DNA from: Methanolobus sp.
Lineage (GTDB): Archaea > Halobacteriota > Methanosarcinia > Methanosarcinales > Methanosarcinaceae
Assembly (NCBI RefSeq): GCF_016278385.1
Contig: NZ_JADQBY010000006.1
Coordinates: forward strand, 62,001-126,000
DNA: 64,000 nucleotides
Direction: 5' to 3'
The notes below the pieces were generated by a model. That model searched no databases. It was not told the DNA's origin and was given only the letters and a program-made list of their open reading frames with translations. Below, piece after piece: positions 1 through 64,000 of this stretch; position 1 is the first letter of the stretch; the number at the start of each line of letters is the position of its first letter. Made by a program: the position numbers and the translations under genes.

Positions 1-3000
1 GAAGAAACTCTCCATGTCATCATTGACGTATCTGTAGTACACATTCTCCCACATCTGGTCGTCGACCAATTCCGGATTAGAGACTTCCCATCCCCAGAGA
101 TTGTCAACGAACTCGGACATCATCCTGCCACCTGCATAACCGGAATTCATCATACCATCTATCCACTTGTCATTGAGATACCTAGAACGGATGTTCACAT
201 TGATGTATCTGCCAAGTTCCACGATTTCAGCCTGATCAGGGTTCCTTGTATCGGAGACATACATGTCAGGTGTGCTTCCGCTAACGTATCTTGTGGCAAG
301 GTTCAGTCCACCGAAGTACTGGAAGAAATCATCATTGTCCAGAGTGTCATACAGGTTAGATGAATCTGAATGCACAGAAGCGTCCACGTTCATCAGGTTG
401 CCTTCAAGCAGTTCGGAACTGTCGAAGCCCCAGAGTTCGCTACCATAGGCATATCCCATCTTATCAAGATACAACTCAGCAATTTCCGACTCATTCTCCC
501 ATGTACCACTGGATACGATAGCATTTCCAACAGCAATCTCGTAAGTTCCGTCACGGACTGCGAAGCAGCGCATGGTGGATAATGTAGTTGCCATCTCTGC
601 TGAATATGTCTCGTTACCTGTGCTGTTCAAGAAGGATGCATAAAGGTCTGTATAGATTGCCTGTGTGCTGCTATTGACGTAGTTCGGATAGTTGCCTGGT
701 TCTGCAAGGTTTGCCAGCTTTGAGGCTTCATCAAGCATCTTCAGCTTGTCAGGGAATGCATCACGCATACCTGCAGTGGTGTATACTATGTCAATACGTG
801 GTCTTCCAGCAGTAGAGTTATTGTAGTTAGGAAGCAGTTCTTCTTCAGGTATCAGTTCCACACCAGTTACCTTTCCATTCCTGTCCCAGACAGGCTGGAC
901 ACCCAGCAGATAAAGTGCTTCTGCTTCCAGTGTGCCGTGGTCCCGGATGAACTCCACACCAAACCTTGAGAATGAGACTTTATCCGGATATTCTCCGTGG
1001 TTCTGGTAATAATCATCTATGAGTTGCTGTGCAAGCATCTTTCCTAGTTTCCACGTGGCTTCGGAAGGATAGAGTTCAGGATTGACACCGTAGAAGTTTC
1101 GTCCTGTTGGCACTGCATTTGGATTCATCACAGGGTCAGTTCCCGGTCCTGCAGGAATAAATCCGGCACTAAGGGCCGATATCACACGGTCCATTTCAAT
1201 GGAACTGTCCAGCAGATTCTGCCTGCAATCAAGACCAAATTCAAGGTCGAGGTTAAGTGATTCATCAACTTCACCGTAGACCATCATCTGTGCATCAGAT
1301 GGCTTGGTTCCGTTGGTAACAATCTCCCATACAAGCTGGTCAATTTTTGTATCGTTGAAGGGAATACCAAGAGGATATTCATCAGCAGGATAATACGCTG
1401 CTGTAATGTTATCCTCAAAGTAACTTCCCATCATTGCTCTGACCATAGCTGAAAGTTCATCGGAGGCCGGGTCAGTTGAATTTGTGGAAGGAACTACTCC
1501 AAGTACGTGCATTCCATATGGTATGTTCTCGCCTTCAATATCCTCCAGATATTCATGAAGAGTATTTTTGACGAATATATCAAACTGTGACTCATTGTAC
1601 AGGTAGAGTTCAGATCCGTTAATCTTAAGGTCACTGTCTACACCTGCTTCTATCATTTCATCTATGATTTGCATCTGGTAGGCCTGCTTTGTCTGGAGTG
1701 ACATTTCAGGTCCGTAGTACTCCTGTATGAATCGTGACATGTTCTCAAGCTGGCCATAGGTTCCTGACCTTTCAAGTGTTGGAGTCAGGTGGTCAATGAT
1801 AAGCGCATTACCACGGCATTCTGCAGTAAGTCCTTCACCTACGTTTGCCATGATATATGGGTAGATGTTTGGAAGATCCTGCAATAGTAATGGTGCCCAT
1901 TCGGCAGAACGGTTCATACCGTATGCCTGTCCTGGCAGCCATTCATGCGTACCATGGGTACCAAGATGAATTATTGCATCTGCATCCCAGTCCTTATTCA
2001 ACCAGAGGTAGAATGCAATATACTGGTGGGGTGGTGGCACAATACTGCTGTGGTAGAGCGTATCATCATTTTGCATGAATCCCCTTGCAGGCTGTGGCAT
2101 TATCCAGACGTTTCCAAACTGCACAGTTGGTATTACTATGAACTTCTCTCCATTGTCATCTTCCCATATCATGAGGCTCTGGTTCTGCGGAAGATCCTCA
2201 TCCCAGGGTGCTCCCCACTGTTCAATGACGTCATCTCTTAGGTCTTCAGGTATGTCCTCCTCGAACCACTGCCTGTAAGTGTCCATTGGTATGAGCTGGA
2301 GTCCCCATTCAGTCCTATTCTCCACCATCTCGTACATGACACCGGGTGCCCAGGAACCTGCATTGATACCCTGTGCCCATATCTTGTTAAGGAGTACACT
2401 GTTGTTCTCTGGGATATCTGTGACCGTAAAGTCACTCTCATTCATCTTGTTGAGCATCAGTCGCATACTGGATATCACATCAAGATAACTTGCACCTATG
2501 TTGTCTTTTCCTGAAGGATAGTTGTAGTAGATAATTGCTACTTTCTTGTCCTTGTTCTCATTGAGTTTAAGCTCAGCCCAGTTTATGGACCTGTTAACTA
2601 TCCAGTCAACCTGTGCATCACTTGGTGTTTGTACACTGGTTTCTGTGTTAGGGTCATATACGCTGTCTCCAACGACTATAAACTCGAAGATACCATCAAC
2701 GTTAGGACCTATTGTCTTACGGACAACCTGTCCATTTGGAATTCCACGGTTTGCATCTGCAGGGTCGTATGTGTTCGTACTTTCGACTACGATTCCCCTT
2801 AATACGGGAACATCCAGTGCTTCGAGTTCACGTAACCCCTTCTCATTATCGAAATAGTTCAGCCTGAAACTCTTCATTGAGATAACGCACTGGACAAGGG
2901 ACTGGTTGTTCTCATCACAGTAGTACTTGACAATGTCATCAAAAGTATCGAATCCCAGTATCACATTGCAGTCCTTTGATTCGAGGTCTCTCAGGATAGC

Positions 3001-4683
3001 CTCTGCAACCTCAGTATGTCCTTCCTTGACATCCGACCTGTGCATCCACATGCCGATAGTTGGTCTGGATGGGTCGTATACTCTGTGGGTTCCGCTGTCA
3101 TCAGAATACCAGGCAAGGTATTCTTCGGTGCTTTCGAAGAACTTTCCTTCATAATCCGGATGGTAGAGTCCAATATCCGGGAGTGAGGCAGTATCAAGTA
3201 CAACGTATTCCCATTCATCCGTAAGTTCTGCCTGATTACCGAGTTTTGCAAGGTGTATCAACAGGTTCTCTGCATTGTTCAATTGGGCACTGGTTGCAGT
3301 TCCCATGTTGTTGTAATAGTTACAAAGGGTATTGTTCTCGCTTCCATTGTAAACATAATCGAAATACTCAGGAGTATCCATGGAACGTATGTCAACAAGC
3401 ACAGTACCGTTATCATGTGCGCTAGTGATGTACTGGTCTATAGGTTCAAAAATACTGCCTGCAAGCATATCACAGAATATTACATCCTGTTCATCCAGCA
3501 GTCCTCCTTTGGCAGCAGCCAGTAGTTCATCACTAGGTCCGGCCCATGTTGTAGTGTTATAGGATGGTAAATATTTGTACTCGATATTCTGGCTGTATGG
3601 GTTTGTCTGGCTTGCATTTGTCAGGGCGTCGCTTGGTGCCCATGCGATGTAGAGTATCTTTATTGTTTGCCAGTAATCGGTAATTTCAGGATGGTTGCCG
3701 TACTCTTTTGAAATGTATGTCAACAGGTTATCTGCATTCATTCTTTCAACTTCGGTATCTGTTCCCATGCTGTTGTAATAGTTACAAATCGGGTCATCTA
3801 TTGAACCATTAGATGCGTAATTAAAGTATTCCGGTGTGTTGATAGAACGGATATCCACCAATGAAACACCATTATCATGAGCAGAGTTGAATGAATCGTT
3901 CAGCGGTTCATAAATGCTTGCCGATAACATGTCGCAGAAAATCACGTCTTGCTCATTGAGAAGTCCGCTCTCTGCAGCTTCGATGATTTCATTACTTGGA
4001 CCTGCCCATGTTGTTGTATTATATGAAGGGATGTAAGTGTATTCTATATCGCCGCTGTGGACATTGTTCTGGCTTGCAAGTTCCAGTGCATCACTTGGTT
4101 GCCATGCGATATAGAGGATATTGATAGTATCAGCAGCCTCTTCCCATAGGTCAGTTATGTCTTCCCAGTTTCCATACTCCATAGCCAGATATTTCAGAAG
4201 CTCTTCTGCATTCTCTCTGCTGGTTTCTGTATCTACTCCCATATTATTGTACAGGTTACAGATAGTGTCATCATCTGTTCCATCGCTCACATAATCAAAA
4301 TAAGATGGAGTGTCAATGGGGTTAATATCCACAAGGGATGTTCCGTTGTCGTGTGCCTCTTTAAAAGAAGTATTGATAGGATCGTAGACCGCTCCGGACA
4401 GCATGTCACAGAAGATCACATCCTGCTTTTCCAGTAGTCCGTTGTTTGCAGCTTCAATGAGTTCGTCGCTGGGTCCGGTCCATGTTGTGGTGTTAAATGA
4501 CGGTATGTAGATGTAATTGATGTCATCGGCAAAGGATGCGTTCTGACTTGCCATTTCCAGTGCCGGGTCAGGCATCCATGCTATATACATTATATTTACT
4601 TTGTCTTCATCTGCCGCTGCTATACCAATTAATGATACCAACAATATGCTTAATACTAATATCGATCTAATTTTCAGTTGCAT
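1..4683 (-). CDS. Giant secreted CobN/chelatase-H-like protein (3' end outside window)
   Basis: The frame is open from an ATG at 4683 to the window edge (1561 codons seen, no stop). Residues 1-25 form a signal peptide (MQLKIRSILVLS..., cleavage near AAAD). Three tandem repeats of about 150 residues follow, each with ILYIAW-PSDALE, YNTTTWAGPSDE and QDVIFCDML motifs. From about residue 490 the chain is CobN-like: IGASYLD, GTHGTHEWLPGQ (about residue 905), NVGEGLTAECRGNALIIDHL, GRPRIDI, and LWGWEVSNPELV at the visible end. CobN/ChlH-family subunits bind the tetrapyrrole in metal chelatases; the signal peptide and many N-x-S/T sites place this one outside the cell. It lies 145 bp downstream of a second such gene and has its own structured leader. 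Cobalt chelation for B12 synthesis is unlikely at this location; tetrapyrrole capture or metal removal is my inference. Confidence 0.85.
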   Translation of the reverse strand, partial: MQLKIRSILVLSILLVSLIGIAAADEDKVNIMYIAWMPDPALEMASQNASFADDINYIYIPSFNTTTWTGPSDELIEAANNGLLEKQDVIFCDMLSGAVYDPINTSFKEAHDNGTSLVDINPIDTPSYFDYVSDGTDDDTICNLYNNMGVDTETSRENAEELLKYLAMEYGNWEDITDLWEEAADTINILYIAWQPSDALELASQNNVHSGDIEYTYIPSYNTTTWAGPSNEIIEAAESGLLNEQDVIFCDMLSASIYEPLNDSFNSAHDNGVSLVDIRSINTPEYFNYASNGSIDDPICNYYNSMGTDTEVERMNADNLLTYISKEYGNHPEITDYWQTIKILYIAWAPSDALTNASQTNPYSQNIEYKYLPSYNTTTWAGPSDELLAAAKGGLLDEQDVIFCDMLAGSIFEPIDQYITSAHDNGTVLVDIRSMDTPEYFDYVYNGSENNTLCNYYNNMGTATSAQLNNAENLLIHLAKLGNQAELTDEWEYVVLDTASLPDIGLYHPDYEGKFFESTEEYLAWYSDDSGTHRVYDPSRPTIGMWMHRSDVKEGHTEVAEAILRDLESKDCNVILGFDTFDDIVKYYCDENNQSLVQCVISMKSFRLNYFDNEKGLRELEALDVPVLRGIVVESTNTYDPADANRGIPNGQVVRKTIGPNVDGIFEFIVVGDSVYDPNTETSVQTPSDAQVDWIVNRSINWAELKLNENKDKKVAIIYYNYPSGKDNIGASYLDVISSMRLMLNKMNESDFTVTDIPENNSVLLNKIWAQGINAGSWAPGVMYEMVENRTEWGLQLIPMDTYRQWFEEDIPEDLRDDVIEQWGAPWDEDLPQNQSLMIWEDDNGEKFIVIPTVQFGNVWIMPQPARGFMQNDDTLYHSSIVPPPHQYIAFYLWLNKDWDADAIIHLGTHGTHEWLPGQAYGMNRSAEWAPLLLQDLPNIYPYIMANVGEGLTAECRGNALIIDHLTPTLERSGTYGQLENMSRFIQEYYGPEMSLQTKQAYQMQIIDEMIEAGVDSDLKINGSELYLYNESQFDIFVKNTLHEYLEDIEGENIPYGMHVLGVVPSTNSTDPASDELSAMVRAMMGSYFEDNITAAYYPADEYPLGIPFNDTKIDQLVWEIVTNGTKPSDAQMMVYGEVDESLNLDLEFGLDCRQNLLDSSIEMDRVISALSAGFIPAGPGTDPVMNPNAVPTGRNFYGVNPELYPSEATWKLGKMLAQQLIDDYYQNHGEYPDKVSFSRFGVEFIRDHGTLEAEALYLLGVQPVWDRNGKVTGVELIPEEELLPNYNNSTAGRPRIDIVYTTAGMRDAFPDKLKMLDEASKLANLAEPGNYPNYVNSSTQAIYTDLYASFLNSTGNETYSAEMATTLSTMRCFAVRDGTYEIAVGNAIVSSGTWENESEIAELYLDKMGYAYGSELWGFDSSELLEGNLMNVDASVHSDSSNLYDTLDNDDFFQYFGGLNLATRYVSGSTPDMYVSDTRNPDQAEIVELGRYINVNIRSRYLNDKWIDGMMNSGYAGGRMMSEFVDNLWGWEVSNPELVDDQMWENVYYRYVNDDMESFF
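3220..4605 (-). repeat. Three tandem ~150-residue repeats in the upstream CobN-like protein
   Basis: Approximate units are 4605-4170, 4130-3680 and 3670-3220. Each begins with a beta strand of type INILYIAW, passes through YIPSYNTTTW and VIFCDML, and ends with AHDNG-SLVDI, TPEYFNY and CNYYNNMGT. Each unit resembles a degenerate copy of the N-terminal CobN segment, so the array may be a stalk or extra ligand domains. No such units are visible in the neighbouring CobN-like protein. Confidence 0.75.
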
Positions 4684-4790
4684 GTTATCCCCCGATAACT
4701 TGTAGTGACACTCCTCCATCATGCTTGGCGGCTTTTTAGGGGGAGTGTACACATTTGTTTTGTATGTATTTTTATCAATTCATATATTAA
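4683..4790 (-). promoter_or_regulatory. Promoter and structured 5' leader of CobN-like gene 1
   Basis: On the minus strand a TATA-like TTAATATATG (4781-4790) predicts transcription from about 4760. The leader then holds a hairpin whose arms ACACTCC (4742-4748) and GGAGTGT (4708-4714) enclose the loop motif GCCGCCAAGCA (4722-4732). A second small hairpin, TTATC-GGGG-GATAA (4685-4698), has the Shine-Dalgarno-like G run in its loop directly before the ATG. The leader of the other CobN-like gene has the same order of elements. This is a candidate cis-regulatory RNA; no ligand is known. Confidence 0.55.
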
Positions 4791-4815
4791 AAGGCACAAA
4801 AAAAGAAAAGTGCCC
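4790..4815 (-). terminator. Probable T-rich terminator of CobN-like gene 2
   Basis: Just after the stop at 4829 the minus-strand transcript reads GGGCAC, then a run of about twelve mostly T bases, then GTGCC. The arms can form a 5-bp stem (4793-4797 with 4810-4814). T-rich stretches terminate archaeal transcription. Confidence 0.45.
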
Positions 4816-4828
4816 GAATTCAATTTTA

Positions 4829-7800
4829 CTATTGTTTCCTTTTCACAAATCCAATATACATAGCTCCAACACCTGCCAGTACTAAAAGAGAGGCAAGGAT
4901 ATCAGAACCTGAAATTGAGGTTCCGGTGCTTGATGCATTCTGATCCGTACTCTCCTTTGTCATCTCATAACCTTCCACATAGTTATCCTCGGAAGGAGAT
5001 TTCAATGAAGCTTCTGTGTCAAGGTCTTCACCTGCACCTGCATCACTTACTGTAGCCTGGTTTCCTGAGCCTGAGCTTGGTTCTACTATTTTGAGTTCTG
5101 ATCTGCTACTGCTGGAACTTGAACTTGAGGATGAACTGGATTTTGTTGATGTGCTTGTAGAGATTTCTGTCGCAGTGGTGGCTGTTTCTAAAATCTCCCT
5201 GTATGAATCCAGTTCAGCCTGGCTGATCTCGCCAGCCTCTACCAGAGTCTGTGCAATTCCATCCACAAATTCCTGGTTAAGGAAATTTCCACAGGTGTGA
5301 TGACAACAGGTAGCACCGTTCTCGTTCACAGACTTAATCTGTTCTTCAACAAGACTCTGGAGGGCTTCATCAGAGGCATCCCAGTTACCCTTACGAACAG
5401 TTTCTGTCATTCTGGAAACCATTGCCTGATAGGCATATGGGTTGTTCTCTTTCAGCCAGCCACTAAGCTCTGCGTCTGTAAAATAGGTGTCATAAACACT
5501 GTTCCATACATCATCACTGATAAGGCCCGGGTCAAGTGCTTCCCATCCCCATAGATTCTCAATGAAGCTTTCCATCTCCCTGGCTCCTTCGTAACCATGC
5601 GCCTGCATTCCGCTTATCCAGCTTGGGTTGAAGTATCTTGCATAGAGTTCGTTGGATATATAGGTTGAAAGTGTCTGTACTTCCAGGTCACTTAGATCCT
5701 GCAGGTTCACAACATATGCATCCGGTGCTTCTCCTGACACGTAAGTAATAGCGTTATACAGTCCACCCATGTACTGGTAGAAATCATCAGTATCAAGGGA
5801 ACCGTATGTGCTGGAACTTCTGCTGTGGAATATCGCCTGGGTGTCGTTGAGATTATTCTCAAAGACAACTGTACTGTCAATATCAACAATCTGACCTGTC
5901 TGCAGTTCTATATAGTCGCTTATGCTATGTCCCCAGATGTTCTGTCCATAAACAAAGCTCATTTTGTCAATATACAGTTCAGCCAGCTCGGTATTGTTTT
6001 CCCAGGTATCACTGGCACTGACAGCATTTGCCATTCCTGTGCCGTATGCCCTATCTGCAGGACCGAATATCCTGAACTGTGCAATATCAAGTGACAGGTT
6101 TCCATCCTGTATTGTTTCGTTAAGTGTAACCTGCAGTGCATCAGTGTTCAGGGTAACGTGATTTTCGTACTCATCCGTCTCACCTTCTGCGTATGCAAGT
6201 CTTACAGCTTTGTCAATGAGTTCAACCTTCATCGGGAAGGTATCCCTGTACAAACCTGATATCTGGACTATGACGTCAATACGTGGTCTTCCAAGTTCGC
6301 TGGGGTTGATGACCTGTACATCTTCAACTTCATTGTTGTCTTCATTCCAAACAGGTTCAATTCCCATGAGGTAGAGGATCTGTGCTTCCATTATTCCTTC
6401 GTGGCGTGTGGATTCTCCTGCCCACAGGATATATCCTACCTTTGTTGGATATTCCCCGTTCTCTTCGTAGTATGAGGCAAGCCATTCGTCCACAAGGGCT
6501 TTACCTTCTTCCCACGCCTCTTTTGTAGGGATCAACAGCTCGTCAAATGCATAGAAGTTGCTACCGGATGGCAGTGTTTCAGTTTTAAGTACAGGGTCCC
6601 CGCCAAGATTCGGACTGATAAATTCACCATTCATGGCTGCAAGTACCTGCTCGATCTCGTTGTCGGCTTTACCAAGCAGTTCTGCATAGTCAATGGCAGC
6701 GCTGAGCTCTGCATCTATGGCAGTGTCATTTGTCCCTAGAATACGTGTCTGTGCATCGGAAGATGACACATTATCCAGCAGTACAAGTGATAACAGGTCA
6801 ATAGCTGCGGAATCCGTAGTATTATATGCTGTCACCTGATCTGAGAAACCATCTCCAAGCATGGAGTTTACCATTCCGACAAGAGCCGTTCCTTCTGGTG
6901 CTTCTCCAAGTATGTGTAGTCCATAAGGCATGGACTGGCTTTTGAGATCATCAAGGATGTCACCAAGCTCATCGAGGAACACTTCCACTGTCTCGTTGTC
7001 CTGTGCCAGACTGACATTTACCTGTTCATCAAGGTTGAGTTCAAGTGTCAGGTTGACAATTTCCTGTATATGTGCCTGATTTAAGGATGCGTCTTCTGTA
7101 AGTGATGTCTGGTAGGTAGTGATCTCACTGCTGAGTAGGCTGTAATTTCCATAAAGACCTGCGGAAACAACTGGTGGTATTAGATGGTCAATAATTATGG
7201 CATTACTCCTGCGTTTTGCCTGCAAACCTTCACCCATTCCATCCATTACATATGGATAGATAACTGGTATGTCACCAACCATGATTGCTGGCCACTCATC
7301 GCTTAGCAGACCAAAGTCCTTTCCGGGTAGCCACTCCACTGTTCCGTGCCTTCCCATGTTTACCATTACATCGGCATCGAATTCATGTTGCATCCATAGG
7401 TAGAATGCGATGTACTGGTGGTGTGGTGCCAGTTCTGTGTCATGGTAGAGTACTTCATTGTTCTGCAGCCATCCCCTTGTGGGTTGTGGTGCAAGTATCA
7501 CATTGTCACTGACACTTATTGTTGGGATGACGATGAATTTGTCTCCACTATCATCTGTGTAGACCATTATCTCGCCAGGAGCCTCTCCCCACGTTTCTAT
7601 TACTTCTTCCCTTCTCTCTTCAGGAAGCTCGTTGAACCATGAAAGGTATGTGCTTTCCGGAATCAGTTCTACTTCATCTGTTTTAACAAGCGCTTCAAGT
7701 TCTCCGGGTGCCCAGGTACCAACATTTCTTCCCTGATGGACCATTAGATCCACAAGTTCTGTCTTGTTTGGTATAAGGCTGCTGTCAATATCGTATCCGT

Positions 7801-10780
7801 CATCTGCCATTCCCTCAAGCAGGTTCACGATACTTGGTGTGACCTCAAGGTATGATGCACCGATATTGTCCTTACCGCCACCGTGGTTGTAATAGATAAT
7901 AGCGACTTTCTTGTCAGCCTCTTCTTCTGTTCCAAGCTTAGCCTGTGCAATTGTACGTTCAACAAGCCAGTCGATCTGCTCATCGTGACCGATGTATTTC
8001 TCCACAGTGCTGTTGTCAATAGTTATTGTCTCCTTTGCACCGATCATAATCGGATCAATGAGTCCCTCTGTCTCAGGACCGTAGATCCTGAGCATATTTG
8101 TCACAGGCAGAGGTGTGGTGCTTTCTATCCACTCGCTTGTGTTCATATAGCCGTTAAGCACGGCGTTCATTACAGGAACTCCAAGTCCTTCTATGTCAAA
8201 GTAGTTGCCACGGTAGTGGAATGAAACCACTGCATCAACCTTTGTTTCACAGCTGTGGTTGAGGTAGCCGTCAAGATAGTTATTGGCATTTCCATAACAT
8301 GTGACAACATTGACACCATTATTCTCAAAGCCCTCAATGAGCTTGTTAATGGGGTCCATATCATCCGGATAGTAGGAATTATAGAATGTGATACCAACTG
8401 TTGGGGCATTCGCATCAAAAGTATGTCCGTCAGTTCTGTTTGCATACCAGCTGAAATACTCATCAGCATCACCGGTGAAGTATTCCATAGGTGTTGTTGT
8501 CATTGAAGGATGGTAGATGGCACTGTCAAAGCCGGTTGGTTCTTCAACAGTAAGATCGTCACGTTCATAATATTCCTGTGCAAGGTAGAAAATAAGGCTA
8601 TCAAAGTTTGATCCGTCTGAAGATCCACCTGACCAGTATTGTGCAAGATGGGTCTTAAACTCGCTCTGATCTGCAAATTCACCCGGTACGGCATAATTGC
8701 TCTCAGGCAGATAGGTGTTCGAACCTATTACCACAGCACCGTTATCAATTGCATCCTGGACATTATCCTCAAGGATAGCCGCACTCTGGGTGACCATGAC
8801 AATGTAAATTATATCTTCATTGCTCAGGTCAATGTCATCAGGAAGACTGGTTGTGACATAGTAACTGAAGTCAATATTAAGCTCACTGTTGGAATCGATT
8901 CTTTCTTCCAGGGCGATGAATTCATTTTCATATGATGAATAGCCGGTTACAAAGGCGACATTCAGGTGTGGCTCATTTGATGAAGCTACAGCCCTTTTTT
9001 TCATCAGCACTATTTCACTGATCTTGTTGTCACCTTTCTTTCCAATTGTCTTTCCTGAGATGGAAGTTTCATTCATCATTGAGAGAATAGCCTCGTGGTC
9101 AATGTCAGCATTCGTTCTCATCGTAATGTTGCCAATTTCAGCTGGCATTCCGTTTTGGACTGTGACATCTGTTACATTTGTCAGCCAGATTCCTCCCATT
9201 GCTGAACTCCAGTTCACGGCGGACACTGTGTATTCACCATTCCTCATTCCTTCAAACAGGAACTCTCCTTCAGTGTCTGTTGTGGTATCAGCCATGTATT
9301 CTCCGTGCTGGTTTGTTAGTACCAGATCTGAAATTTTGTAATCGCCTTTTTTACCGATGGTCCTGCCTGAAATGTAAGTCTCATTCATCATTGAGAGTAT
9401 TGCATCGTGGTCGATGTCATCGTTACTTCTCATTGTTATGTTGCCGATTTCAACCGGCATTCCGCTCTTAACTGTGACATCTGTTACGTTTGTCAGCCAG
9501 GTTCCTCCCATTGCTGAACTCCAGTTCACAGCTGAGAGTTGGTATTCACCGTAGGGGATATTCTCAAAGATGAAATCACCCAGTTCATTGCTTGTAAGGC
9601 TGAGGAAGTATTCATAGGCAGAACCAGTGCTGTATGAAGTGTTATCAGTTGTATTCTCAGATGTGTCTCCTGTATCATCTGCTGGCTCTTCAGTACTGGT
9701 ATCGTTCTGTTCTTCCTCTTCATCAGATGCAGAAGGTATGTCTGTATATTCACCATCACCTTTTCTCTGAAGCAAAACAACAAGACACTGTCTGGGGTAA
9801 TCTGTTTTCATTACATAGGTCATACCTGATATGGATGACCTGCTAAGCATTCCCAGAATATAGTTCTCATCAATATCCGTTGAACTGCTTACCTTTATGT
9901 TCTGGTTTGTAAGTTCAGTGCCATTAAGTGTTACATTGATAATTCCTTTGTACCACAATTCCTTTTCAGTTGAGTAATTTACTGCAACTACACTGTAGTC
10001 TCCACTTGGGATATCATTAAATGTGTAAATTCCAGTTTCATTCGAGCTTGTATTTGCTATCAACTCTTTTGTTTGCTGGTCAAGGAGGACTACTGTACTC
10101 TCTCTTGGATAGTCCGTTTTCATGACATATGTCATACCTGATATAGATGAGCTGCTAACAAGTCCCAGTACGTAGTTTTCATCTATGTCTGTTGAACTGC
10201 TTACCTTTATGTTCTGGTCCGTAAGGTCGGTACCTGTAAGTGTCACATTGATGATTCCCTTGTACCATAGTTCCTTTTCAGTTGAGTAGTTCACTGCAAC
10301 TATACTGTAGTCTCCATCAGGGATGTCTGTAAAAGTGTATATTCCAGTTTCATCTGAGTTTGTGTCTACTATCAGTTTCTTTGTTTGCTTGTCAAGGAGA
10401 ACTACAGTACTCTCCCTTGGATAATCAGTTTTCATGACATAGGTCATGCCTGAGATAGATGAGCTGTTAAATAATCCATAAATAGAACTGATGTCCACAT
10501 CTGTTGTGCTGTTTACCTTTATGGTTTGGTCTGTTAGGTCTGTACTCTGTAATGTTACATTTTTTATTCCTGTGTACCATAACATCTTCTGCTCAGACCA
10601 GTTCACTGCCACCAGAGTGTAATCTCCATTAGGAATATCTTCTAAAATAAAATTACCATCATAGTTACTGGTTGTATTAGCAATTAGTTTGTAATGGCTT
10701 TCTTCTGCTGATACTACGGTTGTTAGCGATAGTAGTAACAATAAATTTATGAATAATATCAATCTTCTTTTTAGTTGCAT
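4829..10780 (-). CDS. Giant CobN/chelatase-H-like surface protein with C-terminal membrane anchor
   Basis: 1983 residues, complete. Order: signal peptide (1-25, ends TVVSAEE); three carboxypeptidase-regulatory-like beta repeats (about 30-330), each with SGMTYVMKTDYPRE; an acidic Thr-rich linker; two further repeats of the NWSSAMGG type (about 390-600); the CobN-like body (about 615-1850) with DKKVAIIYYNHGGGKDNIGA, a GRHGTVEWLPGKDFG block near residue 1143 and GEGLQAKRRSNAIIIDH; the Cys/His cluster ATCCHHTCGN near 1825; a poly-Ser linker; and a C-terminal hydrophobic helix ending in FVKRKQ. CobN family members bind tetrapyrroles; here the protein is exported and tethered with the CobN part outside. 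It follows the ExbB/DUF2149/DUF2162 genes on the same strand, which suggests a joint transport or dechelation role (inference). Confidence 0.9.
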   Translation of the reverse strand: MQLKRRLILFINLLLLLSLTTVVSAEESHYKLIANTTSNYDGNFILEDIPNGDYTLVAVNWSEQKMLWYTGIKNVTLQSTDLTDQTIKVNSTTDVDISSIYGLFNSSSISGMTYVMKTDYPRESTVVLLDKQTKKLIVDTNSDETGIYTFTDIPDGDYSIVAVNYSTEKELWYKGIINVTLTGTDLTDQNIKVSSSTDIDENYVLGLVSSSSISGMTYVMKTDYPRESTVVLLDQQTKELIANTSSNETGIYTFNDIPSGDYSVVAVNYSTEKELWYKGIINVTLNGTELTNQNIKVSSSTDIDENYILGMLSRSSISGMTYVMKTDYPRQCLVVLLQRKGDGEYTDIPSASDEEEEQNDTSTEEPADDTGDTSENTTDNTSYSTGSAYEYFLSLTSNELGDFIFENIPYGEYQLSAVNWSSAMGGTWLTNVTDVTVKSGMPVEIGNITMRSNDDIDHDAILSMMNETYISGRTIGKKGDYKISDLVLTNQHGEYMADTTTDTEGEFLFEGMRNGEYTVSAVNWSSAMGGIWLTNVTDVTVQNGMPAEIGNITMRTNADIDHEAILSMMNETSISGKTIGKKGDNKISEIVLMKKRAVASSNEPHLNVAFVTGYSSYENEFIALEERIDSNSELNIDFSYYVTTSLPDDIDLSNEDIIYIVMVTQSAAILEDNVQDAIDNGAVVIGSNTYLPESNYAVPGEFADQSEFKTHLAQYWSGGSSDGSNFDSLIFYLAQEYYERDDLTVEEPTGFDSAIYHPSMTTTPMEYFTGDADEYFSWYANRTDGHTFDANAPTVGITFYNSYYPDDMDPINKLIEGFENNGVNVVTCYGNANNYLDGYLNHSCETKVDAVVSFHYRGNYFDIEGLGVPVMNAVLNGYMNTSEWIESTTPLPVTNMLRIYGPETEGLIDPIMIGAKETITIDNSTVEKYIGHDEQIDWLVERTIAQAKLGTEEEADKKVAIIYYNHGGGKDNIGASYLEVTPSIVNLLEGMADDGYDIDSSLIPNKTELVDLMVHQGRNVGTWAPGELEALVKTDEVELIPESTYLSWFNELPEERREEVIETWGEAPGEIMVYTDDSGDKFIVIPTISVSDNVILAPQPTRGWLQNNEVLYHDTELAPHHQYIAFYLWMQHEFDADVMVNMGRHGTVEWLPGKDFGLLSDEWPAIMVGDIPVIYPYVMDGMGEGLQAKRRSNAIIIDHLIPPVVSAGLYGNYSLLSSEITTYQTSLTEDASLNQAHIQEIVNLTLELNLDEQVNVSLAQDNETVEVFLDELGDILDDLKSQSMPYGLHILGEAPEGTALVGMVNSMLGDGFSDQVTAYNTTDSAAIDLLSLVLLDNVSSSDAQTRILGTNDTAIDAELSAAIDYAELLGKADNEIEQVLAAMNGEFISPNLGGDPVLKTETLPSGSNFYAFDELLIPTKEAWEEGKALVDEWLASYYEENGEYPTKVGYILWAGESTRHEGIMEAQILYLMGIEPVWNEDNNEVEDVQVINPSELGRPRIDVIVQISGLYRDTFPMKVELIDKAVRLAYAEGETDEYENHVTLNTDALQVTLNETIQDGNLSLDIAQFRIFGPADRAYGTGMANAVSASDTWENNTELAELYIDKMSFVYGQNIWGHSISDYIELQTGQIVDIDSTVVFENNLNDTQAIFHSRSSSTYGSLDTDDFYQYMGGLYNAITYVSGEAPDAYVVNLQDLSDLEVQTLSTYISNELYARYFNPSWISGMQAHGYEGAREMESFIENLWGWEALDPGLISDDVWNSVYDTYFTDAELSGWLKENNPYAYQAMVSRMTETVRKGNWDASDEALQSLVEEQIKSVNENGATCCHHTCGNFLNQEFVDGIAQTLVEAGEISQAELDSYREILETATTATEISTSTSTKSSSSSSSSSSSSRSELKIVEPSSGSGNQATVSDAGAGEDLDTEASLKSPSEDNYVEGYEMTKESTDQNASSTGTSISGSDILASLLVLAGVGAMYIGFVKRKQ
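8990..10700 (-). repeat. Five N-terminal beta-domain repeats of the anchored CobN-like protein
   Basis: Three units (about 10700-10430, 10430-10110, 10110-9780) repeat IP-GDYSVVAVNYSTEKELWY, SGMTYVMKTDYPR and DENYVLG motifs; units 2 and 3 are close to identical even at the DNA level. Two more (about 9610-9310 and 9310-8990) share NWSSAMGG-WLTNVTDVTV and DAILSMMNET. The first unit lacks the opening strand that the others have, as if the array had been trimmed to join the signal peptide. The pattern points to recent intragenic duplication. Confidence 0.75.
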
Positions 10781-10871
10781 GTTATCACCCGATAGCGTGC
10801 GGGCATTTCAGTTACTTTGCTTGGAGGCGGTACTGAAATGCTCTAGCACTTTCTTTTAATCGTTTATTTTC
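10781..10871 (-). promoter_or_regulatory. Promoter and structured 5' leader of CobN-like gene 2
   Basis: AT-rich promoter sequence (AAAATAAACG, 10862-10871, minus strand) precedes a leader with a perfect 10-bp hairpin, GCATTTCAGT (832-841) with ACTGAAATGC (803-812) of the 10800s. The loop holds GCCTCCAAGCA (10818-10828), 10 of 11 bases identical to the loop motif of the neighbouring gene's leader, although the stems differ in sequence. TATC-GGGT-GATA (10783-10794), carrying the ribosome binding site, follows, then ATG. Different stems around a constant loop is what a structured RNA would show. Confidence 0.6.
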
Positions 10872-10936
10872 CATCCATTTCATTTGAAATAAAAGTTGAT
10901 TTAAAACAAGGCAGCTCGTTCCAAAATTTAAAAAAA

Positions 10937-11299
10937 CTAAGTAGAGGTGGTATTACCCTCCTCTGGCACATAAACAACTCTTCCATCAGCCAGTTTATAG
11001 GCTGTACCCAGGGCTTCACCTTGTCCACCACCGATCTGGTCTGTCATATTCAGGACTTCAATAGGCTGTCCTTCTTCCTTGATGATTATCTTCATATCTT
11101 TCTCACCCGGGTTTTTGACTAGTACTATATCATCGGTGGGACTGAGCAGCTCCGGCAACTGGTATGACATGACCAGTGCCACTAGAAGTGCAACTGAGAA
11201 GACCATGGCGATGTCAAAAAGGTTGGCAACCCCGGTCAGGGGGTTTTGTTCGTCCTCATTATCTATGAGTCCAGTTCGTCTGTATCTTCTTTTCTTCAC
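10937..11299 (-). CDS. DUF2149 protein, ExbD/TolR-like single-pass membrane protein
   Basis: 120 residues. A basic N-terminus (MKKRRYRRTG) is followed by one membrane helix at about 24-47 that starts LFDIAMVF, then an extracytoplasmic domain rich in beta strands (IIKEEGQPIEVL, GRVVYVPEEG). The topology and the acidic residue at the start of the helix (Asp29) match ExbD/TolR, whose intramembrane aspartate carries the proton. The start overlaps the stop of the ExbB-like gene by 4 bases (ATGA), so the two are translationally coupled. Family: DUF2149 (from memory). The ExbD analogy is inference from topology and context. Confidence 0.8.
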   Translation of the reverse strand: MKKRRYRRTGLIDNEDEQNPLTGVANLFDIAMVFSVALLVALVMSYQLPELLSPTDDIVLVKNPGEKDMKIIIKEEGQPIEVLNMTDQIGGGQGEALGTAYKLADGRVVYVPEEGNTTST

Positions 11300-11919
11300 T
11301 CCGCTACCTCCAGGGTATCCAGAACGTAATCTATATCAGCCATGTCCTGCCAGTACCATCTTTTTCTGATTTGGGTTAAAACGTATCCGATAGTTCCGGC
11401 AAACAACCCAATAACAGTTGTAGCAAAAGCTATCATGAGATTGTTGGCAAGCTGTACAATGTCACCCTGTGAAAGACCAATAAGAGCAGGTCCCAGGGGA
11501 ATGAGTGTTCCCATCAGACCAAGCATTGGTGAGATTGTTGCAACGATCCTAGTCTGTTCTAGTCTCTTTGCCATCTTAATCTCATATTCCTGTGACAGCC
11601 ATTCGATGGCTGGTATCATATTCTTTTCAAGATGGTCTGCAGCAGAAACTGCAAAATTTGTAACCATGAAATTCTGCTTGATATTACGCAGTGAGTTTGC
11701 AGCAATTCCAAATTCCTGAGAAGCTACATGTTTTCTGACACTGTTACAGCAGAGTTCCAGATTTTCGATATCACGGTGTCTTTTTGAGTATTCTGAAAGG
11801 AATTCCCCAATTAGCATTAAGGAGAATACCACCAGTAATATCAGAAGGATTATCACCGGGTACAGCAATGAAGCTGAAAATGTGTATAATATACCAAACA
11901 ACGAAGATGTTGCATCCAT
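11296..11919 (-). CDS. MotA/TolQ/ExbB-family proton channel protein
   Basis: 207 residues with three predicted membrane helices (about 15-40, 128-150, 158-185) and a long cytoplasmic stretch between the first two, the ExbB/TolQ layout. The block SPMLGLMGTLIPLGPALIG matches the family signature around helix 2, and ATTVIGLFAGTIGYVL the third helix. In bacteria such proteins form a pentamer around an ExbD/TolR dimer and convert ion flow into work on a distant protein. The upstream DUF2162 stop is two bases away and DUF2149 overlaps the 3' end, so this is the middle gene of a three-gene operon. No TonB- or receptor-like gene is visible. Confidence 0.88.
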   Translation of the reverse strand: MDATSSLFGILYTFSASLLYPVIILLILLVVFSLMLIGEFLSEYSKRHRDIENLELCCNSVRKHVASQEFGIAANSLRNIKQNFMVTNFAVSAADHLEKNMIPAIEWLSQEYEIKMAKRLEQTRIVATISPMLGLMGTLIPLGPALIGLSQGDIVQLANNLMIAFATTVIGLFAGTIGYVLTQIRKRWYWQDMADIDYVLDTLEVAE

Positions 11920-11921
11920 TT

Positions 11922-12596
11922 TTATTGACCTCTTATGTTGTTGAGGGCATAGCCTCCAATTATGAAAATAGTGAATATCAACAATGGGATAATTTCAAAC
12001 TCTCCGCCGCTGTTGAGCATCATATTGAGCTTTTTTGCTTTGATATAGGCAGGAACCACCATTGCTCCAAGAAGATAGAAAATTCCCAAAAACATCATTG
12101 CTGTTCCCAGATCTTCAGGTGTTTTTTTCATCTTCCTGAAAACCCATGTTGATGATATTACTGATATGAAAAAGACAAATCCTACAAGGACCCCGACCTT
12201 CCACCCGCTGACCTCAAGGGTTGAAGCCAGTATCATACAGGATACAAAAAGTGCTGTCAGGCAAACAGGACAGGGTACGGAAATAACAAGGAAAGTCTTC
12301 TTTGAAACGTCAAGTCCACAGTTCCATTTTTTCTGTGTATATATTCCTGCAATAATGAGCACAAGTGCTATGAAAACATGAAGCGCCATCCCAAGATTGG
12401 AAACACTTTCCAGGTATGACTGGTCTACCATTTCAACCAGACTTCCAAGTATTATTGAAATAATGAAATAGCTGCTTGCAAGTATCAGGACATCTCTTCT
12501 TCTGACCGTGGAAAATCCACATCCTACTCCTGTTTTTAAGCCAAATATAAATATGCCTATTAGTATACCAGCTACAGCCGCATAAACGTAATTCAT
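11922..12596 (-). CDS. DUF2162 polytopic membrane protein, putative transporter
   Basis: 224 residues with about seven hydrophobic segments. The N-terminus (AAVAGILIGIFIFGLKTGVG) and the motif VPCPVCLTAL (around residue 108) are the clearest landmarks; the CPVC cysteine pair inside or next to a membrane helix could bind a metal or carry electrons. It is the first gene of the operon with the ExbB-like and DUF2149 proteins. A ribosome site (AAAAAGGAGAA) precedes the ATG at good spacing and a TATA-like TATATATTTG lies near 12620-12635. Substrate unknown; metal ion or tetrapyrrole product is a guess from its neighbours. Confidence 0.75.
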   Translation of the reverse strand: MNYVYAAVAGILIGIFIFGLKTGVGCGFSTVRRRDVLILASSYFIISIILGSLVEMVDQSYLESVSNLGMALHVFIALVLIIAGIYTQKKWNCGLDVSKKTFLVISVPCPVCLTALFVSCMILASTLEVSGWKVGVLVGFVFFISVISSTWVFRKMKKTPEDLGTAMMFLGIFYLLGAMVVPAYIKAKKLNMMLNSGGEFEIIPLLIFTIFIIGGYALNNIRGQ

Positions 12597-13000
12597 GTGA
12601 TTCTCCTTTTTGACGGTTATATATATTTGTTAATGACTAATTACAATGAATTATAACAAGATGCATGTAACTTATATCTTTATAGTAATAATCATTTTTC
12701 ATTATGTGTGTTTGTTTTAAAACTAATATATGCAACATTGTTCCTATACTTAAACATTTCGGATTTGATGTGGCAAAATACATAGCAGTAGCTATAAAAA
12801 TTATCAATGTGTCGAAGCACAACGTATAAAAAAAGTATTATATTTTATAATTTATTATTTGGTTATTTTGCAATAGGTGTTATCCATTCGTAGACCAACC
12901 ACAGATGTCTACAATTTGAATACATAGATGCCACTACTCAATGACATAATAAAACTAAAAATAAAAAAAGACAACCCGTAAAGGGTTGTATATATGAAAA
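12597..13000. other. AT-rich intergenic region between two minus-strand operons
   Basis: About 400 bp. The left part holds the promoter of the DUF2162 operon (TATA near 12620-12635). The right end holds the terminator of the ribosomal operon. Between them I see only very AT-rich sequence with short ORFs that look random. Confidence 0.6.
12952..12990 (-). terminator. Hairpin plus T-run terminator of the eIF2G-eS31 operon
   Basis: ACAACCC (12971-12977) and GGGTTGT (12983-12989) form a 7-bp stem with a five-base loop, ten bases past the eS31 stop. On the minus strand it is followed by CTTTTTTTATTTTTAG, like an intrinsic terminator. Confidence 0.7.
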
Positions 13001-13150
13001 TTATTTCTTGAATTCGGTGTATCCACACTTGCCACAGGAGCGTCTGTCCTTGTGTTCTGCCAGGAAAAATCCTTCTCCACAGCGTGGGCAAGACTGGTGG
13101 GTGCGCTCGATGGAATCGCCGTTGATTTTGTAGTAATCTTTTACTGCCAT
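13001..13150 (-). CDS. rps27ae: Small ribosomal subunit protein eS31 (S27ae)
   Basis: 49 residues starting [12 protein letters not shown]. Two CxxC pairs (SCPRCGEG and [10 protein letters not shown]) make the zinc ribbon of the archaeal eS31 protein, which lacks the ubiquitin fusion of eukaryotes. It is the last gene of the operon, two bases after eS24, and ends before a hairpin terminator. Length and sequence are typical. Confidence 0.93.
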
Positions 13151-13152
13151 GA

Positions 13153-13464
13153 TTATTCCTCTGCAGCTTCTTCAACAACTTCTGGCTCAGGAAGCTTGTT
13201 TCTCTCAAGAACGTATGCTTCTTCAACCTGCTTCATGCGGTTTTCATCTTCATAGATCTTAATGTATCCTTTTAGTTCCTGCATACCAAACTCGTTATCC
13301 ATTTTCTGAACGATCAATAGTTCCAATGGTACTGTGAGCATAGCTGCAAGTTTACCTTTCACATCATCTCTTGATGGTGTTGCTCCGTCAAAAGTGACAG
13401 TAATGTTTAATTCACGCCTGTTGAGGAGCGCATTATTTTTATCTTTAATGATTTTGATATCCAT
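13153..13464 (-). CDS. rps24e: Small ribosomal subunit protein eS24
   Basis: 103 residues, starting [18 protein letters not shown] and containing [16 protein letters not shown] and a [13 protein letters not shown] block, all typical of archaeal eS24. The acidic C-terminal tail ([12 protein letters not shown]) is common in the family. The start overlaps the end of the dephospho-CoA kinase gene by 20 bases, so the two are probably coupled in translation. The order kinase-eS24-eS31 is widely conserved in Euryarchaeota. Confidence 0.95.
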
Positions 13465-14038
13465 CCAGTTTCCTCCGAATAGTTTCTATTTGTTCTTTAG
13501 AATGGTCCTGCTCATTGAGTATCTCTGTTAACAGGTCCTTCATTTGATCCTTTTTATCTAATGTAATCTTAACAAGTACAACACCTTCGTCTGGCTGTCC
13601 ATAAAGAACAGCTGACCCTTCAGGTGCCATAAGAATCGCAGGCACAGCAGCCAGATCCTCCTCGCCGCGCACAAATATCCTGACATGTTCATCTGTTTTC
13701 AACGCATTTCCTACAGCGTCTATCAGATCTTCGGTTATGACCCCGGCTGGATTGTCAACGGATATTTCGGTGAACCCTTTATGCTTGGTACCTACTACGA
13801 CCCGATATGATGCCGGTTCGCGCTTTGTCCGGTCATCCACTATAAGGATGTCCGGTATTATTCCAAGATTGAGCAAGTGGAATGTAGTAACATCACCCAC
13901 GGATATAAGTTTTGTGGGACTACCAAGATCTCTGGAAAGCTTTTCTATGGTATCGTCGCCTTTTCCTTTGTAAAGACGTCCGAAACTCTCACGAAAACGT
14001 GGGCGAAGTGTATCTGGTAATGTTAAATGAAGGCCCAA
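13445..14038 (-). CDS. GTP-dependent dephospho-CoA kinase (DUF359)
   Basis: 197 residues. The DUF359 family was shown to phosphorylate dephospho-CoA with GTP, the last step of archaeal CoA synthesis. Visible landmarks are [36 protein letters not shown] and [14 protein letters not shown], matching the family along its whole length. The start is a TTG directly after the Spt4 stop, with AAGGTG seven bases upstream. It overlaps eS24 at the 3' end. Its place inside a transcription/translation operon is conserved in archaea and does not itself suggest a role in translation. Confidence 0.9.
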
Positions 14039-14224
14039 TTAGCGCACCTTCAATGCGTATTTATCTGCAACCCTTACGTCCATTTTTTTTGCTATCTCTG
14101 AACGTTCCGGATCGATGATTATTACCATCCCGCTCCAGTCAGCACTTAGATTGCTTGAACCGCAAATAGAGCATGTCTGGCCATTGATTATTCGGTGGCA
14201 TTCTCGACAAACCTGTTCACTCAT
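14039..14224 (-). CDS. spt4: Transcription elongation factor Spt4 (RpoE'')
   Basis: 61 residues with a four-cysteine zinc knuckle (CRECHRII...CSICGSSNLS) and the DWSGMVIIIDPERSEIAK core of archaeal Spt4. Spt4 pairs with Spt5 on the RNA polymerase clamp and promotes processive elongation. It follows Rpo7 by 21 bases and abuts the DUF359 kinase gene. Confidence 0.94.
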   Translation of the reverse strand: MSEQVCRECHRIINGQTCSICGSSNLSADWSGMVIIIDPERSEIAKKMDVRVADKYALKVR

Positions 14225-14245
14225 CTAATCTCTCCAATATAATTC

Positions 14246-14812
14246 TTATTCTACTCTCTCTGCAGATGGTCTTCTGGCTTCTTCAAGCCATTCAAATTTA
14301 CCCAGGGAATGCTGGCGCATGGTAAGTCCTATTTTGCTTTCCCTTGGATCCCTTTCATTGATACTCACCGCAACGATACGTGCTCTGATCTTGTCTCCTT
14401 CAGAAAGTGACTTGCCGCCAGCCTTGCTGACAAGCCTTCCATTCTTTCCGTCATACGACATGAAATCATCAGTGACCTGACTCACGTGCAGGAGTCCGTC
14501 CATAGCACCGATACTTATGAAAGCACCGAAATCGACAGTTTCGACAACTTCTCCCTCAATAACTTCCTGGATAGTTGGCACGAACACTATTGCCTCAAAC
14601 TTTGCATCGTAATATACAGCACCGTCGCCTACCAGAATATGGCCTTCACCAATTTCATCAATCTGCGTGATAGCAACTATGGCTCCAATTTCCTTGTCTA
14701 TCCTGCCCTCAAGTTTCCTTCTCAAAGCATTCTTGACATTCTGGTTAACATCCTTGCCTAAAAGATCAGGTGCAACTCGAATTGTGTCGGCAAGTTTCAT
14801 CTTTTTGTACAT
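14246..14812 (-). CDS. rpo7: RNA polymerase subunit Rpo7 (RpoE')
   Basis: 188 residues. The N-terminal part has MYKKMKLADTIRVAPDLLG and the tip domain; the C-terminal S1/OB fold has EVVETVDFGAFISIGAMDGL and LHVSQVTDDF. Rpo7 pairs with Rpo4 to form the polymerase stalk, binding emerging RNA and aiding open-complex formation. GGAG lies eight bases before the ATG. The operon continues into Spt4. Confidence 0.95.
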   Translation of the reverse strand: MYKKMKLADTIRVAPDLLGKDVNQNVKNALRRKLEGRIDKEIGAIVAITQIDEIGEGHILVGDGAVYYDAKFEAIVFVPTIQEVIEGEVVETVDFGAFISIGAMDGLLHVSQVTDDFMSYDGKNGRLVSKAGGKSLSEGDKIRARIVAVSINERDPRESKIGLTMRQHSLGKFEWLEEARRPSAERVE

Positions 14813-14882
14813 GTAACTGACTCCAATAATCCTGTATACTAGTTTAACAACTTATATGATTTTAAACTGATCTATGATTGAT

Positions 14883-15251
14883 CTATGATATTATCTCAAG
14901 TCGGTTTTTCTGCCTCAGACATATGACCGGAACATGTCTTTTTTCCAATCTTTTCCGAAGTCCTATGTCATTTGTGAGTACAGATGCCGAAAGGCCAGTT
15001 GCAAGATCCAGAATGACGTTGTCAGCATGCCCTTCTGCTGTAATGATCTTACATCTGTCTGCCATTGCCCGTGCAACCTTTGCAGCTATTCTGTCTTCGC
15101 CTTTGAGATTTTTAATCAATTTATCCAGTTCATTGATAACAGCTGTAGGGACAATATGTGTGTCATATCCCAGCCTTTTCAGCTCTGTAAAAATATCAAC
15201 ATTGAACTGAACAGGTATCATCAATGCATTGGTATCAATTATTACTTTCAA
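14883..15251 (-). CDS. PIN-domain nuclease, FCF1/UTP24-like
   Basis: 122 residues with a complete PIN core: DTNALM (first acidic residue), INELDKL, and the late acidic pair of [13 protein letters not shown]. The archaeal gene next to aIF2-gamma is the counterpart of the eukaryotic rRNA-processing nuclease FCF1/UTP24, so a role in pre-rRNA processing is likely but not proven. The start is a TTG that overlaps the aIF2-gamma stop (ATTGA), with AGGAG about ten bases upstream, which implies translational coupling. Confidence 0.85.
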
Positions 15252-16474
15252 TCCTCAATAACTCCTACACCAATAAGTCTCCAGCGTGAACCTACACGTC
15301 TGCTGATGGCTACAGTAGAACCGTTTTCTGCGCACACAGGTCTCTTCAATTTAACCTCTGCAATGTCCTTACGGGCACTGGTTACTACGCCCACAGTGGT
15401 GGCTGTACCAACATTCAGCATAAGTGGTTCGCTGGTCTTTATAGGGCCGATCTCTTCCTCGTCGGAGACTCCTACAACTCTTTCCAGCAGGTGAAGCTCA
15501 AGTTTGAGATCATCACGGGTAGGCGGTAATGTTCCAGGCAGGCCTGCTACTTGTCCTGTAAGGGAATCGCTTTTTGTAAGTGTCGGATCAAGAGTAGTAC
15601 CAACAGCAAGCAATCCTCCAGGGGTTGCTTCTTCAACAGTGTCCTTGCCTGCAATTATCAACGATACTTTTGTTGTAATTGGTACCCATCTGGTAGTTCC
15701 ATCGCTCTCTACTTTTCTTCCTGGCCTGATCTCAAGTTCATCTTCTGGATGGAGTACACCTTCTGTAAGTGTTCCTCCGATGACGCCGCCTGTGATTTTC
15801 TTAATAGGAGTTCCTGGTTTATTAATGTCAAAGGATCTTGCAATAAGCATGTGTGGTGGCCTATCGATCTTATATACTGGCGATGGGATCATTTCTTCTA
15901 TCGTCATGATAAGCGCATCGACATTTATGTTCTGCTGTGCTGAAATTGGAACAATAGGAGCACCTTCTGCAACTGTTCCCTTTACAAATTCTTTAATCTG
16001 ATGATAGTGTTCAATGACCTTTTCCCTGGATACAAGGTCTATTTTATTCTGCACAATGACAATGTTCTTGATGCCAATGATATTCAATGCCATCAGGTGT
16101 TCTTTTGTCTGTGGCTGCGGGCAAGTCTCGTTTGCTGCAATAACCAGTATTGCACCATCCATGATAGCTGCGCCGGATAGCATGGTAGCCATCAATGTCT
16201 CGTGGCCAGGTGCATCTACAAATGACACAGTCCTGAGTTCCTCTGATGGTTTTTCGCATCCCTCACATTTATCTGCAACAGTATAACACTGGGGTGCAGG
16301 GCAATCAGGACATTTCCTGAAAGTCGTGTCTGCGTATCCCAGTCTGATAGATATACCACGCTTCATCTCTTCACTATGTGTGTCTGTCCAGACTCCTGAC
16401 AGCGCGCTGACAAGTGTGGTTTTTCCGTGGTCGACATGGCCTACCATGCCGATATTAACACTAGGTTGACTCAA
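15248..16474 (-). CDS. eif2g: Translation initiation factor aIF2, gamma subunit
   Basis: GTPase that carries initiator Met-tRNA to the small subunit. Motifs: [10 protein letters not shown] (P-loop), [12 protein letters not shown] (switch I), DAPGHETL (G3), QNKIDL (G4). A zinc-binding [10 protein letters not shown]...CEGCEKP insert follows switch I, and two beta-barrel domains follow the G domain. I place the start at the TTG at 16474 ([12 protein letters not shown]) because GGGAGGG precedes it and family members begin there; an in-frame TTG at 16501 would add nine residues but lacks a ribosome site. A TATA-like AATATATTAAAC (about 16535-16545) sits upstream. First gene of the seven-gene operon down to eS31. 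Confidence 0.95.
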
Positions 16475-16534
16475 TTTTTGATTTCCCTCCCGGTTGGGCA
16501 ATGTTCTAAAAGTGTAATAAGTTTAGTATAAGTT

Positions 16535-16546
16535 TAATATATTGTC
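16535..16546 (-). promoter_or_regulatory. TATA-like promoter of the aIF2-gamma operon
   Basis: AATATATTAAAC on the minus strand predicts transcription from about 16512, a leader of roughly 40 bases before the TTG at 16474. Confidence 0.5.
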
Positions 16547-16711
16547 TGTTAAGGTTTTGGTCTATCATTCGATTAATCATATTTAAATGATTTCGAACAA
16601 TCTGAAAATGCAAATACCAATTGGTATGGCAAACCATGCCTTATTCCTTTTATAATGTATATAACTTACTATGAAAAGCAATGCAAAAAAGTTTTAATCT
16701 CATGCATAGAT

Positions 16712-17467
16712 TCACAATATAGAGTTCAAAGCATCATTTATTATCTCGTCCCGCTGGAATATCTTCTCTATCTTTATGCCATTCTTTGTGATCTTGAAAT
16801 TAAGAGGTTCCAGTGTCAGATATGTGCATCTCATTTTAGGGATATGCATCTGGCGGATGCCTTTTCCTGTGACTGGTTCACGGTCCATGAAAAGTTCGAT
16901 GTTTCCAAAGGCTGTGTGCTGCGCAATGATATGCTTTATCGCTTTATCTTCCTGTCCTATCAAAAAGAGCGTGGTGCATTTCTTAGAAAAAAGAATGTCA
17001 TTTATAGTAAAGAACTTATCAGCAAAATCCTCTGTACTGTGATAAAGGGATAGCATGTCAAGATTATCTATTACTACGACTTCCACATCATCAGGTATGT
17101 CCTGAACGCTCTGGACACAATCTTTCTCTAGGAATCCGACTCCTGTTCCGTGTCTTGCAGCATTGTATATTTTATTTGTGCGTGTTTCAAATGATTTTGT
17201 GATGAGCAAAGTACCTTTCTCGATACAGGAATGGAAGTCTATTCCTATGCTCAGGGCCTGTTCAAGGAAACTCTCTACATTAACGTGAGTTAGCATAAGC
17301 ATGCATTTTTTCCCATCTTTGCATGACCTGTAAAGAAAATGAGTTGCAAGTATGGATTTTCCCGAGCCTGGTGGTCCACTTATCAAAATTCCCTGTTGGA
17401 GTGGGTAGCCTCCCTGTATAATTTCATCTAGTTCTCTGATTCCGGTTGGGATTCTTTCAATATGCAT
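16712..17467 (-). CDS. RecA-superfamily (KaiC/RadA-like) ATPase
   Basis: About 251 residues from MHIERIPTGIRELDEIIQGG. Walker A is SGPPGSGKSILATHFL and Walker B is VEVVVIDNLDML. Single-domain KaiC-like proteins are abundant in archaea, often with signalling or regulatory roles; no partner is visible here. A TATA box (TTTTTATATAATTA, about 17487-17500) would start RNA near 17469, making a leaderless message from the ATG at 17467; this is why I prefer it over the ATG at 17485. The C-terminal part (KITKNGIKIEKIF) is typical of short KaiC-like proteins. Confidence 0.8.
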   Translation of the reverse strand: MHIERIPTGIRELDEIIQGGYPLQQGILISGPPGSGKSILATHFLYRSCKDGKKCMLMLTHVNVESFLEQALSIGIDFHSCIEKGTLLITKSFETRTNKIYNAARHGTGVGFLEKDCVQSVQDIPDDVEVVVIDNLDMLSLYHSTEDFADKFFTINDILFSKKCTTLFLIGQEDKAIKHIIAQHTAFGNIELFMDREPVTGKGIRQMHIPKMRCTYLTLEPLNFKITKNGIKIEKIFQRDEIINDALNSIL

Positions 17468-17554
17468 TCTCACTATATTATGCATGTAATTATATAAAAA
17501 AACTATTATTAAGAGGATAAAAACAACGCGGGTGCAAAAAACATGATGATGTGA

Positions 17555-17577
17555 GTCTGAACGTTATGTTCAGACTT
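17555..17577 (-). terminator. Perfect 9-bp hairpin after purP
   Basis: AGTCTGAAC (17555-17563) and GTTCAGACT (17569-17577) pair perfectly around a five-base loop, 18 bases beyond the purP stop. A short T run (GTTTTTTG) follows some way downstream on the minus strand. Probable terminator; the site could also stabilise the 3' end. Confidence 0.55.
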
Positions 17578-17594
17578 CGCAAGGCCACTTCTTT

Positions 17595-18752
17595 TTATGT
17601 AATGATTTTATCAAGCTGATCGGTTTCAATTGCCCTTCTAATCTCAAAGGCAACACGACGACCTGTGCTCATTGGCTTTCTCCATATAGTATTACCGTAT
17701 GGATGACCAACTGACATATGCACATTTGTTCCGCCACCGACACGTGGTGCTACATCATATATGTAAAAGTTAAGGTCCTTGTCAACACATGTCTGCAGGC
17801 AGAACGGACCAATGACACCAGGGTCATAGTGTTTCTCTGCAGCCTTGATGTATTTCTCGGAAAGCTCGAATACTTTCTCAAGGAGTGATTCTCTGAGTGT
17901 GGCTGAGTTGTGACCGCATACGGTGTATTCTGGTGTGAGCTGGTGTTCTGCAAGTGTCATCTGCTGTGGTGCAGGCAGACGTACATGTCCATCAAGACTT
18001 GTCTCAAAGCGCCAGTCGATACCAAGGATCTCAAGTTTGTTCATCTCTGTTTCAACAGGTGAGTAAAACATATCGAAATTGAACACCGGACCGATGACAT
18101 AGCGCTCTATCCTTGCGTTGTCAAGTGCATCCTGTGTGATAACGCCCTGTTTCAACAGAGACTGGGCCTTCTGCTGGTATTCCTCATAGGTTCCTGCTGT
18201 GAAGAAACCCCTTTCCAGTTTCTTAACTGCGTGAGGGAGCTTTACCATCACAAGTTCCTCGATGTCCTGCGGGTCAGCAATCCTTTCAGGGAATGGCAAT
18301 CCTGCCTTCTCAAGGAGCCAGTAGTAGTCCTGGTCTATACCTCTCTCTTCACTGCGTAGCATATTCCTGCTTCCTACAAGCGGTACCTTGAAATCGTTCT
18401 CCACTTCATCGATTCCACAGTAGGATGTGAATGAGCGGTTAGGGATGAAAAGGACATTCTCTTCGACCAGCTTCTTCTGGACTTCCTGTGAGGTTGTCTG
18501 GCTGAACTTGTCCAGTATTATGTGCTCGTCCACGATACCACGGACGATCTTACCATTGCTGTCTCTCTGTGACTTGAAATAATCCGTATAGGTCTTCTCA
18601 CGTCCCTGCTGGCATACAGCAAATGTCCTGAAGTCCTCTTCAATTGCACCGTCAAAGACATCCAGTGCTGAATGTGAGGCAACAGCACCGATTTTGACTT
18701 TATCTAAATCGTAATCTTCAATGATCTCTGTGATCTCTTTTCTATCTATCAT
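17595..18752 (-). CDS. purP: FAICAR synthetase PurP (formate- and ATP-dependent)
   Basis: About 385 residues from MIDRKEITEIIEDYD. PurP uses ATP and formate to make FAICAR from AICAR, the archaeal form of the ninth purine step. Landmarks: GAVASHSALDVFDGA near the N-terminus, VGSRNMLRSEERGIDQDYYWL, the ATP-grasp core with KLPHAVKKLERGFFTA, and DVAPRVGGGTNVHM near the end. I choose the ATG at 18752 because GAGGGCAAATA places a ribosome site at the right distance; an ATG at 18779 would add nine residues without one. Confidence 0.92.
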   Translation of the reverse strand: MIDRKEITEIIEDYDLDKVKIGAVASHSALDVFDGAIEEDFRTFAVCQQGREKTYTDYFKSQRDSNGKIVRGIVDEHIILDKFSQTTSQEVQKKLVEENVLFIPNRSFTSYCGIDEVENDFKVPLVGSRNMLRSEERGIDQDYYWLLEKAGLPFPERIADPQDIEELVMVKLPHAVKKLERGFFTAGTYEEYQQKAQSLLKQGVITQDALDNARIERYVIGPVFNFDMFYSPVETEMNKLEILGIDWRFETSLDGHVRLPAPQQMTLAEHQLTPEYTVCGHNSATLRESLLEKVFELSEKYIKAAEKHYDPGVIGPFCLQTCVDKDLNFYIYDVAPRVGGGTNVHMSVGHPYGNTIWRKPMSTGRRVAFEIRRAIETDQLDKIIT

Positions 18753-18830
18753 TATTTGCCCTCGGTTTTTTCCAGACATTGTATTTACTATTAATAAACC
18801 TGTTTACGCCAGAATGATTTATTTGATATT

Positions 18831-19436
18831 TTAAACGCTGGCAACCAGATAAATTACCACAGGTGTTATGAACGTCTCAATTACAGCTGCAAGAAATATC
18901 AGTGGGAATAACCAGTGCAAGTAGAACTTAATCCCCTGAATAATCTCTTCTTTAAGGCTCACAGGTTCCAAGCGGATTGCCTGAAGTGCTACATAACCTA
19001 TCTTCATCCCGATAGCAGATGATATTATCAGCATGGGGATCTCAATTATCCCATGGGGTGTCAGGCCTGCTAGTACAAACAATGCTCCGTTCTCAACTGT
19101 CTGGTAATGTGCAAAGATGCCTATAACAAAACCGTTAATGATTAAAAATCCAAATGGGATAATGCCCAAAGCAAAACCCAGCAATATTGAGAAAAACATT
19201 TTAACGGCATTGTTCACAAAGATTAGCAGCATTATTTCAAAGGCCGAAAGCTCCTGAAGCATTTTTGCAAGTTCTTCCAGTCCTGCCAGTGAATTCAAGG
19301 CATACGAAGGGTCCAGGGAATAATAGATGTAGCCTGCAATAGTTGACAATATAAAAAGTGCGAGACTTAAACCTACAAAAGGTTTCAGCTCTTTCAGGTA
19401 TGTTGTGAATTTCTCTCTTGTATTTTCGTCGTGCAT
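18831..19436 (-). CDS. SpoIIM-like (DUF95) membrane protein
   Basis: 201 residues with five or so membrane helices. The motifs FVNNAVKMFFSILLGFALGI and GLTPHGIIEIPMLIISSAIG are diagnostic of the stage II sporulation M family, which in archaea has no link to sporulation and no known function. It starts just after the DUF63 stop, so the two membrane-protein genes form an operon. Confidence 0.85.
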   Translation of the reverse strand: MHDENTREKFTTYLKELKPFVGLSLALFILSTIAGYIYYSLDPSYALNSLAGLEELAKMLQELSAFEIMLLIFVNNAVKMFFSILLGFALGIIPFGFLIINGFVIGIFAHYQTVENGALFVLAGLTPHGIIEIPMLIISSAIGMKIGYVALQAIRLEPVSLKEEIIQGIKFYLHWLFPLIFLAAVIETFITPVVIYLVASV

Positions 19437-19439
19437 GAC

Positions 19440-20288
19440 TTAGACCCCGAATGCCATCCTGATGGTGTTCCTGCATGCGGGTGATAATCCAAGAACTATA
19501 ATCACAAGCTTAAGGAAGGTCTTTAATGTCTGTGATTCCTCATCCTCATCAAAATGATTGTCCAGTATATATAATACCGGAATGAATATAGATAGTTTTA
19601 ACGGATACATCACAAATGCAGTACCTGTAAGATTAATGAGATATGCAGGAACCACATGTTTTTCATAATATCCTAAAAAATCAATTCCTGCAATTGTGGA
19701 TGAAGCATCCATAAGATGCACCCAGAGAATTGCCATATTGATTTTGCTCTTGAGCAGGTCAAAACCTACGCGGTCAAATACGAATCTTGTCAGGAGAACG
19801 ATTATGCCTGCTGCACCGATGACAAATACAGGTAACCATGGTAGGACCATGTCCTCAAGGTGGAACAGGATCATAAGGTTTACAGCAAACCATGCAAATC
19901 CAAAACCTGCGAAGACCTTCATATAATTTCCTCTTCCCTTCAATTTAACAAGCCATTTTGAAAGTATAAGGAAGAACACAGTTATTGCGAAAACCACAAA
20001 ATAGATGTTCGGGGTTATGAAAATATAACTTGCAGGGGATGTGAGTACTCCTGTATCCTCTATAACCCTCAGGGACGAACCAGCAAGGACAAAGGGAACA
20101 ATTGATGTTGTAAGCCTGTCATCTATCTCAATATCCAGCTTTTTAAGTAGCTTGACCACACCGAATATACATATTCCCAGTATTATTGCCCACGTAATAG
20201 TATTGACGATATTGTATCCACTATCGTGCAGAATAGGGTCTATGTAATAATTATTAATGAATTGGGTAAGTTTATCTATCAATGACAT
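19440..20288 (-). CDS. DUF63 family membrane protein
   Basis: About 282 residues from MSLIDKLTQFINNYYIDP, with seven to eight hydrophobic helices and the conserved LAGSSLRVIEDTG segment and VHLMDASSTIAGIDFLGY block of archaeal DUF63 proteins. Function unknown. No ribosome site is visible; an AT-rich promoter (TATTCCTATATTACG) lies about 25 bases upstream of the ATG, so the message may be leaderless. A GTG at 20297 is an alternative start. Confidence 0.85.
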   Translation of the reverse strand: MSLIDKLTQFINNYYIDPILHDSGYNIVNTITWAIILGICIFGVVKLLKKLDIEIDDRLTTSIVPFVLAGSSLRVIEDTGVLTSPASYIFITPNIYFVVFAITVFFLILSKWLVKLKGRGNYMKVFAGFGFAWFAVNLMILFHLEDMVLPWLPVFVIGAAGIIVLLTRFVFDRVGFDLLKSKINMAILWVHLMDASSTIAGIDFLGYYEKHVVPAYLINLTGTAFVMYPLKLSIFIPVLYILDNHFDEDEESQTLKTFLKLVIIVLGLSPACRNTIRMAFGV

Positions 20289-20420
20289 TATAATCACAGC
20301 AGTAACGTAATATAGGAATATCCTAATACAACTAACACTTAATAGATTTATGTATGGGAAATGCGGACTTCATGGAGGAATTTTCCCTGTTAAATGCCTG
20401 TTTTACTCACAGGCTGTACA

Positions 20421-20430
20421 TTTATATATA
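20421..20430 (+). promoter_or_regulatory. TATA box upstream of egsA
   Basis: TTTATATATA predicts transcription from about 20452, between the divergent DUF63 and egsA genes. Confidence 0.55.
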
Positions 20431-20497
20431 ATTTAATCAGATGTTAATAGGAATCGAATTCAATTCGGTTATGAAATAACATTTAATAATTCATTTT

Positions 20498-21577
20498 TTG
20501 GCAGGTATTGAAGTGATCCCGACAAAAGGCAAAAAAAAGTGGATGCAGTTACCAAGGGATGTTGTTGTGGGTCCTGATGTAATCTATGATGTGAAGGATG
20601 TCTGTGATGACCTTAAACTCATGGAAGGTGCTTTTATTGTCACGGGACAGAATACTAAAAAGATAGCAGGAGATGTGGTATTTGACCTGCTGGATGAATG
20701 CAGGTACAATCCGGGCATAATTATCTCAAACAAAGCATCTATGGGAGAGGTCCAAAAAGTAGTATCTGCAGCCAAAGACTCAAATTCAAAGTATCTTATG
20801 GGTGTCGGGAGTGGAAAGTCCATAGATGTGGCAAAACTTGCAGCCACACAGCTCGATCTTCCGTTCATAAGTGTTCCCACGGCTGCTTCACATGATGGTA
20901 TTGTGTCTTCCAGAGCTTCAATACATGATAAGGGGAAGAAGACTTCCATTGAGGTGAATGCTCCCATGGCTGTAATAGCTGACACTAATATCATATCCAG
21001 TGCGCCTTATCGCCTGCTTGCTGCAGGATGCGGGGATATTATCTCAAACTATACTGCAGTCTTGGATTGGGAACTTGCTCACAGGTTAAGGGATGAGCCT
21101 TTCAGTGAGTATGCAGCGGCTCTTTCCAGGATGACTGCCAAGATTTTGATGGATTCCCCGGAAGATATCAAGCCTGAACTTGAAAGTTCTGTGAGGATAG
21201 TTGTGAAGGCTCTGGTTTCAAGTGGTGTTGCCATGAGCATAGCAGGTTCGTCAAGACCGGCTTCCGGTTCAGAGCATATGTTCAGTCATGCCCTGGATAT
21301 GGTTGCACCAAAAGCAGCTCTGCATGGTGAGCAGTGTGGTGTGGGGACTATAATGATGATGTACCTTCATGGTGGCGACTGGAAGAAAATTAAAGAATGC
21401 CTGGACATTATCGGTGCCCCAACAACAGCAAAAGAACTTGGAATTGAAGATAAGTATATATTAGAGGCGCTTCTTGTTGCACATAAGATACGTCCGGAGA
21501 GATATACTGTACTTGGGGCGGGCCTGACTCCAGAGGCTGCGGAGAAGGTCGCACGTTTAACAAAAGTAATTTCATAA
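20498..21577 (+). CDS. egsA: sn-Glycerol-1-phosphate dehydrogenase
   Basis: NAD(P)-dependent enzyme that reduces dihydroxyacetone phosphate to sn-glycerol-1-phosphate, the backbone of archaeal lipids. 359 residues from a TTG, or 354 from the GTG at 20513. Motifs: [15 protein letters not shown] (nucleotide site), [16 protein letters not shown], and the metal ligands in [19 protein letters not shown] and HGEQCGVG. The GTG has a better placed ribosome-site-like GCAGGT, so it may be the true start. The next gene begins 40 bases on. Confidence 0.93.
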
Positions 21578-21617
21578 TTCCACACTATCCATATTTGGTA
21601 AATCAAGGTGACTATAT

Positions 21618-22064
21618 ATGACAGATAATAATACTATTACACTTATCGGCTCAAGACTTGCAAAAGAAGGCGAGGATTTCATATTCGTGGGTGAATCCCG
21701 TGAGTGTGTAAAATGCAAGCTAAGGCGGACATGCATGAATCTTGATCCTGGCCGTAAGTATCGTGTTGTAAAACTCAGGGGGGATACTGTCCACGACTGC
21801 TTCGTTCATGAAGGTGGAGTACTGACAGTTGAGGTGGAAAACTCTCCAATAGTTGCGGCAATCGATTCACGAAAGGCAGTAGAAGGATCAAAAATAAGCT
21901 ATGAGCTTCCTAAATGTAAGGAGTTCGATGATAGTGTATATGATATCCTCTATCCTGAATGCCTTAAGGAAGGGGACAAATGTACAGTTGTAAAGGTACT
22001 TGGTCCGATGGATGAAACCATGGTGCCTGGATGTTCTTTAAAAAAGGTGGAGCTAAAACTATAG
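21618..22064 (+). CDS. UPF0179 protein, cysteine-rich, function unknown
   Basis: 148 residues. Conserved landmarks are TLIGSRLAKEGEDFIF, a cysteine cluster (ECVKCKLRRTCMNLDPG) and later cysteines (HDCFVHEGG, LPKCKEF, YPECLKEGD, PGCSLKKVEL). The pattern suggests an iron-sulfur cluster or zinc. The family is confined to archaea and uncharacterised as far as I know. GGTGA lies six bases before the ATG. It follows egsA in the same direction. Confidence 0.8.
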   Translation: MTDNNTITLIGSRLAKEGEDFIFVGESRECVKCKLRRTCMNLDPGRKYRVVKLRGDTVHDCFVHEGGVLTVEVENSPIVAAIDSRKAVEGSKISYELPKCKEFDDSVYDILYPECLKEGDKCTVVKVLGPMDETMVPGCSLKKVELKL

Positions 22065-22150
22065 TTTCGTTGCGAATATCTTTTATATAAAAAAGCAATT
22101 CGTAGGAATAAATAAAAAATAAGATTTATCAATATTATAGAGGTAATTAA

Positions 22151-22777
22151 ATGTCAGGGAAGGCAGGTGGTGTATTACATCATGATTTTTATACAGCAGA
22201 ACGCTGGAACAACTGGATCAAACAGGTAAAGGACAGTGACTTCAAGTTTGAAGAATCTGATGAACCAGATGGAAAGGAAGGAGCGATATTTGTAAACATG
22301 GAGGATGACATAATTCTCGCATGTTTAAAGATAATCGCGAAATATGAAAAAGAGCAGATCTCCCAGGACTCTGCATTGGAATATCTTGTACTGATCAGGG
22401 ATATTGCACTTGCAGAGATAGATTCGATCTCAGAGGATGCAGATATGATGATTGATTCTCTTCAGGCATCTCTCATGGGTGGTTTTGCAGCATGTGAAGC
22501 TTACGTGAGTGGCGACTATGATAGCAGTGTTGATATCGGGGATCTTGTGAAGGTTGCTCTTGAAGCAGAATCCTCTGATGATATTGCGATAGCTCTTGGC
22601 ACAGTTGCAGAAATAGGTGCCCTTGTAATTAGTGGTAAAGAGTTATCTGAAAAAGTAATGGAAGAAGTTCCTTATGGCCTGGTTGCAGAATGGCTTGATG
22701 GCATTGATTCAATTTCCGCTGCAATGGTAGGTTCTGACAGTTACAAAGACGATGAAGCAGATGATGGAAAGAACTAG
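22151..22777 (+). CDS. DUF2150 family acidic protein
   Basis: 208 residues, mostly helical and strongly acidic, no membrane segment. Landmarks are FYTAERWNNWIKQV, VNMEDDIILACLKI and MGGFAACEAYVSG. I place it in DUF2150, a methanogen and haloarchaeal family of unknown function (recognition from memory). Good ribosome site GAGGT before the ATG. The acidic tail DDEADDGKN is probably disordered. Confidence 0.65.
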   Translation: MSGKAGGVLHHDFYTAERWNNWIKQVKDSDFKFEESDEPDGKEGAIFVNMEDDIILACLKIIAKYEKEQISQDSALEYLVLIRDIALAEIDSISEDADMMIDSLQASLMGGFAACEAYVSGDYDSSVDIGDLVKVALEAESSDDIAIALGTVAEIGALVISGKELSEKVMEEVPYGLVAEWLDGIDSISAAMVGSDSYKDDEADDGKN

Positions 22778-22854
22778 GTTTTTCCTATTCTTTCTTTTTC
22801 ATTCTGATTTTTAACTTATTCCTTCTCTTTTGAATTCAATATTAAACAGGTATT

Positions 22855-24234
22855 ATGTTAGATCATACCAATATTGCAGTTCTTGACCTGACTCATGCAG
22901 GCATTATTATTGCTGAGAAATTCGCAAGTCTTGGTTTTAATGTAACTGCAATAGACGTCTACAAAACAGTGGATGAGGATATTCTCTCAGGACTTTTGTC
23001 CGAATATGGCATTATTTCTTCAAAATACCCGCTACCAGTGGATGAATTTGATATGGTGGTAAGCCCGGCACATCTGGACCCCGTTTATCCAATGCTTGTT
23101 GCTGCAAGGGAACAAAATATTGAGATAATGACCCATCACCGGGCTGTAGGATTCATATTATCCATAATCGGTTCCTTCGATAATGCCACAGTTATTGAGG
23201 TCACAGGGTCAAAAGCCAAGACCAGTTCTGCATCCTTGCTTGCTGAAATGCTTTCTATGGAGAAGAAAGTAGTACTTCACACTTCCAGGGGTCTGGAGTT
23301 GTGGGAAATGGGCTACTCAACAATACTCCAACTGGGGTTAAGTATCGCTCCGGGAAGTATACTACTTGCAACTGACAGGTTGAATGAGCTTGGTATTGTC
23401 GCAGATTACTATATTTTTGAGGTTTCAATCGGTCTGACTGGATTTGCTGACATAGGCCTTATCACTACATTGGAACCAGATTATCTGATCGCAGCTTCAA
23501 GTTCAAAAGCCAGTGATTCAAAGATGAGTGTACTTTCCGATGGTGGATCCGAGGAGGTCTTCTTCTTGAATTCCAGGGACAGAAAGGCATTGGATAAAGC
23601 AGGGGACAATAACAGAAAATATTTCACATTCAGTGATTCAGAAGAAGTGGAAGCTGACCTGCAGGTTCATTTTGATAATGGCAATATAGTTATAAAATAC
23701 AGGTATGGACAAGGAGATGGGTATTTTATCTCATCCCTGTCACCTAATTACAATTATAGTTCATATGCGACTGCCTTCGCTGCTTCAGCTTCCGTAGCTA
23801 TCCGAATGCATGTGTCTATGGAAAATATATTATCTGTTGTTGCTTCTTTTGAAGGTCTGCAGGGAAGAATGCAGGAGAAAGAGTTATCCGGCAGGAAACT
23901 CATTGATAATTCCAATTCCGGTATGGATATACGTTCAGCGGAAAAAGCACTTGATTATGCTCTGCGTAAGCTTGCTATTTCAGGTAGTGTTATTATGGTA
24001 CTTGGTGAGGAAGCTGCCCAGGTTTGTGAAGGTCTACCTCCTGATAATGTTTCAGAGTTTGTTAGCAGGCGTGGTATGGATATCGGACAATTGATACTTG
24101 TGGGTGAAAGAATGCAGGGCATAGATGGGGAGAATGTTGTGTATGCTCTAGGACTTGAAGAAGGACTAAGTATGGCACTTGAATCCTCTTCTAAGAGCGA
24201 TATCATACTGTCGTGTGTCAAATGTTTCAGGTGA
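22855..24234 (+). CDS. cfbE: Coenzyme F430 synthase (MurF-like ligase)
   Basis: 459 residues. CfbE uses ATP to close the last carbocyclic ring, turning 15,17(3)-seco-F430-17(3)-acid into F430. The Mur-ligase fold shows a modified P-loop VTGSKAKTSSASLLAE (about 116-131), with Lys-Thr kept but the usual GTNGKT altered, a PDYLIAASSSKASDSKMSVL segment, and the C-terminal domain with GRKLIDNSNSGMDIRSAEKA. The other three F430 genes follow after 184 bp with their own promoter. Confidence 0.9.
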   Translation: MLDHTNIAVLDLTHAGIIIAEKFASLGFNVTAIDVYKTVDEDILSGLLSEYGIISSKYPLPVDEFDMVVSPAHLDPVYPMLVAAREQNIEIMTHHRAVGFILSIIGSFDNATVIEVTGSKAKTSSASLLAEMLSMEKKVVLHTSRGLELWEMGYSTILQLGLSIAPGSILLATDRLNELGIVADYYIFEVSIGLTGFADIGLITTLEPDYLIAASSSKASDSKMSVLSDGGSEEVFFLNSRDRKALDKAGDNNRKYFTFSDSEEVEADLQVHFDNGNIVIKYRYGQGDGYFISSLSPNYNYSSYATAFAASASVAIRMHVSMENILSVVASFEGLQGRMQEKELSGRKLIDNSNSGMDIRSAEKALDYALRKLAISGSVIMVLGEEAAQVCEGLPPDNVSEFVSRRGMDIGQLILVGERMQGIDGENVVYALGLEEGLSMALESSSKSDIILSCVKCFR

Positions 24235-24374
24235 GGTTAGCCTCTTTATCTTTTATGTTGTCTGACTTTTATTCTTTGTTTTTTTATTATGATTAGTGCT
24301 TTTATACAATAAAGAACTAGATAGTGCAGAAAAACAGTGATACTTTAAGTATACTATTTATTACTAAATTTAAC

Positions 24375-24385
24375 AAATATAATAT
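24375..24385 (+). promoter_or_regulatory. TATA-like promoter of cfbDCB
   Basis: AAATATAATAT upstream of cfbD predicts transcription from about 24405, a short leader of roughly 15 bases. It suggests that cfbDCB can be transcribed separately from cfbE. Confidence 0.45.
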
Positions 24386-24418
24386 TGCATAACTCCTGAA
24401 TTAATAAAAGGGATAGAT

Positions 24419-25555
24419 ATGGCAGAAAAAGATATCTCAATAATACACCCGCGGCCAAGTTCTATCGTGGCTGCATTATACACATTACGTGACCTGAATG
24501 TTGATGTTGCTATACTTCACGGTCCGCCAGGTTGCTCATTCAAACATGCAAGGCTCCTTGAAGAGGACGGCATACATGTTGTGACCACTGCTCTTGATGA
24601 GAATGGCTTTGTCTTTGGAGGACGTGATGAGCTCTCATCTTTGCTTGCAAAAGTAAATGAGATGTTCAATCCTAAACTCATTGGTGTGGTGGGTACGTGT
24701 GCCAGTATGATCATTGGTGAGGAACTTCGTGAGCCTATACAGGATGCGAACCTGGATGTACCTGTTATAGAGGTGGAAGTCCATGCCGGATACCCAAACA
24801 ATACCAAAGGTGTATTGATAGCTCTGGAATCTGCATGTGAAGCAGGTGTCATTGATGTAGGGGAACTTGAAAGGCAGAAGATCCTTCTTGAGGAAGCAAC
24901 CAATGTTGAGAAGCGCCATGGTGCAGCAAGTAAGGAATACCTTGTCCCTTCACGTGGAGACCTGAAATACAAGGTAGCTGAAAAAATTATCAGTTACCTG
25001 AAAGAAGGCAAACGCTGTCTTACTATTATGAATGCCAAGAAGGAAACTGGTTACATGTTTGCCGATATTACTGTTGCAATCAATGAGGTGGCTGTACAAC
25101 TTGGTGTCGAAGGGAATGTTATCAATATGGCAAATGTGGATGATACTCTTGGTCTTCCACGTGTTCGTCATCATGCGACATGCATCATGAACGATTTCAA
25201 TGAGAAAGGAATCATCATCCATGAGAATATAGGTGGTATGGATGAGTATCCTATTACAGGTGACAGGGTTAGTGAACTGATAGCTGAAAAATACAGTGAC
25301 TTTGATTTTGCCGTTATCACCGGTGTACCTCATGCAATACCCATGGACAACCTTCAGGGAATGGAGGTAATTTCAGTTACCAATGGTCCAAGACAGGTAT
25401 TCCCGCTAAAGGATATGGGACATGCGAACGTTATTGTGGAGATAGACCTGCATCCCAAGACACTTGGTGTGAATCACATTGTTGAATCCGAATTCGGGGC
25501 AACGATGCGTGAAGTTGCAAAGGACATGCTGAATGGAGAACAGGAGGCTGCTTGA
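24419..25555 (+). CDS. cfbD: Ni-sirohydrochlorin a,c-diamide reductive cyclase, NifD-like subunit
   Basis: 378 residues, about the size of other CfbD proteins and shorter than NifD. With CfbC it performs a six-electron reduction and lactam ring closure on Ni-sirohydrochlorin a,c-diamide. Cysteines likely to hold the [4Fe-4S] cluster lie in [13 protein letters not shown] and [13 protein letters not shown]; a third conserved one is in [10 protein letters not shown]. The stop overlaps the cfbC start by one base. Confidence 0.94.
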
Positions 25556-26346
25556 TGGCACAGAAAAGAATAGCCATTTACGGCAAAGGCGGCATCGGTA
25601 AATCCAGCACTGCTTCTAATGTTGCGGCTGCATGTGCAGATGAAGGTTTTAAAGTAATGATAATTGGTTGTGATCCTAAAAGCGATTCATCCATCACACT
25701 TCTTGGCGGTAAGAGAATACCAACTATCCTTGACCTTCTAAGGCAGAAAATTGATGTCAAGGAAGAGGACATCGTTCATGAAGGTTACAAAGGTGTAAAA
25801 TGCGTGGAAGTAGGCGGCCCCGAGCCTGGAATTGGTTGTGCCGGACGAGGTATAATCGTTGCCATCCAGAAGTTGCAGCAGATGTGCAAGTCCATCGATG
25901 ACATGGACCTCATTATCTACGATGTCCCAGGGGATATCGTATGTGGTGGGTTTGTCGCACCAATACGCAAAGGTCTTGTGAATCAGGCTTACATTCTTAC
26001 GTCGGGTGAATATATGCCGCTTTATGCTGCAAATAATATCTGCAGAGGACTTACCAAAATAAATACTCCTCTCTCTGGCATTATATGCAATTCCAGAAGT
26101 GTAACAAGGGAGGAGGAGATTGTGAGGAAGTTCTCAGATGAGATAGGCAGCAGGCTCATGGCTTTTATTCCAAAGGAACAGATTGTCCAGGACTGCGAGA
26201 GGGATGGTTTCTCTGTGCTTGAAAAAGCCCCAGATTCACCTGTTGCAGGTGTCTATCGTGAACTTGCACATGCCATCATGTCCAATGAAGGTTCTGTCAT
26301 GCCTGTAGCTCTTGAAGATGAAAGACTCCGTGAATTGACACGCTAA
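25555..26346 (+). CDS. cfbC: Ni-sirohydrochlorin a,c-diamide reductive cyclase reductase, NifH-like
   Basis: 263 residues. ATP-dependent iron protein that feeds electrons to CfbD. P-loop [14 protein letters not shown] at the N-terminus; cluster cysteines in [13 protein letters not shown] and [14 protein letters not shown], as in NifH. I choose the ATG at 25555 with GGAGG seven bases upstream; the TTG one codon earlier is less likely. Directly coupled to cfbD. Confidence 0.95.
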
Positions 26347-26357
26347 AGGTTGATACT

Positions 26358-27839
26358 ATGTCCGACAATCCTCCGGTTCCGGAAAGAAAGGAAGGAAAAA
26401 AGGAAATGCCGAGGATACTCTTGTCAGCAGGCAGTTCCTCTTCAGGCAAGACCACTATTACTATCGGTCTGCTTGCGGCTCTTACAGAGGCCGGGTATAA
26501 GGTCCAGCCGTATAAGGTTGGGCTGGATTACATAGATCCCAGTTACTATTCTGAGATAACGGGTCGCAGAGCTCGCAATATCGATGGTTTCCTCATGGAC
26601 GAGGAGGGTGTGCGGGATGTTTTCATCCATGGTACGGAAGCAGACGGTGAGGCTGATATCGCTATAATCGAAGGTGTTCGTGGTCTGTTTGAAGGCTTTG
26701 ACAGTTTTTCGGATACTGGCAGTACTGCACAGATAGCCAAGATACTGAAATGTTCTGTTATCCTTATAATCAATGCAAGGAGCATTACTCGCTCGGCGGC
26801 TGCCCTTGTTAATGGTTTCAAGGATTTCGATAAGGATGTGCACATAACCGGTGTCATTCTTAACAACATAGGCGGCCTGCGTCACGAGAAAAAAGCCACT
26901 GAAGCTATTGAATACTATACCGGTATTCCTGTTATCGGTGTGATTCGCCGCAACAATTCAATGAAGATATCCATGAGGCATCTCGGCCTTGTTCCGGCAA
27001 TAGAGGAACGCCGCCGGGCTGATAATTATGATGAGCGGATAGATTTCATTAAAAATGCAATCAAGGATGGTATTAAGATAGACCGCCTTCTGGAGATGGC
27101 TCAAACAGCTCCGGCTCTTGAGCGTCCGCAAAAGACTGTTTTCACTCCTCGCAAGATCGAAGGTGAGCGTCCGGTAATTGGCGTTGCCCTTGATGAAGCT
27201 TTCAATTTCTATTATCACGACAATCTTGAACTGCTCGAAATGGCAGGAGCAGATATAAAATACTTCAGTCCTATCCACGACAAAAAACTCCCGGATGTGG
27301 ACGGTTTGTACCTTGGCGGTGGATATCCTGAACTTTTCGCCGCAGAGCTTGAGAACAATGTTTCAATGCGTGAAGATATACTGAATGTATCACGCTCCGG
27401 CCTGCCTATCTATGCAGAATGTGGTGGTCTGATGTATCTGACCGAGAAACTCAGCACAGGAGTGAAAGGACAGGGAGCACATAACATGGCAGATATGCCT
27501 GAATCCACCCATGATATGGTTGGTGCTCTTCCGGGGCATACTCTCATGGGTCACAAACGTGTTGTCAGCTACAATATCGGTTCACTTGCAATTGATTCAG
27601 TCATCGGTAAAGCAGGAAACTCCTTCCGTGGACACGAGTTCCACCACTCCGAAGTGACAGATATGCCGAAGGATGCGAAGTTTGCTATAAAACTCTCCCG
27701 TGGCACTGGTATAATTGATGGATGGGATGGGCTTACAGTTAACAATACACTTGGGTGCTATGCTCATCTGGTCGCGAGTTCTTACAGGGAGTTTGCGAGG
27801 AGCTTCGTTGACTGCATGATGGGGAATGAATTCGAGTAG
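26358..27839 (+). CDS. cfbB: Ni-sirohydrochlorin a,c-diamide synthase
   Basis: 493 residues. Amidates the a and c acetate side chains of Ni-sirohydrochlorin with glutamine and ATP. N-terminal CobB/CbiA ATPase domain: SAGSSSSGKTTITIGLL, VGLDYIDPSYYSEITGR. C-terminal class I glutaminase: YAECGGLMYL (nucleophile Cys near residue 355) and GHEFHHSEV (His). Homologues named CbiA act on cobyrinic acid; adjacency to cfbCD favours the F430 role. Eleven bases after cfbC. Confidence 0.93.
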   Translation: MSDNPPVPERKEGKKEMPRILLSAGSSSSGKTTITIGLLAALTEAGYKVQPYKVGLDYIDPSYYSEITGRRARNIDGFLMDEEGVRDVFIHGTEADGEADIAIIEGVRGLFEGFDSFSDTGSTAQIAKILKCSVILIINARSITRSAAALVNGFKDFDKDVHITGVILNNIGGLRHEKKATEAIEYYTGIPVIGVIRRNNSMKISMRHLGLVPAIEERRRADNYDERIDFIKNAIKDGIKIDRLLEMAQTAPALERPQKTVFTPRKIEGERPVIGVALDEAFNFYYHDNLELLEMAGADIKYFSPIHDKKLPDVDGLYLGGGYPELFAAELENNVSMREDILNVSRSGLPIYAECGGLMYLTEKLSTGVKGQGAHNMADMPESTHDMVGALPGHTLMGHKRVVSYNIGSLAIDSVIGKAGNSFRGHEFHHSEVTDMPKDAKFAIKLSRGTGIIDGWDGLTVNNTLGCYAHLVASSYREFARSFVDCMMGNEFE

Positions 27840-27885
27840 CTATATTTCAAAAATATTGCAAAGACTGTTACTTCTTACTTTGCCC

Positions 27886-27920
27886 CCCTCTTAAGCATAC
27901 AGATGCTGACTGGAAGAGGG
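27886..27920 (+). terminator. Stem-loop downstream of cfbB
   Basis: CCCTCTT (27886-27892) pairs with AAGAGGG (27914-27920) and an inner AGCAT/ATGCT stem (27894-27898 with 27903-27907) extends it. There is no strong T run, so it may be a terminator or a 3' stabiliser. Confidence 0.4.
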
Positions 27921-28094
27921 CATTGTCAACAGCTACCTGATCTTAGGGAACTTTTAAGGTTTGCAGTTTTACAGGATCTTGATTCTATAAAACAAAGAAT
28001 CTGCATTAATTGTAGATTCCTATCCAAAAGTCTTTTTATTTCTTAAAGGCATTTCTATATAATATATTAATTGATATTTAGTGATATTTACTAA

Positions 28095-29789
28095 ATGAAA
28101 AGGTGTATAGACAACATGTATAATATCTTAGGCCCAAATGGAAGGAAGATCGCCTATTTCTCAATGGAGATCGGACTGAATAACGAGATGCCTACTTACA
28201 GTGGTGGTCTGGGTATTCTGGCAGGGGATACCATAAGAGCAAGTGCAGATCTGGGTCTTCCCTTGATCGCTGTTACCCTTCTTAACAAGAAAGGGTATTT
28301 TATGCAGAGACTCGATTCAGAAGGCAGGCAGACCGAACATCATCAGGACTGGTCTCCAGAGGATTACATGGAGCTTTTGCCATACGAGGTGACCGTTAAG
28401 ATACAGAAAAGGGATGTAAAGGTCAAGGCATGGCTCTATGAACACCGCAGTCTCACTGAAGAAAAAATTCCAGTGCTTTTCCTTGATACGGACCTTGAAG
28501 GTAATTTTTCTGATGATAGACAAATCACACATAGTCTCTATGGTGGTGACAGGAGATACAGGCTTAAGCAGGAAATGGTGCTTGGTATTGGTGGCGTTAG
28601 GATGCTGAACAGTCTGGGTTGTTCCATATCCAAATATCATATGAATGAAGGTCATTCAAGCCTGCTTGCTATTGAACTATTACGTCAGAATGGAATGAAC
28701 GCTGAAAGAGTTAAAGATCACTGTGTTTTCACAACCCATACACCGATAAAAAGTGGTCATGATGTTTTCTCGCATGATATTGTAATGGAATTAATGGAAG
28801 ATTATGTGGACTTTGAAACCATTAAAAAGTATGGTGGAGAGTATGAATTGAACATGACTGTCCTCGGTTTGAATCTCTCCAACTATGTTAATGGAGTTGC
28901 AAAAAGACACAGGGAAATTTCTCAGGAGATGTTCCCTGGATACAAGTTCTCTTCCATCACAAACGGAGTCCATTCCTATACATGGGTAAGTTCACATTTC
29001 AGGAAACTTTATGACCAGTATCTTCCGGGATGGGCAAACGAACCGGAACTCCTTGTAAGAGTCAGGAGTATACCTGATAATGAGATATGGGATGCCCACA
29101 AATCTGCAAAAAAGGAACTTATCGATTTTGTGAACAGCAAATGCGATGCTAACATGGACTATGATACGCTTACAATCGGTTTTGCAAGGCGCGTTACTGA
29201 ATATAAGAGGCCGACTTTTATCTTTTCAGACCTGAAAAGGCTCAAAAAGGTTAACGATGCAGGAAAGATCCAGTTGATATTTGCAGGAAAAGCCCACCCA
29301 AGGGATACCATGGGCAAGGTGTTCATAGAAAGGATACATCAGTATGCTAAGGAGCTAAAAGGTGAGATCGAGATTGCTTACCTAGAGAATTATGATATGG
29401 GTATTGCTATGAAAATGGTCTCTGGTGTAGATATCTGGCTCAACAATCCACAAAAACCACTGGAAGCATCAGGTACAAGTGGAATGAAAGCAGCTCATAA
29501 TGGTGTTGTAAATTTTAGTGTGCTTGATGGCTGGTGGATAGAAGGTTGTGTGGAAGGTGTCACGGGCTATGCAATTGGTCCCAAACCGGAGGTTGAGAAG
29601 CCCCCTGAGCAGATCAGGATAATGGAGCTGGATGACCTTTATAATAAACTGGAATACATAATGATCCCTATGTACTATAACAGAAAAGATGAATGGATAA
29701 ACCTGATGAACAATTCTATTGAAATGATAGCCTATTATTTCAACACTCACCGGATGATGCATCGCTATGTCACTGAAGCTTACCTTTGA
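28095..29789 (+). CDS. glgP: Alpha-glucan (glycogen) phosphorylase, short archaeal/bacterial form
   Basis: 564 residues. Releases glucose-1-phosphate from storage glucan. The N-terminal block AYFSMEIGLNNEMPTYSGGL and the PLP site EASGTSGMKAAHNG (Lys near residue 467) are typical of the short GlgP group that lacks the N-terminal extension of animal enzymes. The first ATG (28095) has no ribosome site; the ATG at 28116 has AAAGGTG ahead and may be the true start. A hairpin terminator overlaps the stop. No glycogen synthase is in the window. Confidence 0.9.
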   Translation: MKRCIDNMYNILGPNGRKIAYFSMEIGLNNEMPTYSGGLGILAGDTIRASADLGLPLIAVTLLNKKGYFMQRLDSEGRQTEHHQDWSPEDYMELLPYEVTVKIQKRDVKVKAWLYEHRSLTEEKIPVLFLDTDLEGNFSDDRQITHSLYGGDRRYRLKQEMVLGIGGVRMLNSLGCSISKYHMNEGHSSLLAIELLRQNGMNAERVKDHCVFTTHTPIKSGHDVFSHDIVMELMEDYVDFETIKKYGGEYELNMTVLGLNLSNYVNGVAKRHREISQEMFPGYKFSSITNGVHSYTWVSSHFRKLYDQYLPGWANEPELLVRVRSIPDNEIWDAHKSAKKELIDFVNSKCDANMDYDTLTIGFARRVTEYKRPTFIFSDLKRLKKVNDAGKIQLIFAGKAHPRDTMGKVFIERIHQYAKELKGEIEIAYLENYDMGIAMKMVSGVDIWLNNPQKPLEASGTSGMKAAHNGVVNFSVLDGWWIEGCVEGVTGYAIGPKPEVEKPPEQIRIMELDDLYNKLEYIMIPMYYNRKDEWINLMNNSIEMIAYYFNTHRMMHRYVTEAYL

Positions 29790-29814
29790 GTAAGCTTTTG
29801 ATATTCTTTTTTAG
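29776..29814 (+). terminator. Intrinsic-type terminator of glgP
   Basis: AAGCTTA (29776-29782) and TAAGCTT (29791-29797) form a hairpin that includes the stop codon in its loop, followed by TTGATATTCTTTTTTAG. Confidence 0.6.
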
Positions 29815-29924
29815 CGAAAAATGATGCTGTCTGAGTTTTCCAGTCCACTATAGTTAAATAGGTAGTTCAATATTTGAACTCATATACATTATTTTCATAT
29901 TCTTACTTAATTCAGGTGAATTTT

Positions 29925-30983
29925 TTGATTGGAAAACTTGTTAAAGATAGGGTAAAAGCCGGGAAACAGGCTATAAATGAGCTGTATAATACCGGGTATT
30001 ACGGACGTCCAAAGGGCGATGTTCTTGAGCTCACGCTTATTGAAGCAGCATATCTGCTTTACAAGAACAGGCTTGAAATCACCATGGATGAAAGGACCCT
30101 TACATTTCAGGAATTTTTCATAGAAGCCTCTAACAGACAGCAGTTTTTCGAGCTGAAATACATCGTTTACAAAGACCTCCGTGAGAGAGGTTACTATGTT
30201 CAGCCCAGTGTTACGGATTTCAGAGTATATCCAAGGGGTGGTCACCCAGGCAAGACACAGGCAAAGATGTTTGTCTATGTAAGGTCCGAGCGTATTCCAA
30301 TGCCTATAAAGGATCTTCTGTCTCAGTACACTGCAGCGGTAAATGTTCGCAAGCAAATGGTGCTTGCTATAGTTGATGAAGAAAGTGATCTCACATATTA
30401 TGAAGTGAAGAAAGCTGATATCAAAGGGAGTATGGATGCAATCCTTCCAGAGGATGATCCTGTTCCTGCAACGATGCTGGAGGACCGTGTCCTGATATGG
30501 AATGAAGAGGCTTCACATCTGCTTTATGAAAACGGTTTTTACGGTAAACCTCTTGACAATGAGCGTCTCCAGTTATCACTTGTTGAATCTGCATACCTGC
30601 TTGAGCAGGGTCTCATAGAGATAAAGGATGGCACAACAGGTAATATTCCTGACCTTGGCGTATTTTCAGAGACAGCAGCATCCATTGATCCTGATTTTGA
30701 ACGCAAGTACAGCACATATATTGACCTCCGCAGCAGGGGATTTGTTCCAAAGACCGGTTTTAAGTTCGGTACTCATTTCAGGGTATACAATGAAGTTAAA
30801 TCACTGAACAAGCTTCCTCATTCGGATTATCTGGTACATGCAATTCCACAGGATTATGAATTCTTCCTTCCTCTTATGTCAAGGGCAGTGAGACTTGCCA
30901 ACAGTGTCAGGAAACAGATGTTATATTCTGTAGAATTTGCAAGTGGTATCGAGTATATCGACATCGGCAGAATAAAGATGTAA
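29925..30983 (+). CDS. endA: tRNA splicing endonuclease EndA, fused two-domain form
   Basis: About 352 residues from a TTG (IGKLVKDRVKAGKQ), chosen because AGGTGA lies five bases ahead; a TTG at 29874 would add 17 unlikely residues. It cuts introns from pre-tRNA at bulge-helix-bulge sites. Two halves repeat the fold: YGRPKGDVLELTLIEAAYLL and YGKPLDNERLQLSLVESAYLL open each half. Catalytic elements are clearer in the second: YIDLRSRGFVPKTGFKFGTHF and LVHAIPQ. The first half has YKDLRERGYYVQPSVTDFRV without the catalytic His, as expected for the alpha-2 type with one degenerate repeat. Confidence 0.92.
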   Translation: MIGKLVKDRVKAGKQAINELYNTGYYGRPKGDVLELTLIEAAYLLYKNRLEITMDERTLTFQEFFIEASNRQQFFELKYIVYKDLRERGYYVQPSVTDFRVYPRGGHPGKTQAKMFVYVRSERIPMPIKDLLSQYTAAVNVRKQMVLAIVDEESDLTYYEVKKADIKGSMDAILPEDDPVPATMLEDRVLIWNEEASHLLYENGFYGKPLDNERLQLSLVESAYLLEQGLIEIKDGTTGNIPDLGVFSETAASIDPDFERKYSTYIDLRSRGFVPKTGFKFGTHFRVYNEVKSLNKLPHSDYLVHAIPQDYEFFLPLMSRAVRLANSVRKQMLYSVEFASGIEYIDIGRIKM

Positions 30984-31429
30984 TGATTTTGGCGTTGTAA
31001 AAAACCTCGCACCTTGGAAATTCTGGTGGTCAAATAACAGCAAGGCAAAGGAGGACTTTAAAGTCCTTCTTATTCTTTTATCTCATTAATCTATTTTTTT
31101 GACTATCCTCCAGCTAAATCGCTGTCTGTACTAAAACGAAAGTTAAGTGAACTGTAGGTGTAGCTCTGTAATCTCATATCAAAAACACTGTGATTTCATG
31201 TTTTTGGAAGTCTGATCCGAATTTGTTCTTTTTAATGACAATGAGTCATTTTCATGTCCAAACTGGAAACGAGTCTATCATATGGATAATTCAACTATAT
31301 AAGGAAACATCAAAATACTTATATATATTTCAATCTATTATTATGTTATTATTGTTCTTTATTGTATTAATAATACTGTTTCATTATCTGGTTAATAAGA
31401 TGAGCGAGACATATTGATAACATGGGCTG
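30984..31429. other. Intergenic region between endA and the beta-helix surface protein
   Basis: About 445 bp. It contains the endA terminator at the left and a TATA-like TTATATATATTTC (about 31319-31331) for the downstream gene. The short frames inside show no family features. Confidence 0.6.
31052..31081 (+). terminator. Palindromic terminator after endA
   Basis: AGGACTTTAAAGTCCT (31052-31067) is a perfect 16-base palindrome followed by TCTTATTCTTTTA. Confidence 0.6.
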
Positions 31430-34156
31430 GTGAGTAACATTTTACCAAAAGACAATCCAATTCTAAAATATTCAATAATAGTATTGATTTTACTATTATG
31501 TGCAGGGACAGTTTCCGCAGCTAATCTAACGGTTGGTAGTGAGAAGACATATGCAACTATTGGACTCGCACTCGATGCTGCAGACCCCGGTGATACTATC
31601 ATTGTATCTGACGGTACTTACAATGAAAATATAGATATTTGGACAGACAATATTACAATTCGCTCTGAGAATGGTTATGAATATACTATCGTTGATGGGA
31701 GTGGTTACACTGTATTTGATATAAACGCCAACAATGTAACTATTCAAGGATTTACTATTCAAGATGCTGAGTCTGATTATTATGAATCTGGTATTTACTT
31801 GTATGACGTTTCCTTTTGTAATATTTCGGATAACTACATAATTAACACGTCGGTAGGTGTTTATCTTGGAGAGTCAGATTCTAATAATTTGACTGGCAAT
31901 ATTTTCAGTTTCAACTCTGATCAAGGAATTTATCTTTACTATTCAGATTACAATAATTTGACTAACAATACTGTCAGTAACAATGATGATGGAATTTATC
32001 TTGAAGATTCAGATTATAATAGCTTGACCAACAATACTGTCAATAACAATGATGAAGGAATTGAACTTGAAGATTCAGATTACAATAATTTGACTAACAA
32101 TACTGTCAGTTCCAACGATTACGGCATTTGGATTGACTATTCCAGCAATAGCACTTTGATCAATAATGTGATGTCCTCAAATGAATATTCTAATTTTGGA
32201 GTTGAGGGTGAGAATTTAAGAGAGTACTTGCATGATATAGGCGTGTCCAATCTGGTTGATGGCAAACCAATCTATTACTGGATTAACGCTTCAGATGCAG
32301 AAGTGCCTTTGGATGCAGGAACTGTGTATGCAATCCACTCCACTAACATCACTGTTAGGGATATTGAACTCTCCACTATAGATTATGGTGTTACATTTGC
32401 ATACACTGATAATTCCACAATACAAAACGTGACTGTGTCAAATACGTATGAGGGAATCTATTTGTTCAATTCTTCATTCAATAATCTGGATAGTATTTCA
32501 GCCAGTTACGGCGATAATACGGGTATTTATCTTTATGATTCATGTAATTATAATACTTTGACCAACAATAATGCCAGTGATAATGAGTATGGAATTTATA
32601 TTGAAGGTTCAAGTAATAACACTTTGACTAATAATACTGCCAATTCCAACGATTACTATGGTATTTGTCTTGAAGATTCAAATGACAACTTATTGCTAAG
32701 TAACAATGCCAATTCAAATGAATTATATGGATTTTATCTTATGTCAAGTGATGGTAATACCCTGGCGGACAATGTTGCCAGTTACAACATTTATAATCAT
32801 GCTGAAGTTGGTTCAGTGAATTTGGATTCTGTCGCAGAACCTATGATCGTGATTAGTGATTCAGCTACAGGTATCTATATTCGAAGTTCTGACAACAATG
32901 TTCTGACCAATAATACTGCCAACTACAATTCTGGTAGTGGTGCTTCCGTCTCATCTGTCACAAATAGTATTGTATCTCCTGATAGTATACCTGCTCCTGA
33001 GTATTCATGTGGTTTCATAGTGTATTTTTCTGAAAACACAACCTTGACAGACAATACAGCCATAGGAAATGGTGACTATGATTTCTATTCAAGATACTCT
33101 ACAGGCACCGTGGACACTCTGTCATTATCAGATACTCCAACTCAGCTCTCTTTTGAGAATGATGAATCTGCATTAGGAATAAGTGGAAATGACACAAATT
33201 CAAATGCTTTTTCAGGTAAGGAGAATGTCAATGGGTACGTGACGATTACACGTTCCACTATCAATCCTGATGATATTTCTCAGCCTGACACAATGGTTTT
33301 TGATTTCCTCTATGATGATTCCGGAATGAGCAGTTCCGAAGAATCTTCAGTAAATCTCTACATGTTAAGTGGAAGCAACTGGACTGAAATAAATGGTACT
33401 TCTCTTAACACAATAGGCAATTATGTCTCTGCAAACCTCTCTGAGTTTGGCACGTTTGGACTTTTTTACGTTGAAGATACTCCAAGTAGCAGTCCATCAC
33501 GTTCCAGTTCCAGAACCCGTGCATCCGTCAGTCCGGGACAGCCATCTGAAATAGTAACAAGCACCGATATATCCGTAAAGCGTGTTGTAGGTGGTGTTTC
33601 CGCGGATTTCGATCTTTCAGGTGGAGATGACCCTGTAATTGGTGTAAGTTTCAATGCAAAGACCGATGAAGGCTTGGTTGTAACGAAGGTACAGGTCCTT
33701 AACAGCAGACCATCTGATGTACCTGCTTCAGAAGGTAATTCCTATTCGGTCATGAGTATCGATGTGGGAAGTGAAGGTACTATTTCCTCTGGTAATGCCG
33801 ACAACATCATGATCCGCTTTAAGGTTAGTAAGGAATGGATAGAAGAGAATGACATCGATGTTTCCACCATTCGTATGACACGGTATCATGGTGAGCAGTG
33901 GAATGACCTTCCAACATATCAGGAAAGGGAGGAGGACGGTTACCTCTATTTCTACTCTGAAACACTGGTTTTCTCTATATTCAGTGTAGTGGGAGATGAG
34001 ATTGGTTCAATTGCAGAACAAACTCCGATTTCAGCACCTATGCCTGAAGAGGAGACCGAGCCAGTAGAAGAAGATACAAAGGATTCTCCCGGATTCGGTG
34101 CACTTATGGGAATTGGCGTTGTATCTCTTGCACTGCTTGTTCTTAAGAAAGAATGA
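31430..34156 (+). CDS. Secreted NosD-type beta-helix surface protein with PGF-CTERM sorting signal
   Basis: 908 residues from a GTG. Residues 1-31 are a signal peptide ending TVSAANL. A right-handed beta-helix follows (about 40-560) with many NNLTNNTVSNNDDGIYLED-like rungs, the NosD/PbH1 pattern. A Ser/Arg-rich linker leads to a PGF-pre-PGF domain (about 715-860; ISVKRVVGGVSADFDLSG, VLNSRPSDVP) and the tail SPGFGALMGIGVVSLALLVL followed by KKE. PGF-CTERM tails are recognised by archaeosortase A, which swaps them for a lipid anchor. Dozens of N-x-S/T sites suggest heavy glycosylation. Role unknown; surface adhesion or matrix is usual for the type. A terminator follows. Confidence 0.9.
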   Translation: MSNILPKDNPILKYSIIVLILLLCAGTVSAANLTVGSEKTYATIGLALDAADPGDTIIVSDGTYNENIDIWTDNITIRSENGYEYTIVDGSGYTVFDINANNVTIQGFTIQDAESDYYESGIYLYDVSFCNISDNYIINTSVGVYLGESDSNNLTGNIFSFNSDQGIYLYYSDYNNLTNNTVSNNDDGIYLEDSDYNSLTNNTVNNNDEGIELEDSDYNNLTNNTVSSNDYGIWIDYSSNSTLINNVMSSNEYSNFGVEGENLREYLHDIGVSNLVDGKPIYYWINASDAEVPLDAGTVYAIHSTNITVRDIELSTIDYGVTFAYTDNSTIQNVTVSNTYEGIYLFNSSFNNLDSISASYGDNTGIYLYDSCNYNTLTNNNASDNEYGIYIEGSSNNTLTNNTANSNDYYGICLEDSNDNLLLSNNANSNELYGFYLMSSDGNTLADNVASYNIYNHAEVGSVNLDSVAEPMIVISDSATGIYIRSSDNNVLTNNTANYNSGSGASVSSVTNSIVSPDSIPAPEYSCGFIVYFSENTTLTDNTAIGNGDYDFYSRYSTGTVDTLSLSDTPTQLSFENDESALGISGNDTNSNAFSGKENVNGYVTITRSTINPDDISQPDTMVFDFLYDDSGMSSSEESSVNLYMLSGSNWTEINGTSLNTIGNYVSANLSEFGTFGLFYVEDTPSSSPSRSSSRTRASVSPGQPSEIVTSTDISVKRVVGGVSADFDLSGGDDPVIGVSFNAKTDEGLVVTKVQVLNSRPSDVPASEGNSYSVMSIDVGSEGTISSGNADNIMIRFKVSKEWIEENDIDVSTIRMTRYHGEQWNDLPTYQEREEDGYLYFYSETLVFSIFSVVGDEIGSIAEQTPISAPMPEEETEPVEEDTKDSPGFGALMGIGVVSLALLVLKKE

Positions 34157-34172
34157 ATAATTAAAATATCTA

Positions 34173-34212
34173 TGACGGGACGGATGTCCTGTCAGCTTTT
34201 TTCTTTTTTGTG
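34173..34212 (+). terminator. Strong hairpin/T-run terminator of the surface protein gene
   Basis: TGACGGGAC (34173-34181) pairs with GTCCTGTCA (34186-34194), one G-T wobble, GGAT loop, followed by GCTTTTTTCTTTTTTG. Well formed. Confidence 0.75.
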
Positions 34213-34287
34213 ATTGTTTTCTAAGTAAACTGCCGTCTATACTCGTCTGCTCAAACTTATATAATATACCTGTATTTGTTTTAAAAG

Positions 34288-34680
34288 ATGTTTGATATAA
34301 TAGCAGTAGACATTTCGGGACGTCATAAGGTAAAAGATGAATATCTCATGGTCTGTGCTTCTGTTGCTGCATCTGTTACTGCTGACCATATCGAGAAGGT
34401 CAACCAGGTAGCTATAAGGTCCTTCAGGAGTAACTCTGCACCTGATATCCTGTATGTTGTGAAGATGGTTGAAGATACTGTTTCTGAGCTGAAGTTCTCT
34501 GGTACCATTGTCACAGAAGCAGGTGATTTCTATAATAAGCCCCAATGGTTAATTGACAACATGTTTACCCACGATTTCAAATATCAGGAATCCCTTAGCG
34601 AAAGACGATGCATTGAGATTGCTCATCATGTATCCCTTAGCTCAAGGAAACTTCTTCTTAAAGAGCTGGGTATCCAGTAA
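34288..34680 (+). CDS. DUF2209 family protein
   Basis: 130 residues. It opens with a beta strand and aspartate (FDIIAVDISGRHKVKDEYL) and ends in a helix rich in Lys and Arg. The fold and the early Asp resemble small RNase H-like proteins, but the other acidic residues are not obvious. I assign it to DUF2209, a methanogen family, from memory. It is 23 bases upstream of hflX and probably co-transcribed. Confidence 0.6.
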   Translation: MFDIIAVDISGRHKVKDEYLMVCASVAASVTADHIEKVNQVAIRSFRSNSAPDILYVVKMVEDTVSELKFSGTIVTEAGDFYNKPQWLIDNMFTHDFKYQESLSERRCIEIAHHVSLSSRKLLLKELGIQ

Positions 34681-34703
34681 TATATCCACAAACAGGAACT
34701 CCT

Positions 34704-35969
34704 ATGATGCGTGCTATTCTAGTGAAAAGGAATGATCCAAGATCTGAAGATGAAAAGAACGAACTTCAGATGAATGAACTCAGGGAACTAGCCGAAGCAG
34801 CAGGCTATAGTGTCATTGCTGAGATGACCCAAACAAGACATCCGGACAGGAAGTATCATCTTGGAAGGGGCAAGGTCGATGAACTGGCACAGATTGTTGC
34901 TGATCTTAAACCGGATAAAGTGATATTTCATAATCCACTCTCAACCATGCAGATATACAATATATCAGAGACATGTCGTTGCGAGACCATTGACAAGTTC
35001 CAGCTCATCCTTGAGATATTCGCAACCAGAGCAACCACTCATCGTTCCAAATTACAGGTGGAACTCGCAAGGTTGGAATACGAACTCCCCCGTGCCCGGG
35101 CTGTAATTTCCATACTTAAAAAAGATGAAAGACCGGGTTTTATGGGTCTTGGTGGCTATGAGGATTCTTATGCACAGGATGTAAAGAACCGCATGATCCG
35201 CATCAAAAGCGAGCTGGAGACTATAAAGAAGGATAATGAATCCCTCAGGGCACACAGGCATTCCCAGGGTTTCTCACTGATTGCACTTGCCGGATATACT
35301 AATGCAGGAAAAAGTACTCTTTTCAATGCTCTTGTGGCTGAAAATGTAGAATCTAAGGACATGTTGTTCACAACACTGCTCCCCATCACCCGATCTCTGG
35401 ACGTACAGGGACGTGATGTCCTGCTCACGGATACCGTTGGTTTCATTGAGGACCTTCCTCACTGGATGGTTGATGCTTTCAGGTCAACCCTTGATGAGAT
35501 ATTCCTTGCAGATGTTGTTCTGCTTGTTGTGGATTCATCTGAACCTCTTGAAATAATACGCAAGAAACTGCTTGTATGTCATGAAACGATGTGGGATCAG
35601 TTACAGGACGTAGGCATTGTTACAGTTTTCAATAAAACAGACCTTATATCGGAGGAAGAATTACAGGAATGTATGTTAATTCTTGGTTATCTTGCCCCCA
35701 ATCCCGTGGCTGTGTCAGCAAAAGCAGGCTCTGGATTTGATGGACTAAAATCACAGATGCGTGATCTACTTCCTGAATGGAAGCGTGTGACCCTTTCATT
35801 TCCGATCTCTAAAGAGGGGATGTCTATAGTTGCATGGATCTTTAATGAAGGCTTTGTTCATGGTGTGAATTATGATAATGGGATCTCAATAGATTTTGAA
35901 GCCAGAGACAAGATAATAAGCAAAGCTGTTTCTTTAGTTGAAAAGCTATCTTTAGCCTTGTTTTTGTAA
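34704..35969 (+). CDS. hflX: GTPase HflX
   Basis: 421 residues. HflX binds ribosomes and helps split or rescue stalled ones. N-terminal HflX domain with TRHPDRKYHLGRGKVDEL and TIDKFQLILEIFA; a helical linker with LEYELPRARA; then the G domain: GYTNAGKSTLFN (G1), DTVGFIEDLPHWMVDAF (G3), NKTD (G4), SAKAG (G5). Two adjacent ATG codons at the start; AGGA lies upstream. Confidence 0.94.
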   Translation: MMRAILVKRNDPRSEDEKNELQMNELRELAEAAGYSVIAEMTQTRHPDRKYHLGRGKVDELAQIVADLKPDKVIFHNPLSTMQIYNISETCRCETIDKFQLILEIFATRATTHRSKLQVELARLEYELPRARAVISILKKDERPGFMGLGGYEDSYAQDVKNRMIRIKSELETIKKDNESLRAHRHSQGFSLIALAGYTNAGKSTLFNALVAENVESKDMLFTTLLPITRSLDVQGRDVLLTDTVGFIEDLPHWMVDAFRSTLDEIFLADVVLLVVDSSEPLEIIRKKLLVCHETMWDQLQDVGIVTVFNKTDLISEEELQECMLILGYLAPNPVAVSAKAGSGFDGLKSQMRDLLPEWKRVTLSFPISKEGMSIVAWIFNEGFVHGVNYDNGISIDFEARDKIISKAVSLVEKLSLALFL

Positions 35970-36001
35970 TAAATGGGCTATCTATGAACAACCGTAAAGT
36001 G

Positions 36002-36028
36002 TATATACAATAAGATAGTTTGTATATA
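36002..36028 (+). promoter_or_regulatory. Perfect 9-bp inverted repeat with TATA character
   Basis: TATATACAA (36002-36010) and TTGTATATA (36020-36028) are exact reverse complements separated by nine bases. The left arm is TATA-like and about 25 bases before the start of the 36029 stem-loop. It could be an operator over a promoter. Confidence 0.45.
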
Positions 36029-36111
36029 TGCGAACGGGGATTACTTCTCTAATGTACCACCAATCCTATCCAACCACCAACCAACCAATAAATTCTATTA
36101 CCCGTTCGCAT
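36029..36111 (+). ncRNA. Candidate small RNA closed by a perfect terminal stem
   Basis: TGCGAACGGG (36029-36038) and CCCGTTCGCA (36101-36110) pair perfectly; A36028-T36111 extends the stem to 11 bp. The enclosed 62 bases are unstructured and carry a C/A-rich run with repeated CCAACCACCAACCAACC. A TATA-like element lies about 25 bases upstream. No ORF is visible. It matches no RNA class I know. Confidence 0.35.
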
Positions 36112-36172
36112 TACCATCCATAGCTTCTATTCTTAAAATATCTTTATAAACTCTGAAGACTATGGTATTTTC

Positions 36173-36844
36173 ATGAAGTTCGATCTTCACGTCCATTCCT
36201 GTTATTCAAAAGATAGCAATGCCAGTCTTGATGATATTCTTGAGCACGCAGCCCGAAATGGTCTTGATGGTTTTGCCATATGTGACCATGACCGGATAGA
36301 AGGTGGAATTGCCTGTTCCAGGAGGGCACAGGAGATCGGCTCAGATATGATAGTCATACCTGGCGTGGAAGTTAGTTCTTCCAAAGGCCATGTGCTTGTT
36401 CTTGGTGTTCGTGAACTCATAGAGCCAGGGCTTAGCCCCGAAGAAACGATTGAAAGAGCACGTCAGCAGGGTGCTGTGGTAATAATCCCTCATCCCTTCA
36501 AGATGACATCTCATGGCATTGGCTACATTGAAGGACTGGATGCCGATGCGATCGAGGTATTGAACTCCCGCTGTGTGACCGATGGTCCTAACAACAAGGC
36601 CAGAAAAGCTGCTCAGGAACTTGGATTTCCCATGGTAGGCGGTAGTGATTCACACGAAGCAGAGATGGTGGGGAGGTCATACACTGAGATCGATGCGCAG
36701 CTTCGAACAGTTGAAAGCGTGCTGGATGCCATACGTAAAGGTAATACTCGTCCCGGTGGTGGAAAAACTCCAATGTCATTTGTTGTTAAACAGATGTTCA
36801 TTGGTCATTTGAATAAACTTGGCAGGCGTCTTGGAATAAGATGA
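36173..36844 (+). CDS. PHP-domain metal-dependent phosphoesterase
   Basis: 223 residues. Metal ligands of the PHP fold are all visible: DLHVHSCYSKD (HxH), ICDHDRIEG, GVEVSS, IIPHPFK and GGSDSHEAE. Related proteins remove phosphate from small molecules such as nucleoside 3',5'-bisphosphates or histidinol phosphate. The C-terminal tail (FVVKQMFIGHLNKLGRRLG) is basic. Substrate cannot be told from context. Confidence 0.85.
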   Translation: MKFDLHVHSCYSKDSNASLDDILEHAARNGLDGFAICDHDRIEGGIACSRRAQEIGSDMIVIPGVEVSSSKGHVLVLGVRELIEPGLSPEETIERARQQGAVVIIPHPFKMTSHGIGYIEGLDADAIEVLNSRCVTDGPNNKARKAAQELGFPMVGGSDSHEAEMVGRSYTEIDAQLRTVESVLDAIRKGNTRPGGGKTPMSFVVKQMFIGHLNKLGRRLGIR

Positions 36845-36864
36845 CATATCTGATTTTGTCTGGA

Positions 36865-37569
36865 TTAGGTGTCTGCAAGAATTTTTAGTATATCTTCAGG
36901 CTTTTCCAGTACTTTAATGCCTTCAAGTTCCTTGATGATATCCACATTCCTCGCATCTATATCCCTTACTTTCAGTTCAACCGGCCCGCCTTTAATGGCA
37001 TTGAAATTGCAGAGTTCCTTGCATATTCCACATCCACTGCATTTCAGCAGGTCTATCTGGTCAGTAATTGCATCATTGGGACAGTTATCCCCGGGTGGAC
37101 AAGGGTCGCATTTCTGGCACAGTTCCCTGGCAATACCAAAGGGAAGTTCCGATATCACAACGCCTGCTATGTCAACAGGGACAACATAGACAGGAACACT
37201 TCCTTTTACAGCCTGAGCAACTGCATTGCTCACAAGTGAATCTGCTGTACCGTGTGCGATCTTGGATACAGTGTTGGAAGTGGCAGGTGTAACTATAAGG
37301 GCATCATATTTGTCAAGCAGGAAACGGCCTGTTTTTGGCCAGCTTTTGCCCTGCTGTGTTTCAAGAAAAATCTCTTCAAGATATTCTCCACAGGATATTG
37401 TTTCCAATTCTTTTTCAAGTCCATACATCCTGACAACCTCTTCGGCGGCGCTGGAAAGGAATGTATTCACTCTAATGTCGTGTTCACTTTTAATCTGTTT
37501 GAATACCTCAAAACTGGATGCAAGAAAATGACCAGCTCCGGTAATTCCCCATGCTATCGTTTTTGTCAT
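36865..37569 (-). CDS. dmrX: Dihydromethanopterin reductase (acceptor), DmrX-type iron-sulfur flavoprotein
   Basis: 234 residues. An N-terminal flavoprotein fold (WGITGAGHFL; ALIVTPATSNTVSKIAHG) is joined to a ferredoxin-like tail with two clusters: CQKCDPCPPGDNCPNDAI and CSGCGICKELCNFNAI. In Methanosarcina a protein of this build reduces dihydromethanopterin to the tetrahydro form, completing the C1 carrier. The first cluster's spacing is not the standard CxxCxxCxxxC. It is followed on the same strand by nothing but sits downstream of the DUF447/CitG/marker 9 genes. Confidence 0.8.
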   Translation of the reverse strand: MTKTIAWGITGAGHFLASSFEVFKQIKSEHDIRVNTFLSSAAEEVVRMYGLEKELETISCGEYLEEIFLETQQGKSWPKTGRFLLDKYDALIVTPATSNTVSKIAHGTADSLVSNAVAQAVKGSVPVYVVPVDIAGVVISELPFGIARELCQKCDPCPPGDNCPNDAITDQIDLLKCSGCGICKELCNFNAIKGGPVELKVRDIDARNVDIIKELEGIKVLEKPEDILKILADT

Positions 37570-37618
37570 AGGGAGAAAATAGGCTTTTTCTTATTAATAG
37601 TCTTTTGACCGGGAAGTA

Positions 37619-38206
37619 TCAGAGTAAACCATAAAGCAGTTTCATTGCTTCTTTTTCTTCGTCTCCGCCGCATTTGTCTACAATATCCCCGTAGGCCTTT
37701 ATGAGCTTAAGATATTTTTCTTCGCCTGTAAGCTGGTATCTGGTTGCATGTATGCAGGATTCGATAACTCCAAAAAGGCCTCTGTTAGGCGCTCTGATGA
37801 TGCATTTGTTTATGTGGACCTTCATGGGCACCAGTTCTGTTACAAGTGCATCTGAGGTCAGTTTTGTATTAGTACACTCAAAGGCAAGCCAGCACTGGGC
37901 ATTTTTTAGTGTGACAAAATTCCTGCCTTTAAAATTAACCGTTTCAAAATGAGAATCTTCCAGGTCTGTAAACGTAGAGCACACAAACATTGCAGGATCC
38001 CATACAACATTTGCAACGATCATCTTCTCGGAAAGCACATTACTGTAGGTTGTGGAACCCTTGAACAGACGCAGGAATAACTTACCTTTCCTCCGGATGA
38101 TACCCATGGGGGCAGCATTTGGTGTCCATCCATGGATGGTTGTCACTATAACTTCTGATATACCTTCATAAATGCCAAAATCATCAAGGTTTAAATTTTT
38201 AGACAT
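37619..38206 (-). CDS. DUF447 protein, flavin-reductase-like split barrel
   Basis: 195 residues. The segments IVTTIHGWTPNAAPMGIIRR, LRLFKGSTTYSNVL and VFVCSTFTDLE fit the FMN-binding split-barrel fold of DUF447. Homologues occur in methanogens and in methylotrophic bacteria, where their genes sit with those for the tetrahydromethanopterin pathway (from memory), so a role in that cofactor's synthesis is likely. The ATG overlaps the stop of the CitG-like gene (TAATG). Confidence 0.7.
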   Translation of the reverse strand: MSKNLNLDDFGIYEGISEVIVTTIHGWTPNAAPMGIIRRKGKLFLRLFKGSTTYSNVLSEKMIVANVVWDPAMFVCSTFTDLEDSHFETVNFKGRNFVTLKNAQCWLAFECTNTKLTSDALVTELVPMKVHINKCIIRAPNRGLFGVIESCIHATRYQLTGEEKYLKLIKAYGDIVDKCGGDEEKEAMKLLYGLL

Positions 38207-39162
38207 TAGAATCTAACTCCTGCAAGCAATGAAATAAAGAGACCGGCAATTACTATGTCTGCCGTGGAACCCGGATTTATCTTCTTCTCAAGAAGCTCAC
38301 TATCCAGTTTCTTTATCATCGGTAATATAGTATCAAAGTTCTCATTGATTTTATATATTTCTTCAATTATTTTCTTTGCCCTGCCAGAGACATATAACGC
38401 CGTTTGCGCATTGTATTTTGTACTGATGAATGTGTCCTCATTCTCCGAAAGTATCTTCAGGAATGCATAGACTGTAACATCGTTGATATCAGCTCCGATC
38501 TTCGGGGCATGCAGCCCGTTCATGCCATCAATTATTGTTTCAGCACATCGGACACATCTCTTAAAACCTGTTACCCACTCATTGGCAATTATGTCATATC
38601 CCCTGGCAATATCCATGAGTTTGTAAAGGGTCATGTTTTTATCATTTAGTTCATCAATGGCGGTACTGTCACGCAAATCAAATTCATCTACAGGATTTAC
38701 TTTCACACCTGCCGCATCAAAACAACTGTAAAAATTAATCGAATCTTCCGTGTCAGTGTTTTTAACTATCCTGTATGCGCTTTCAACCAGTTGTTGGATA
38801 GTAAAAGTCTCATCTTCCTGGAATATCTCTCCTGCAGCCATTGCAAGAGGGATTAGTAGAATGAATGCTCCAAAATGGGTATTTCCTCCGTTTTGCCAGT
38901 TCACACTTTCTATTACAGCTTTTTTGATGAACTGCCCAACTCCTTTTTCGTGTGATGATGCCTCCTCCACAACGGGATATACGGAACTGGCTGATGTCAG
39001 AAAATGCTCATAGCGTGTATCAGCATAGTTATCATGCCTGTCAATATTGCCTGGTTTTGGAGATGCGGAAACCTCCATGCACATTGCAAGCTGTGCACAG
39101 CGTGCAATATAAGATGAGAGGGGGTAAATTCCCCTGCTTATTGTGTAAAGTGCATCATTCAT
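38206..39162 (-). CDS. Triphosphoribosyl-dephospho-CoA synthase (CitG)-like protein
   Basis: 318 residues, mainly helical. Conserved CitG features: EVSASPKPGNIDRHDNYADT near residue 30 and the hydrophilic segment with NTHFGAFILLIPLA around 105. True CitG makes the prosthetic group of citrate lyase, absent from methanogens, so the substrate must differ. A related gene accompanies DUF447 and the tetrahydromethanopterin genes of methylotrophs, and here DUF447 overlaps it, so pterin cofactor synthesis is the best guess. Confidence 0.7.
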   Translation of the reverse strand: MNDALYTISRGIYPLSSYIARCAQLAMCMEVSASPKPGNIDRHDNYADTRYEHFLTSASSVYPVVEEASSHEKGVGQFIKKAVIESVNWQNGGNTHFGAFILLIPLAMAAGEIFQEDETFTIQQLVESAYRIVKNTDTEDSINFYSCFDAAGVKVNPVDEFDLRDSTAIDELNDKNMTLYKLMDIARGYDIIANEWVTGFKRCVRCAETIIDGMNGLHAPKIGADINDVTVYAFLKILSENEDTFISTKYNAQTALYVSGRAKKIIEEIYKINENFDTILPMIKKLDSELLEKKINPGSTADIVIAGLFISLLAGVRF

Positions 39163-39167
39163 TTCTG

Positions 39168-40304
39168 TTAGCCATTGATTGGTTTTTTGGCATTGTCGAT
39201 AATATAGTCTGCAAGTTCTTTTTTAAGGCGCATGTACTCTGCATCCGAAACACCAAGTGTTTCCAGTACTCCATCCCTCAGATAACATGGTTTTGATATT
39301 TTACAGCACCACACAAGGCTTCCAAAGCACGTGCTATCGCCAAATTCAAGCATCGTATCTTTGGCATATTCCATTTTGACATCCGTAAATTCCTGTGCGC
39401 TGTACCCCAGCTTCTTGATGGTGTTGTGTACAGGGCATGGTTTTACTGGCAGACAGCAGAAAGCAAGTCCTCTTAGGTCACCTTCTCCTCTGCATACATG
39501 TTTTGGTGCATTGTACCATCCCATGTCTTTTTGTTGTGTTGATATATTGTTTACAAGCTGGCTGACAAGTGCAGAGTCTTCAAGAACTCCACGTGCAACG
39601 GAAACCATATCTGCCCCCCTTGAGAACATATCTTTTGCCATCTCGATGTCTGTTACTGAATTGTTGCATATCAGGAACATCCTTGTGGAGTCCCTTATGT
39701 TCTTTATGAGTTTCAGATCAGCACCTGCACCTTCCTGCATAGCATCAAGATGGAGTATGTCTGCGCCAGCAGACTCGATTTGCTGCACCAGCTCAATGTC
39801 ATCCACAACATTTGCACGTACTTTCACAGAGAGCACGACACCTGTTTCTTTTATGTGCTTGATCCAGTCACAGAGCTTAGCCAGATCCGTTAGTAGTGCC
39901 TGTCCTGCACCGATATCTATTATTTCCTTCTGCCTGCAATGAGCATCCAGTTCAAGGATAACACCTGCATCCTTTACGAGCTTTGCAGCTTCTATAAGGG
40001 GTTCTACTGTTGAGCTTCTCACATTGACAGCTACCACAGGTCCATTATTTACTGCCTTGATTTCGCTTTCAATAAGCTTCAAAGGTTCACTGGATTCAAA
40101 CTCTTCCCTGCCTCTTGCAACAATCTCTGATGCTGCTTTCTGTGTTGCAGCATCAAGGTTGTATCCTCCAAGTATTACAAGTCCGGCATCCTTTGCCTTT
40201 TCATTTGCAAAACGACTGTCGGTTATTCCTCCCATTGGGGCAAGCGCAATAGGGTTTCTAAAAGAAACATTTCCTATTTTAATATCAAAAAGATTATCAG
40301 ACAC
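39168..40304 (-). CDS. Methanogenesis marker 9: Dus/dihydroorotate-dehydrogenase-like barrel with Cys-rich tail
   Basis: 378 residues from GTG with GAGGT six bases ahead. Residues 1-270 form an FMN-binding TIM barrel (NPIALAPMGGITDSRFA, ILHLDAMQEGAG, FLICNNSVTDIEMAKDMFSR). The C-terminal 100 residues carry the methanogen-specific domain with HVCRGEGDLRGLAFCCLPVKPC, STCFGSLVWCCKISKPC. This domain occurs in methanogens generally; its role is unknown. The next gene starts six bases after its stop. Confidence 0.85.
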   Translation of the reverse strand: MSDNLFDIKIGNVSFRNPIALAPMGGITDSRFANEKAKDAGLVILGGYNLDAATQKAASEIVARGREEFESSEPLKLIESEIKAVNNGPVVAVNVRSSTVEPLIEAAKLVKDAGVILELDAHCRQKEIIDIGAGQALLTDLAKLCDWIKHIKETGVVLSVKVRANVVDDIELVQQIESAGADILHLDAMQEGAGADLKLIKNIRDSTRMFLICNNSVTDIEMAKDMFSRGADMVSVARGVLEDSALVSQLVNNISTQQKDMGWYNAPKHVCRGEGDLRGLAFCCLPVKPCPVHNTIKKLGYSAQEFTDVKMEYAKDTMLEFGDSTCFGSLVWCCKISKPCYLRDGVLETLGVSDAEYMRLKKELADYIIDNAKKPING

Positions 40305-40508
40305 GTTTTTACCTCGGGTAAATATTAATTTTAATTGTAATTTTCGAATTACTATTTATGTCGCTGTTTAATGATTGGTTCTATTATTAAAATTGTGGTG
40401 TAAATTGCGTTTTAGTACCCAACTGTTTATATAGTGCATACATGCGAACTATACAAAAGAATTTTAAAAAATAACAAGTAAATATATGTATTAAATAAAA
40501 AAATATAG

Positions 40509-41285
40509 GTGCTTAAAATGGTAAGAAATTATGAAAAACTGGTACTACAACACATCGATAGCATAGAGAACCCTATGCAGCAGGAAACGATTAAGAGATA
40601 TGTCAGATACTGCAAAGACCAGAATCAGAGTATAAGGACAATCTCAGGTAAGGTACACACTATCAAAGCGATAGGTGCTTACTATCGTGATAAAGCATTC
40701 GAGGACTTGACAAAAGATTATATTGAAGATTATATTGATTCCGATGCATTCAGGTGTAATAGTCAACCCGGACGAAATGAAATATCACAATCAACATTAG
40801 GATATTACGGAATCAATATTCGGTCATTTTTCAAGTGGGTTCACTTCCGGGGGGCTGCACAGATGAAAAAGAAGGGATTATACCCGGAATGTGTAGATTG
40901 GATGGAAATAAAACAGGTACAGAAAATAACAACACCTGACCAACTTTTCATATCAATATTATACGATACGAGTGGTCGTTTGGGGGAAATACCGGACCAA
41001 GGCCTGTGAGACTTTTCATGAGTGTTCCATATCTGAAGCAGTATATGCAGACTCTTGTACGAGGAAGGTATCTTATCAGGACAAAAAACGGTAGGATGTC
41101 TGACACCAGAGCACAGAGAATTGTAAAAGATGCTGCTAAAGCGATAGGTGTCTAACGCACCGTGTACCCTCATCTCTATAGGCACGGCGCAGCTACCCGT
41201 TTAGCAGGAAAACTTACTGAATCGCAACTCAAGCACTTTGCAGGATGGAAGCCTTTTATTTTCATTGAATATCCACAATGTGTTT
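40509..41285 (+). pseudogene. Decayed tyrosine recombinase/integrase
   Basis: The first 166 codons (40509-41009) encode the N-terminal SAM-like DNA-binding domain and reach the first catalytic Arg in DTSGRLGEIPD. The frame then shifts, missing about 70 residues, into RPVRLFMSVPYLKQYM and a stop at 41154, after which TVYPHLYRHGAATRLAGKLTE holds the HxxR box. The C-terminal region with the catalytic Tyr is absent. At least one deletion, one frameshift and one nonsense change make it inactive. It marks an old insertion. Confidence 0.8.
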
Positions 41286-41401
41286 AAAAAATTGTTTGTA
41301 ATATATTTAAATTCGTATATAAATACAAGTGGCAACATTATATATGAAAATATTGAAAGTTTTCAAATATATTGAAATGTATGGAAAAAAGTATTGAACA
41401 T

Positions 41402-41752
41402 TCACAATAGATGATAAATCAATGATATCAAGTACGATGTGTTCTGACCACATTCATCTATCATCTCAGGTCTGACACCCTTAACGCCTGAGACGTATTT
41501 GTTAAATTTGCCTGCAACACACTTGAATTGATTGAAATTAATGTACCTCTCTGCCTTTAGATGTGATGAACTCTTGTGCATCTTGGCAACGTCTACAACT
41601 ATCTGTTGCCCTGCAACCCTAGCATTGAAGTAATTGTCATCCTTCCTACGTTTTATGCCAACCGTCTTGAAATCATTGCCTTCTGGAATTAGTTGTTCCA
41701 ACAAGACCTTCCATGATTTTTCCATATCACTGAAATCTTTTGTTTCGTTCAT
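41402..41752 (-). CDS. Hypothetical protein of the island
   Basis: About 116 residues from MNETKDFSDMEKSW. Basic, with mixed alpha/beta composition (RRKDDNYFNARVAGQQIVVD, NFNQFKCVAGKFNKYVSG). I recognise no family. It follows a 49-codon ORF on the same strand by 27 bases and the decayed integrase on the other strand. A TTG two codons upstream is an alternative start. Confidence 0.5.
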   Translation of the reverse strand: MNETKDFSDMEKSWKVLLEQLIPEGNDFKTVGIKRRKDDNYFNARVAGQQIVVDVAKMHKSSSHLKAERYINFNQFKCVAGKFNKYVSGVKGVRPEMIDECGQNTSYLISLIYHLL

Positions 41753-41779
41753 AGTCAATTACTTATACGTCTTCGTCTT

Positions 41780-41929
41780 TTAAAGAGGTTCGCTATATTT
41801 CTTTTGATATTGCATTTTAGCAACCATCTTATCCAGATCTTTAATAAGATGCCTATTCCACAATATCTTTTCTCTATTGGCTTCTATTTTAATCCTCATA
41901 TTATCATAAACAATTTCTGTAAGCTCCAT
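41780..41929 (-). CDS. Small helical hypothetical protein (49 aa)
   Basis: MELTEIVYDNMRIKIEANRE and so on to KYSEPL; amphipathic, coiled-coil-like, no family known. It lies just upstream of the 41402-41752 gene and could be co-transcribed. A TATA-like run (TTTATATATACG) precedes the ATG closely. Too short to be certain. Confidence 0.35.
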   Translation of the reverse strand: MELTEIVYDNMRIKIEANREKILWNRHLIKDLDKMVAKMQYQKKYSEPL

Positions 41930-42109
41930 TTCCAGTGCAAACGTATATATAAAACTTTATAATAATTTTAATTCAAAGTCAATACTTTTAGTGTTGACTT
42001 GGGGTTCGAAGCGCATGAAGACTTTATCATATTACACAAATCAGTTCCGAGAAATGTGATAAACATCCATTTGAATAAGATTTAATACAGCCATGAACAA
42101 TTATTTGAT

Positions 42110-42838
42110 ATGCAAGTCATAACTTGGAATTGTTGTAGAGCTTTCAAAAAGAAGCATGTTCATCTTCTTTCACTTAATCCTGATTTATTAGTTATACTTG
42201 AATGCGAAAATCCTTACAAGATTAACACGAAATTTTATCATCAGTCTGTATGGGTCGGGGACAATGAAAACAAAGGGTTGGGAGTATTCAGCTTTAATAA
42301 CATCAATATTCAAATACATGAGTCGTATTGTGACAAATACAAGTATGCTGTTCCCGTCGTGGTCACCAATTCTGAGAACAAAAGAAGTGTAAACCTCATC
42401 GCCATCTGGTCACAAAATAACAAAGAAGAGCGAAACAGACGATATATTGGAGAGGTTTACAGTTCATTGGATTACTATGAAAACCTGCTTAAATCCCCTG
42501 TAATAATTGCAGGTGATTTCAATTGGAACATCAAGATGGATTATGATGCTGATGCTCCATTAAGAGGGACATTTGCAGATGTACGGGATTTGCTTGAACA
42601 GTACAACATTCATAGCATGTATCATTCTTACAACAATCTAGACTTTGGTGCTGAAAAAGAAGACCCTACGTTCTTTCTCACATTCAATGAACAGAAACCA
42701 TATCACACAGATTACATGTTTGCATCAGCAGACATAATCGATAAAATGAAATCGTTCTCTGTAGGTAAATATGCTGATTGGCGCCTTCTCAAGAGTGACC
42801 ATATGCCTCTGATAGTAGAATTTGCTGATATTATGTAG
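42110..42838 (+). CDS. Endonuclease/exonuclease/phosphatase family protein
   Basis: 242 residues with the complete EEP active site: ITWNCCRAF (Asn), LVILECEN (Glu), IIAGDFNWN (Asp, Asn), HTDYMFAS (Asp) and LLKSDHMPLIVEF (Asp-His). Such enzymes cut phosphodiester or phosphate ester bonds with Mg. No signal peptide, so it acts in the cytoplasm. It lies in the island beside the dead integrase, so it may be acquired; a defence or DNA-repair role is possible but not shown. Confidence 0.85.
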   Translation: MQVITWNCCRAFKKKHVHLLSLNPDLLVILECENPYKINTKFYHQSVWVGDNENKGLGVFSFNNINIQIHESYCDKYKYAVPVVVTNSENKRSVNLIAIWSQNNKEERNRRYIGEVYSSLDYYENLLKSPVIIAGDFNWNIKMDYDADAPLRGTFADVRDLLEQYNIHSMYHSYNNLDFGAEKEDPTFFLTFNEQKPYHTDYMFASADIIDKMKSFSVGKYADWRLLKSDHMPLIVEFADIM

Positions 42839-43060
42839 CTACTTGGTGCTTTCGGCAAACATTTCACGGATAAAACACTTCATTTTGATACTTGCAAATG
42901 TCAGTGTATCCAATGAAGTTAATGCGGATGTTCGGAATTGCTGACGATAGAGGTTTACTTTCTTATATGTTTCTTGTTCAAGTGGTAAGATCATTATTGG
43001 GTTTTTGAAACTGCAATAATATGCATATGCTTCAGGCAGAGTGAAAGCGAAGAGCTTCAA
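42839..43060 (-). CDS. Short hypothetical ORF, possibly a gene remnant
   Basis: 73 codons from TTG, ending one base after the EEP stop. It begins KLFAFTLPEAYAYYC and ends CFIREMFAESTK. No family recognised and no good ribosome site, so it may be a fragment of a larger gene. Confidence 0.25.
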   Translation of the reverse strand: MKLFAFTLPEAYAYYCSFKNPIMILPLEQETYKKVNLYRQQFRTSALTSLDTLTFASIKMKCFIREMFAESTK

Positions 43061-43310
43061 AAAAGGTATTTCATAAAGCTACTTCTATTTTGATGAATCT
43101 ATTCATTATCCTTCCTATATCAAAAGTAGTAACTTATTGGATAATATGTGAGGATACATTAATTAGAGCATAGGGTACTATTGTTGCTATCAATTCATGA
43201 TGTATTTCCAATGGTTAAAGCAGAAACACTAAAATTAATATACATTGCAGACATTAAATAAACTAAGTACTATAACTCTTTTTACGAAGTGATTTTATTA
43301 ATATAACGGT

Positions 43311-44591
43311 TTATGGTTGCAGATTTCCTCTCAATCTTTCAGCATGAAGTATACTTCTGATAGCAAATTGCAAAGCAGCTCTTCTCATACTGCAGTTCTG
43401 ATTCGTGCAGACATTGTGAACACTTGCGAAAGCCGTTGTCATTGTATATCTGAGTCTTTCCAGCACTTTTTCTTCTTTCCAGTAATCCTGATTCAGATTC
43501 TGAATCCACTCAAAGTAGCTTACAACAACTCCGCCGGCATTTGCCAGTATATCAGGTATCACCAGTACTCCCCTGTCTACCAGAGATCTACTAGCTTCCA
43601 GAGTTGTAGGTGCATTTGCCAGTTCCAGTATTACTTTTGCCTTTATATCTGCTGAATTATCCTTTCCAATCTGTTTTGAAAGGGCTGCAGGAATGAGGAT
43701 ACCACAATCAGATACCAATAATTCTTCGTTACTTATTTTGGTGGTATCCGGGAAGTCAAGTACAGAACCTGTCTGATGTTTGTGTTCGATAAGTTTTGGA
43801 ATATCAATTCCATTAACGTTGCGTATTCCTCCGCTGGAATCACTGACAGCACAGATGCGGTATCCTTTTTCATGAAGTATCTTTGCAGCATTCTTACCCA
43901 CATTCCTAAATCCCTGAATCGCCACACATGGAGATCCTACTTCCATTTCAATGGTCTGTAGTGCTTTTTCAAGTACAAAGATTCCTCCAAGTGCCGTGGA
44001 AATGGTCCTTACCTGACTGCCGCCCAGTTCAATCGGTTTGCCTGTAACTATTGCGGGTACATGTCTGCCCTTTATCCTTTCGAACTCATCCAATATCCAG
44101 ACCATGACATTTTCATCAGTATATGCATCCGGTGCCGGTATATCTTTGAAAGGTCCCATGATGTCCGATATCTCACGTATATAGGCTCTCGTTATACTTT
44201 CCAGTTCGCCTCTGCTTATCTTCTTCGTGTCAACGACGATACCACCCTTTGCTCCGCCAAAGGGTATGTTTACAAGTGCACATTTAAGTGCCATCAGAAA
44301 TGCTAGATTCTTAAGACCATCCAGTTCAAGTTTGGGATGATATCTGATTCCACCTTTTGTAGGTCCACGGGCATCGTTATATTGAACTCTGTGACCTACA
44401 AACATTTTTGTTTTTCCGGAATCCATGCGCACAGGGAAATGTACGGTGAAGGAACGTTTTGGCATGTCAAGCAGATCTATCTCTTCCGGAGATAATACAA
44501 GGGCCTCGTACACGTTCTCCAGCTCCATCATGCACAGATGACATGTATTCATACTATCAAAATGAATCCTTTCAATGTTGTTTGTTATCAC
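43311..44591 (-). CDS. gdhA: Glutamate dehydrogenase (Glu/Leu/Phe/Val family)
   Basis: 426 residues from GTG with AGGGGA ahead. Catalytic features: GGIRYHPKLELDGLKNLAFL, the lysine loop NIPFGGAKGGIVVD, and DIPAPDAYTDENVM. The C-terminal Rossmann domain has AIQGFRNVGKNAA, where the family's GFGNVG glycine is replaced by Arg. It interconverts glutamate and 2-oxoglutarate with ammonia if active. The preference for glutamate rather than another amino acid is inferred. Confidence 0.88.
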   Translation of the reverse strand: MITNNIERIHFDSMNTCHLCMMELENVYEALVLSPEEIDLLDMPKRSFTVHFPVRMDSGKTKMFVGHRVQYNDARGPTKGGIRYHPKLELDGLKNLAFLMALKCALVNIPFGGAKGGIVVDTKKISRGELESITRAYIREISDIMGPFKDIPAPDAYTDENVMVWILDEFERIKGRHVPAIVTGKPIELGGSQVRTISTALGGIFVLEKALQTIEMEVGSPCVAIQGFRNVGKNAAKILHEKGYRICAVSDSSGGIRNVNGIDIPKLIEHKHQTGSVLDFPDTTKISNEELLVSDCGILIPAALSKQIGKDNSADIKAKVILELANAPTTLEASRSLVDRGVLVIPDILANAGGVVVSYFEWIQNLNQDYWKEEKVLERLRYTMTTAFASVHNVCTNQNCSMRRAALQFAIRSILHAERLRGNLQP

Positions 44592-44792
44592 TATTATGTC
44601 CCCTGTAAAATTGTCTATTTAGTGTTTTTAAACTAATCTACTAAAAGATGTCGTAAAGATGGCTTGTTTTTGCAGGCTGTTATTCATGTATATTTTTATT
44701 TTCTCACAACTCAAAGACTATATACTATCAGCACAAACAGTTCAAATAACCATAGATTTTGCCTGTGGGAAACAACAAGTGGAGGTAGATTC

Positions 44793-44999
44793 ATGAACTG
44801 TATTGTTTGTGGTATTGAAAGTGAAACAAAGTATTGTAATGAGTGCGGAAAAGTTATGGATGAAGTTATCAGGACAATTGGGGAGAAACGCTGGAGTGCA
44901 ATTGATGATTGTTCTTTCATATATCCAATGGTGCTCAGAGTTGCAAAGGGCGAGTTTACCGTCCATGATATAATCCAGTCACTTGAAGTTGAGGACTAA
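44793..44999 (+). CDS. Small zinc-ribbon protein
   Basis: 68 residues, MNCIVCGIESETKYCNECGKV at the start giving a CxxC...CxxC zinc ribbon, then a helical tail (EKRWSAIDDCSFIYPMVLRV). The ATG at 44793 is preceded by GGAGGT at six bases; the open frame extends upstream, but no ribosome site supports an earlier start. A TATA-like CTATATACTA is near 44719. No family known; nucleic-acid or protein binding is plausible. Confidence 0.7.
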   Translation: MNCIVCGIESETKYCNECGKVMDEVIRTIGEKRWSAIDDCSFIYPMVLRVAKGEFTVHDIIQSLEVED

Positions 45000-45202
45000 T
45001 CAACTTCTATTTTTAACACAGAAATATAATTAATAAAAAATCCAATGGAAAGTTGGCCTGCAAGTTTTTTCCATGGTGCTTTTTTGTCTATCTTTTATTG
45101 AAGCAGGAAACATATTGTTGTCCTTTTTTTGTCCTTTAGATTTATTATAAATTAAAGACTGCTTTAACATAGTTTAAATAATAGGTTAGGGAATAATGGA
45201 GT

Positions 45203-45754
45203 ATGATCCAGGACATTTTGATACCGTTCCTGCTTGTAGGTCTTGCTGAACTGGGTGACAAAACTCAGCTTGCAGTGCTTGTATTATCCACCAAGACAAA
45301 AAAGTATGCATCATTGCTCGCAGGTGTGATGCTTGCATTCATATTGACGGACGGTCTTGCAATTCTCTTAGGAAATTTCATAGCAAATAAAGTCCCAATG
45401 GATTATGTGCGCATAGGAGCGGGTATCATGTTCATTATTTTTGGTATTACAACTCTGCTGAACAGGGAGGATGATGACGATGATGGTTCTTACCAACTGA
45501 AAAGTCCTTTTATTTCAGGATTTGCGTTGATCCTTGTGTCTGAGATGGGAGATAAAACACAACTTGCCTCTGCTCTTTTTGCTACACAGTATGATCCTGT
45601 TCTGGTCTTTATAGGTGTGATAATTGCATTGTTCGTTCTTTCCTCCCTGGCGATTTTTGTAGGTAAGGTGCTTATGGAGAGGATCAACAAGAGGACGATT
45701 TCAACAGTAGCTGGTATTTTGTTCATTCTGATCGGTGTTTCGTTCTTCCTCTGA
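45203..45754 (+). CDS. UPF0016/GDT1 (TMEM165)-family cation transporter
   Basis: 183 residues, six membrane helices in two repeats. Each repeat has the E-x-G-D-K-T motif: GLAELGDKTQLAVL (near residue 15) and VSEMGDKTQLASAL (near 115). Family members exchange Ca or Mn for protons; the bacterial member MneA/MntX exports Mn. Probable manganese or calcium export. Confidence 0.9.
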   Translation: MIQDILIPFLLVGLAELGDKTQLAVLVLSTKTKKYASLLAGVMLAFILTDGLAILLGNFIANKVPMDYVRIGAGIMFIIFGITTLLNREDDDDDGSYQLKSPFISGFALILVSEMGDKTQLASALFATQYDPVLVFIGVIIALFVLSSLAIFVGKVLMERINKRTISTVAGILFILIGVSFFL

Positions 45755-45840
45755 AGTACGGTGGTTACACCCTTCTTTTTAGCAGTTAAAACAAAAATTA
45801 ATAAATCAGAAGCTTCTATTTTATTCAGGGAGGTTTTATT

Positions 45841-46059
45841 ATAGTACATATACTAAAATGCAGAGACCTTGGATTCAATGATGATTTCATTGTGATTGAC
45901 AATGATCCCAAAGCAGCAAAGGAAAAAATGATAGAACATGTGAAGACTAAACATAAGGATGAATTCGAAGAGCTATCTGATTTCCATCAGGACGAGATTA
46001 TTTCAAAAGTAGATTTCCTGCTTAACCGTGGCTGTGGTTGTGGCGTACTAAAGCTCTGA
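45841..46059 (+). CDS. DUF1059-like small protein with no standard start codon
   Basis: An open frame of 72 codons reads HILKCRDLGFNDDFIVIDND... to NRGCGCGVLKL, matching DUF1059 (CRDLG near the start, a helix with EKMIEHVKTKHKDE). No ATG, GTG or TTG lies at its 5' end: the frame has a stop at 45802 and only ATT/ATA at 45838 and 45841. A strong ribosome site GGGAGGT (45828-45834) is exactly six bases before the ATA. So translation from ATA or ATT is possible; otherwise a base change has removed the start. Confidence 0.6.
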   Translation: MVHILKCRDLGFNDDFIVIDNDPKAAKEKMIEHVKTKHKDEFEELSDFHQDEIISKVDFLLNRGCGCGVLKL

Positions 46060-46130
46060 CTTATTAAATTCATTTTTCTTATTTTTTTGTTTATGAACAC
46101 TAAATGATTAGCCCTGTTCTTTTAATCATA

Positions 46131-46140
46131 AGGTATATAT
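46131..46140 (+). promoter_or_regulatory. TATA box of RNase P RNA
   Basis: AGGTATATAT sits about 25 bases ahead of the predicted 5' end (about 46161). Confidence 0.55.
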
Positions 46141-46160
46141 CACATGGTATCCAGTCTGTG

Positions 46161-46550
46161 CCTGAGAGAGGAAGGACGGTCGCCGGGTCATTTGACCTGA
46201 GGAAAGTCTCCCCACCTTCTAAACACACGAATGTCTGTAAAGGACATCGGGCGAGAGCCCGGGCAGTTGCTTTGCAACTCATGCAGTTCGCTGCATGCTG
46301 GCACAGAAACGATACCGTACCATGTTAATGCTATGATGCTGAAAAGCTGAGGTCGCATGGATCGCGGATGGAACGGCGAATCCTCGTGGGTGCAAGTCAG
46401 AAGTAGGGGGCAATGGTTGTTTAGACCATTCCCGAAGTTTGTGGACGCGTAGCCGAATGCCGTCAATGCAGCTCTTAGGAGCGTATAATCCTGCCATGCG
46501 GGATGAATATATTGCATTAACAGAAGGGAGCTTACTCTCCTCACTCAATA
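46161..46550 (+). ncRNA. rnpB: RNase P RNA
   Basis: Conserved blocks in order: GAGGAAAGTC (46199-46208), CACAGAAAC (46302-46310), GGGTGCAAGTCAGAAG (46388-46403) and ACAGAAGGGAGCTTACT (46520-46536), the universal cores of RNase P RNA. Small hairpins such as AGTTGC-TTT-GCAACT and ATGCAG-TTCG-CTGCAT fill the variable regions. Together with protein subunits it trims the 5' ends of pre-tRNA. Ends are approximate. Confidence 0.92.
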
Positions 46551-46555
46551 CCTTC

Positions 46556-47695
46556 TTATTTTTTGAGCCAGCGTAATTTGAAATTGAATATAAGCCATTT
46601 AACAAGGTCTTTGTACGTTCTATTAAAAGTCACTACTTCAAGGAACATATCAAGGATATCAGTTTCTTTTATAAAAGCATTGAAAGACCGTTCAGGGAAA
46701 TAGTGCATTATCTTTGTGAAAATAAGTGAATATTTCAGATGCTCCCCAAATTCAGAGTAACATATTTTTTCATAATTTACGAGTTCCTGAAGATTTGACC
46801 CGTTTCCTGCATTCTCTGTGATGATATCTGCTGCAAGTTGTCCTGAGCGGATGGCATAGGCCAGTCCTTCACCTGTAAATGCATCAACAAAGCCTGCTGC
46901 ATCACCACTTAATATTATCCTTCCCTCGACCAGTTTTCTTTTGTGGCCGCCACATGGGATCACATGCCCAGTGAGTTTGTATTCTCCAGTGAAACCATTA
47001 ACTTTCAGATAATCCTGCATTGCTTTTTTAGGGTATGGTAGATGCTTTGCCATCACACTGCCAGCACCTACTGAATAGTATCCTTTGTGTGGAAATACCC
47101 ATCCATATCCTACTCCGGATACACCAAAGTGCATTTCGATAGCATCTTTTATGTATTGGTCAATAATTTCATCATTTTCCTCAATTTCAGTGACAAGACA
47201 AACACCGCATTCACTTTTGTTGTCCTCTCTTCTGACTACTGTTTTAAGCTTACCCTGTGAACCGGTCGCAATTATCACATATCTGGCTTTGTAACTATCT
47301 TTATTTGTTGTTATGGAAACGTGTGAATCACTCTGGGATATATCTGTAACTTTTTCCCCATGATGAATATCAATGCCCGTCTCTTTTGCTTTTTCAAGCA
47401 GGAAATTATCAAATATACTTCTTGTTACAATTACAGAAAGCCGGTAATCTTTGAAATACTCTATACTTTTTCCACGGAAGCGAACCCTTCCTCCTAAAAT
47501 ATTCCTTTCTATGATCTCTTCCGGTATTTCAAAATCAAGATAGGATTTCGCATGTTCAGATAATGCTCCTCCGCATGGTTTGTATCGGGGGAACATTTCT
47601 TTCTCGATTACAAGCGTTTTAAGTCCGTTCTTTCCTGCTATTCTTCCAGCAGACGAACCGGCAGGTCCAGCACCAATGATTATAAGGTCATACAT
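46556..47695 (-). CDS. Geranylgeranyl reductase-family flavoprotein
   Basis: 379 residues. FAD-binding start IIIGAGPAGSSAGRIAGKNG, the signature YKPCGGALS, and the second FAD block LSGDAAGFVDAFTGEGLAYA. The family saturates isoprenoid chains of archaeal lipids or quinones, but members differ in substrate; a methanophenazine or lipid role is likely here. The stop converges with the RNase P RNA 3' end. Two DUF116 genes precede it on the same strand. Confidence 0.8.
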   Translation of the reverse strand: MYDLIIIGAGPAGSSAGRIAGKNGLKTLVIEKEMFPRYKPCGGALSEHAKSYLDFEIPEEIIERNILGGRVRFRGKSIEYFKDYRLSVIVTRSIFDNFLLEKAKETGIDIHHGEKVTDISQSDSHVSITTNKDSYKARYVIIATGSQGKLKTVVRREDNKSECGVCLVTEIEENDEIIDQYIKDAIEMHFGVSGVGYGWVFPHKGYYSVGAGSVMAKHLPYPKKAMQDYLKVNGFTGEYKLTGHVIPCGGHKRKLVEGRIILSGDAAGFVDAFTGEGLAYAIRSGQLAADIITENAGNGSNLQELVNYEKICYSEFGEHLKYSLIFTKIMHYFPERSFNAFIKETDILDMFLEVVTFNRTYKDLVKWLIFNFKLRWLKK

Positions 47696-47719
47696 ATGTG
47701 CACCACATTTCTCAAAGGG

Positions 47720-48340
47720 TTAATTTGAAAGCATTTCCAAAGTCTCTATTACTTTTTCATACTCAACTTCCGTATTGAAACATCCGTCATTGAGCATAGG
47801 AATTCCATAGGTAACAATTTTCTTGCCTTTAAGGCCCATCATGACCTTGTTCAGTTCATAGTCACAGGCTATTAATAAAGCTGCATCGTAGCTCTTTTCT
47901 TTGAGAACATGTTTTACGAATGAGGAACCTGTTACGATGTATAGGTCATATCCATACGTTTTGGAATCGTCCTTAAGTTTGCTAAATATGCATTTTCCAC
48001 AGGAAATACATTGTATGCCTGTTTTTGTGGAAGATGCCGGACAATCCATGGCACGCATGCAATGAGGGGCTATTATCATGCGTTTATTCGTTTTCATGAA
48101 GGTGTTCTTATTGGATATGTTCTTCAGGGATACCATCCATTTATCTAGTATCCGGGGATCTGAGAATTTGTAGAAGAAGTATTTCAAGGGCATGTAGAAA
48201 AAATCCAGTATCCCTGCGAAGAATCCTGAAAGCCATACATGTCTATTAAGACTGATACGGCTCATAGCTAATGCAAGAGTTGCAAGTAAAAGAGATGATA
48301 TGAAAATAATAGTTACAATAATCCCGATTGTTCTATACAT
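47720..48340 (-). CDS. DUF116 protein, second of two paralogues
   Basis: 206 residues. One or two N-terminal membrane helices (TIGIIVTIIFISSLLLATLA), then a cytosolic DUF116 domain with a cysteine set HCMRAMDCPASSTKTGIQC and CISCGKC that could bind an iron-sulfur cluster. The end has KIVTYGIPMLNDGCFNTEV. The start overlaps the upstream paralogue by eight bases. Function unknown. Confidence 0.8.
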   Translation of the reverse strand: MYRTIGIIVTIIFISSLLLATLALAMSRISLNRHVWLSGFFAGILDFFYMPLKYFFYKFSDPRILDKWMVSLKNISNKNTFMKTNKRMIIAPHCMRAMDCPASSTKTGIQCISCGKCIFSKLKDDSKTYGYDLYIVTGSSFVKHVLKEKSYDAALLIACDYELNKVMMGLKGKKIVTYGIPMLNDGCFNTEVEYEKVIETLEMLSN

Positions 48341-48971
48341 CGCACTCCTCCATTTTCCTTATCACTTCCTCGACGTCGACTCTAGTATTATAACATCCAT
48401 CCTGTAGGAGTGAAACTCCCTGGACTATCATGAAAGGTGACGCTCCCTGCATTGATTCTGCCAGTTCCGGATAACACGCTACACCTATACAACTTTCAGG
48501 TCGGTGAGCTTTTATTATTTTCTTAACAAAGCTGCCACCAGGTATGACATAAACTTCGAATTTTCTCTCGTTGGCAGCTTTATATATAGTTCCTATGTCA
48601 CAAAGGCCGCACATTTTACATTCGTATCCTATCAAAGGGTCGCAACGGGCTTTACAATTAGGGTGTCTCAGGCATTGTGGTAAAAATATAACTCGTCCGT
48701 TCTTTATTTTCCGAAATGCTTCCAGCATGACAGCATTGCGGACCTCAACCAGAATTTCGTCTACCAGAGTGTCCTTAATACCAAATATTCTACACATCCA
48801 TTTTGCAGGGCCGTAAAACAGGTAAAGGATGAAGAGTACAAAATTAGGGAACAGTATCCTTTGTTTTCTGAAACTGTATGCACCAAGCAACAATGCTATT
48901 CCCAGCACTATAAGCGCAGTTATTGCAAGTAAAATGAATATCTTGCCAAGTAATTCGTATGGAATTTGCAT
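48333..48971 (-). CDS. DUF116 protein, first of two paralogues
   Basis: 212 residues, same layout: membrane helix (IFILLAITALIVLGIALLLG), then cysteines in CLRHPNCKARCDPLIGYEC and CKMCGLC, and IVQGVSLLQDGCYNTRVD. It differs from the second copy in an extra Cys in the first cluster. The two overlap, so they likely act as a heteromeric pair. In other methanogens DUF116 genes also occur beside lipoate or biotin-like genes, but the role is not known. Confidence 0.8.
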   Translation of the reverse strand: MQIPYELLGKIFILLAITALIVLGIALLLGAYSFRKQRILFPNFVLFILYLFYGPAKWMCRIFGIKDTLVDEILVEVRNAVMLEAFRKIKNGRVIFLPQCLRHPNCKARCDPLIGYECKMCGLCDIGTIYKAANERKFEVYVIPGGSFVKKIIKAHRPESCIGVACYPELAESMQGASPFMIVQGVSLLQDGCYNTRVDVEEVIRKMEECDV

Positions 48972-49041
48972 GCGAAAAGTAAATTGTCCTTATAAGTATA
49001 TTCAGTTTGCCCTAAAAATAAAAAAGGAAGAGTGATAAAAA

Positions 49042-50286
49042 TCACTCTGGTGCATCGCTGAGATCAATTCCCATTGCTTCAGCTGTAAGAACTACTACAT
49101 CTTCTACTTCAAGTTCTTTTGCGCCAATAGCATCCCTTCCGTCACTGAGGTTTCTCTTACAGAATGGACAGGCACTTGAAAGAAGGTCTGCTTTTGTTGC
49201 AAGTGCATCTTCAACACGTGTTGAAGCAACACCTAGTGCAAGATCAGGGATACCTGCTTTCACACCACCGCCAGCACCACAGCAGCGCTGGTTATTCTCA
49301 ATCCTTTCCATCTCGACAAATTCGATACCTGGAATTGCTTCAAGAACAGCTCTTGGTGGCTCAAAGACACCAACGTGGCGTCCAAGGTGGCATGGGTCGT
49401 GATATGTGACCTTCTTATCAATGGATTTCTCCCATTTGATCTCGCCTTTCTCGATAAGGTCCTGCAGGAACTGTGTGATGTGCATTACCTTGAATGGAAG
49501 TTCCTTTCCTGTGAGTCTTGGCCAGTCGATGAGTGATGCTCTGAAACAACCTGCACATGCGTAGAGTACTATCTTTGCACCCTTTGCCTTGATGTTGTCG
49601 ATGTTCGCCTGGGCGTTAATTTTTGCAGTGTCATTGATGAAGTACTGTCCAGTCCTGATAAGTGCGGAACCACAGCAGATCTCATCTTCGCCGAGCATTG
49701 TGAATTTGATTCCCAACTTGTTGAGTACACGTGTGGTTGCAAGTGCAAGTTTCCTCTGCTTGAGTTCTGCGGTACATCCTCCGAAGTAAAGGATCTCTGC
49801 CTTGTCTTCTACCTTGATGTCCTCAGGGAACCAGTTGACTCTGTTCTTGTTGTCTTCCATGTAAGGATTCTTGTACTCTCCGATGAGTTTGAGGAAAGCG
49901 CCCTGCTTACCGAATGGACCGTTTCCACGTTTTACAAGGTTTGCACGCATAGATTCCCAGAGTTCTACAGTGTTTATTGCTGATTCACAGACAGTTGCAC
50001 ACATTCCACATGTTGTGCAGCCGTATACATCGTTCTTGAACTGCTCTATCTCTTCTTCAGGGATCTCTTTTGGACCAAAGAGCTTTGCACGAAGTCCGTA
50101 GGACTTGTTCATGTACTCTCTCCACCTGAGAATCTTGTCTCTTGGTGCAAGTCCCGGTTCTTTTCCGGATGCATCATATGTTGGACACCAGTCCACACAT
50201 TCGCCACAGCGACTGCATGAATCCAGTTCCATAAGCTGGACTGCTGTAAAATTCTCTGTATTAATGGAAGCTTCACGTTTTGCCAT
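49042..50286 (-). CDS. hdrD: CoB-CoM heterodisulfide reductase, iron-sulfur subunit HdrD
   Basis: 414 residues from [13 protein letters not shown], chosen because GGGAGGAG precedes the ATG at 50286. Catalytic subunit of the membrane enzyme that reduces CoM-S-S-CoB. Two ferredoxin clusters: [12 protein letters not shown] and [11 protein letters not shown]. Two CCG domains: GGCTAEL...ICCGSAL...CAGC and DPCHLGR...RCCGAGGG...CPFC hold the noncubane clusters. It starts directly after hdrE. Confidence 0.95.
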
Positions 50287-50287
50287 T

Positions 50288-51082
50288 TTATTCTCCTCCC
50301 TTGTTTGCAAGGAGTGCGAGTGGTATTGCGATCATATGTATGTATTTGCTGAATGGGATGTATGCTATACAGAACAGCAGTGAAATGATTACGTGAAACA
50401 GTGATGCTGGTGGTGCCCATTCAACAGGCATATCAAGTCCCCAGAATCTTCCGGTTCTGATTCCGTCTGCAATGAATCCTGATACTGTGATAACTGTAAG
50501 TCCGATAAGAAGTACTGAGTCGTACGCAATGGTAGCTTCTCTTGCTTTTGCAACGAATAGTCTCCTGTAGATTGCGATTATAATTCCTACAAGCAGTATG
50601 TAACTGAATATGTCGTTTGGTACTGCAAGTATTTCTCTGAATATCTCAGGGTCTAAAAACTCAGGAAGTCCGTGAATTCCCATCTTCGCAGTTACCATGT
50701 GTATCATTTCGACAAGGAACATTGCAAGGGACATTACGAAAAGGACCATCCAGCCAACGAAAATAGTGAAATGCATGAACCATCTGAGAGGGCTTCTTCT
50801 TAGTATTCTTCTCTGGAATACTATGTCAAGAACAAAGGTTTCCAGAATGGATTGGTTGTGTACATGGGCATGCTCGCTCATCTGGTACATGAGCATTTTA
50901 GGGAAGGCAAGGATGCTTTTTGAAGGTGCCTGTCCATAGCCGGTGGAACCCATTCCCCACTTCTTAATGTTTATATACATTCCTATAATGAAAATGCCAA
51001 TAGACAGGTTCGCCATTATCATAACCTGCACAAATGTAAGCCTTAAGGCGTCACTTACGCCTGCAAAATACTCCATAGCCAT
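50288..51082 (-). CDS. hdrE: CoB-CoM heterodisulfide reductase, cytochrome b subunit HdrE
   Basis: 264 residues with five membrane helices, e.g. [20 protein letters not shown] and [20 protein letters not shown]. The haem b ligands are expected among the conserved histidines (HAHVHN, MHFTIF, LFHVII). It takes electrons from reduced methanophenazine and passes them to HdrD. Ribosome site AGGAGA precedes the ATG. Two palindromes lie in its 5' leader. Confidence 0.93.
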
Positions 51083-51137
51083 TTAATTTTCTCCTAATAT
51101 CGATATAAGTATAATTATTACAAGAATTGAAATTTTT

Positions 51138-51157
51138 TTACTTATAAGTAACCGGTT
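51138..51157 (-). promoter_or_regulatory. Two adjacent palindromes in the hdrE leader
   Basis: TTACTTATAAGTAA (51138-51151) is a perfect 14-base palindrome, overlapping AACCGGTT (51150-51157). They are between a TATA-like TTTAAATAATAT (51181-51192) and the gene. Could be an operator or an RNA hairpin; no regulator known. Confidence 0.4.
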
Positions 51158-51339
51158 TGGTTTGCATGAGTGTGGTGTCGATATTATTTAAACATTTTCA
51201 TCGGTAAAATCTACATCAGGAGCCGTATTGTTGTGTATATTTATCGCATAGGGACCAATTCATGGTTAAATAACCTTATATGTCGTTACATGCTTAAGTA
51301 GGCAAAAAACAAAATGAAGCAAAAGGTTGTATTTATAAA

Positions 51340-52071
51340 ATGGACCTCAGAATCATACTCGTTGAACCTTTGTATCAGGGAAATGTGGGCTCTGTCACTA
51401 GGGCAATGAAGAATTTTGGTTTCTCTGATCTTGTACTTGTAAACCCCTGTAAACTTGAGGGGGAAGCAAGGGCAATGTCTTCACATGCCAGGGATCTGCT
51501 GGAGAACGCAAAAATAGTGTCCTCTCTGGAAGAGGCTATCGATGGCTGCAGTATTATTATAGGAACTACGGGCATAACAGGTTCTCGTTTTGATCTGCAC
51601 CTTCGCGTGCCGGGTTACTCCCCTGGTGAGATGAAAGAGCGCCTTAATGGTATAAGTGGCAGGGTAGCAGTTCTTTTTGGAAGGGAAGATAACGGCTTTA
51701 CAAAAGAGGAACTCAAAAGATGTGATATGATAATGACAATCCCAACATCCGGGGTATATCCGGTCATGAACCTATCCCACGCAGTAGCTGTTGTCCTCTA
51801 TGAATTCAGTAGTATAGTAATGGGTGACACTCCCCTTGCTGATCCGTTTGACATAGGGTTGTTGTATGAGCATCTTTCAGAGCTTCTTGATGATATTGAC
51901 TATCCTGATCATAAAAAGGAAAAAACCGAACTGATGCTTAGGAGAATATTTGGAAGAGCATGTCTGCTTCCCCGTGAAGTGCAGACACTACGTGGTATTA
52001 TACGTAAGGTCCAGAGGACTTATGAAAGCGAAGCTGAACAAGATGATTATGCTAACGAGTATGATGATTGA
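51340..52071 (+). CDS. trmJ: tRNA 2'-O-methyltransferase TrmJ-like (SPOUT)
   Basis: 243 residues. SPOUT knot features: LVEPLYQGNVGSVTRAMKNF, GTTGITGSR, LFGREDNGFTKEEL and IPTSGVYPVMNLSHAVAVVL, the SAM-binding trefoil. TrmJ methylates the ribose of position 32 in tRNA. The C-terminal helices fit archaeal TrmJ. The acidic tail (QDDYANEYDD) is unusual but minor. Confidence 0.85.
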   Translation: MDLRIILVEPLYQGNVGSVTRAMKNFGFSDLVLVNPCKLEGEARAMSSHARDLLENAKIVSSLEEAIDGCSIIIGTTGITGSRFDLHLRVPGYSPGEMKERLNGISGRVAVLFGREDNGFTKEELKRCDMIMTIPTSGVYPVMNLSHAVAVVLYEFSSIVMGDTPLADPFDIGLLYEHLSELLDDIDYPDHKKEKTELMLRRIFGRACLLPREVQTLRGIIRKVQRTYESEAEQDDYANEYDD

Positions 52072-52157
52072 TAGCCAGGGTATGTTTCGAAATGTTCATA
52101 TCATTTGAAGCCTATGTTGCATTCCCTAAATGATTTTTAACTAATTATTGTGTAACT

Positions 52158-54248
52158 ATGACTGAAGGTAAGTGGGACGAAAAATTCGTAGTGTTCCTTA
52201 AGAAATATTATTGGGATAGTATTCTGCAGCTTGCGAACAATTATCCTGATCAGCGTAGTCTGAAAGTGGATTTTTCTGATCTTGAAGTTTTTGACAGGGA
52301 AATTGCCAATGAACTTCTTTTCAATCCTGATGAAGTACTGCCCAGCGCAGACAATGCACTTCAGCAGATTGATCTTCCTATAGAGAAAACTCTTCTTGAT
52401 GCAAAGGTTCGCTTCGTAAAAATACCTAATAAGATACCCAACAGGGATCTTCGTAGCAAACATCTCCTGCAATTCGTTGCCATCGAAGGTATGATCCGCA
52501 AGGCAACTGAAGTACGTCCTAAAGTGCTCAATGCTGCATTCCAGTGCATGCGTTGTGAACACGTGACAATGATTCCACAGAATGAAATTAAATTCGTGGA
52601 ACCTATTGAGTGTGAGAATGAGACATGTGGAAGAAAAGGTCCTTTTAAGATACTAATCAATCAGTCCGTTTTTATCGATGCCCAGAAACTCCAGGTGCAG
52701 GAATCTCCGGAGAACCTCAAAGGTGGTTCACAACCCCAAAGTCTTGATATTGATGCTGAGGACGATCTTGCCGGTATTGTACGGCCTGGAGACCGCGTTA
52801 TAATCAACGGTGTCCTGCGTTCACACCAGAGAACTACTAGGGAAGGTAAATCTCCATTCTACGATCTGGTAGTTCAGGCCAATTCCATTGAATATATGGA
52901 TCAGGAGTTTGACGAACTTGAGATCAGTTCAGAAGAGGAAGAAGAAATACTTGCTATGAGCCGTGATCCGGAAGTTTACAATAAAATGATAGGGTCGATA
53001 GCTCCTTCGATCTATGGTTATGAAGATATAAAAGAAGCTCTTTCCCTTCAGTTATTTTCAGGTGTTGCAAAACATCTTCCTGATGGTTCCAGGGTACGTG
53101 GGGATATCCATCTGCTCTTTGTGGGTGATCCGGGTGTTGCAAAAAGTCAGTTACTTCGTTACATGGTAAAAATCTCTCCAAGGGGCGTCTTTGCATCGGG
53201 TAAAAGTGCTTCTTCAAGTGGTCTTACTGCTGCTGCAGTGCGTGATGATATGGGGGACGGTCGCTGGACTCTGGAAGCAGGTGCTCTTGTCATGGCAGAC
53301 ATGGGTATTGCCGCAGTGGATGAAATGGATAAGATGAGCACAGAGGATAAAAGTGCACTCCACGAGGCAATGGAACAGCAAACCATAAGTGTAGCGAAAG
53401 CAGGTATTATTGCCACATTAAAATCCAGGTGTGCACTTCTTGGTGCTGCCAACCCGAAATACGGGCGGTTTGACAGGTACGAGGGCATTGCCCAGCAGAT
53501 AAACATGCCACCTGCCTTGGTGTCAAGATTCGATATGATATTTGTCCTTCTGGACACTCCGAACGAGGACCAGGACGCGAGGATAGCAAAACACATACTC
53601 AAGGCCCATTATGCAGGTGAACTTTCTGAGCAGCGTAAAAATATGCCTTCCAGTTCAATTACTCAGGAACAGGTAGATGTTCATATGGAAGTTATCAAGC
53701 CTATTATAGAGGCTGATATGCTCAGGAAGTATGTTGCTTACGCAAGACGAAATATCTTTCCTGTAATGGAGGAGGATGCACGTGATCACCTTGTTAAGTT
53801 CTATATGGATTTGAGAAAGATGGGAGACGGTAAGGATGCTCCGGTTCCGGTCACTGCCCGTCAGCTCGAGGCTCTTGTAAGGCTTGCCGAGGCAAGTGCC
53901 CGTCTGAGGCTAAGCAATGTTGCAACTATGGACGATGCCAAACGGACAACACGAATAGTTTATGCCTGCCTGCGTCAGGTAGGTGTTGATCCTGATACCG
54001 GTGCATTTGATGTAGATGTCATAGCTTCCGGAACAAGTAAGAGTCAGCGGGATAGAATAAAGATAATCAAGGAAATTATCAAAATGGTCGGTGAAAAGCA
54101 TCCTGGTGGAAAGGCACCTCTGGAAGAGGTCTATGCAGAGGCACAGAATCAGCAGATAGACCGTCAGCATGCAGAAGAGCTGGTGTCCAAGATGAGACGT
54201 TCCGGTGACCTGATAAAACCTGATAAAGAACATGTAAAGGTAGTTTAA
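52158..54248 (+). CDS. mcm: Replicative helicase MCM
   Basis: 696 residues, complete. N-terminal domain with a zinc finger (CMRCEHVTM...CENETCGR), central OB fold with RPGDRVIINGVLRSHQRTTR, AAA+ core with FVGDPGVAKSQLLR (Walker A), GIAAVDEMDKM (Walker B), ALLGAANPKYGRF (sensor 1), VSRFDMIFVLLD (arginine finger), and a C-terminal winged helix. No intein. It unwinds DNA at replication forks as a hexamer. DUF424 and two coiled-coil genes follow closely. Confidence 0.96.
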   Translation: MTEGKWDEKFVVFLKKYYWDSILQLANNYPDQRSLKVDFSDLEVFDREIANELLFNPDEVLPSADNALQQIDLPIEKTLLDAKVRFVKIPNKIPNRDLRSKHLLQFVAIEGMIRKATEVRPKVLNAAFQCMRCEHVTMIPQNEIKFVEPIECENETCGRKGPFKILINQSVFIDAQKLQVQESPENLKGGSQPQSLDIDAEDDLAGIVRPGDRVIINGVLRSHQRTTREGKSPFYDLVVQANSIEYMDQEFDELEISSEEEEEILAMSRDPEVYNKMIGSIAPSIYGYEDIKEALSLQLFSGVAKHLPDGSRVRGDIHLLFVGDPGVAKSQLLRYMVKISPRGVFASGKSASSSGLTAAAVRDDMGDGRWTLEAGALVMADMGIAAVDEMDKMSTEDKSALHEAMEQQTISVAKAGIIATLKSRCALLGAANPKYGRFDRYEGIAQQINMPPALVSRFDMIFVLLDTPNEDQDARIAKHILKAHYAGELSEQRKNMPSSSITQEQVDVHMEVIKPIIEADMLRKYVAYARRNIFPVMEEDARDHLVKFYMDLRKMGDGKDAPVPVTARQLEALVRLAEASARLRLSNVATMDDAKRTTRIVYACLRQVGVDPDTGAFDVDVIASGTSKSQRDRIKIIKEIIKMVGEKHPGGKAPLEEVYAEAQNQQIDRQHAEELVSKMRRSGDLIKPDKEHVKVV

Positions 54249-54260
54249 AGAAGTGGTCCC

Positions 54261-54551
54261 ATGTATATTAAGATTCATAAATCCAGTGACACCATTATCG
54301 TTGCCCTGTGTGACAGGGAACTTATAGGAAAGACGCTTAAAGAAGGCAATATTAATGTTACTATAACAGAGGAATTCTACAAAGGGGAAATCATATCCGA
54401 AGAAGTTGCTATTGAAGTACTTTCTAAGGCATCCAATGTAAATATCTTTGGTGAAAAAGCCGTTTCATGCGCTGTAAAATGCGGGATTGTAGATACTGAT
54501 CATATAAAGATTATTGATAATGTAGCTCATGCCCAGATATTCAGGATATAA
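54261..54551 (+). CDS. DUF424 protein
   Basis: 96 residues starting MYIKIHKSSDTIIVALCD, with KGEIISEEVAIEVLSKASNV and NVAHAQIFRI, matching archaeal DUF424. It begins 12 bases after mcm, so it is co-transcribed. Family structure resembles a small OB or ferredoxin-like fold (uncertain); function unknown. Confidence 0.8.
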   Translation: MYIKIHKSSDTIIVALCDRELIGKTLKEGNINVTITEEFYKGEIISEEVAIEVLSKASNVNIFGEKAVSCAVKCGIVDTDHIKIIDNVAHAQIFRI

Positions 54552-54569
54552 ATGTTACGAGGTTTTATT

Positions 54570-55247
54570 ATGAATGATGAAATGACAGTTTCAGGTGCAG
54601 GGGTTAGTTCATTGAATGCCTTTGACCGGAATGAACTTATTGAGGGAGTTGCGCAGAAGCACAAAAAGTTCTTAGATGATTATGCTGGTGAATTCAATGA
54701 ACTTGGAAATAAGATAAAGGAACTCCAGGAAAACATTGAGTCTTCTAAAAAGAACAGAGAAGAGATTCTGGAAAAAATAGAGATATTGGTTGAAAAAAGG
54801 CAGTTATTCTATCATCAGGCAGAAAAATTGCTTGATGAACTAGATGATTCCGTTTCCAATAATCATGATTTTACCAGAGAAATGTCTGTTGTCAAAGAGA
54901 AACTCTCAAAAGTAAAAGGCTCCATGACACCGGATGAGGAGCAACAGCAGGTAGATTCAATTTTACAGGCCATATCATCTCTCGGTTCAAAAGCATCTGG
55001 CGTTGAAGAACGTCTTGGTTTTGTGAAGGATAGAGTTAAAGAAGCTTTAAGCTCAAAAATGGAATTAAGTTCAATCGATAGTTCAGAGGAGAGCTATAAT
55101 AGTACAATTTCCTCTTTTGAGGATGAACTAGCAAATGTGGCTCCAAGGCATAAATGGCTGGAAAGCAGGATACAAAGTCATCAGGATGCATTGCAGTACT
55201 GGGAAAAACAGTTGCTTGCAGGCGCCACAGAAGAGGTTATAGCATGA
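54570..55247 (+). CDS. Archaeal coiled-coil protein, first of a pair
   Basis: 225 residues from MNDEMTVSGAGVSSLN, chosen because GAGGT lies eight bases ahead. Almost all of residues 25-215 are predicted coiled coil with two helices (FNELGNKIKELQENIESSKK; ISSFEDELANVAPRHKWLES). No enzyme motif. The stop overlaps the next gene's start, so both are made together. Confidence 0.7.
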   Translation: MNDEMTVSGAGVSSLNAFDRNELIEGVAQKHKKFLDDYAGEFNELGNKIKELQENIESSKKNREEILEKIEILVEKRQLFYHQAEKLLDELDDSVSNNHDFTREMSVVKEKLSKVKGSMTPDEEQQQVDSILQAISSLGSKASGVEERLGFVKDRVKEALSSKMELSSIDSSEESYNSTISSFEDELANVAPRHKWLESRIQSHQDALQYWEKQLLAGATEEVIA

Positions 55248-56167
55248 CGTATGTAGATGTCCCTTCAATGAGTGAAAAAGACCTGAAGAGCAAGGTAAAT
55301 GACCTTCGTACGCAAATTGATCATCATGAACGTGAACTCAAAGGTATCTACCGTGAACTCAAGTTACATCGTACCAATACCGATGACCTGAAAGAGAAAC
55401 GTAATGGTCTGAATACCCAGGTTAAGGGAATTGCTAGTAAAGCACGGGATGCCAAATCCAAAAGGGATTCCATCAATGCAAAGATAGCTGCTTTGAAATC
55501 TTCAAGGAATGAAGTTAACGAAAAAACCCGTAAGTTTTCAGATGATATCAGTGATCTTAAAACAAAGAGGGACGATTTGAATAAATTGTCCAAGGGAAGC
55601 GTTGAGACTTTGTCAAAAGCCTATGCTGCAGATCTTAATCTTTTCCTGAATGCAGATATTCCTCTGAATCATGAGATTGATCTTTTTGGCAGGCTGCTGG
55701 ATCTTAAGGAGCGTCTTGGTGCAGCATTCGATGCGAATGCGATTCATCAGAGACTGATGAACACATATGAAGCCTCAAAAGAAGTTTTTGAATCAAGAGA
55801 CGATTTTGGAGATGAGATCAGTAAGCTTGCTGAAGAATCTCAAAAGTACCATCTTGAAATGATCGGCTTTTATAATCAAGCAGATGAATTGAGAAAAGCT
55901 GCTGATGAGGCTCATTCTCAGATATCTGAAAAGTATGCTATAACAGCACCTATCCGGGAAAAAATAGATCCTCTTAAGAAAAAGATTGCCCTGCTCAGGG
56001 ATGAGCTGACAATTAATCTTGAGAAACTAAATGATATTCAGGTAGAAAAGGATGATAAGAAGCAGGAGGCGCATCATGTCGTTGCTAAAGAGAAACTGGA
56101 GAAGAGTGGCCGCCTGAGTCTTGAGGATCTCAAGGTGCTGATGGACAAGGGAGATCTTAAATTCTGA
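55244..56167 (+). CDS. Archaeal coiled-coil protein, second of a pair (COG1340-like)
   Basis: 307 residues from MTYVDVPSMSEKDLKSKV. Two long coiled-coil arms (about 10-130 and 205-290) flank a short globular part near IPLNHEIDLFGRLLDLKERL. The ATG overlaps the upstream stop as ATGA. Archaeal proteins of this type have been mislabelled as phosphoserine phosphatases; no phosphatase motif is present. They may act as structural or chromosome-related proteins, which is only suggested by the mcm neighbourhood. Confidence 0.75.
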   Translation: MTYVDVPSMSEKDLKSKVNDLRTQIDHHERELKGIYRELKLHRTNTDDLKEKRNGLNTQVKGIASKARDAKSKRDSINAKIAALKSSRNEVNEKTRKFSDDISDLKTKRDDLNKLSKGSVETLSKAYAADLNLFLNADIPLNHEIDLFGRLLDLKERLGAAFDANAIHQRLMNTYEASKEVFESRDDFGDEISKLAEESQKYHLEMIGFYNQADELRKAADEAHSQISEKYAITAPIREKIDPLKKKIALLRDELTINLEKLNDIQVEKDDKKQEAHHVVAKEKLEKSGRLSLEDLKVLMDKGDLKF

Positions 56168-56186
56168 TCTCTCTACTGTTATTTTT

Positions 56187-56801
56187 TTATTTTAAATAAT
56201 ATCGTCTGCATGCCAGCAAAATCGATGTACATGCAAATGCCTGGAAGATTGTGAATCCACTGGTTTGTCCAACATTATTATCTCCGGATGATACGCTTCC
56301 ATTGTTTTGATCAATGTTCTCTTCATCTTCTGGAATAACAGGTTCCGGCAAGTCATAGTCCCGATACTGATATACTGGTTTGAATGCAACAAGCTCTCCG
56401 CCTGGGCTAATGTATATGGTATCAACAGTAAGGTTTAATATTTTTCTCTCTTCCTCATCTTCCCCTTTTGAATAGATAAACATCTCGTCTTCTGACAGGA
56501 TTCTTTCCTTCAAGGTTTTATTTTCATGCAGTAGTTCGATCCATACCTGTCTTTGCTCAAGGTTCACGCTTTTTATAGTTAATGTATAGTTCTGGTAGAA
56601 TTCCCATGTTTGTCCCGTTGTCAGCAAGATACTGGTTCCATTTATAAGCAATGTTTCTATAGGTTTAACTTGGATCAAAGGTTCACCGTATTCTTTCATG
56701 ATCAACGTATCAGCATATGCAGGAGTTATTGCTGATATAAAAAGTAGCAATGTAATCACAAATGTAAAGTTAATGTTGTAGGCTCTTTTTAAGACCAGCA
56801 T
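56187..56801 (-). CDS. S-layer-domain-like exported protein, C-terminally anchored
   Basis: 204 residues. Signal peptide 1-30 (ends ITPAYADTL). Residues 35-140 resemble a single S-layer duplication domain of Methanosarcina S-layer proteins (INGTSILLTTGQTWEFYQNY, NLEQRQVWIELLHENKTLKE). An acidic Asn-rich linker leads to a C-terminal hydrophobic helix ending in RRYYLK. N-x-S/T sites are frequent. A full S-layer subunit has two such domains, so this may be an accessory envelope protein. Confidence 0.7.
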   Translation of the reverse strand: MLVLKRAYNINFTFVITLLLFISAITPAYADTLIMKEYGEPLIQVKPIETLLINGTSILLTTGQTWEFYQNYTLTIKSVNLEQRQVWIELLHENKTLKERILSEDEMFIYSKGEDEEERKILNLTVDTIYISPGGELVAFKPVYQYRDYDLPEPVIPEDEENIDQNNGSVSSGDNNVGQTSGFTIFQAFACTSILLACRRYYLK

Positions 56802-56821
56802 AAAAGCATCACTTCACCAGA

Positions 56822-57799
56822 TCAGTTACTATATCGGCAGCTTCCTGCGATGATTTCCTGTCTATTTCCATTTCTGTCAATGACCACAAGTGCACCTCTT
56901 TCTGTTATCCCTACAGCCTTACCTTCAATTATTTTATTTGGTGTTGTAATCTTAACTTCTTTTCCTATTGTGTCTGAGAGATTGATCCACTCATCAACAA
57001 TATCAGTGAATTGTTTTGTTTTGAACCTGATGTACTGTTGTTCAAGTTCATAAAAGAGGTCTGCAAGAAAAGTAGTTCTGTCGATTGTCTTTCCAAGTTC
57101 ATTGGCAATGCTTGTGGAATTCTTTCTGATTTCATCCTTTAGGTCTGAGAGCTTGACGTTAGCATTGATTCCAATCCCCAATATGATGTGATCTACTTTT
57201 TCGACTTCTGCACTCACCTCAGTAAGTATGCCGCATATTTTCTTGCCTTTGACAAGTACGTCATTTGGCCATTTAACATGTGCATCAACATTCAAGGCTC
57301 TTAAGGCATTTGTTACAGCAATGCCTACCACAAGCGTTATCTTTGACACATTTTCAAGTGGAATGGAAGGCTTCAGAATAAGGGATACCCATACACCTCC
57401 GGAAGCAGACTGCCATTCAGTTCCCAGACGTCCACGGCCATTTGTTTGCGTTTCTGCAATAACGACTGTACCTTCAGTGACCTTAGCTGCAATTTCCCTG
57501 GCAGTATTGTTAGTTGATCCTAGTTCAGAATAGTATCTTATGTCAGTTCCTATAAGACTCGTTCTCAGGACTTTTCCTAGCTCATCAGAATCAATTCTGT
57601 CCGGGTACGCATCAAGTGTATATCCTATTTTAGGGGAGGAGCGGATGTCGTATCCTTCTTTTCTGAGAGCTCTTATATACTTCCATACCATTGCCCTGGT
57701 TATACCTAGCTTCTCTCCTATCTCCTGACCAGAGACCGGATTCCCTTCTGATTGCTTTAGTAATCTTATGATCTCTTTTCTGTTGTCATTCACGAACAT
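56822..57799 (-). CDS. birA: Biotin ligase/repressor BirA
   Basis: 325 residues. N-terminal winged helix (1-60; GQEIGEKLGITRAMVWKYIR) that may bind DNA, then the ligase core with GRGRLGTEWQSASGGVWVSL (biotinyl-AMP loop), KWPNDVLVKGKKI, and a C-terminal SH3-like domain (GALVVIDRNGNRQEI). It attaches biotin to the carrier lysine of PycB. It is downstream of pycA on the same strand. Confidence 0.92.
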   Translation of the reverse strand: MFVNDNRKEIIRLLKQSEGNPVSGQEIGEKLGITRAMVWKYIRALRKEGYDIRSSPKIGYTLDAYPDRIDSDELGKVLRTSLIGTDIRYYSELGSTNNTAREIAAKVTEGTVVIAETQTNGRGRLGTEWQSASGGVWVSLILKPSIPLENVSKITLVVGIAVTNALRALNVDAHVKWPNDVLVKGKKICGILTEVSAEVEKVDHIILGIGINANVKLSDLKDEIRKNSTSIANELGKTIDRTTFLADLFYELEQQYIRFKTKQFTDIVDEWINLSDTIGKEVKITTPNKIIEGKAVGITERGALVVIDRNGNRQEIIAGSCRYSN

Positions 57800-57854
57800 T
57801 CCGCCATACGAATGTTAACTTTTCACCATGTTATATGTTGTTGCCAAAGGTTTG

Positions 57855-59336
57855 TTACTTTGTCTGTTTTTTGGCAGCATTAACATAAGAACTAACCGCA
57901 GCAGTTGCAGCAGCTATCTTAGCATCTCTTGTGTCAAGTACCGATGCCAAGGTGACTCCCTTGGTCCTATCTTCCTCAACAACCTTTTTCACTTCTTCGA
58001 TGATGTTATAATCCTCTATGAAATGGGTTGTAAGTTTCCCTTCTCTGAATGCAGGGTGTCTTAAGACTGCTTTATGGAACGGAATATTGGTTGTCACTCC
58101 TACAACAACATATTCGTAAAGTGCTCTCTGCATCCTGTCAATAGCTTCATCCCTGTCGCTTCCCCATGCACAGAGTTTTGAGATCATAGAGTCATAGTAA
58201 GGTGATATTGTGTATCCCATATGAACTCCACTGTCAACCCTGATTCCAGGTCCACCGGCAGAGCGATATCTCTTAATCTTACCCGGTGAAGGTGCAAAAT
58301 CATTGAGTGGATCTTCAGCGTTAATACGGCACTCGATTGCCCATCCATTGATGCGAATGTCCTCCTGCTTGAATGGCAATCTTTCTCCACATGCGATGTG
58401 TAGCTGCTGTTTTGCCAAATCAATACCTGTGATCATTTCACTGATAGTATGTTCTACCTGAAGTCTGGTGTTTACTTCAAGGAAGTAAAATTCACCCTTT
58501 GAATAAAGGAATTCAACAGTTCCTGCATTCTCGTATCCTATGGCTTTTGCAGCCTTTACTGCAGTTTCTCCCATTTGTTTACGAAGTTCAGGTGTCATTA
58601 CCGGGGAAGGTGCTTCCTCAATAAGTTTTTGGTGTCTGCGCTGTATGGAACATTCCCTTTCCATAACATATACTGCATCTCCGTACTTATCTGCAAGAAT
58701 CTGGAATTCGATATGTCTTGGTTCTTCTACGTATTTTTCTATAAATACTGTTGAGTCTCCAAATGCTGATTCTGCTACAGACTGTATTGAATTAAGGGCA
58801 TTGTGGAATTCCTTTCTGGAATGTACGACCTTCATTCCAATCCCACCACCACCTGTAGATGCTTTAATTATAACAGGGTATCCAATACCATCTGCAATAT
58901 CTGCTGCTTTTTCAGGGTCTGATATAGCTTCGTTCGTCCCTGGGACTACTGGGACACCTGCTTCTATCATAGTATTCCTGGCAGCGATCTTGCTTCCCAT
59001 CTGCTCTATAGCCCTGCTTGAAGGTCCTATAAAAGTAATTCCTGCTTCCTCGCACTTACGGGCAAATTTGCTGTTTTCAGATAAGAATCCATATCCTGGG
59101 TGGATTCCCTCAGCCCCTGATTCAAGTGCAACTTCTATTATTTTGTCACCGTTCAGGTAACTCTGGCTTGAAGGAGCAGGACCGATCGGATACGCTTCAT
59201 CTGCATATTTTGCGAAAAGGGCATTCTTATCGGCTTCTGAGTACACCGCCACTGTCTGGACACCAAGCTCACGACATGCACGCATTGCACGTATGGCTAT
59301 TTCTCCCCTGTTGGCTATAAGTACTTTCTTGAACAT
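57855..59336 (-). CDS. pycA: Pyruvate carboxylase subunit A (biotin carboxylase)
   Basis: 493 residues. [20 protein letters not shown] start; ATP-grasp motif [58 protein letters not shown]. Carboxylates biotin on PycB with ATP and bicarbonate. The pair makes oxaloacetate, which feeds the incomplete TCA branch. AGGTGA precedes the ATG. pycB lies 11 bases upstream. Confidence 0.95.
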
Positions 59337-59347
59337 TGCAGGCTCAC

Positions 59348-61075
59348 CTACTCTATACTTAATAGTACATCGCCAGACTTTACCGCATCGCCTTCGGCTA
59401 TCAATATTGCTTTTACGGTTCCGCCGTGTGGTGCATGGATAGCGTTTTCCATTTTCATGGCCTCAATGACACAGAGGGCGTCACCTTCTTCAATGCAGTC
59501 TCCTATCTTAGTTTTTATGGAAAGTACCATTCCCTGCATATGACTTGTAACGGCGCCAGGTACAGTATCTGCAGTTGGCTTCGCATCTGCTTCAACGACT
59601 TTAACTGAACCGCCTACAGGATTTACTTTGACAGTAAATACTTCCCCGTCAATTTCAACCTTATAGTCAGTTGGTATGCCTGAGAAGTCTGCTGTGGCAC
59701 AGGGGTGTTTCTTCTCCATGAGTGGTACAAGATCTTCTTCTTCCAGTTCACCTCTCAGGAAAGCAGGAGCAATAGCAGGATAGAGTATATATGTGAGTAT
59801 ATCTTCTTCCTTCTTCACAATACCCATATCTTCTGCTTCCTTCTTCATCTTCTCGTATTCCGGCGGGAGAAGATCTGCAGGTCTGCAGGTTATTGGCTCA
59901 TCTTCACCGATTATTTTTGAAATTATCTCGGCGCTTATCTTCTGCGGTGGTCTTCCGTAAAGACCGCGAACATAATCTTTTACTTCCTTTGGAATTACCT
60001 TGTATCTCTCACCCATCAGCACATTGAGTACTGCCTGGGTGCCAACTATCTGGCTGGTTGGTGTGACAAGCGGGGGGTATCCAAGTTCTGCACGTACCAG
60101 TGGCATCTCTTTGAGTACATCCTTGAACCTGTCCAGTGCATTTTGTTCCTTGAGTTGTGATACAAGGTTTGATAGCATGCCTCCTGGTATCTGATAAAGC
60201 AGTACGTTGGTGTCTATCTGCTCTGAAATTGGATCGAGTATGCAGCGATATTGTTCTTTTATATCTTTGAAATACTGTGAGATCTCTGAGATAAGTTCAA
60301 GATCAAGTCCTGTAGCCCTCTTTGTTTCAGCAAGTGCAGCAATAATTGATTCTGTAGGTGGTTGTGATGTTCCCCATGAAAAGGGAGAAAGTGCAGTATC
60401 AAGTATGTCAACTCCTGCTCTGCATGCTGCTGTGTAGCTCATAGGTGCCATACCTGATGTGCAGTGTGCGTGAAGGTCCACAGGAAGATTTACTTCTGCT
60501 TTGAGTGCTTTTACAAGGTTGTATGCTTGTTGTGGCGATATAAGGCCAGCCATGTCTTTGATGCATATTGAATCGCACCCAAGTTCTGCAAAATCGGTTG
60601 CAAGCTCTACATATTTCTCTATAGTATGGACAGGACTGATTGTATAAGCTATGGCTCCCTGTACATGAGCTCCTTCCTTTTTGGCCACAGTGATGGCCTT
60701 TTCCATGTTGCGTATGTCGTTAACAGCATCAAAAACCCTGAAAATGTCAATACCATTTTCGTAGGCTTTTTTGACGAATTTTTCCACAACATCATCGGAA
60801 TAGTGTCTGTATCCTACCAGGTTCTGTCCCCTGAGAAGCATTTGTGCAGGGGTTTCCTTCATGTGTTTTTTCAGGTCCCTCAATCTTTCCCATGGGTCCT
60901 CATTGAGATACCTTATAGAGCTGTCAAATGTGGCTCCACCCCACATCTCAAGTGAATAGTATCCGACTTCATCAAGCTTGTCTACAATTGGAAGCATGTT
61001 GCGGGTGCGCATTCTGGTGGCAATAAGAGATTGATGCGCATCTCGAAGAATAGTTTCGGTTATTTTTACTTTCAT
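59348..61075 (-). CDS. pycB: Pyruvate carboxylase subunit B (carboxyltransferase and biotin carrier)
   Basis: 575 residues. Carboxyltransferase domain ([51 protein letters not shown]), a linker, and a biotin-carrier domain with [15 protein letters not shown] near the C-terminus, lysine biotinylated by BirA. GGAGGA precedes the ATG. The order pycB-pycA-birA makes a self-contained operon. Confidence 0.95.
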
Positions 61076-61685
61076 AGGAATCCTCCGGGAATTAATATAG
61101 TAGTGTGAGTGGTAAATAATAATAAAGAATTATCTAACTCCGTGTCAGATGGAATTGTCTAATATATATCATGTTCTTTTATGTAGTTTCTGGTGAATAG
61201 CTTATATATTCTGTATGCTCTGCACACTAATTAATAAAAAAGAAAGTATTGGCTAAATATAATTTATAACTACTAAAAGTGACATATTATTATCCTAGTG
61301 TCTAAATGATTTATTTTGCTGGGTCACAATCATCTGATCATTTTTCTGTTGTGTTCCGGGAACAAAATGTCACAATGAAGGAACTTTCAAGGCCAGCAGA
61401 AGTCCTCTCAAGTATTGCAGGTGGCATGAAGGCAGTTATCGATGAATTCATACTGGATTCAATATCCAAATCAAGTGGGAAAACTGGTTGTTCCCCCAAG
61501 AATACAGTTCATATACGAATGTATATATATTTTTAGTAGATACATTTTTATATAATTGTGTTTATCTTTCAATAAGCCTAATTATAATTATACTGAATTG
61601 TATGTTCGGATGCAAGTATATTAATGTAAATGTGCAAAAATTAAACTTACGCCGTCCATCAATTTTGATACTATAAGGTGAAAAC
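61076..61685. other. Intergenic region between pycB and the receptor-like gene
   Basis: About 610 bp. It contains the pycB promoter (AT-rich CTTTATTATTA on the minus strand near 61120) and a TATA-like TGTATATATATTTT (61519-61532) for the downstream gene, giving a leader of about 135 bases. A 76-codon frame at 61306-61536 runs into that TATA box and is probably not a gene. No RNA structure stands out. Confidence 0.55.
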
Positions 61686-64000
61686 ATGCTAGGGAAAAAT
61701 AACAAACTATACAATGAGATAATTGATGTTCTGAATTCCATTGATAATGGCAATTCAGCTTCAAGGCTGAGTCCTCAGGCCAATGGACTCGAGGGGGAGA
61801 TGTCAGAAGCATTAAATGCGTTCCTGGATAAGGCCACTGGATGGAAAAACGAGATTGAACAACAGGGTAAAGTTGCTGAACAGATCAATTTAATGGTAAA
61901 CTCTACAATTGAAGGTCATCTTGATGTTCGTGCAGATCCTGATAACTTCGAAGGTGATGCCAAAGAACTTATTACAGGTATCAATACAATGGTTGATTCC
62001 ATTGTTACGCCTTTTATGGCAGCATCCAAATATGTAACCCGGCTTTCAAATGGCGATATCCCACCAAAGATCACGAAGGAGTTCAAGGGTAGCTTCAACG
62101 ATCTCAAAAATAATCTTAATACTTGTGTCGATGCTATCAATGCCTTGATCGAGGATTCAGGAATGCTTGCAGCCGCAGGTTCTCAAGGCAAGGTAGATGT
62201 TCGTGCCGATGCTGCTCGTCATGGTGGTGAGTTCAGGACCATTATCGAGAATCTTAATAATACTCTTGATTCCATTGCCAAGCCTCTTAACGAGAGCACT
62301 GATGTCCTGCTCAAACTGGCTGTCAACGACTTTGAGATAAGTGTTGAAGGTCAGTATGACGGAACATTCAAAGATAATGCTTATGCAGTAAATGAAGTTT
62401 GTAAAAGGCTCCAGAATATCCAGCGTACCTTTGAATACATGGCCAAGGGAGATTTCAGCGACCTTGAAAAATACAAAGCAGTAGGAAAGCGTTCTGAGAA
62501 CGATAAACTCCTTCCATACACCGTCGCAATGATGGAAAGTGTCAAGGGTATGACAGATGAATTTATCAGTCTTGGCCATGCAGCTGAAAGCGGAAGACTT
62601 GAGTACAGGGCAGATGCATCCGGTTTTCAGGGTATGTTCAACGAAGCTATCACAACTGTTAATGATGCTTTTGATGCTATTATTAATCCACTGAATGTAA
62701 CTGCTGATTATGTTGAGCAGATATCAAAAGGCGAGGTACCTGAGAAGATAACTGCTGAATATAAGGGTGATTTTAATCATATAAAGGTCAATATCAATAA
62801 CTGCATTGCTGGTCTTGCTGGCCTTGTAGAGAGCAATGAAGTGTTGCAATTGATAGAAAATAATGACCATACAAGAACGGTTGAAGGTAATTACCAGGGA
62901 ATCTTTGCCGAAGTAGCATCAGCAACTAACGGTATTCGTGACAGGATACTGACTGTGATGGGTGTTAACAAGAAGATTGCTGTGGGTGACCTGAGTGATC
63001 TTGAAGGACTCAAGAAAGTAGGTAAACGGTCCGAAAATGATGAACTCATTCCATGTTACATCTCAATGATGAGCAACATAGAAGGAATAGTCGATGAGTT
63101 CATTAAACTTGGAAATGCTGCTGAGGCCGGTAATCTTGACTACAGGGCAGACGGTTCCATGTATGAAGGACGTTTCAACGACGCAATCAATACTGTTAAT
63201 CTGGCTATAGATGCGCTTGTGAATCCACTTAATGAGGCAATGCGCATAGTCAATGAATATTCTGCTGGTGATCTTGATGCAAGGTTCGATTTTGAAACAA
63301 AGGGTGATTTCAAACTCTTCTCCGACACACTCGATGATTTCGGTGGAAACCTGCAGACAATAATTGCAGATTCTTCTCATGTTCTGGATGCAATTTCAAA
63401 CAATGATCTTAGCCAGGCACTTTCCGTCCAGGGAGTTGGAGAATTCAAGGTGCTTACAGATGGTATTGAGAACACAAGAAAATCATTGAATAATGTTGTT
63501 TCTATGGTACACGACAGTTCAAGGAATGTTGCATCTACGGCTGAAGAGATGTCAGCATCCGTAGAACAGATGTCTTCTTCATCTTATCAGGTAGCTGATA
63601 CGGTTTCAGAGATATCAAGAGGTGCCCAGAGCCAGGCAGCAAAGACAGAAGAAGTATCTCGTGCAATGGTGGATATGACTATGACTGTTCAGGAAGTTGC
63701 CACAAACTCACAAAGAGCAGCCGAAAGTGCCAGGGATTCTAATGAATTAATTAATAACCTTGGTTCAATTGCCAAGGATCTTCTTGTCAAGATGAATTCC
63801 ATCAGAACTGCAACTTCAGAGTCTTCAGGCGTCATTATGCAACTTGATGGTAAGTCCAAGCAGATAGGTGAGATCGTTAACCTGATTACAAATATTGCAG
63901 ACCAGACCAATCTCCTTGCTCTCAATGCAGCCATAGAGGCAGCACGTGCAGGTGAGCATGGTCGTGGATTTGCTGTTGTGGCAGATGAGGTCCGAAAACT
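61686..64000 (+). CDS. Soluble poly-HAMP methyl-accepting chemotaxis-like protein (3' end outside window)
   Basis: 771 codons seen, open at the window end. AAGGTGA precedes the ATG. No signal peptide or membrane helix. Repeated HAMP-like units of about 45-100 residues occupy residues 5-600: [62 protein letters not shown]. Then comes a chemoreceptor signalling domain with [16 protein letters not shown] and the hairpin tip [20 protein letters not shown]. It would act in the cytoplasm and pass a signal to CheA. The input is unknown, since no PAS or Cache domain is visible. Confidence 0.9.

Follow-up and report, generated by a model that had tools for sequence, protein, structure and literature searches.

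The DUF2149 protein V and its ExbB-like partner U, encoded in one gene unit with a CobN-type chelatase, S, are proposed to form an ion-driven membrane motor in which V is the axle and U the wheel, and whose client is S and not TonB; we put the probability of this reading at about 0.6. The unit lies in the window, the whole 64,000-nucleotide stretch of Methanolobus sp. DNA that was analysed, to which all coordinates refer; all features with coordinates in the window lie on its minus strand. The gene for the predicted transporter T (DUF2162) is located upstream of U-V, while S and then a second CobN-type gene, S2, follow downstream. The novelty of the system seems to lie in its setting, an operon that combines U-V with a membrane-anchored CobN-type (de)chelatase outside the cytoplasm and often with T. 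The idea of an ExbD-like DUF2149 is itself not new, as the available text of a 2023 paper already applies it to HmuV, the Bacteroides DUF2149 protein (PMC10100974); the accessible part of a 2026 paper describes HmuV as lacking homology to any known family (PMC13227078). The literature found, partly seen and with subscription papers mostly outside the search, contains no archaeal S-T-U-V core as an outer-membrane-less system, no proposal of a motor for a chelatase and no coupling of S and T motifs.

Results

A single-helix protein with a near-invariant aspartate

The V gene (10937..11299; 120 aa) uses GTG as its start codon and overlaps the U gene by 4 nt (U, 11296-11919; V start, 11299), in accord with the translational overlap with an ExbB-like gene described in an earlier note on this DNA. 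DUF2149 (PF09919, E 4.4e-34, residues 21-113) is the sole Pfam match to V in a scan up to E 10. A frame or start artefact for V is ruled out by the match to DUF2149, the U-V order kept across loci and a spacing that hardly varies.

V begins with the basic tail MKKRRYRR, and AlphaFold2 (AF2) confidently models a helix at residues 20-46 (11162..11242), block pLDDT reaching 92, so that the single N-terminal helix after a basic tail anticipated in the note is borne out. The strands past the helix are of low confidence (mean pLDDT 61.5 overall) and the helix alone is reliable; the small beta-rich outer domain envisaged in the note is therefore plausible, but drawn from uncertain strands. Residue 29, within ...GVANLFDIAMVF... 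(codon 11213..11215), is Asp. Its conservation had been named beforehand as a point on which the ExbD proposal could fall, and it held: Asp29 is present in 80 of 81 readable V rows and replaced by Glu in Runella (82 archaeal and bacterial rows, one of them cut), and in 64/64 rows of the archaeal set alone. The rows counted were fetched without an Asp-containing pattern, and 80 loci fetched with such a pattern were left out. V is 89% identical in the relatives Methanolobus vulcani (L159) and Methanolobus sp. (L155), and the window's genome carries a second U-V pair on another contig.

Comparison of V with ExbD/TolR

The view of DUF2149 as a divergent ExbD/TolR stands in part: Asp29, its register and a true ExbB/TolQ partner speak for it, but the family profile and the fold of the outer domain do not. 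In hhalign comparisons with a 35-sequence ExbD alignment, Asp29 falls on the ExbD Asp and LFDVAMVF lies over LIDVMLVL, in keeping with the claimed Asp at the helix start. As described in the available text of PMC7014051, Asp25 of ExbD faces Thr148 and Thr181 of ExbB in the cryo-EM structure. The alignment covers the helix only (15-19 columns), with E 0.0053 and Prob 6.8% over 15 columns for all 150 DUF2149 sequences, E 0.0014 and Prob 17.9% for the 54 bacterial ones, and E 0.041 and Prob 1.3% over 19 columns for the 96 archaeal ones. Profile-profile comparison, with its Prob of 1-18% and its coverage of the TM helix alone, thus did not bear out the relationship. Shuffling the ExbD TM columns equalled the hhalign score in 2 of 120 trials for the bacterial set and in 6 of 120 for all sequences.

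The best score of a DUF2149 protein with an in-house ExbD profile is 14.1 bits (E 0.023 in 9,744 ORFs). In a stricter control for whether just any TM protein scores as well, at least 6 bits with the ExbD HMM are reached by 29 of 179 DUF2149 ORFs versus none of 1,959 other ORFs that have a TM-like segment. Leaving ExbD itself aside, the ten best matches are all DUF2149, as are 28 of the best 30. With the DUF2149 HMM, five of the top 10 non-DUF2149 matches are ExbD, a family represented by 40 of the 9,744 ORFs. In absolute terms these scores are weak, since one ORF taken without TM selection reached 12.2 bits. The ExbD/TolR family profile (PF02472) gave no match to V in the Pfam scan up to E 10, a Foldseek search with the AF2 model of V, reliable in its helix alone, returned no match at E 0.001 or better, and the four matches of the V profile among PDB sequences do not include ExbD. 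What V has in common with ExbD/TolR is the single N-terminal TM helix (20-46) with a conserved Asp near its start. As judged from sequence, V is an ExbD-type helix with its Asp joined to an outer domain of its own; that it works like ExbD is well supported, that it belongs to the ExbD/TolR family is not.

U is an ExbB/TolQ homologue paired with V

U (11296..11919; 207 aa), the proposed pentamer (wheel) subunit, belongs to the MotA/TolQ/ExbB family (PF01618, E 3.8e-11; 43.3 bits at a cut-off of 22.9). The best match of its profile to PDB sequences is ExbB (2.5e-5), with TolQ and MotA also found, and the top 42 Foldseek PDB matches of its AF2 model (pLDDT 89.1) are all ExbB or TolQ chains. Thr138, the 'GT' threonine of U (codon 11506..11508), aligns with Thr148 of ExbB in a HMMER alignment to 5sv0 and is present in 141/141 V-paired U proteins; Thr168, the 'AFATT' threonine of U (11416..11418), aligned by HMMER with ExbB Thr181, is nearly invariant. 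With the profile, the three-TM fold and both pore threonines of the family, U is a true ExbB/TolQ homologue.

U lies directly upstream of V on the same strand for 165 of 179 V ORFs, and the arrangement is therefore not due to chance; most of the other 14 are found at contig ends or have over-long ORF starts. In 153 of 169 pairs, the Asp codon of V is located 1-120 nt past the U stop. Both counts, like the 141/141 above and the neighbour counts out of 90 and the count of 55 bacterial loci given below, include duplicates, because some contigs are present as two locus records. Mean-field DCA on 142 U-V pairs (Neff 74) displayed no TM-to-TM enrichment and was set aside as uninformative.

Membrane-anchored chelatases and a cysteine motif coupled to T

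S (4829..10780; 1983 aa; PF02514, 1061 bits) is a CobN-type chelatase with a signal sequence, N-terminal beta repeats and a C-terminal TM; hydrophobic segments are present at both termini. The tandem S2 (1..4752; PF02514, 1.7e-280) runs off the window, and its C-terminal part beyond it (L228) bears CCHHTCGN and a C-terminal TM. Among V-linked S, a hydrophobic segment is seen C-terminally in 71 and N-terminally in 59 of 81 distinct proteins at the threshold used. Neither segment occurs in any of 15 unlinked CobN (8 from genomes without V and 7 from genomes with V), one of which (L218) has a V gene on the opposite strand at a distance of about 4 kb. His1145 of S (codon 7346..7348) and His933 of S2 occupy the column of HmuS His538, which holds His in 86 of 91 S. 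Position 538 was read on the HmuS of B. finegoldii; the published mutant is that of B. theta, in which H538A abolishes heme turnover according to the available text of PMC12583661. From both the 81- and the 91-protein sets, S with identical C-terminal parts were removed. A membrane-anchored CobN with the catalytic-His column is hence found together with U and V, as in the HmuSTUV core. For M. barkeri, the accessible text of PMC10846266 reports two CobN-like proteins that rise when FeS2, or Fe(II) with cysteine in place of sulfide, supplies the iron and sulfur.

T (11922..12596; 224 aa; PF09930, E 3.9e-68) is a predicted DUF2162 transporter in the HmuT position. Its PCPVC motif (residues 108-112; 12261..12275) is conserved as PCPxC, with P, C and P in 92/92 T rows and the second C in 91/92. 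Near its C-terminal membrane anchor, S carries CCHHTC (residues 1825-1830; 5291..5308); a CCxHTC-type motif is found near the C terminus of 53 of 91 S and in 0/15 unlinked CobN. The motif and T go together: 46 loci have both, 34 neither, 7 the motif only and 4 T only (P 9e-14). In six of the seven motif-only loci, the V gene is close to the contig start and the T position is out of view; among the four T-only cases, the window's S2 is counted twice, its motif lying outside the window, and another S extends up to the end of its locus. Mismatches are thus mostly cut genes or contig ends, apart from L075, which has a different gene in the T position, and L154, a real exception. The co-occurrence of CCxHTC in S and PCPxC in T leads us to propose that T receives metal from S. 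In Runella, the T-position gene weakly matches DsbD_2/NicO and the unit sits among hyp genes.

Genomic neighbourhood and distribution

For 72 of the 90 V genes that have at least 5 kb on both sides, a CobN gene is no more than 9.5 kb away, nearly always on the same strand, and for 55 of the 90 a DUF2162 gene is no more than 3 kb away. Across 392 genomes of the phylum, CobN is present in 110/115 genomes with V versus 122/277 without, and within the order in 57/58 versus 0/11, both comparisons being uncorrected for phylogeny.

The T-U-V-S gene unit itself was seen to contain no AAA+ subunits. Among genomes with CobN and at least 95% complete, a strong cobaltochelatase AAA+ match is missing from 18 of 74 with V versus 3 of 94 without (P 4e-5, uncorrected for phylogeny). 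Matches were split at E 1e-80 because generic AAA+ proteins score with the family model as well; G036, with partial matches (1e-29), was taken as lacking, and G232 and G364, without V and with marginal CobN, were left out. Strong matches are present in the other 56 of 74, and also in CobN-less relatives such as G246. The window's genome encodes a BchI-like and a BchD/VWA-like AAA+ protein in tandem, away from CobN (L226:8297-11056, G000:C39). In the available text of the G. lovleyi genome paper, a plasmid CobN is described without CobS and CobT partners (PMC3403914).

No CobN is nearby in 18 of the 90 cases, and nine of these also lack T within 3 kb. Several such U-V pairs adjoin giant secreted proteins of the CARDB, NosD/beta-helix or S-layer type (L033:5137-9452; L041:1-8946; L051:1637-9069), as do further ones (L059:11377-17565; L065:8637-16503). 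In L042, the scanned neighbour is short and matches CARDB weakly, with a long protein also present, and L112, L062 and L056 show no such giant among the scanned neighbours.

In L069 (7641-15540), a T-U-V-S cluster has decayed, with CobN in many pieces and V truncated. Four loci whose titles name Methylacidiphilum, Nitrospira japonica, Marinifilum and Nitrosotalea (L087, L093, L096 and L131) have U-V units that are close to Geobacter-type or methanogen-type ones; these are either misbinned contigs or recent transfers.

TonB and canonical ExbD

The archaeal cells considered here have no outer membrane for such motors. TonB_C, the mark of energy transduction through TonB and an outer-membrane receptor, is found in 0/30 V-bearing archaeal genomes searched versus 5/5 bacterial genomes or records. 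Canonical ExbD is found in 0/11 archaeal genomes searched (10 of them with V), in 11/11 bacterial genomes and in one of three plasmid records. V as a spare ExbD for TonB was accordingly rejected for the archaea, and as both proteins are absent from the archaea searched, U-V is no spare Ton motor there. A canonical ExbB-ExbD of their own stands beside U-V-S in 3 of 55 bacterial loci, including Trichlorobacter pGLOV01, in which TonB is annotated; in these three, too, U-V is probably no spare Ton motor.

Discussion

On the proposed model, the motor would be a putative 5:2 assembly in which V, as the ExbD-type subunit, forms the axle and U, as the ExbB-type subunit, the wheel. The catalytic part of S would reside outside the cytoplasm, beyond the reach of an ATP-driven AAA+ partner. 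Ion flow past Asp29 of V and Thr138/Thr168 of U could turn or pull V, and the outer domain of V would then push S through its catalytic cycle, acting on substrate closure, ring distortion or the release of product. Metal set free in this way may pass from CCHHTC of S to PCPxC of T and across the membrane via T. That a 5:2-type motor directly powers an extracytoplasmic metal chelatase, replacing the AAA+ motor of cytoplasmic CobN/ChlH, is put forward more tentatively, at somewhat short of even odds.

Several lines of evidence argue for a motor with a chelatase as client: the pore threonines of U, the register of Asp29, the ranking by ExbD profile and the adjacency of U and V; the linkage to CobN, the anchors of S, the absence of both TonB and ExbD from the archaeal genomes searched and the excess of CobN without strong AAA+ matches; and the three bacterial loci with U-V-S beside canonical ExbB-ExbD and the S-T motif coupling. 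Cytoplasmic CobN and ChlH depend on ATP-dependent partner subunits, and purified HmuS is limited to 1-2 turnovers, as stated in the available text of PMC12583661; this limit, which also supports the model, would fit a missing energised reset step. The same text reports heme de-chelation by HmuS in vitro without ATP or a membrane gradient, with NADH and a membrane fraction needed; a motor is therefore unnecessary for the chemistry itself, and the finding counts against the model. So do the AAA+ matches in 56 of 74 genomes and the BchI/BchD-like pair of the window's genome, with the caveat that CobN-less relatives match the same AAA+ model strongly too, and so do the short and weak similarity of V to ExbD, the lack of a U-V covariation pattern and the 18 of 90 U-V pairs without CobN.

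The accessible text of PMC10100974 and PMC12583661 takes the Bacteroides hmu pair to energise TonB, so that U-V (HmuU-HmuV) would be a dedicated ExbB-ExbD for TonB and an outer-membrane receptor and the CobN link a matter of shared regulation. TonB-dependent receptors near U-V in many bacterial loci agree with this; we nevertheless consider it unlikely, as the archaea searched keep U-V-S without TonB or ExbD, U-V-S in three bacterial loci adjoins an ExbB-ExbD pair encoded there separately, and all 11 bacterial genomes searched contain canonical ExbD. No more probable is a role of V in assembly or docking, with V holding U, T and S together and conducting no ions. Its small outer domain, the lack of an ExbD fold match and a profile similarity confined to one helix would suit such a role, but a near-invariant Asp at the motor position and both ExbB pore threonines in U speak against it. 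Least probable of the three is a reductive or transport complex, in which T would provide reducing power or move metal, U-V a pathway or its gating, and S would work without mechanical energy. The need of HmuS for NADH and not ATP in vitro (PMC12583661, available text), the invariant PCPxC of T and the weak DsbD_2/NicO likeness of the Runella gene point in this direction; against it, many U-V-S units lack T or have a different one (55/90 V genes have DUF2162 within 3 kb), and U-V stays with S even then.

A motor that directly powers S would be the first such motor described in archaea, as far as the literature found goes. If a motor with S as client is correct, it would give a mechanism to two domains of unknown function, DUF2149 and DUF2162. 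Enzyme catalysis at the cell surface would then join outer-membrane transport, flagella and phage defence among the uses of ion-driven motors, and the stalling of purified HmuS after one or two turnovers could be explained. The U-V module of related loci may likewise serve giant surface proteins of the CARDB, NosD or S-layer kind; as a lead only, it may be a more general archaeal surface motor. Archaea are said, in the available text of PMC12583661, to lack complete hmu operons, and their use of HmuS/CobN homologues is left open there; the S-T-U-V core, present and conserved in archaea, bears on this use.

Among known systems, hmuYRSTUV of Bacteroidota likewise unites members of the S, U and V families in a single operon (also PMC10434189, in its accessible text), and catalytic His538 of HmuS aligns with His1145 of the window. 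In contrast, HmuY and the TonB-dependent receptor system are absent in the archaea, Bacteroides HmuT has neither the PCPxC of DUF2162 nor a Pfam match, and in the CCxHTC motif column the cysteine is missing from S of B. finegoldii. In the Zur regulon of Pseudomonas aeruginosa, PA1922-PA1925 comprise a receptor, a CobN-like protein, an ExbB/ExbD-type gene and DUF2149 in a row; this set is zinc-regulated, belongs to a bacterium with an outer membrane and is of unknown function in the available text of PMC9431628 and PMC4542158. Table 2 there labels PA1924 as ExbD, the DUF2149 protein being PA1925; given the gene order, this label may be wrong and PA1924 may instead correspond to U, the ExbB-like gene. 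S shares its catalytic subunit family (PF02514) with the class I chelatases CobN-CobST and ChlH-ChlID, but is secreted and anchored, and strong AAA+ matches are absent from some genomes. In the comparison with ExbB-ExbD-TonB and TolQ-TolR-TolA, U is homologous, and here too the small partner bears an Asp on its only helix and the large partner the threonines; the outer domain of V is unmatched, TonB and the outer membrane have no counterpart here, and the client appears to be a chelatase.

Follow-up and report, generated by a model that had tools for sequence, protein, structure and literature searches.

The DNA analysed here, referred to as the window, is a stretch of 64,000 nucleotides from a Methanolobus genome of 2.88 Mb. 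There is a short intergenic region between an hflX-family GTPase gene and a PHP-domain gene, which carries a putative small RNA gene, named here sRNA A, together with its predicted promoter (Table 1). Two inverted repeats were found upstream of the PHP gene. The first is a palindrome composed of TATATACAA (36002-36010), the spacer TAAGATAGT (36011-36019) and TTGTATATA (36020-36028). The second is a perfect 11-bp stem around a C/A-rich loop, and both its arms and the length of the loop agree exactly with an earlier description made from the DNA letters only (the sequence-only reading). The positions of the two repeats were also correct in that description, but they are not nested: they abut through a common base, 36028. 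The 5' end of sRNA A is predicted at G36030, give or take a base or two, and the 3' end just past the stem.

Table 1. Genes and predicted elements of the sRNA A locus (window positions)
Feature	Position	Strand	Remarks
hflX-family GTPase gene, upstream neighbour	34704..35969	+	Pfam GTP-bdg_N, GTP-bdg_M, MMR_HSR1; syntenic 27/27
TATA box of sRNA A, TATATACA, left arm of palindrome	36002..36009	+	-28 to -21 from 36030
Start-proximal element, genus GTNGTTNGTA, here ATAGTTTGTA	36015..36024	+	-15 to -6 kept, adjacent columns vary, 27 genomes
Degenerate MsvR-box-like site, TTTG-N8-CGAA	36019..36034	+	Spans predicted start; CGAA half inside 5' arm of stem
Stem of sRNA A, 5' arm, ATGCGAACGGG	36028..36038	+	GCGAACGG invariant genus-wide; compensatory changes in relatives
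sRNA A, predicted gene	36030..36111	+	Conservation 27/27, covariance-model search, TATA spacing
Loop of sRNA A, 62 nt, C/A-rich, with conserved GTACCACCAATCCTATCCAACCACC	36039..36100	+	Single-stranded in predicted fold
Stem of sRNA A, 3' arm, CCCGTTCGCAT	36101..36111	+	Pairs with ATGCGAACGGG, 11 bp perfect
Separate TATA-like box of PHP gene, TTTATAAA	36143..36150	+	About 23-30 nt before ATG; similar box in several relatives
PHP-domain gene, downstream neighbour	36173..36844	+	Pfam PHP and PHP_C; syntenic 27/27

Dinucleotide shuffles were used to estimate how often such repeats arise by chance. Perfect inverted repeats of 11 bp with loops of 3-80 nt occur four times in the window, against 1.05 expected (range 0-3). 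Repeats with 9-bp arms and loops of 3-20 nt occur six times in this AT-rich window, against 4.9 expected, and therefore the TATA palindrome, taken by itself, is unremarkable. The folded RNA of sRNA A has a predicted energy of -16.5 kcal/mol (z = -4.3), and z ranged from about -2.7 to -6.4 over the folds computed. Much stronger evidence than these chance statistics comes from genome comparison. A hairpin of 72-85 nt was detected by DNA search in all 27 Methanolobus genomes, and in all of them the order hflX, RNA, PHP is kept on the same strand. In the alignment the stem core GCGAACGG/CCCGTTCGC is invariant throughout, and a loop core of about 25 nt, GTACCACCAATCCTATCCAACCACC, is nearly invariant, while the flanks diverge. 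The lack of stem conservation that would have spoken against the sequence-only reading is thus excluded for this genus.

The promoter region was aligned in the same genomes. An independent TATA box at the right distance, as expected of an archaeal intergenic regulatory sRNA, is found in 27 of 27; the positions of the genus TATA region (-31..-24) are invariant or nearly so, and the box of the window copy overlaps this region. There is a T(-1)G(+1) at the predicted start. Besides the TATA box and the start-proximal element GTNGTTNGTA, which is also present in most relatives, little is conserved upstream of sRNA A. The notion of a palindromic promoter was not supported: although the left arm of the palindrome is a well-placed TATA box and its right arm overlaps the conserved start-proximal element, the palindrome itself is at chance level and confined to this genome. 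As a special promoter it was ruled out, since it is not conserved as a palindrome among the 27 genomes. These comparisons support the existence of a small RNA with its own promoter. We estimate at roughly 0.8 the probability that 36030-36111 is an independent small non-coding RNA with its own TATA promoter, probably acting as a regulator in trans. The conservation of the stem, the loop, the promoter geometry and the synteny, with some compensatory pairing in relatives, was shown by computation. The RNA would be transcribed rightwards, independently of hflX and PHP, and would remain untranslated.

The same region could be a 5' leader or attenuator of PHP, whose promoter drives PHP and whose stem controls read-through in cis. 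All Methanolobus genomes and the named relatives have PHP downstream in the same orientation, and T-rich sequence often follows the stem. Yet a separate TATA box lies shortly ahead of the PHP ATG, which argues against a leader role, and in some Methanosarcina PHP also has an MsvR-type box to itself, downstream of the RNA. In addition, the spacing from stem to PHP ranges from about 50 to over 250 nt, and attenuation leaves the conservation of a long loop unexplained. We consider this alternative quite unlikely for sRNA A. For a paralogue described below, sRNA B, which lies only about 36-46 nt ahead of a pyrophosphatase-like gene, a leader role is possible.

A small protein was also considered. 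A peptide beginning MYH(Q/N)... (MYHQSYPTT...) can be read from an ATG in the loop in 24 of 27 genomes, and dual-function sRNAs are possible in M. mazei (PMC11456600). However, three genomes lack the ATG and another has a 1-nt frame-shifting deletion, the C-termini that follow the loop-encoded start share neither frame nor length, no ribosome-binding site precedes the ATG, and the loops of Methanosarcina and Methanococcoides do not retain the peptide. The ORF was ruled out on the basis that no consistent reading frame exists across the 27 genomes, as befits a non-coding RNA, and the coding explanation is hardly credible.

A covariance model was searched against relatives. Strong copies were found in 6/6 genomes of Methanomethylovorans (E about 1e-15), and weaker matches in Methanosarcina, Methanococcoides and further genera of the family. 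In contigs of Methanomethylovorans, Methanosarcina and Methanococcoides the RNA copies are flanked by hflX and PHP, and the copies of the last two genera retain the stem with a strongly diverged loop. A genome-wide scan with the stem pattern was discarded, as it gave many unrelated bacterial matches by chance. Over 34 distinct sequences, 96.5% of the stem cells pair, in an alignment that is fitted by the covariance model and hence biased towards structure. Two-sided changes were found at two outer stem pairs (UA to AU and GC to AU) and G-U pairs at two more; the compensatory changes are seen in one related genus, and the covariation score was reached by 7 of 500 shuffles. The stem varies so little that covariation is sparse; the compensatory and G-U changes give modest but real support to pairing as RNA.

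The pairing bears on the idea that the inverted repeat GCGAAC...GTTCGC is an untranscribed, paired binding site for a regulator on double-stranded DNA. Nearly invariant arms fit such a site, and CGAA/TTCG are MsvR half-sites, one of which lies within the start-site element. This explanation does not account for the compensatory and G-U changes in the arms, for the wide variation in arm spacing (about 45 to 92 nt), for the geometry of TATA box and start, fixed relative to the 5' arm, or for a loop that is conserved and strand-specifically C-rich. Pairing is also retained in candidates with different stems (GGCCGGG, ATGAGCGGG and AGTGGGCAG). A DNA element is therefore very unlikely.

These distant candidates close C-rich loops behind TATA boxes and are candidate homologues. 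Short hairpins with the GGCCGGG stem were observed at L332, L333, L334, L104 and L126, and with the ATGAGCGGG stem at L349 and L127; their C-rich loops contain GTACCACC or GTACCCCC, and TATA boxes lie ahead of them. Possibly, the hairpins with different stems belong to a wider group of Methanosarcinaceae sRNAs with C-rich loops. Some Methanococcoides genomes have two tandem hairpin RNAs about 150 bases apart (L339, G053:C1:594895-595206, and G051:C2:937695-938002). An intergenic region at L317 (G000:C35:123600-123800) carries on the reverse strand GTACAACCCTATCCAACCCCCAAC followed by a GAGACATCC/GGATGTCTC hairpin, and resembles the loop of sRNA A (loop A) on another scaffold. Members of the family scanned against Rfam gave no relevant match at gathering or permissive thresholds. 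The archaeal RNase P RNA (RF00373, 159 bits) was found at window positions 46164-46546.

In the independent sRNA proposed here, the GC-rich stem would join both ends of the RNA and should protect them, and the long C/A-rich loop, kept single-stranded, would be the recognition surface and working part of the molecule. About 25 nearly invariant loop bases within the genus point to a fixed partner, RNA or protein. The loop may pair with particular mRNAs or be bound by a protein, regulatory action in trans being the most likely. A general anti-Shine-Dalgarno RNA, masking the ribosome sites of many mRNAs as proposed in the sequence-only reading, was examined with shuffled loops of the same composition. 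The loop is C-rich, CCCUCCU occurs in Methanosarcina loops, and the M. mazei sRNA41 and sRNA154, compared with the present family by description only, are reported to mask ribosome sites (PMC5867862). Nevertheless, energy tests showed no preference of loop A for translation-initiation regions or Shine-Dalgarno sequences: 134 of 200 shuffled loops bind 54 start regions of the window (crude gene starts) at least as well as loop A, and 372 of 1000 bind the Shine-Dalgarno sequence as well. The loop of sRNA B (loop B) was matched by 31 of 200 shuffled loops on start regions and by 214 of 1000 on the Shine-Dalgarno sequence. Loop A thus pairs no better than its shuffles, and a general masking role seems unlikely.

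Near-perfect antisense targets were searched in the 27 genomes with GGTTGGRTRGGRTTGGTGG, allowing at most three mismatches. No conserved target was found, and the matches were mostly the sRNA gene itself. One recurrent match, GGCTGGATGTGGTTGGGGG, falls on the strand opposite a different structured, C-rich leader and was therefore rejected as an mRNA target; the other sampled matches were either chance matches in coding sequence or not conserved. That leader-like RNA, which is multi-hairpin, C-rich and strongly conserved, was observed at G000:C10 around 426 (L382), with relatives at L383, L384 (two copies) and L385. It is on the opposite strand and has no Rfam match; a ribosome site and an ATG stand at the end of one instance. 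It looks like an undescribed cis-regulatory RNA.

The paralogue sRNA B (G000:C23:137239-137322, minus strand) has the same stem and a different conserved loop, and its promoter has a palindrome, TTCGTATATAGGCGAA, directly ahead of the TATA box. MsvR is a redox-sensitive repressor of methanogens, and the Methanosarcina MsvR binds DNA when reduced. The palindrome of sRNA B matches the published MsvR box, TTCGTAN4TACGAA, generalised as TTCGN7-9CGAA, which precedes or overlaps the promoter, msvR/fpaA being an example; the motif by itself is reported to be insufficient for binding (PMC3729527). The pattern GTTCGY-N6-RCGAAA-NN-TATA, with one mismatch allowed, was found in 27 of 27 genomes at one to three places per genome, with no match of the reversed control. 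Most of the places marked are sRNA B and the promoter of a gene for a small iron-sulphur protein of the IscA type (Fe-S_biosyn), the latter examined in eight genomes. At L308 (G000:C49:104620-104646, minus strand) an MsvR-type palindromic box and a TATA box precede a small cysteine-rich IscA/Fe-S_biosyn gene, and the same promoter was observed at L310-L313, L315, L318 and L319. This gene is a candidate member of the MsvR regulon. Across the genome, perfect MsvR boxes show no enrichment: 9 were counted, and 15 in the reversed control.

An MsvR-type box (TTCG-N7-9-CGAA) is found ahead of the TATA box in 14/14 sRNA B, 8/8 Methanosarcina, 7/7 Methanococcoides and 3/3 other copies, almost always at about -49 from the stem. 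No box was found ahead of the TATA box in the Methanolobus hflX copies (0/27) or in Methanomethylovorans (0/5). These two groups keep TTNG-N8-CGAA over the start site, never TTCG; in Methanolobus it is present in 27/27, against a mean of 0.7 (maximum 5) of 27 when the upstream base order is shuffled. As the start-site element has TTCG in 0 of 64 promoters, it may not be an MsvR site. Two sister-family candidates have a perfect TTCG-N8-CGAA at the start site, outside the stem. The window copy has only TTTG-N8-CGAA and so lacks the TTCG-N7-9-CGAA box of the regulon. The genome probably encodes MsvR itself, to judge from a candidate gene (L328:1551-2291) with an ArsR-type HTH, a sub-threshold V4R domain (E 0.0016) and a box in its own promoter, which adjoins a COG4044-like gene (assigned by eye) in the arrangement described for M. 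acetivorans msvR. With less force than the existence of the RNA, we infer that the family may belong to the MsvR redox regulon. For the family as a whole MsvR control is likely, and for the window copy it is uncertain, because boxes occur in sRNA B, Methanosarcina and Methanococcoides and only a degenerate one is present here.

Intergenic sRNAs are a known kind of archaeal RNA, while neither Rfam nor the literature searched contained this family itself. The M. mazei sRNA162, sRNA154 and sRNA41 are, like sRNA A, intergenic, with their own promoters, and belong to the same archaeal family. sRNA162 has 191 nt and three stem-loops and is found only in Methanosarcina (PMC3510493). It lies beside an MM2441 homologue, while sRNA A has one stem and about 82 nt and lies beside hflX/PHP. 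Two loops, regulation by nitrogen and a possible encoded peptide are described for sRNA154 (PMC11456600). The Methanosarcina orthologue of sRNA A may already be listed, with a number but no characterisation, among published sRNAs; GCGAACGGG was not found in papers mentioning Methanosarcina. In the same genus, nine conserved cold-induced sRNAs of Methanolobus psychrophilus R15 share an upstream 'cold box' (PMC5378194), which is probably something else, since the MsvR box plus TATA occurs at one to three places per genome, not nine. The promoter box of the MsvR regulon is like that of the present family, degenerate in the window copy, and no sRNA is reported as a member of this regulon in the literature searched. 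In bacteria, OxyS and RyhB are sRNAs of redox or iron stress. They share the logic proposed here, from stress regulator to small RNA to mRNA control, but no homology, the present RNA consisting of one stem that closes a long open loop.

A broader interpretation, which we put forward tentatively and hold to be doubtful, is an undescribed redox-stress sRNA family of methylotrophic methanogens, in which the hflX-PHP RNA and its paralogue would be under MsvR together with msvR and the IscA-like gene. If the RNA belongs to the regulon, oxidation would relieve repression by MsvR, and the RNA branch would come on. The 5' arm of the stem would at the same time be one half of an operator at the start site, and this dual use would be part of the reason for the invariance of the arm. 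Few archaeal sRNAs have known regulators, cross-genus orthologues or functions. In at least four genera this family sits at a constant genomic location; its promoter is clean, and relatives carry the box of a named redox regulator. Because genetics is established in Methanosarcina (PMC11456600), the Methanosarcina copy is directly testable. If the link to MsvR is true, the oxygen response of methane-releasing strict anaerobes would include an RNA arm, formed by this family.
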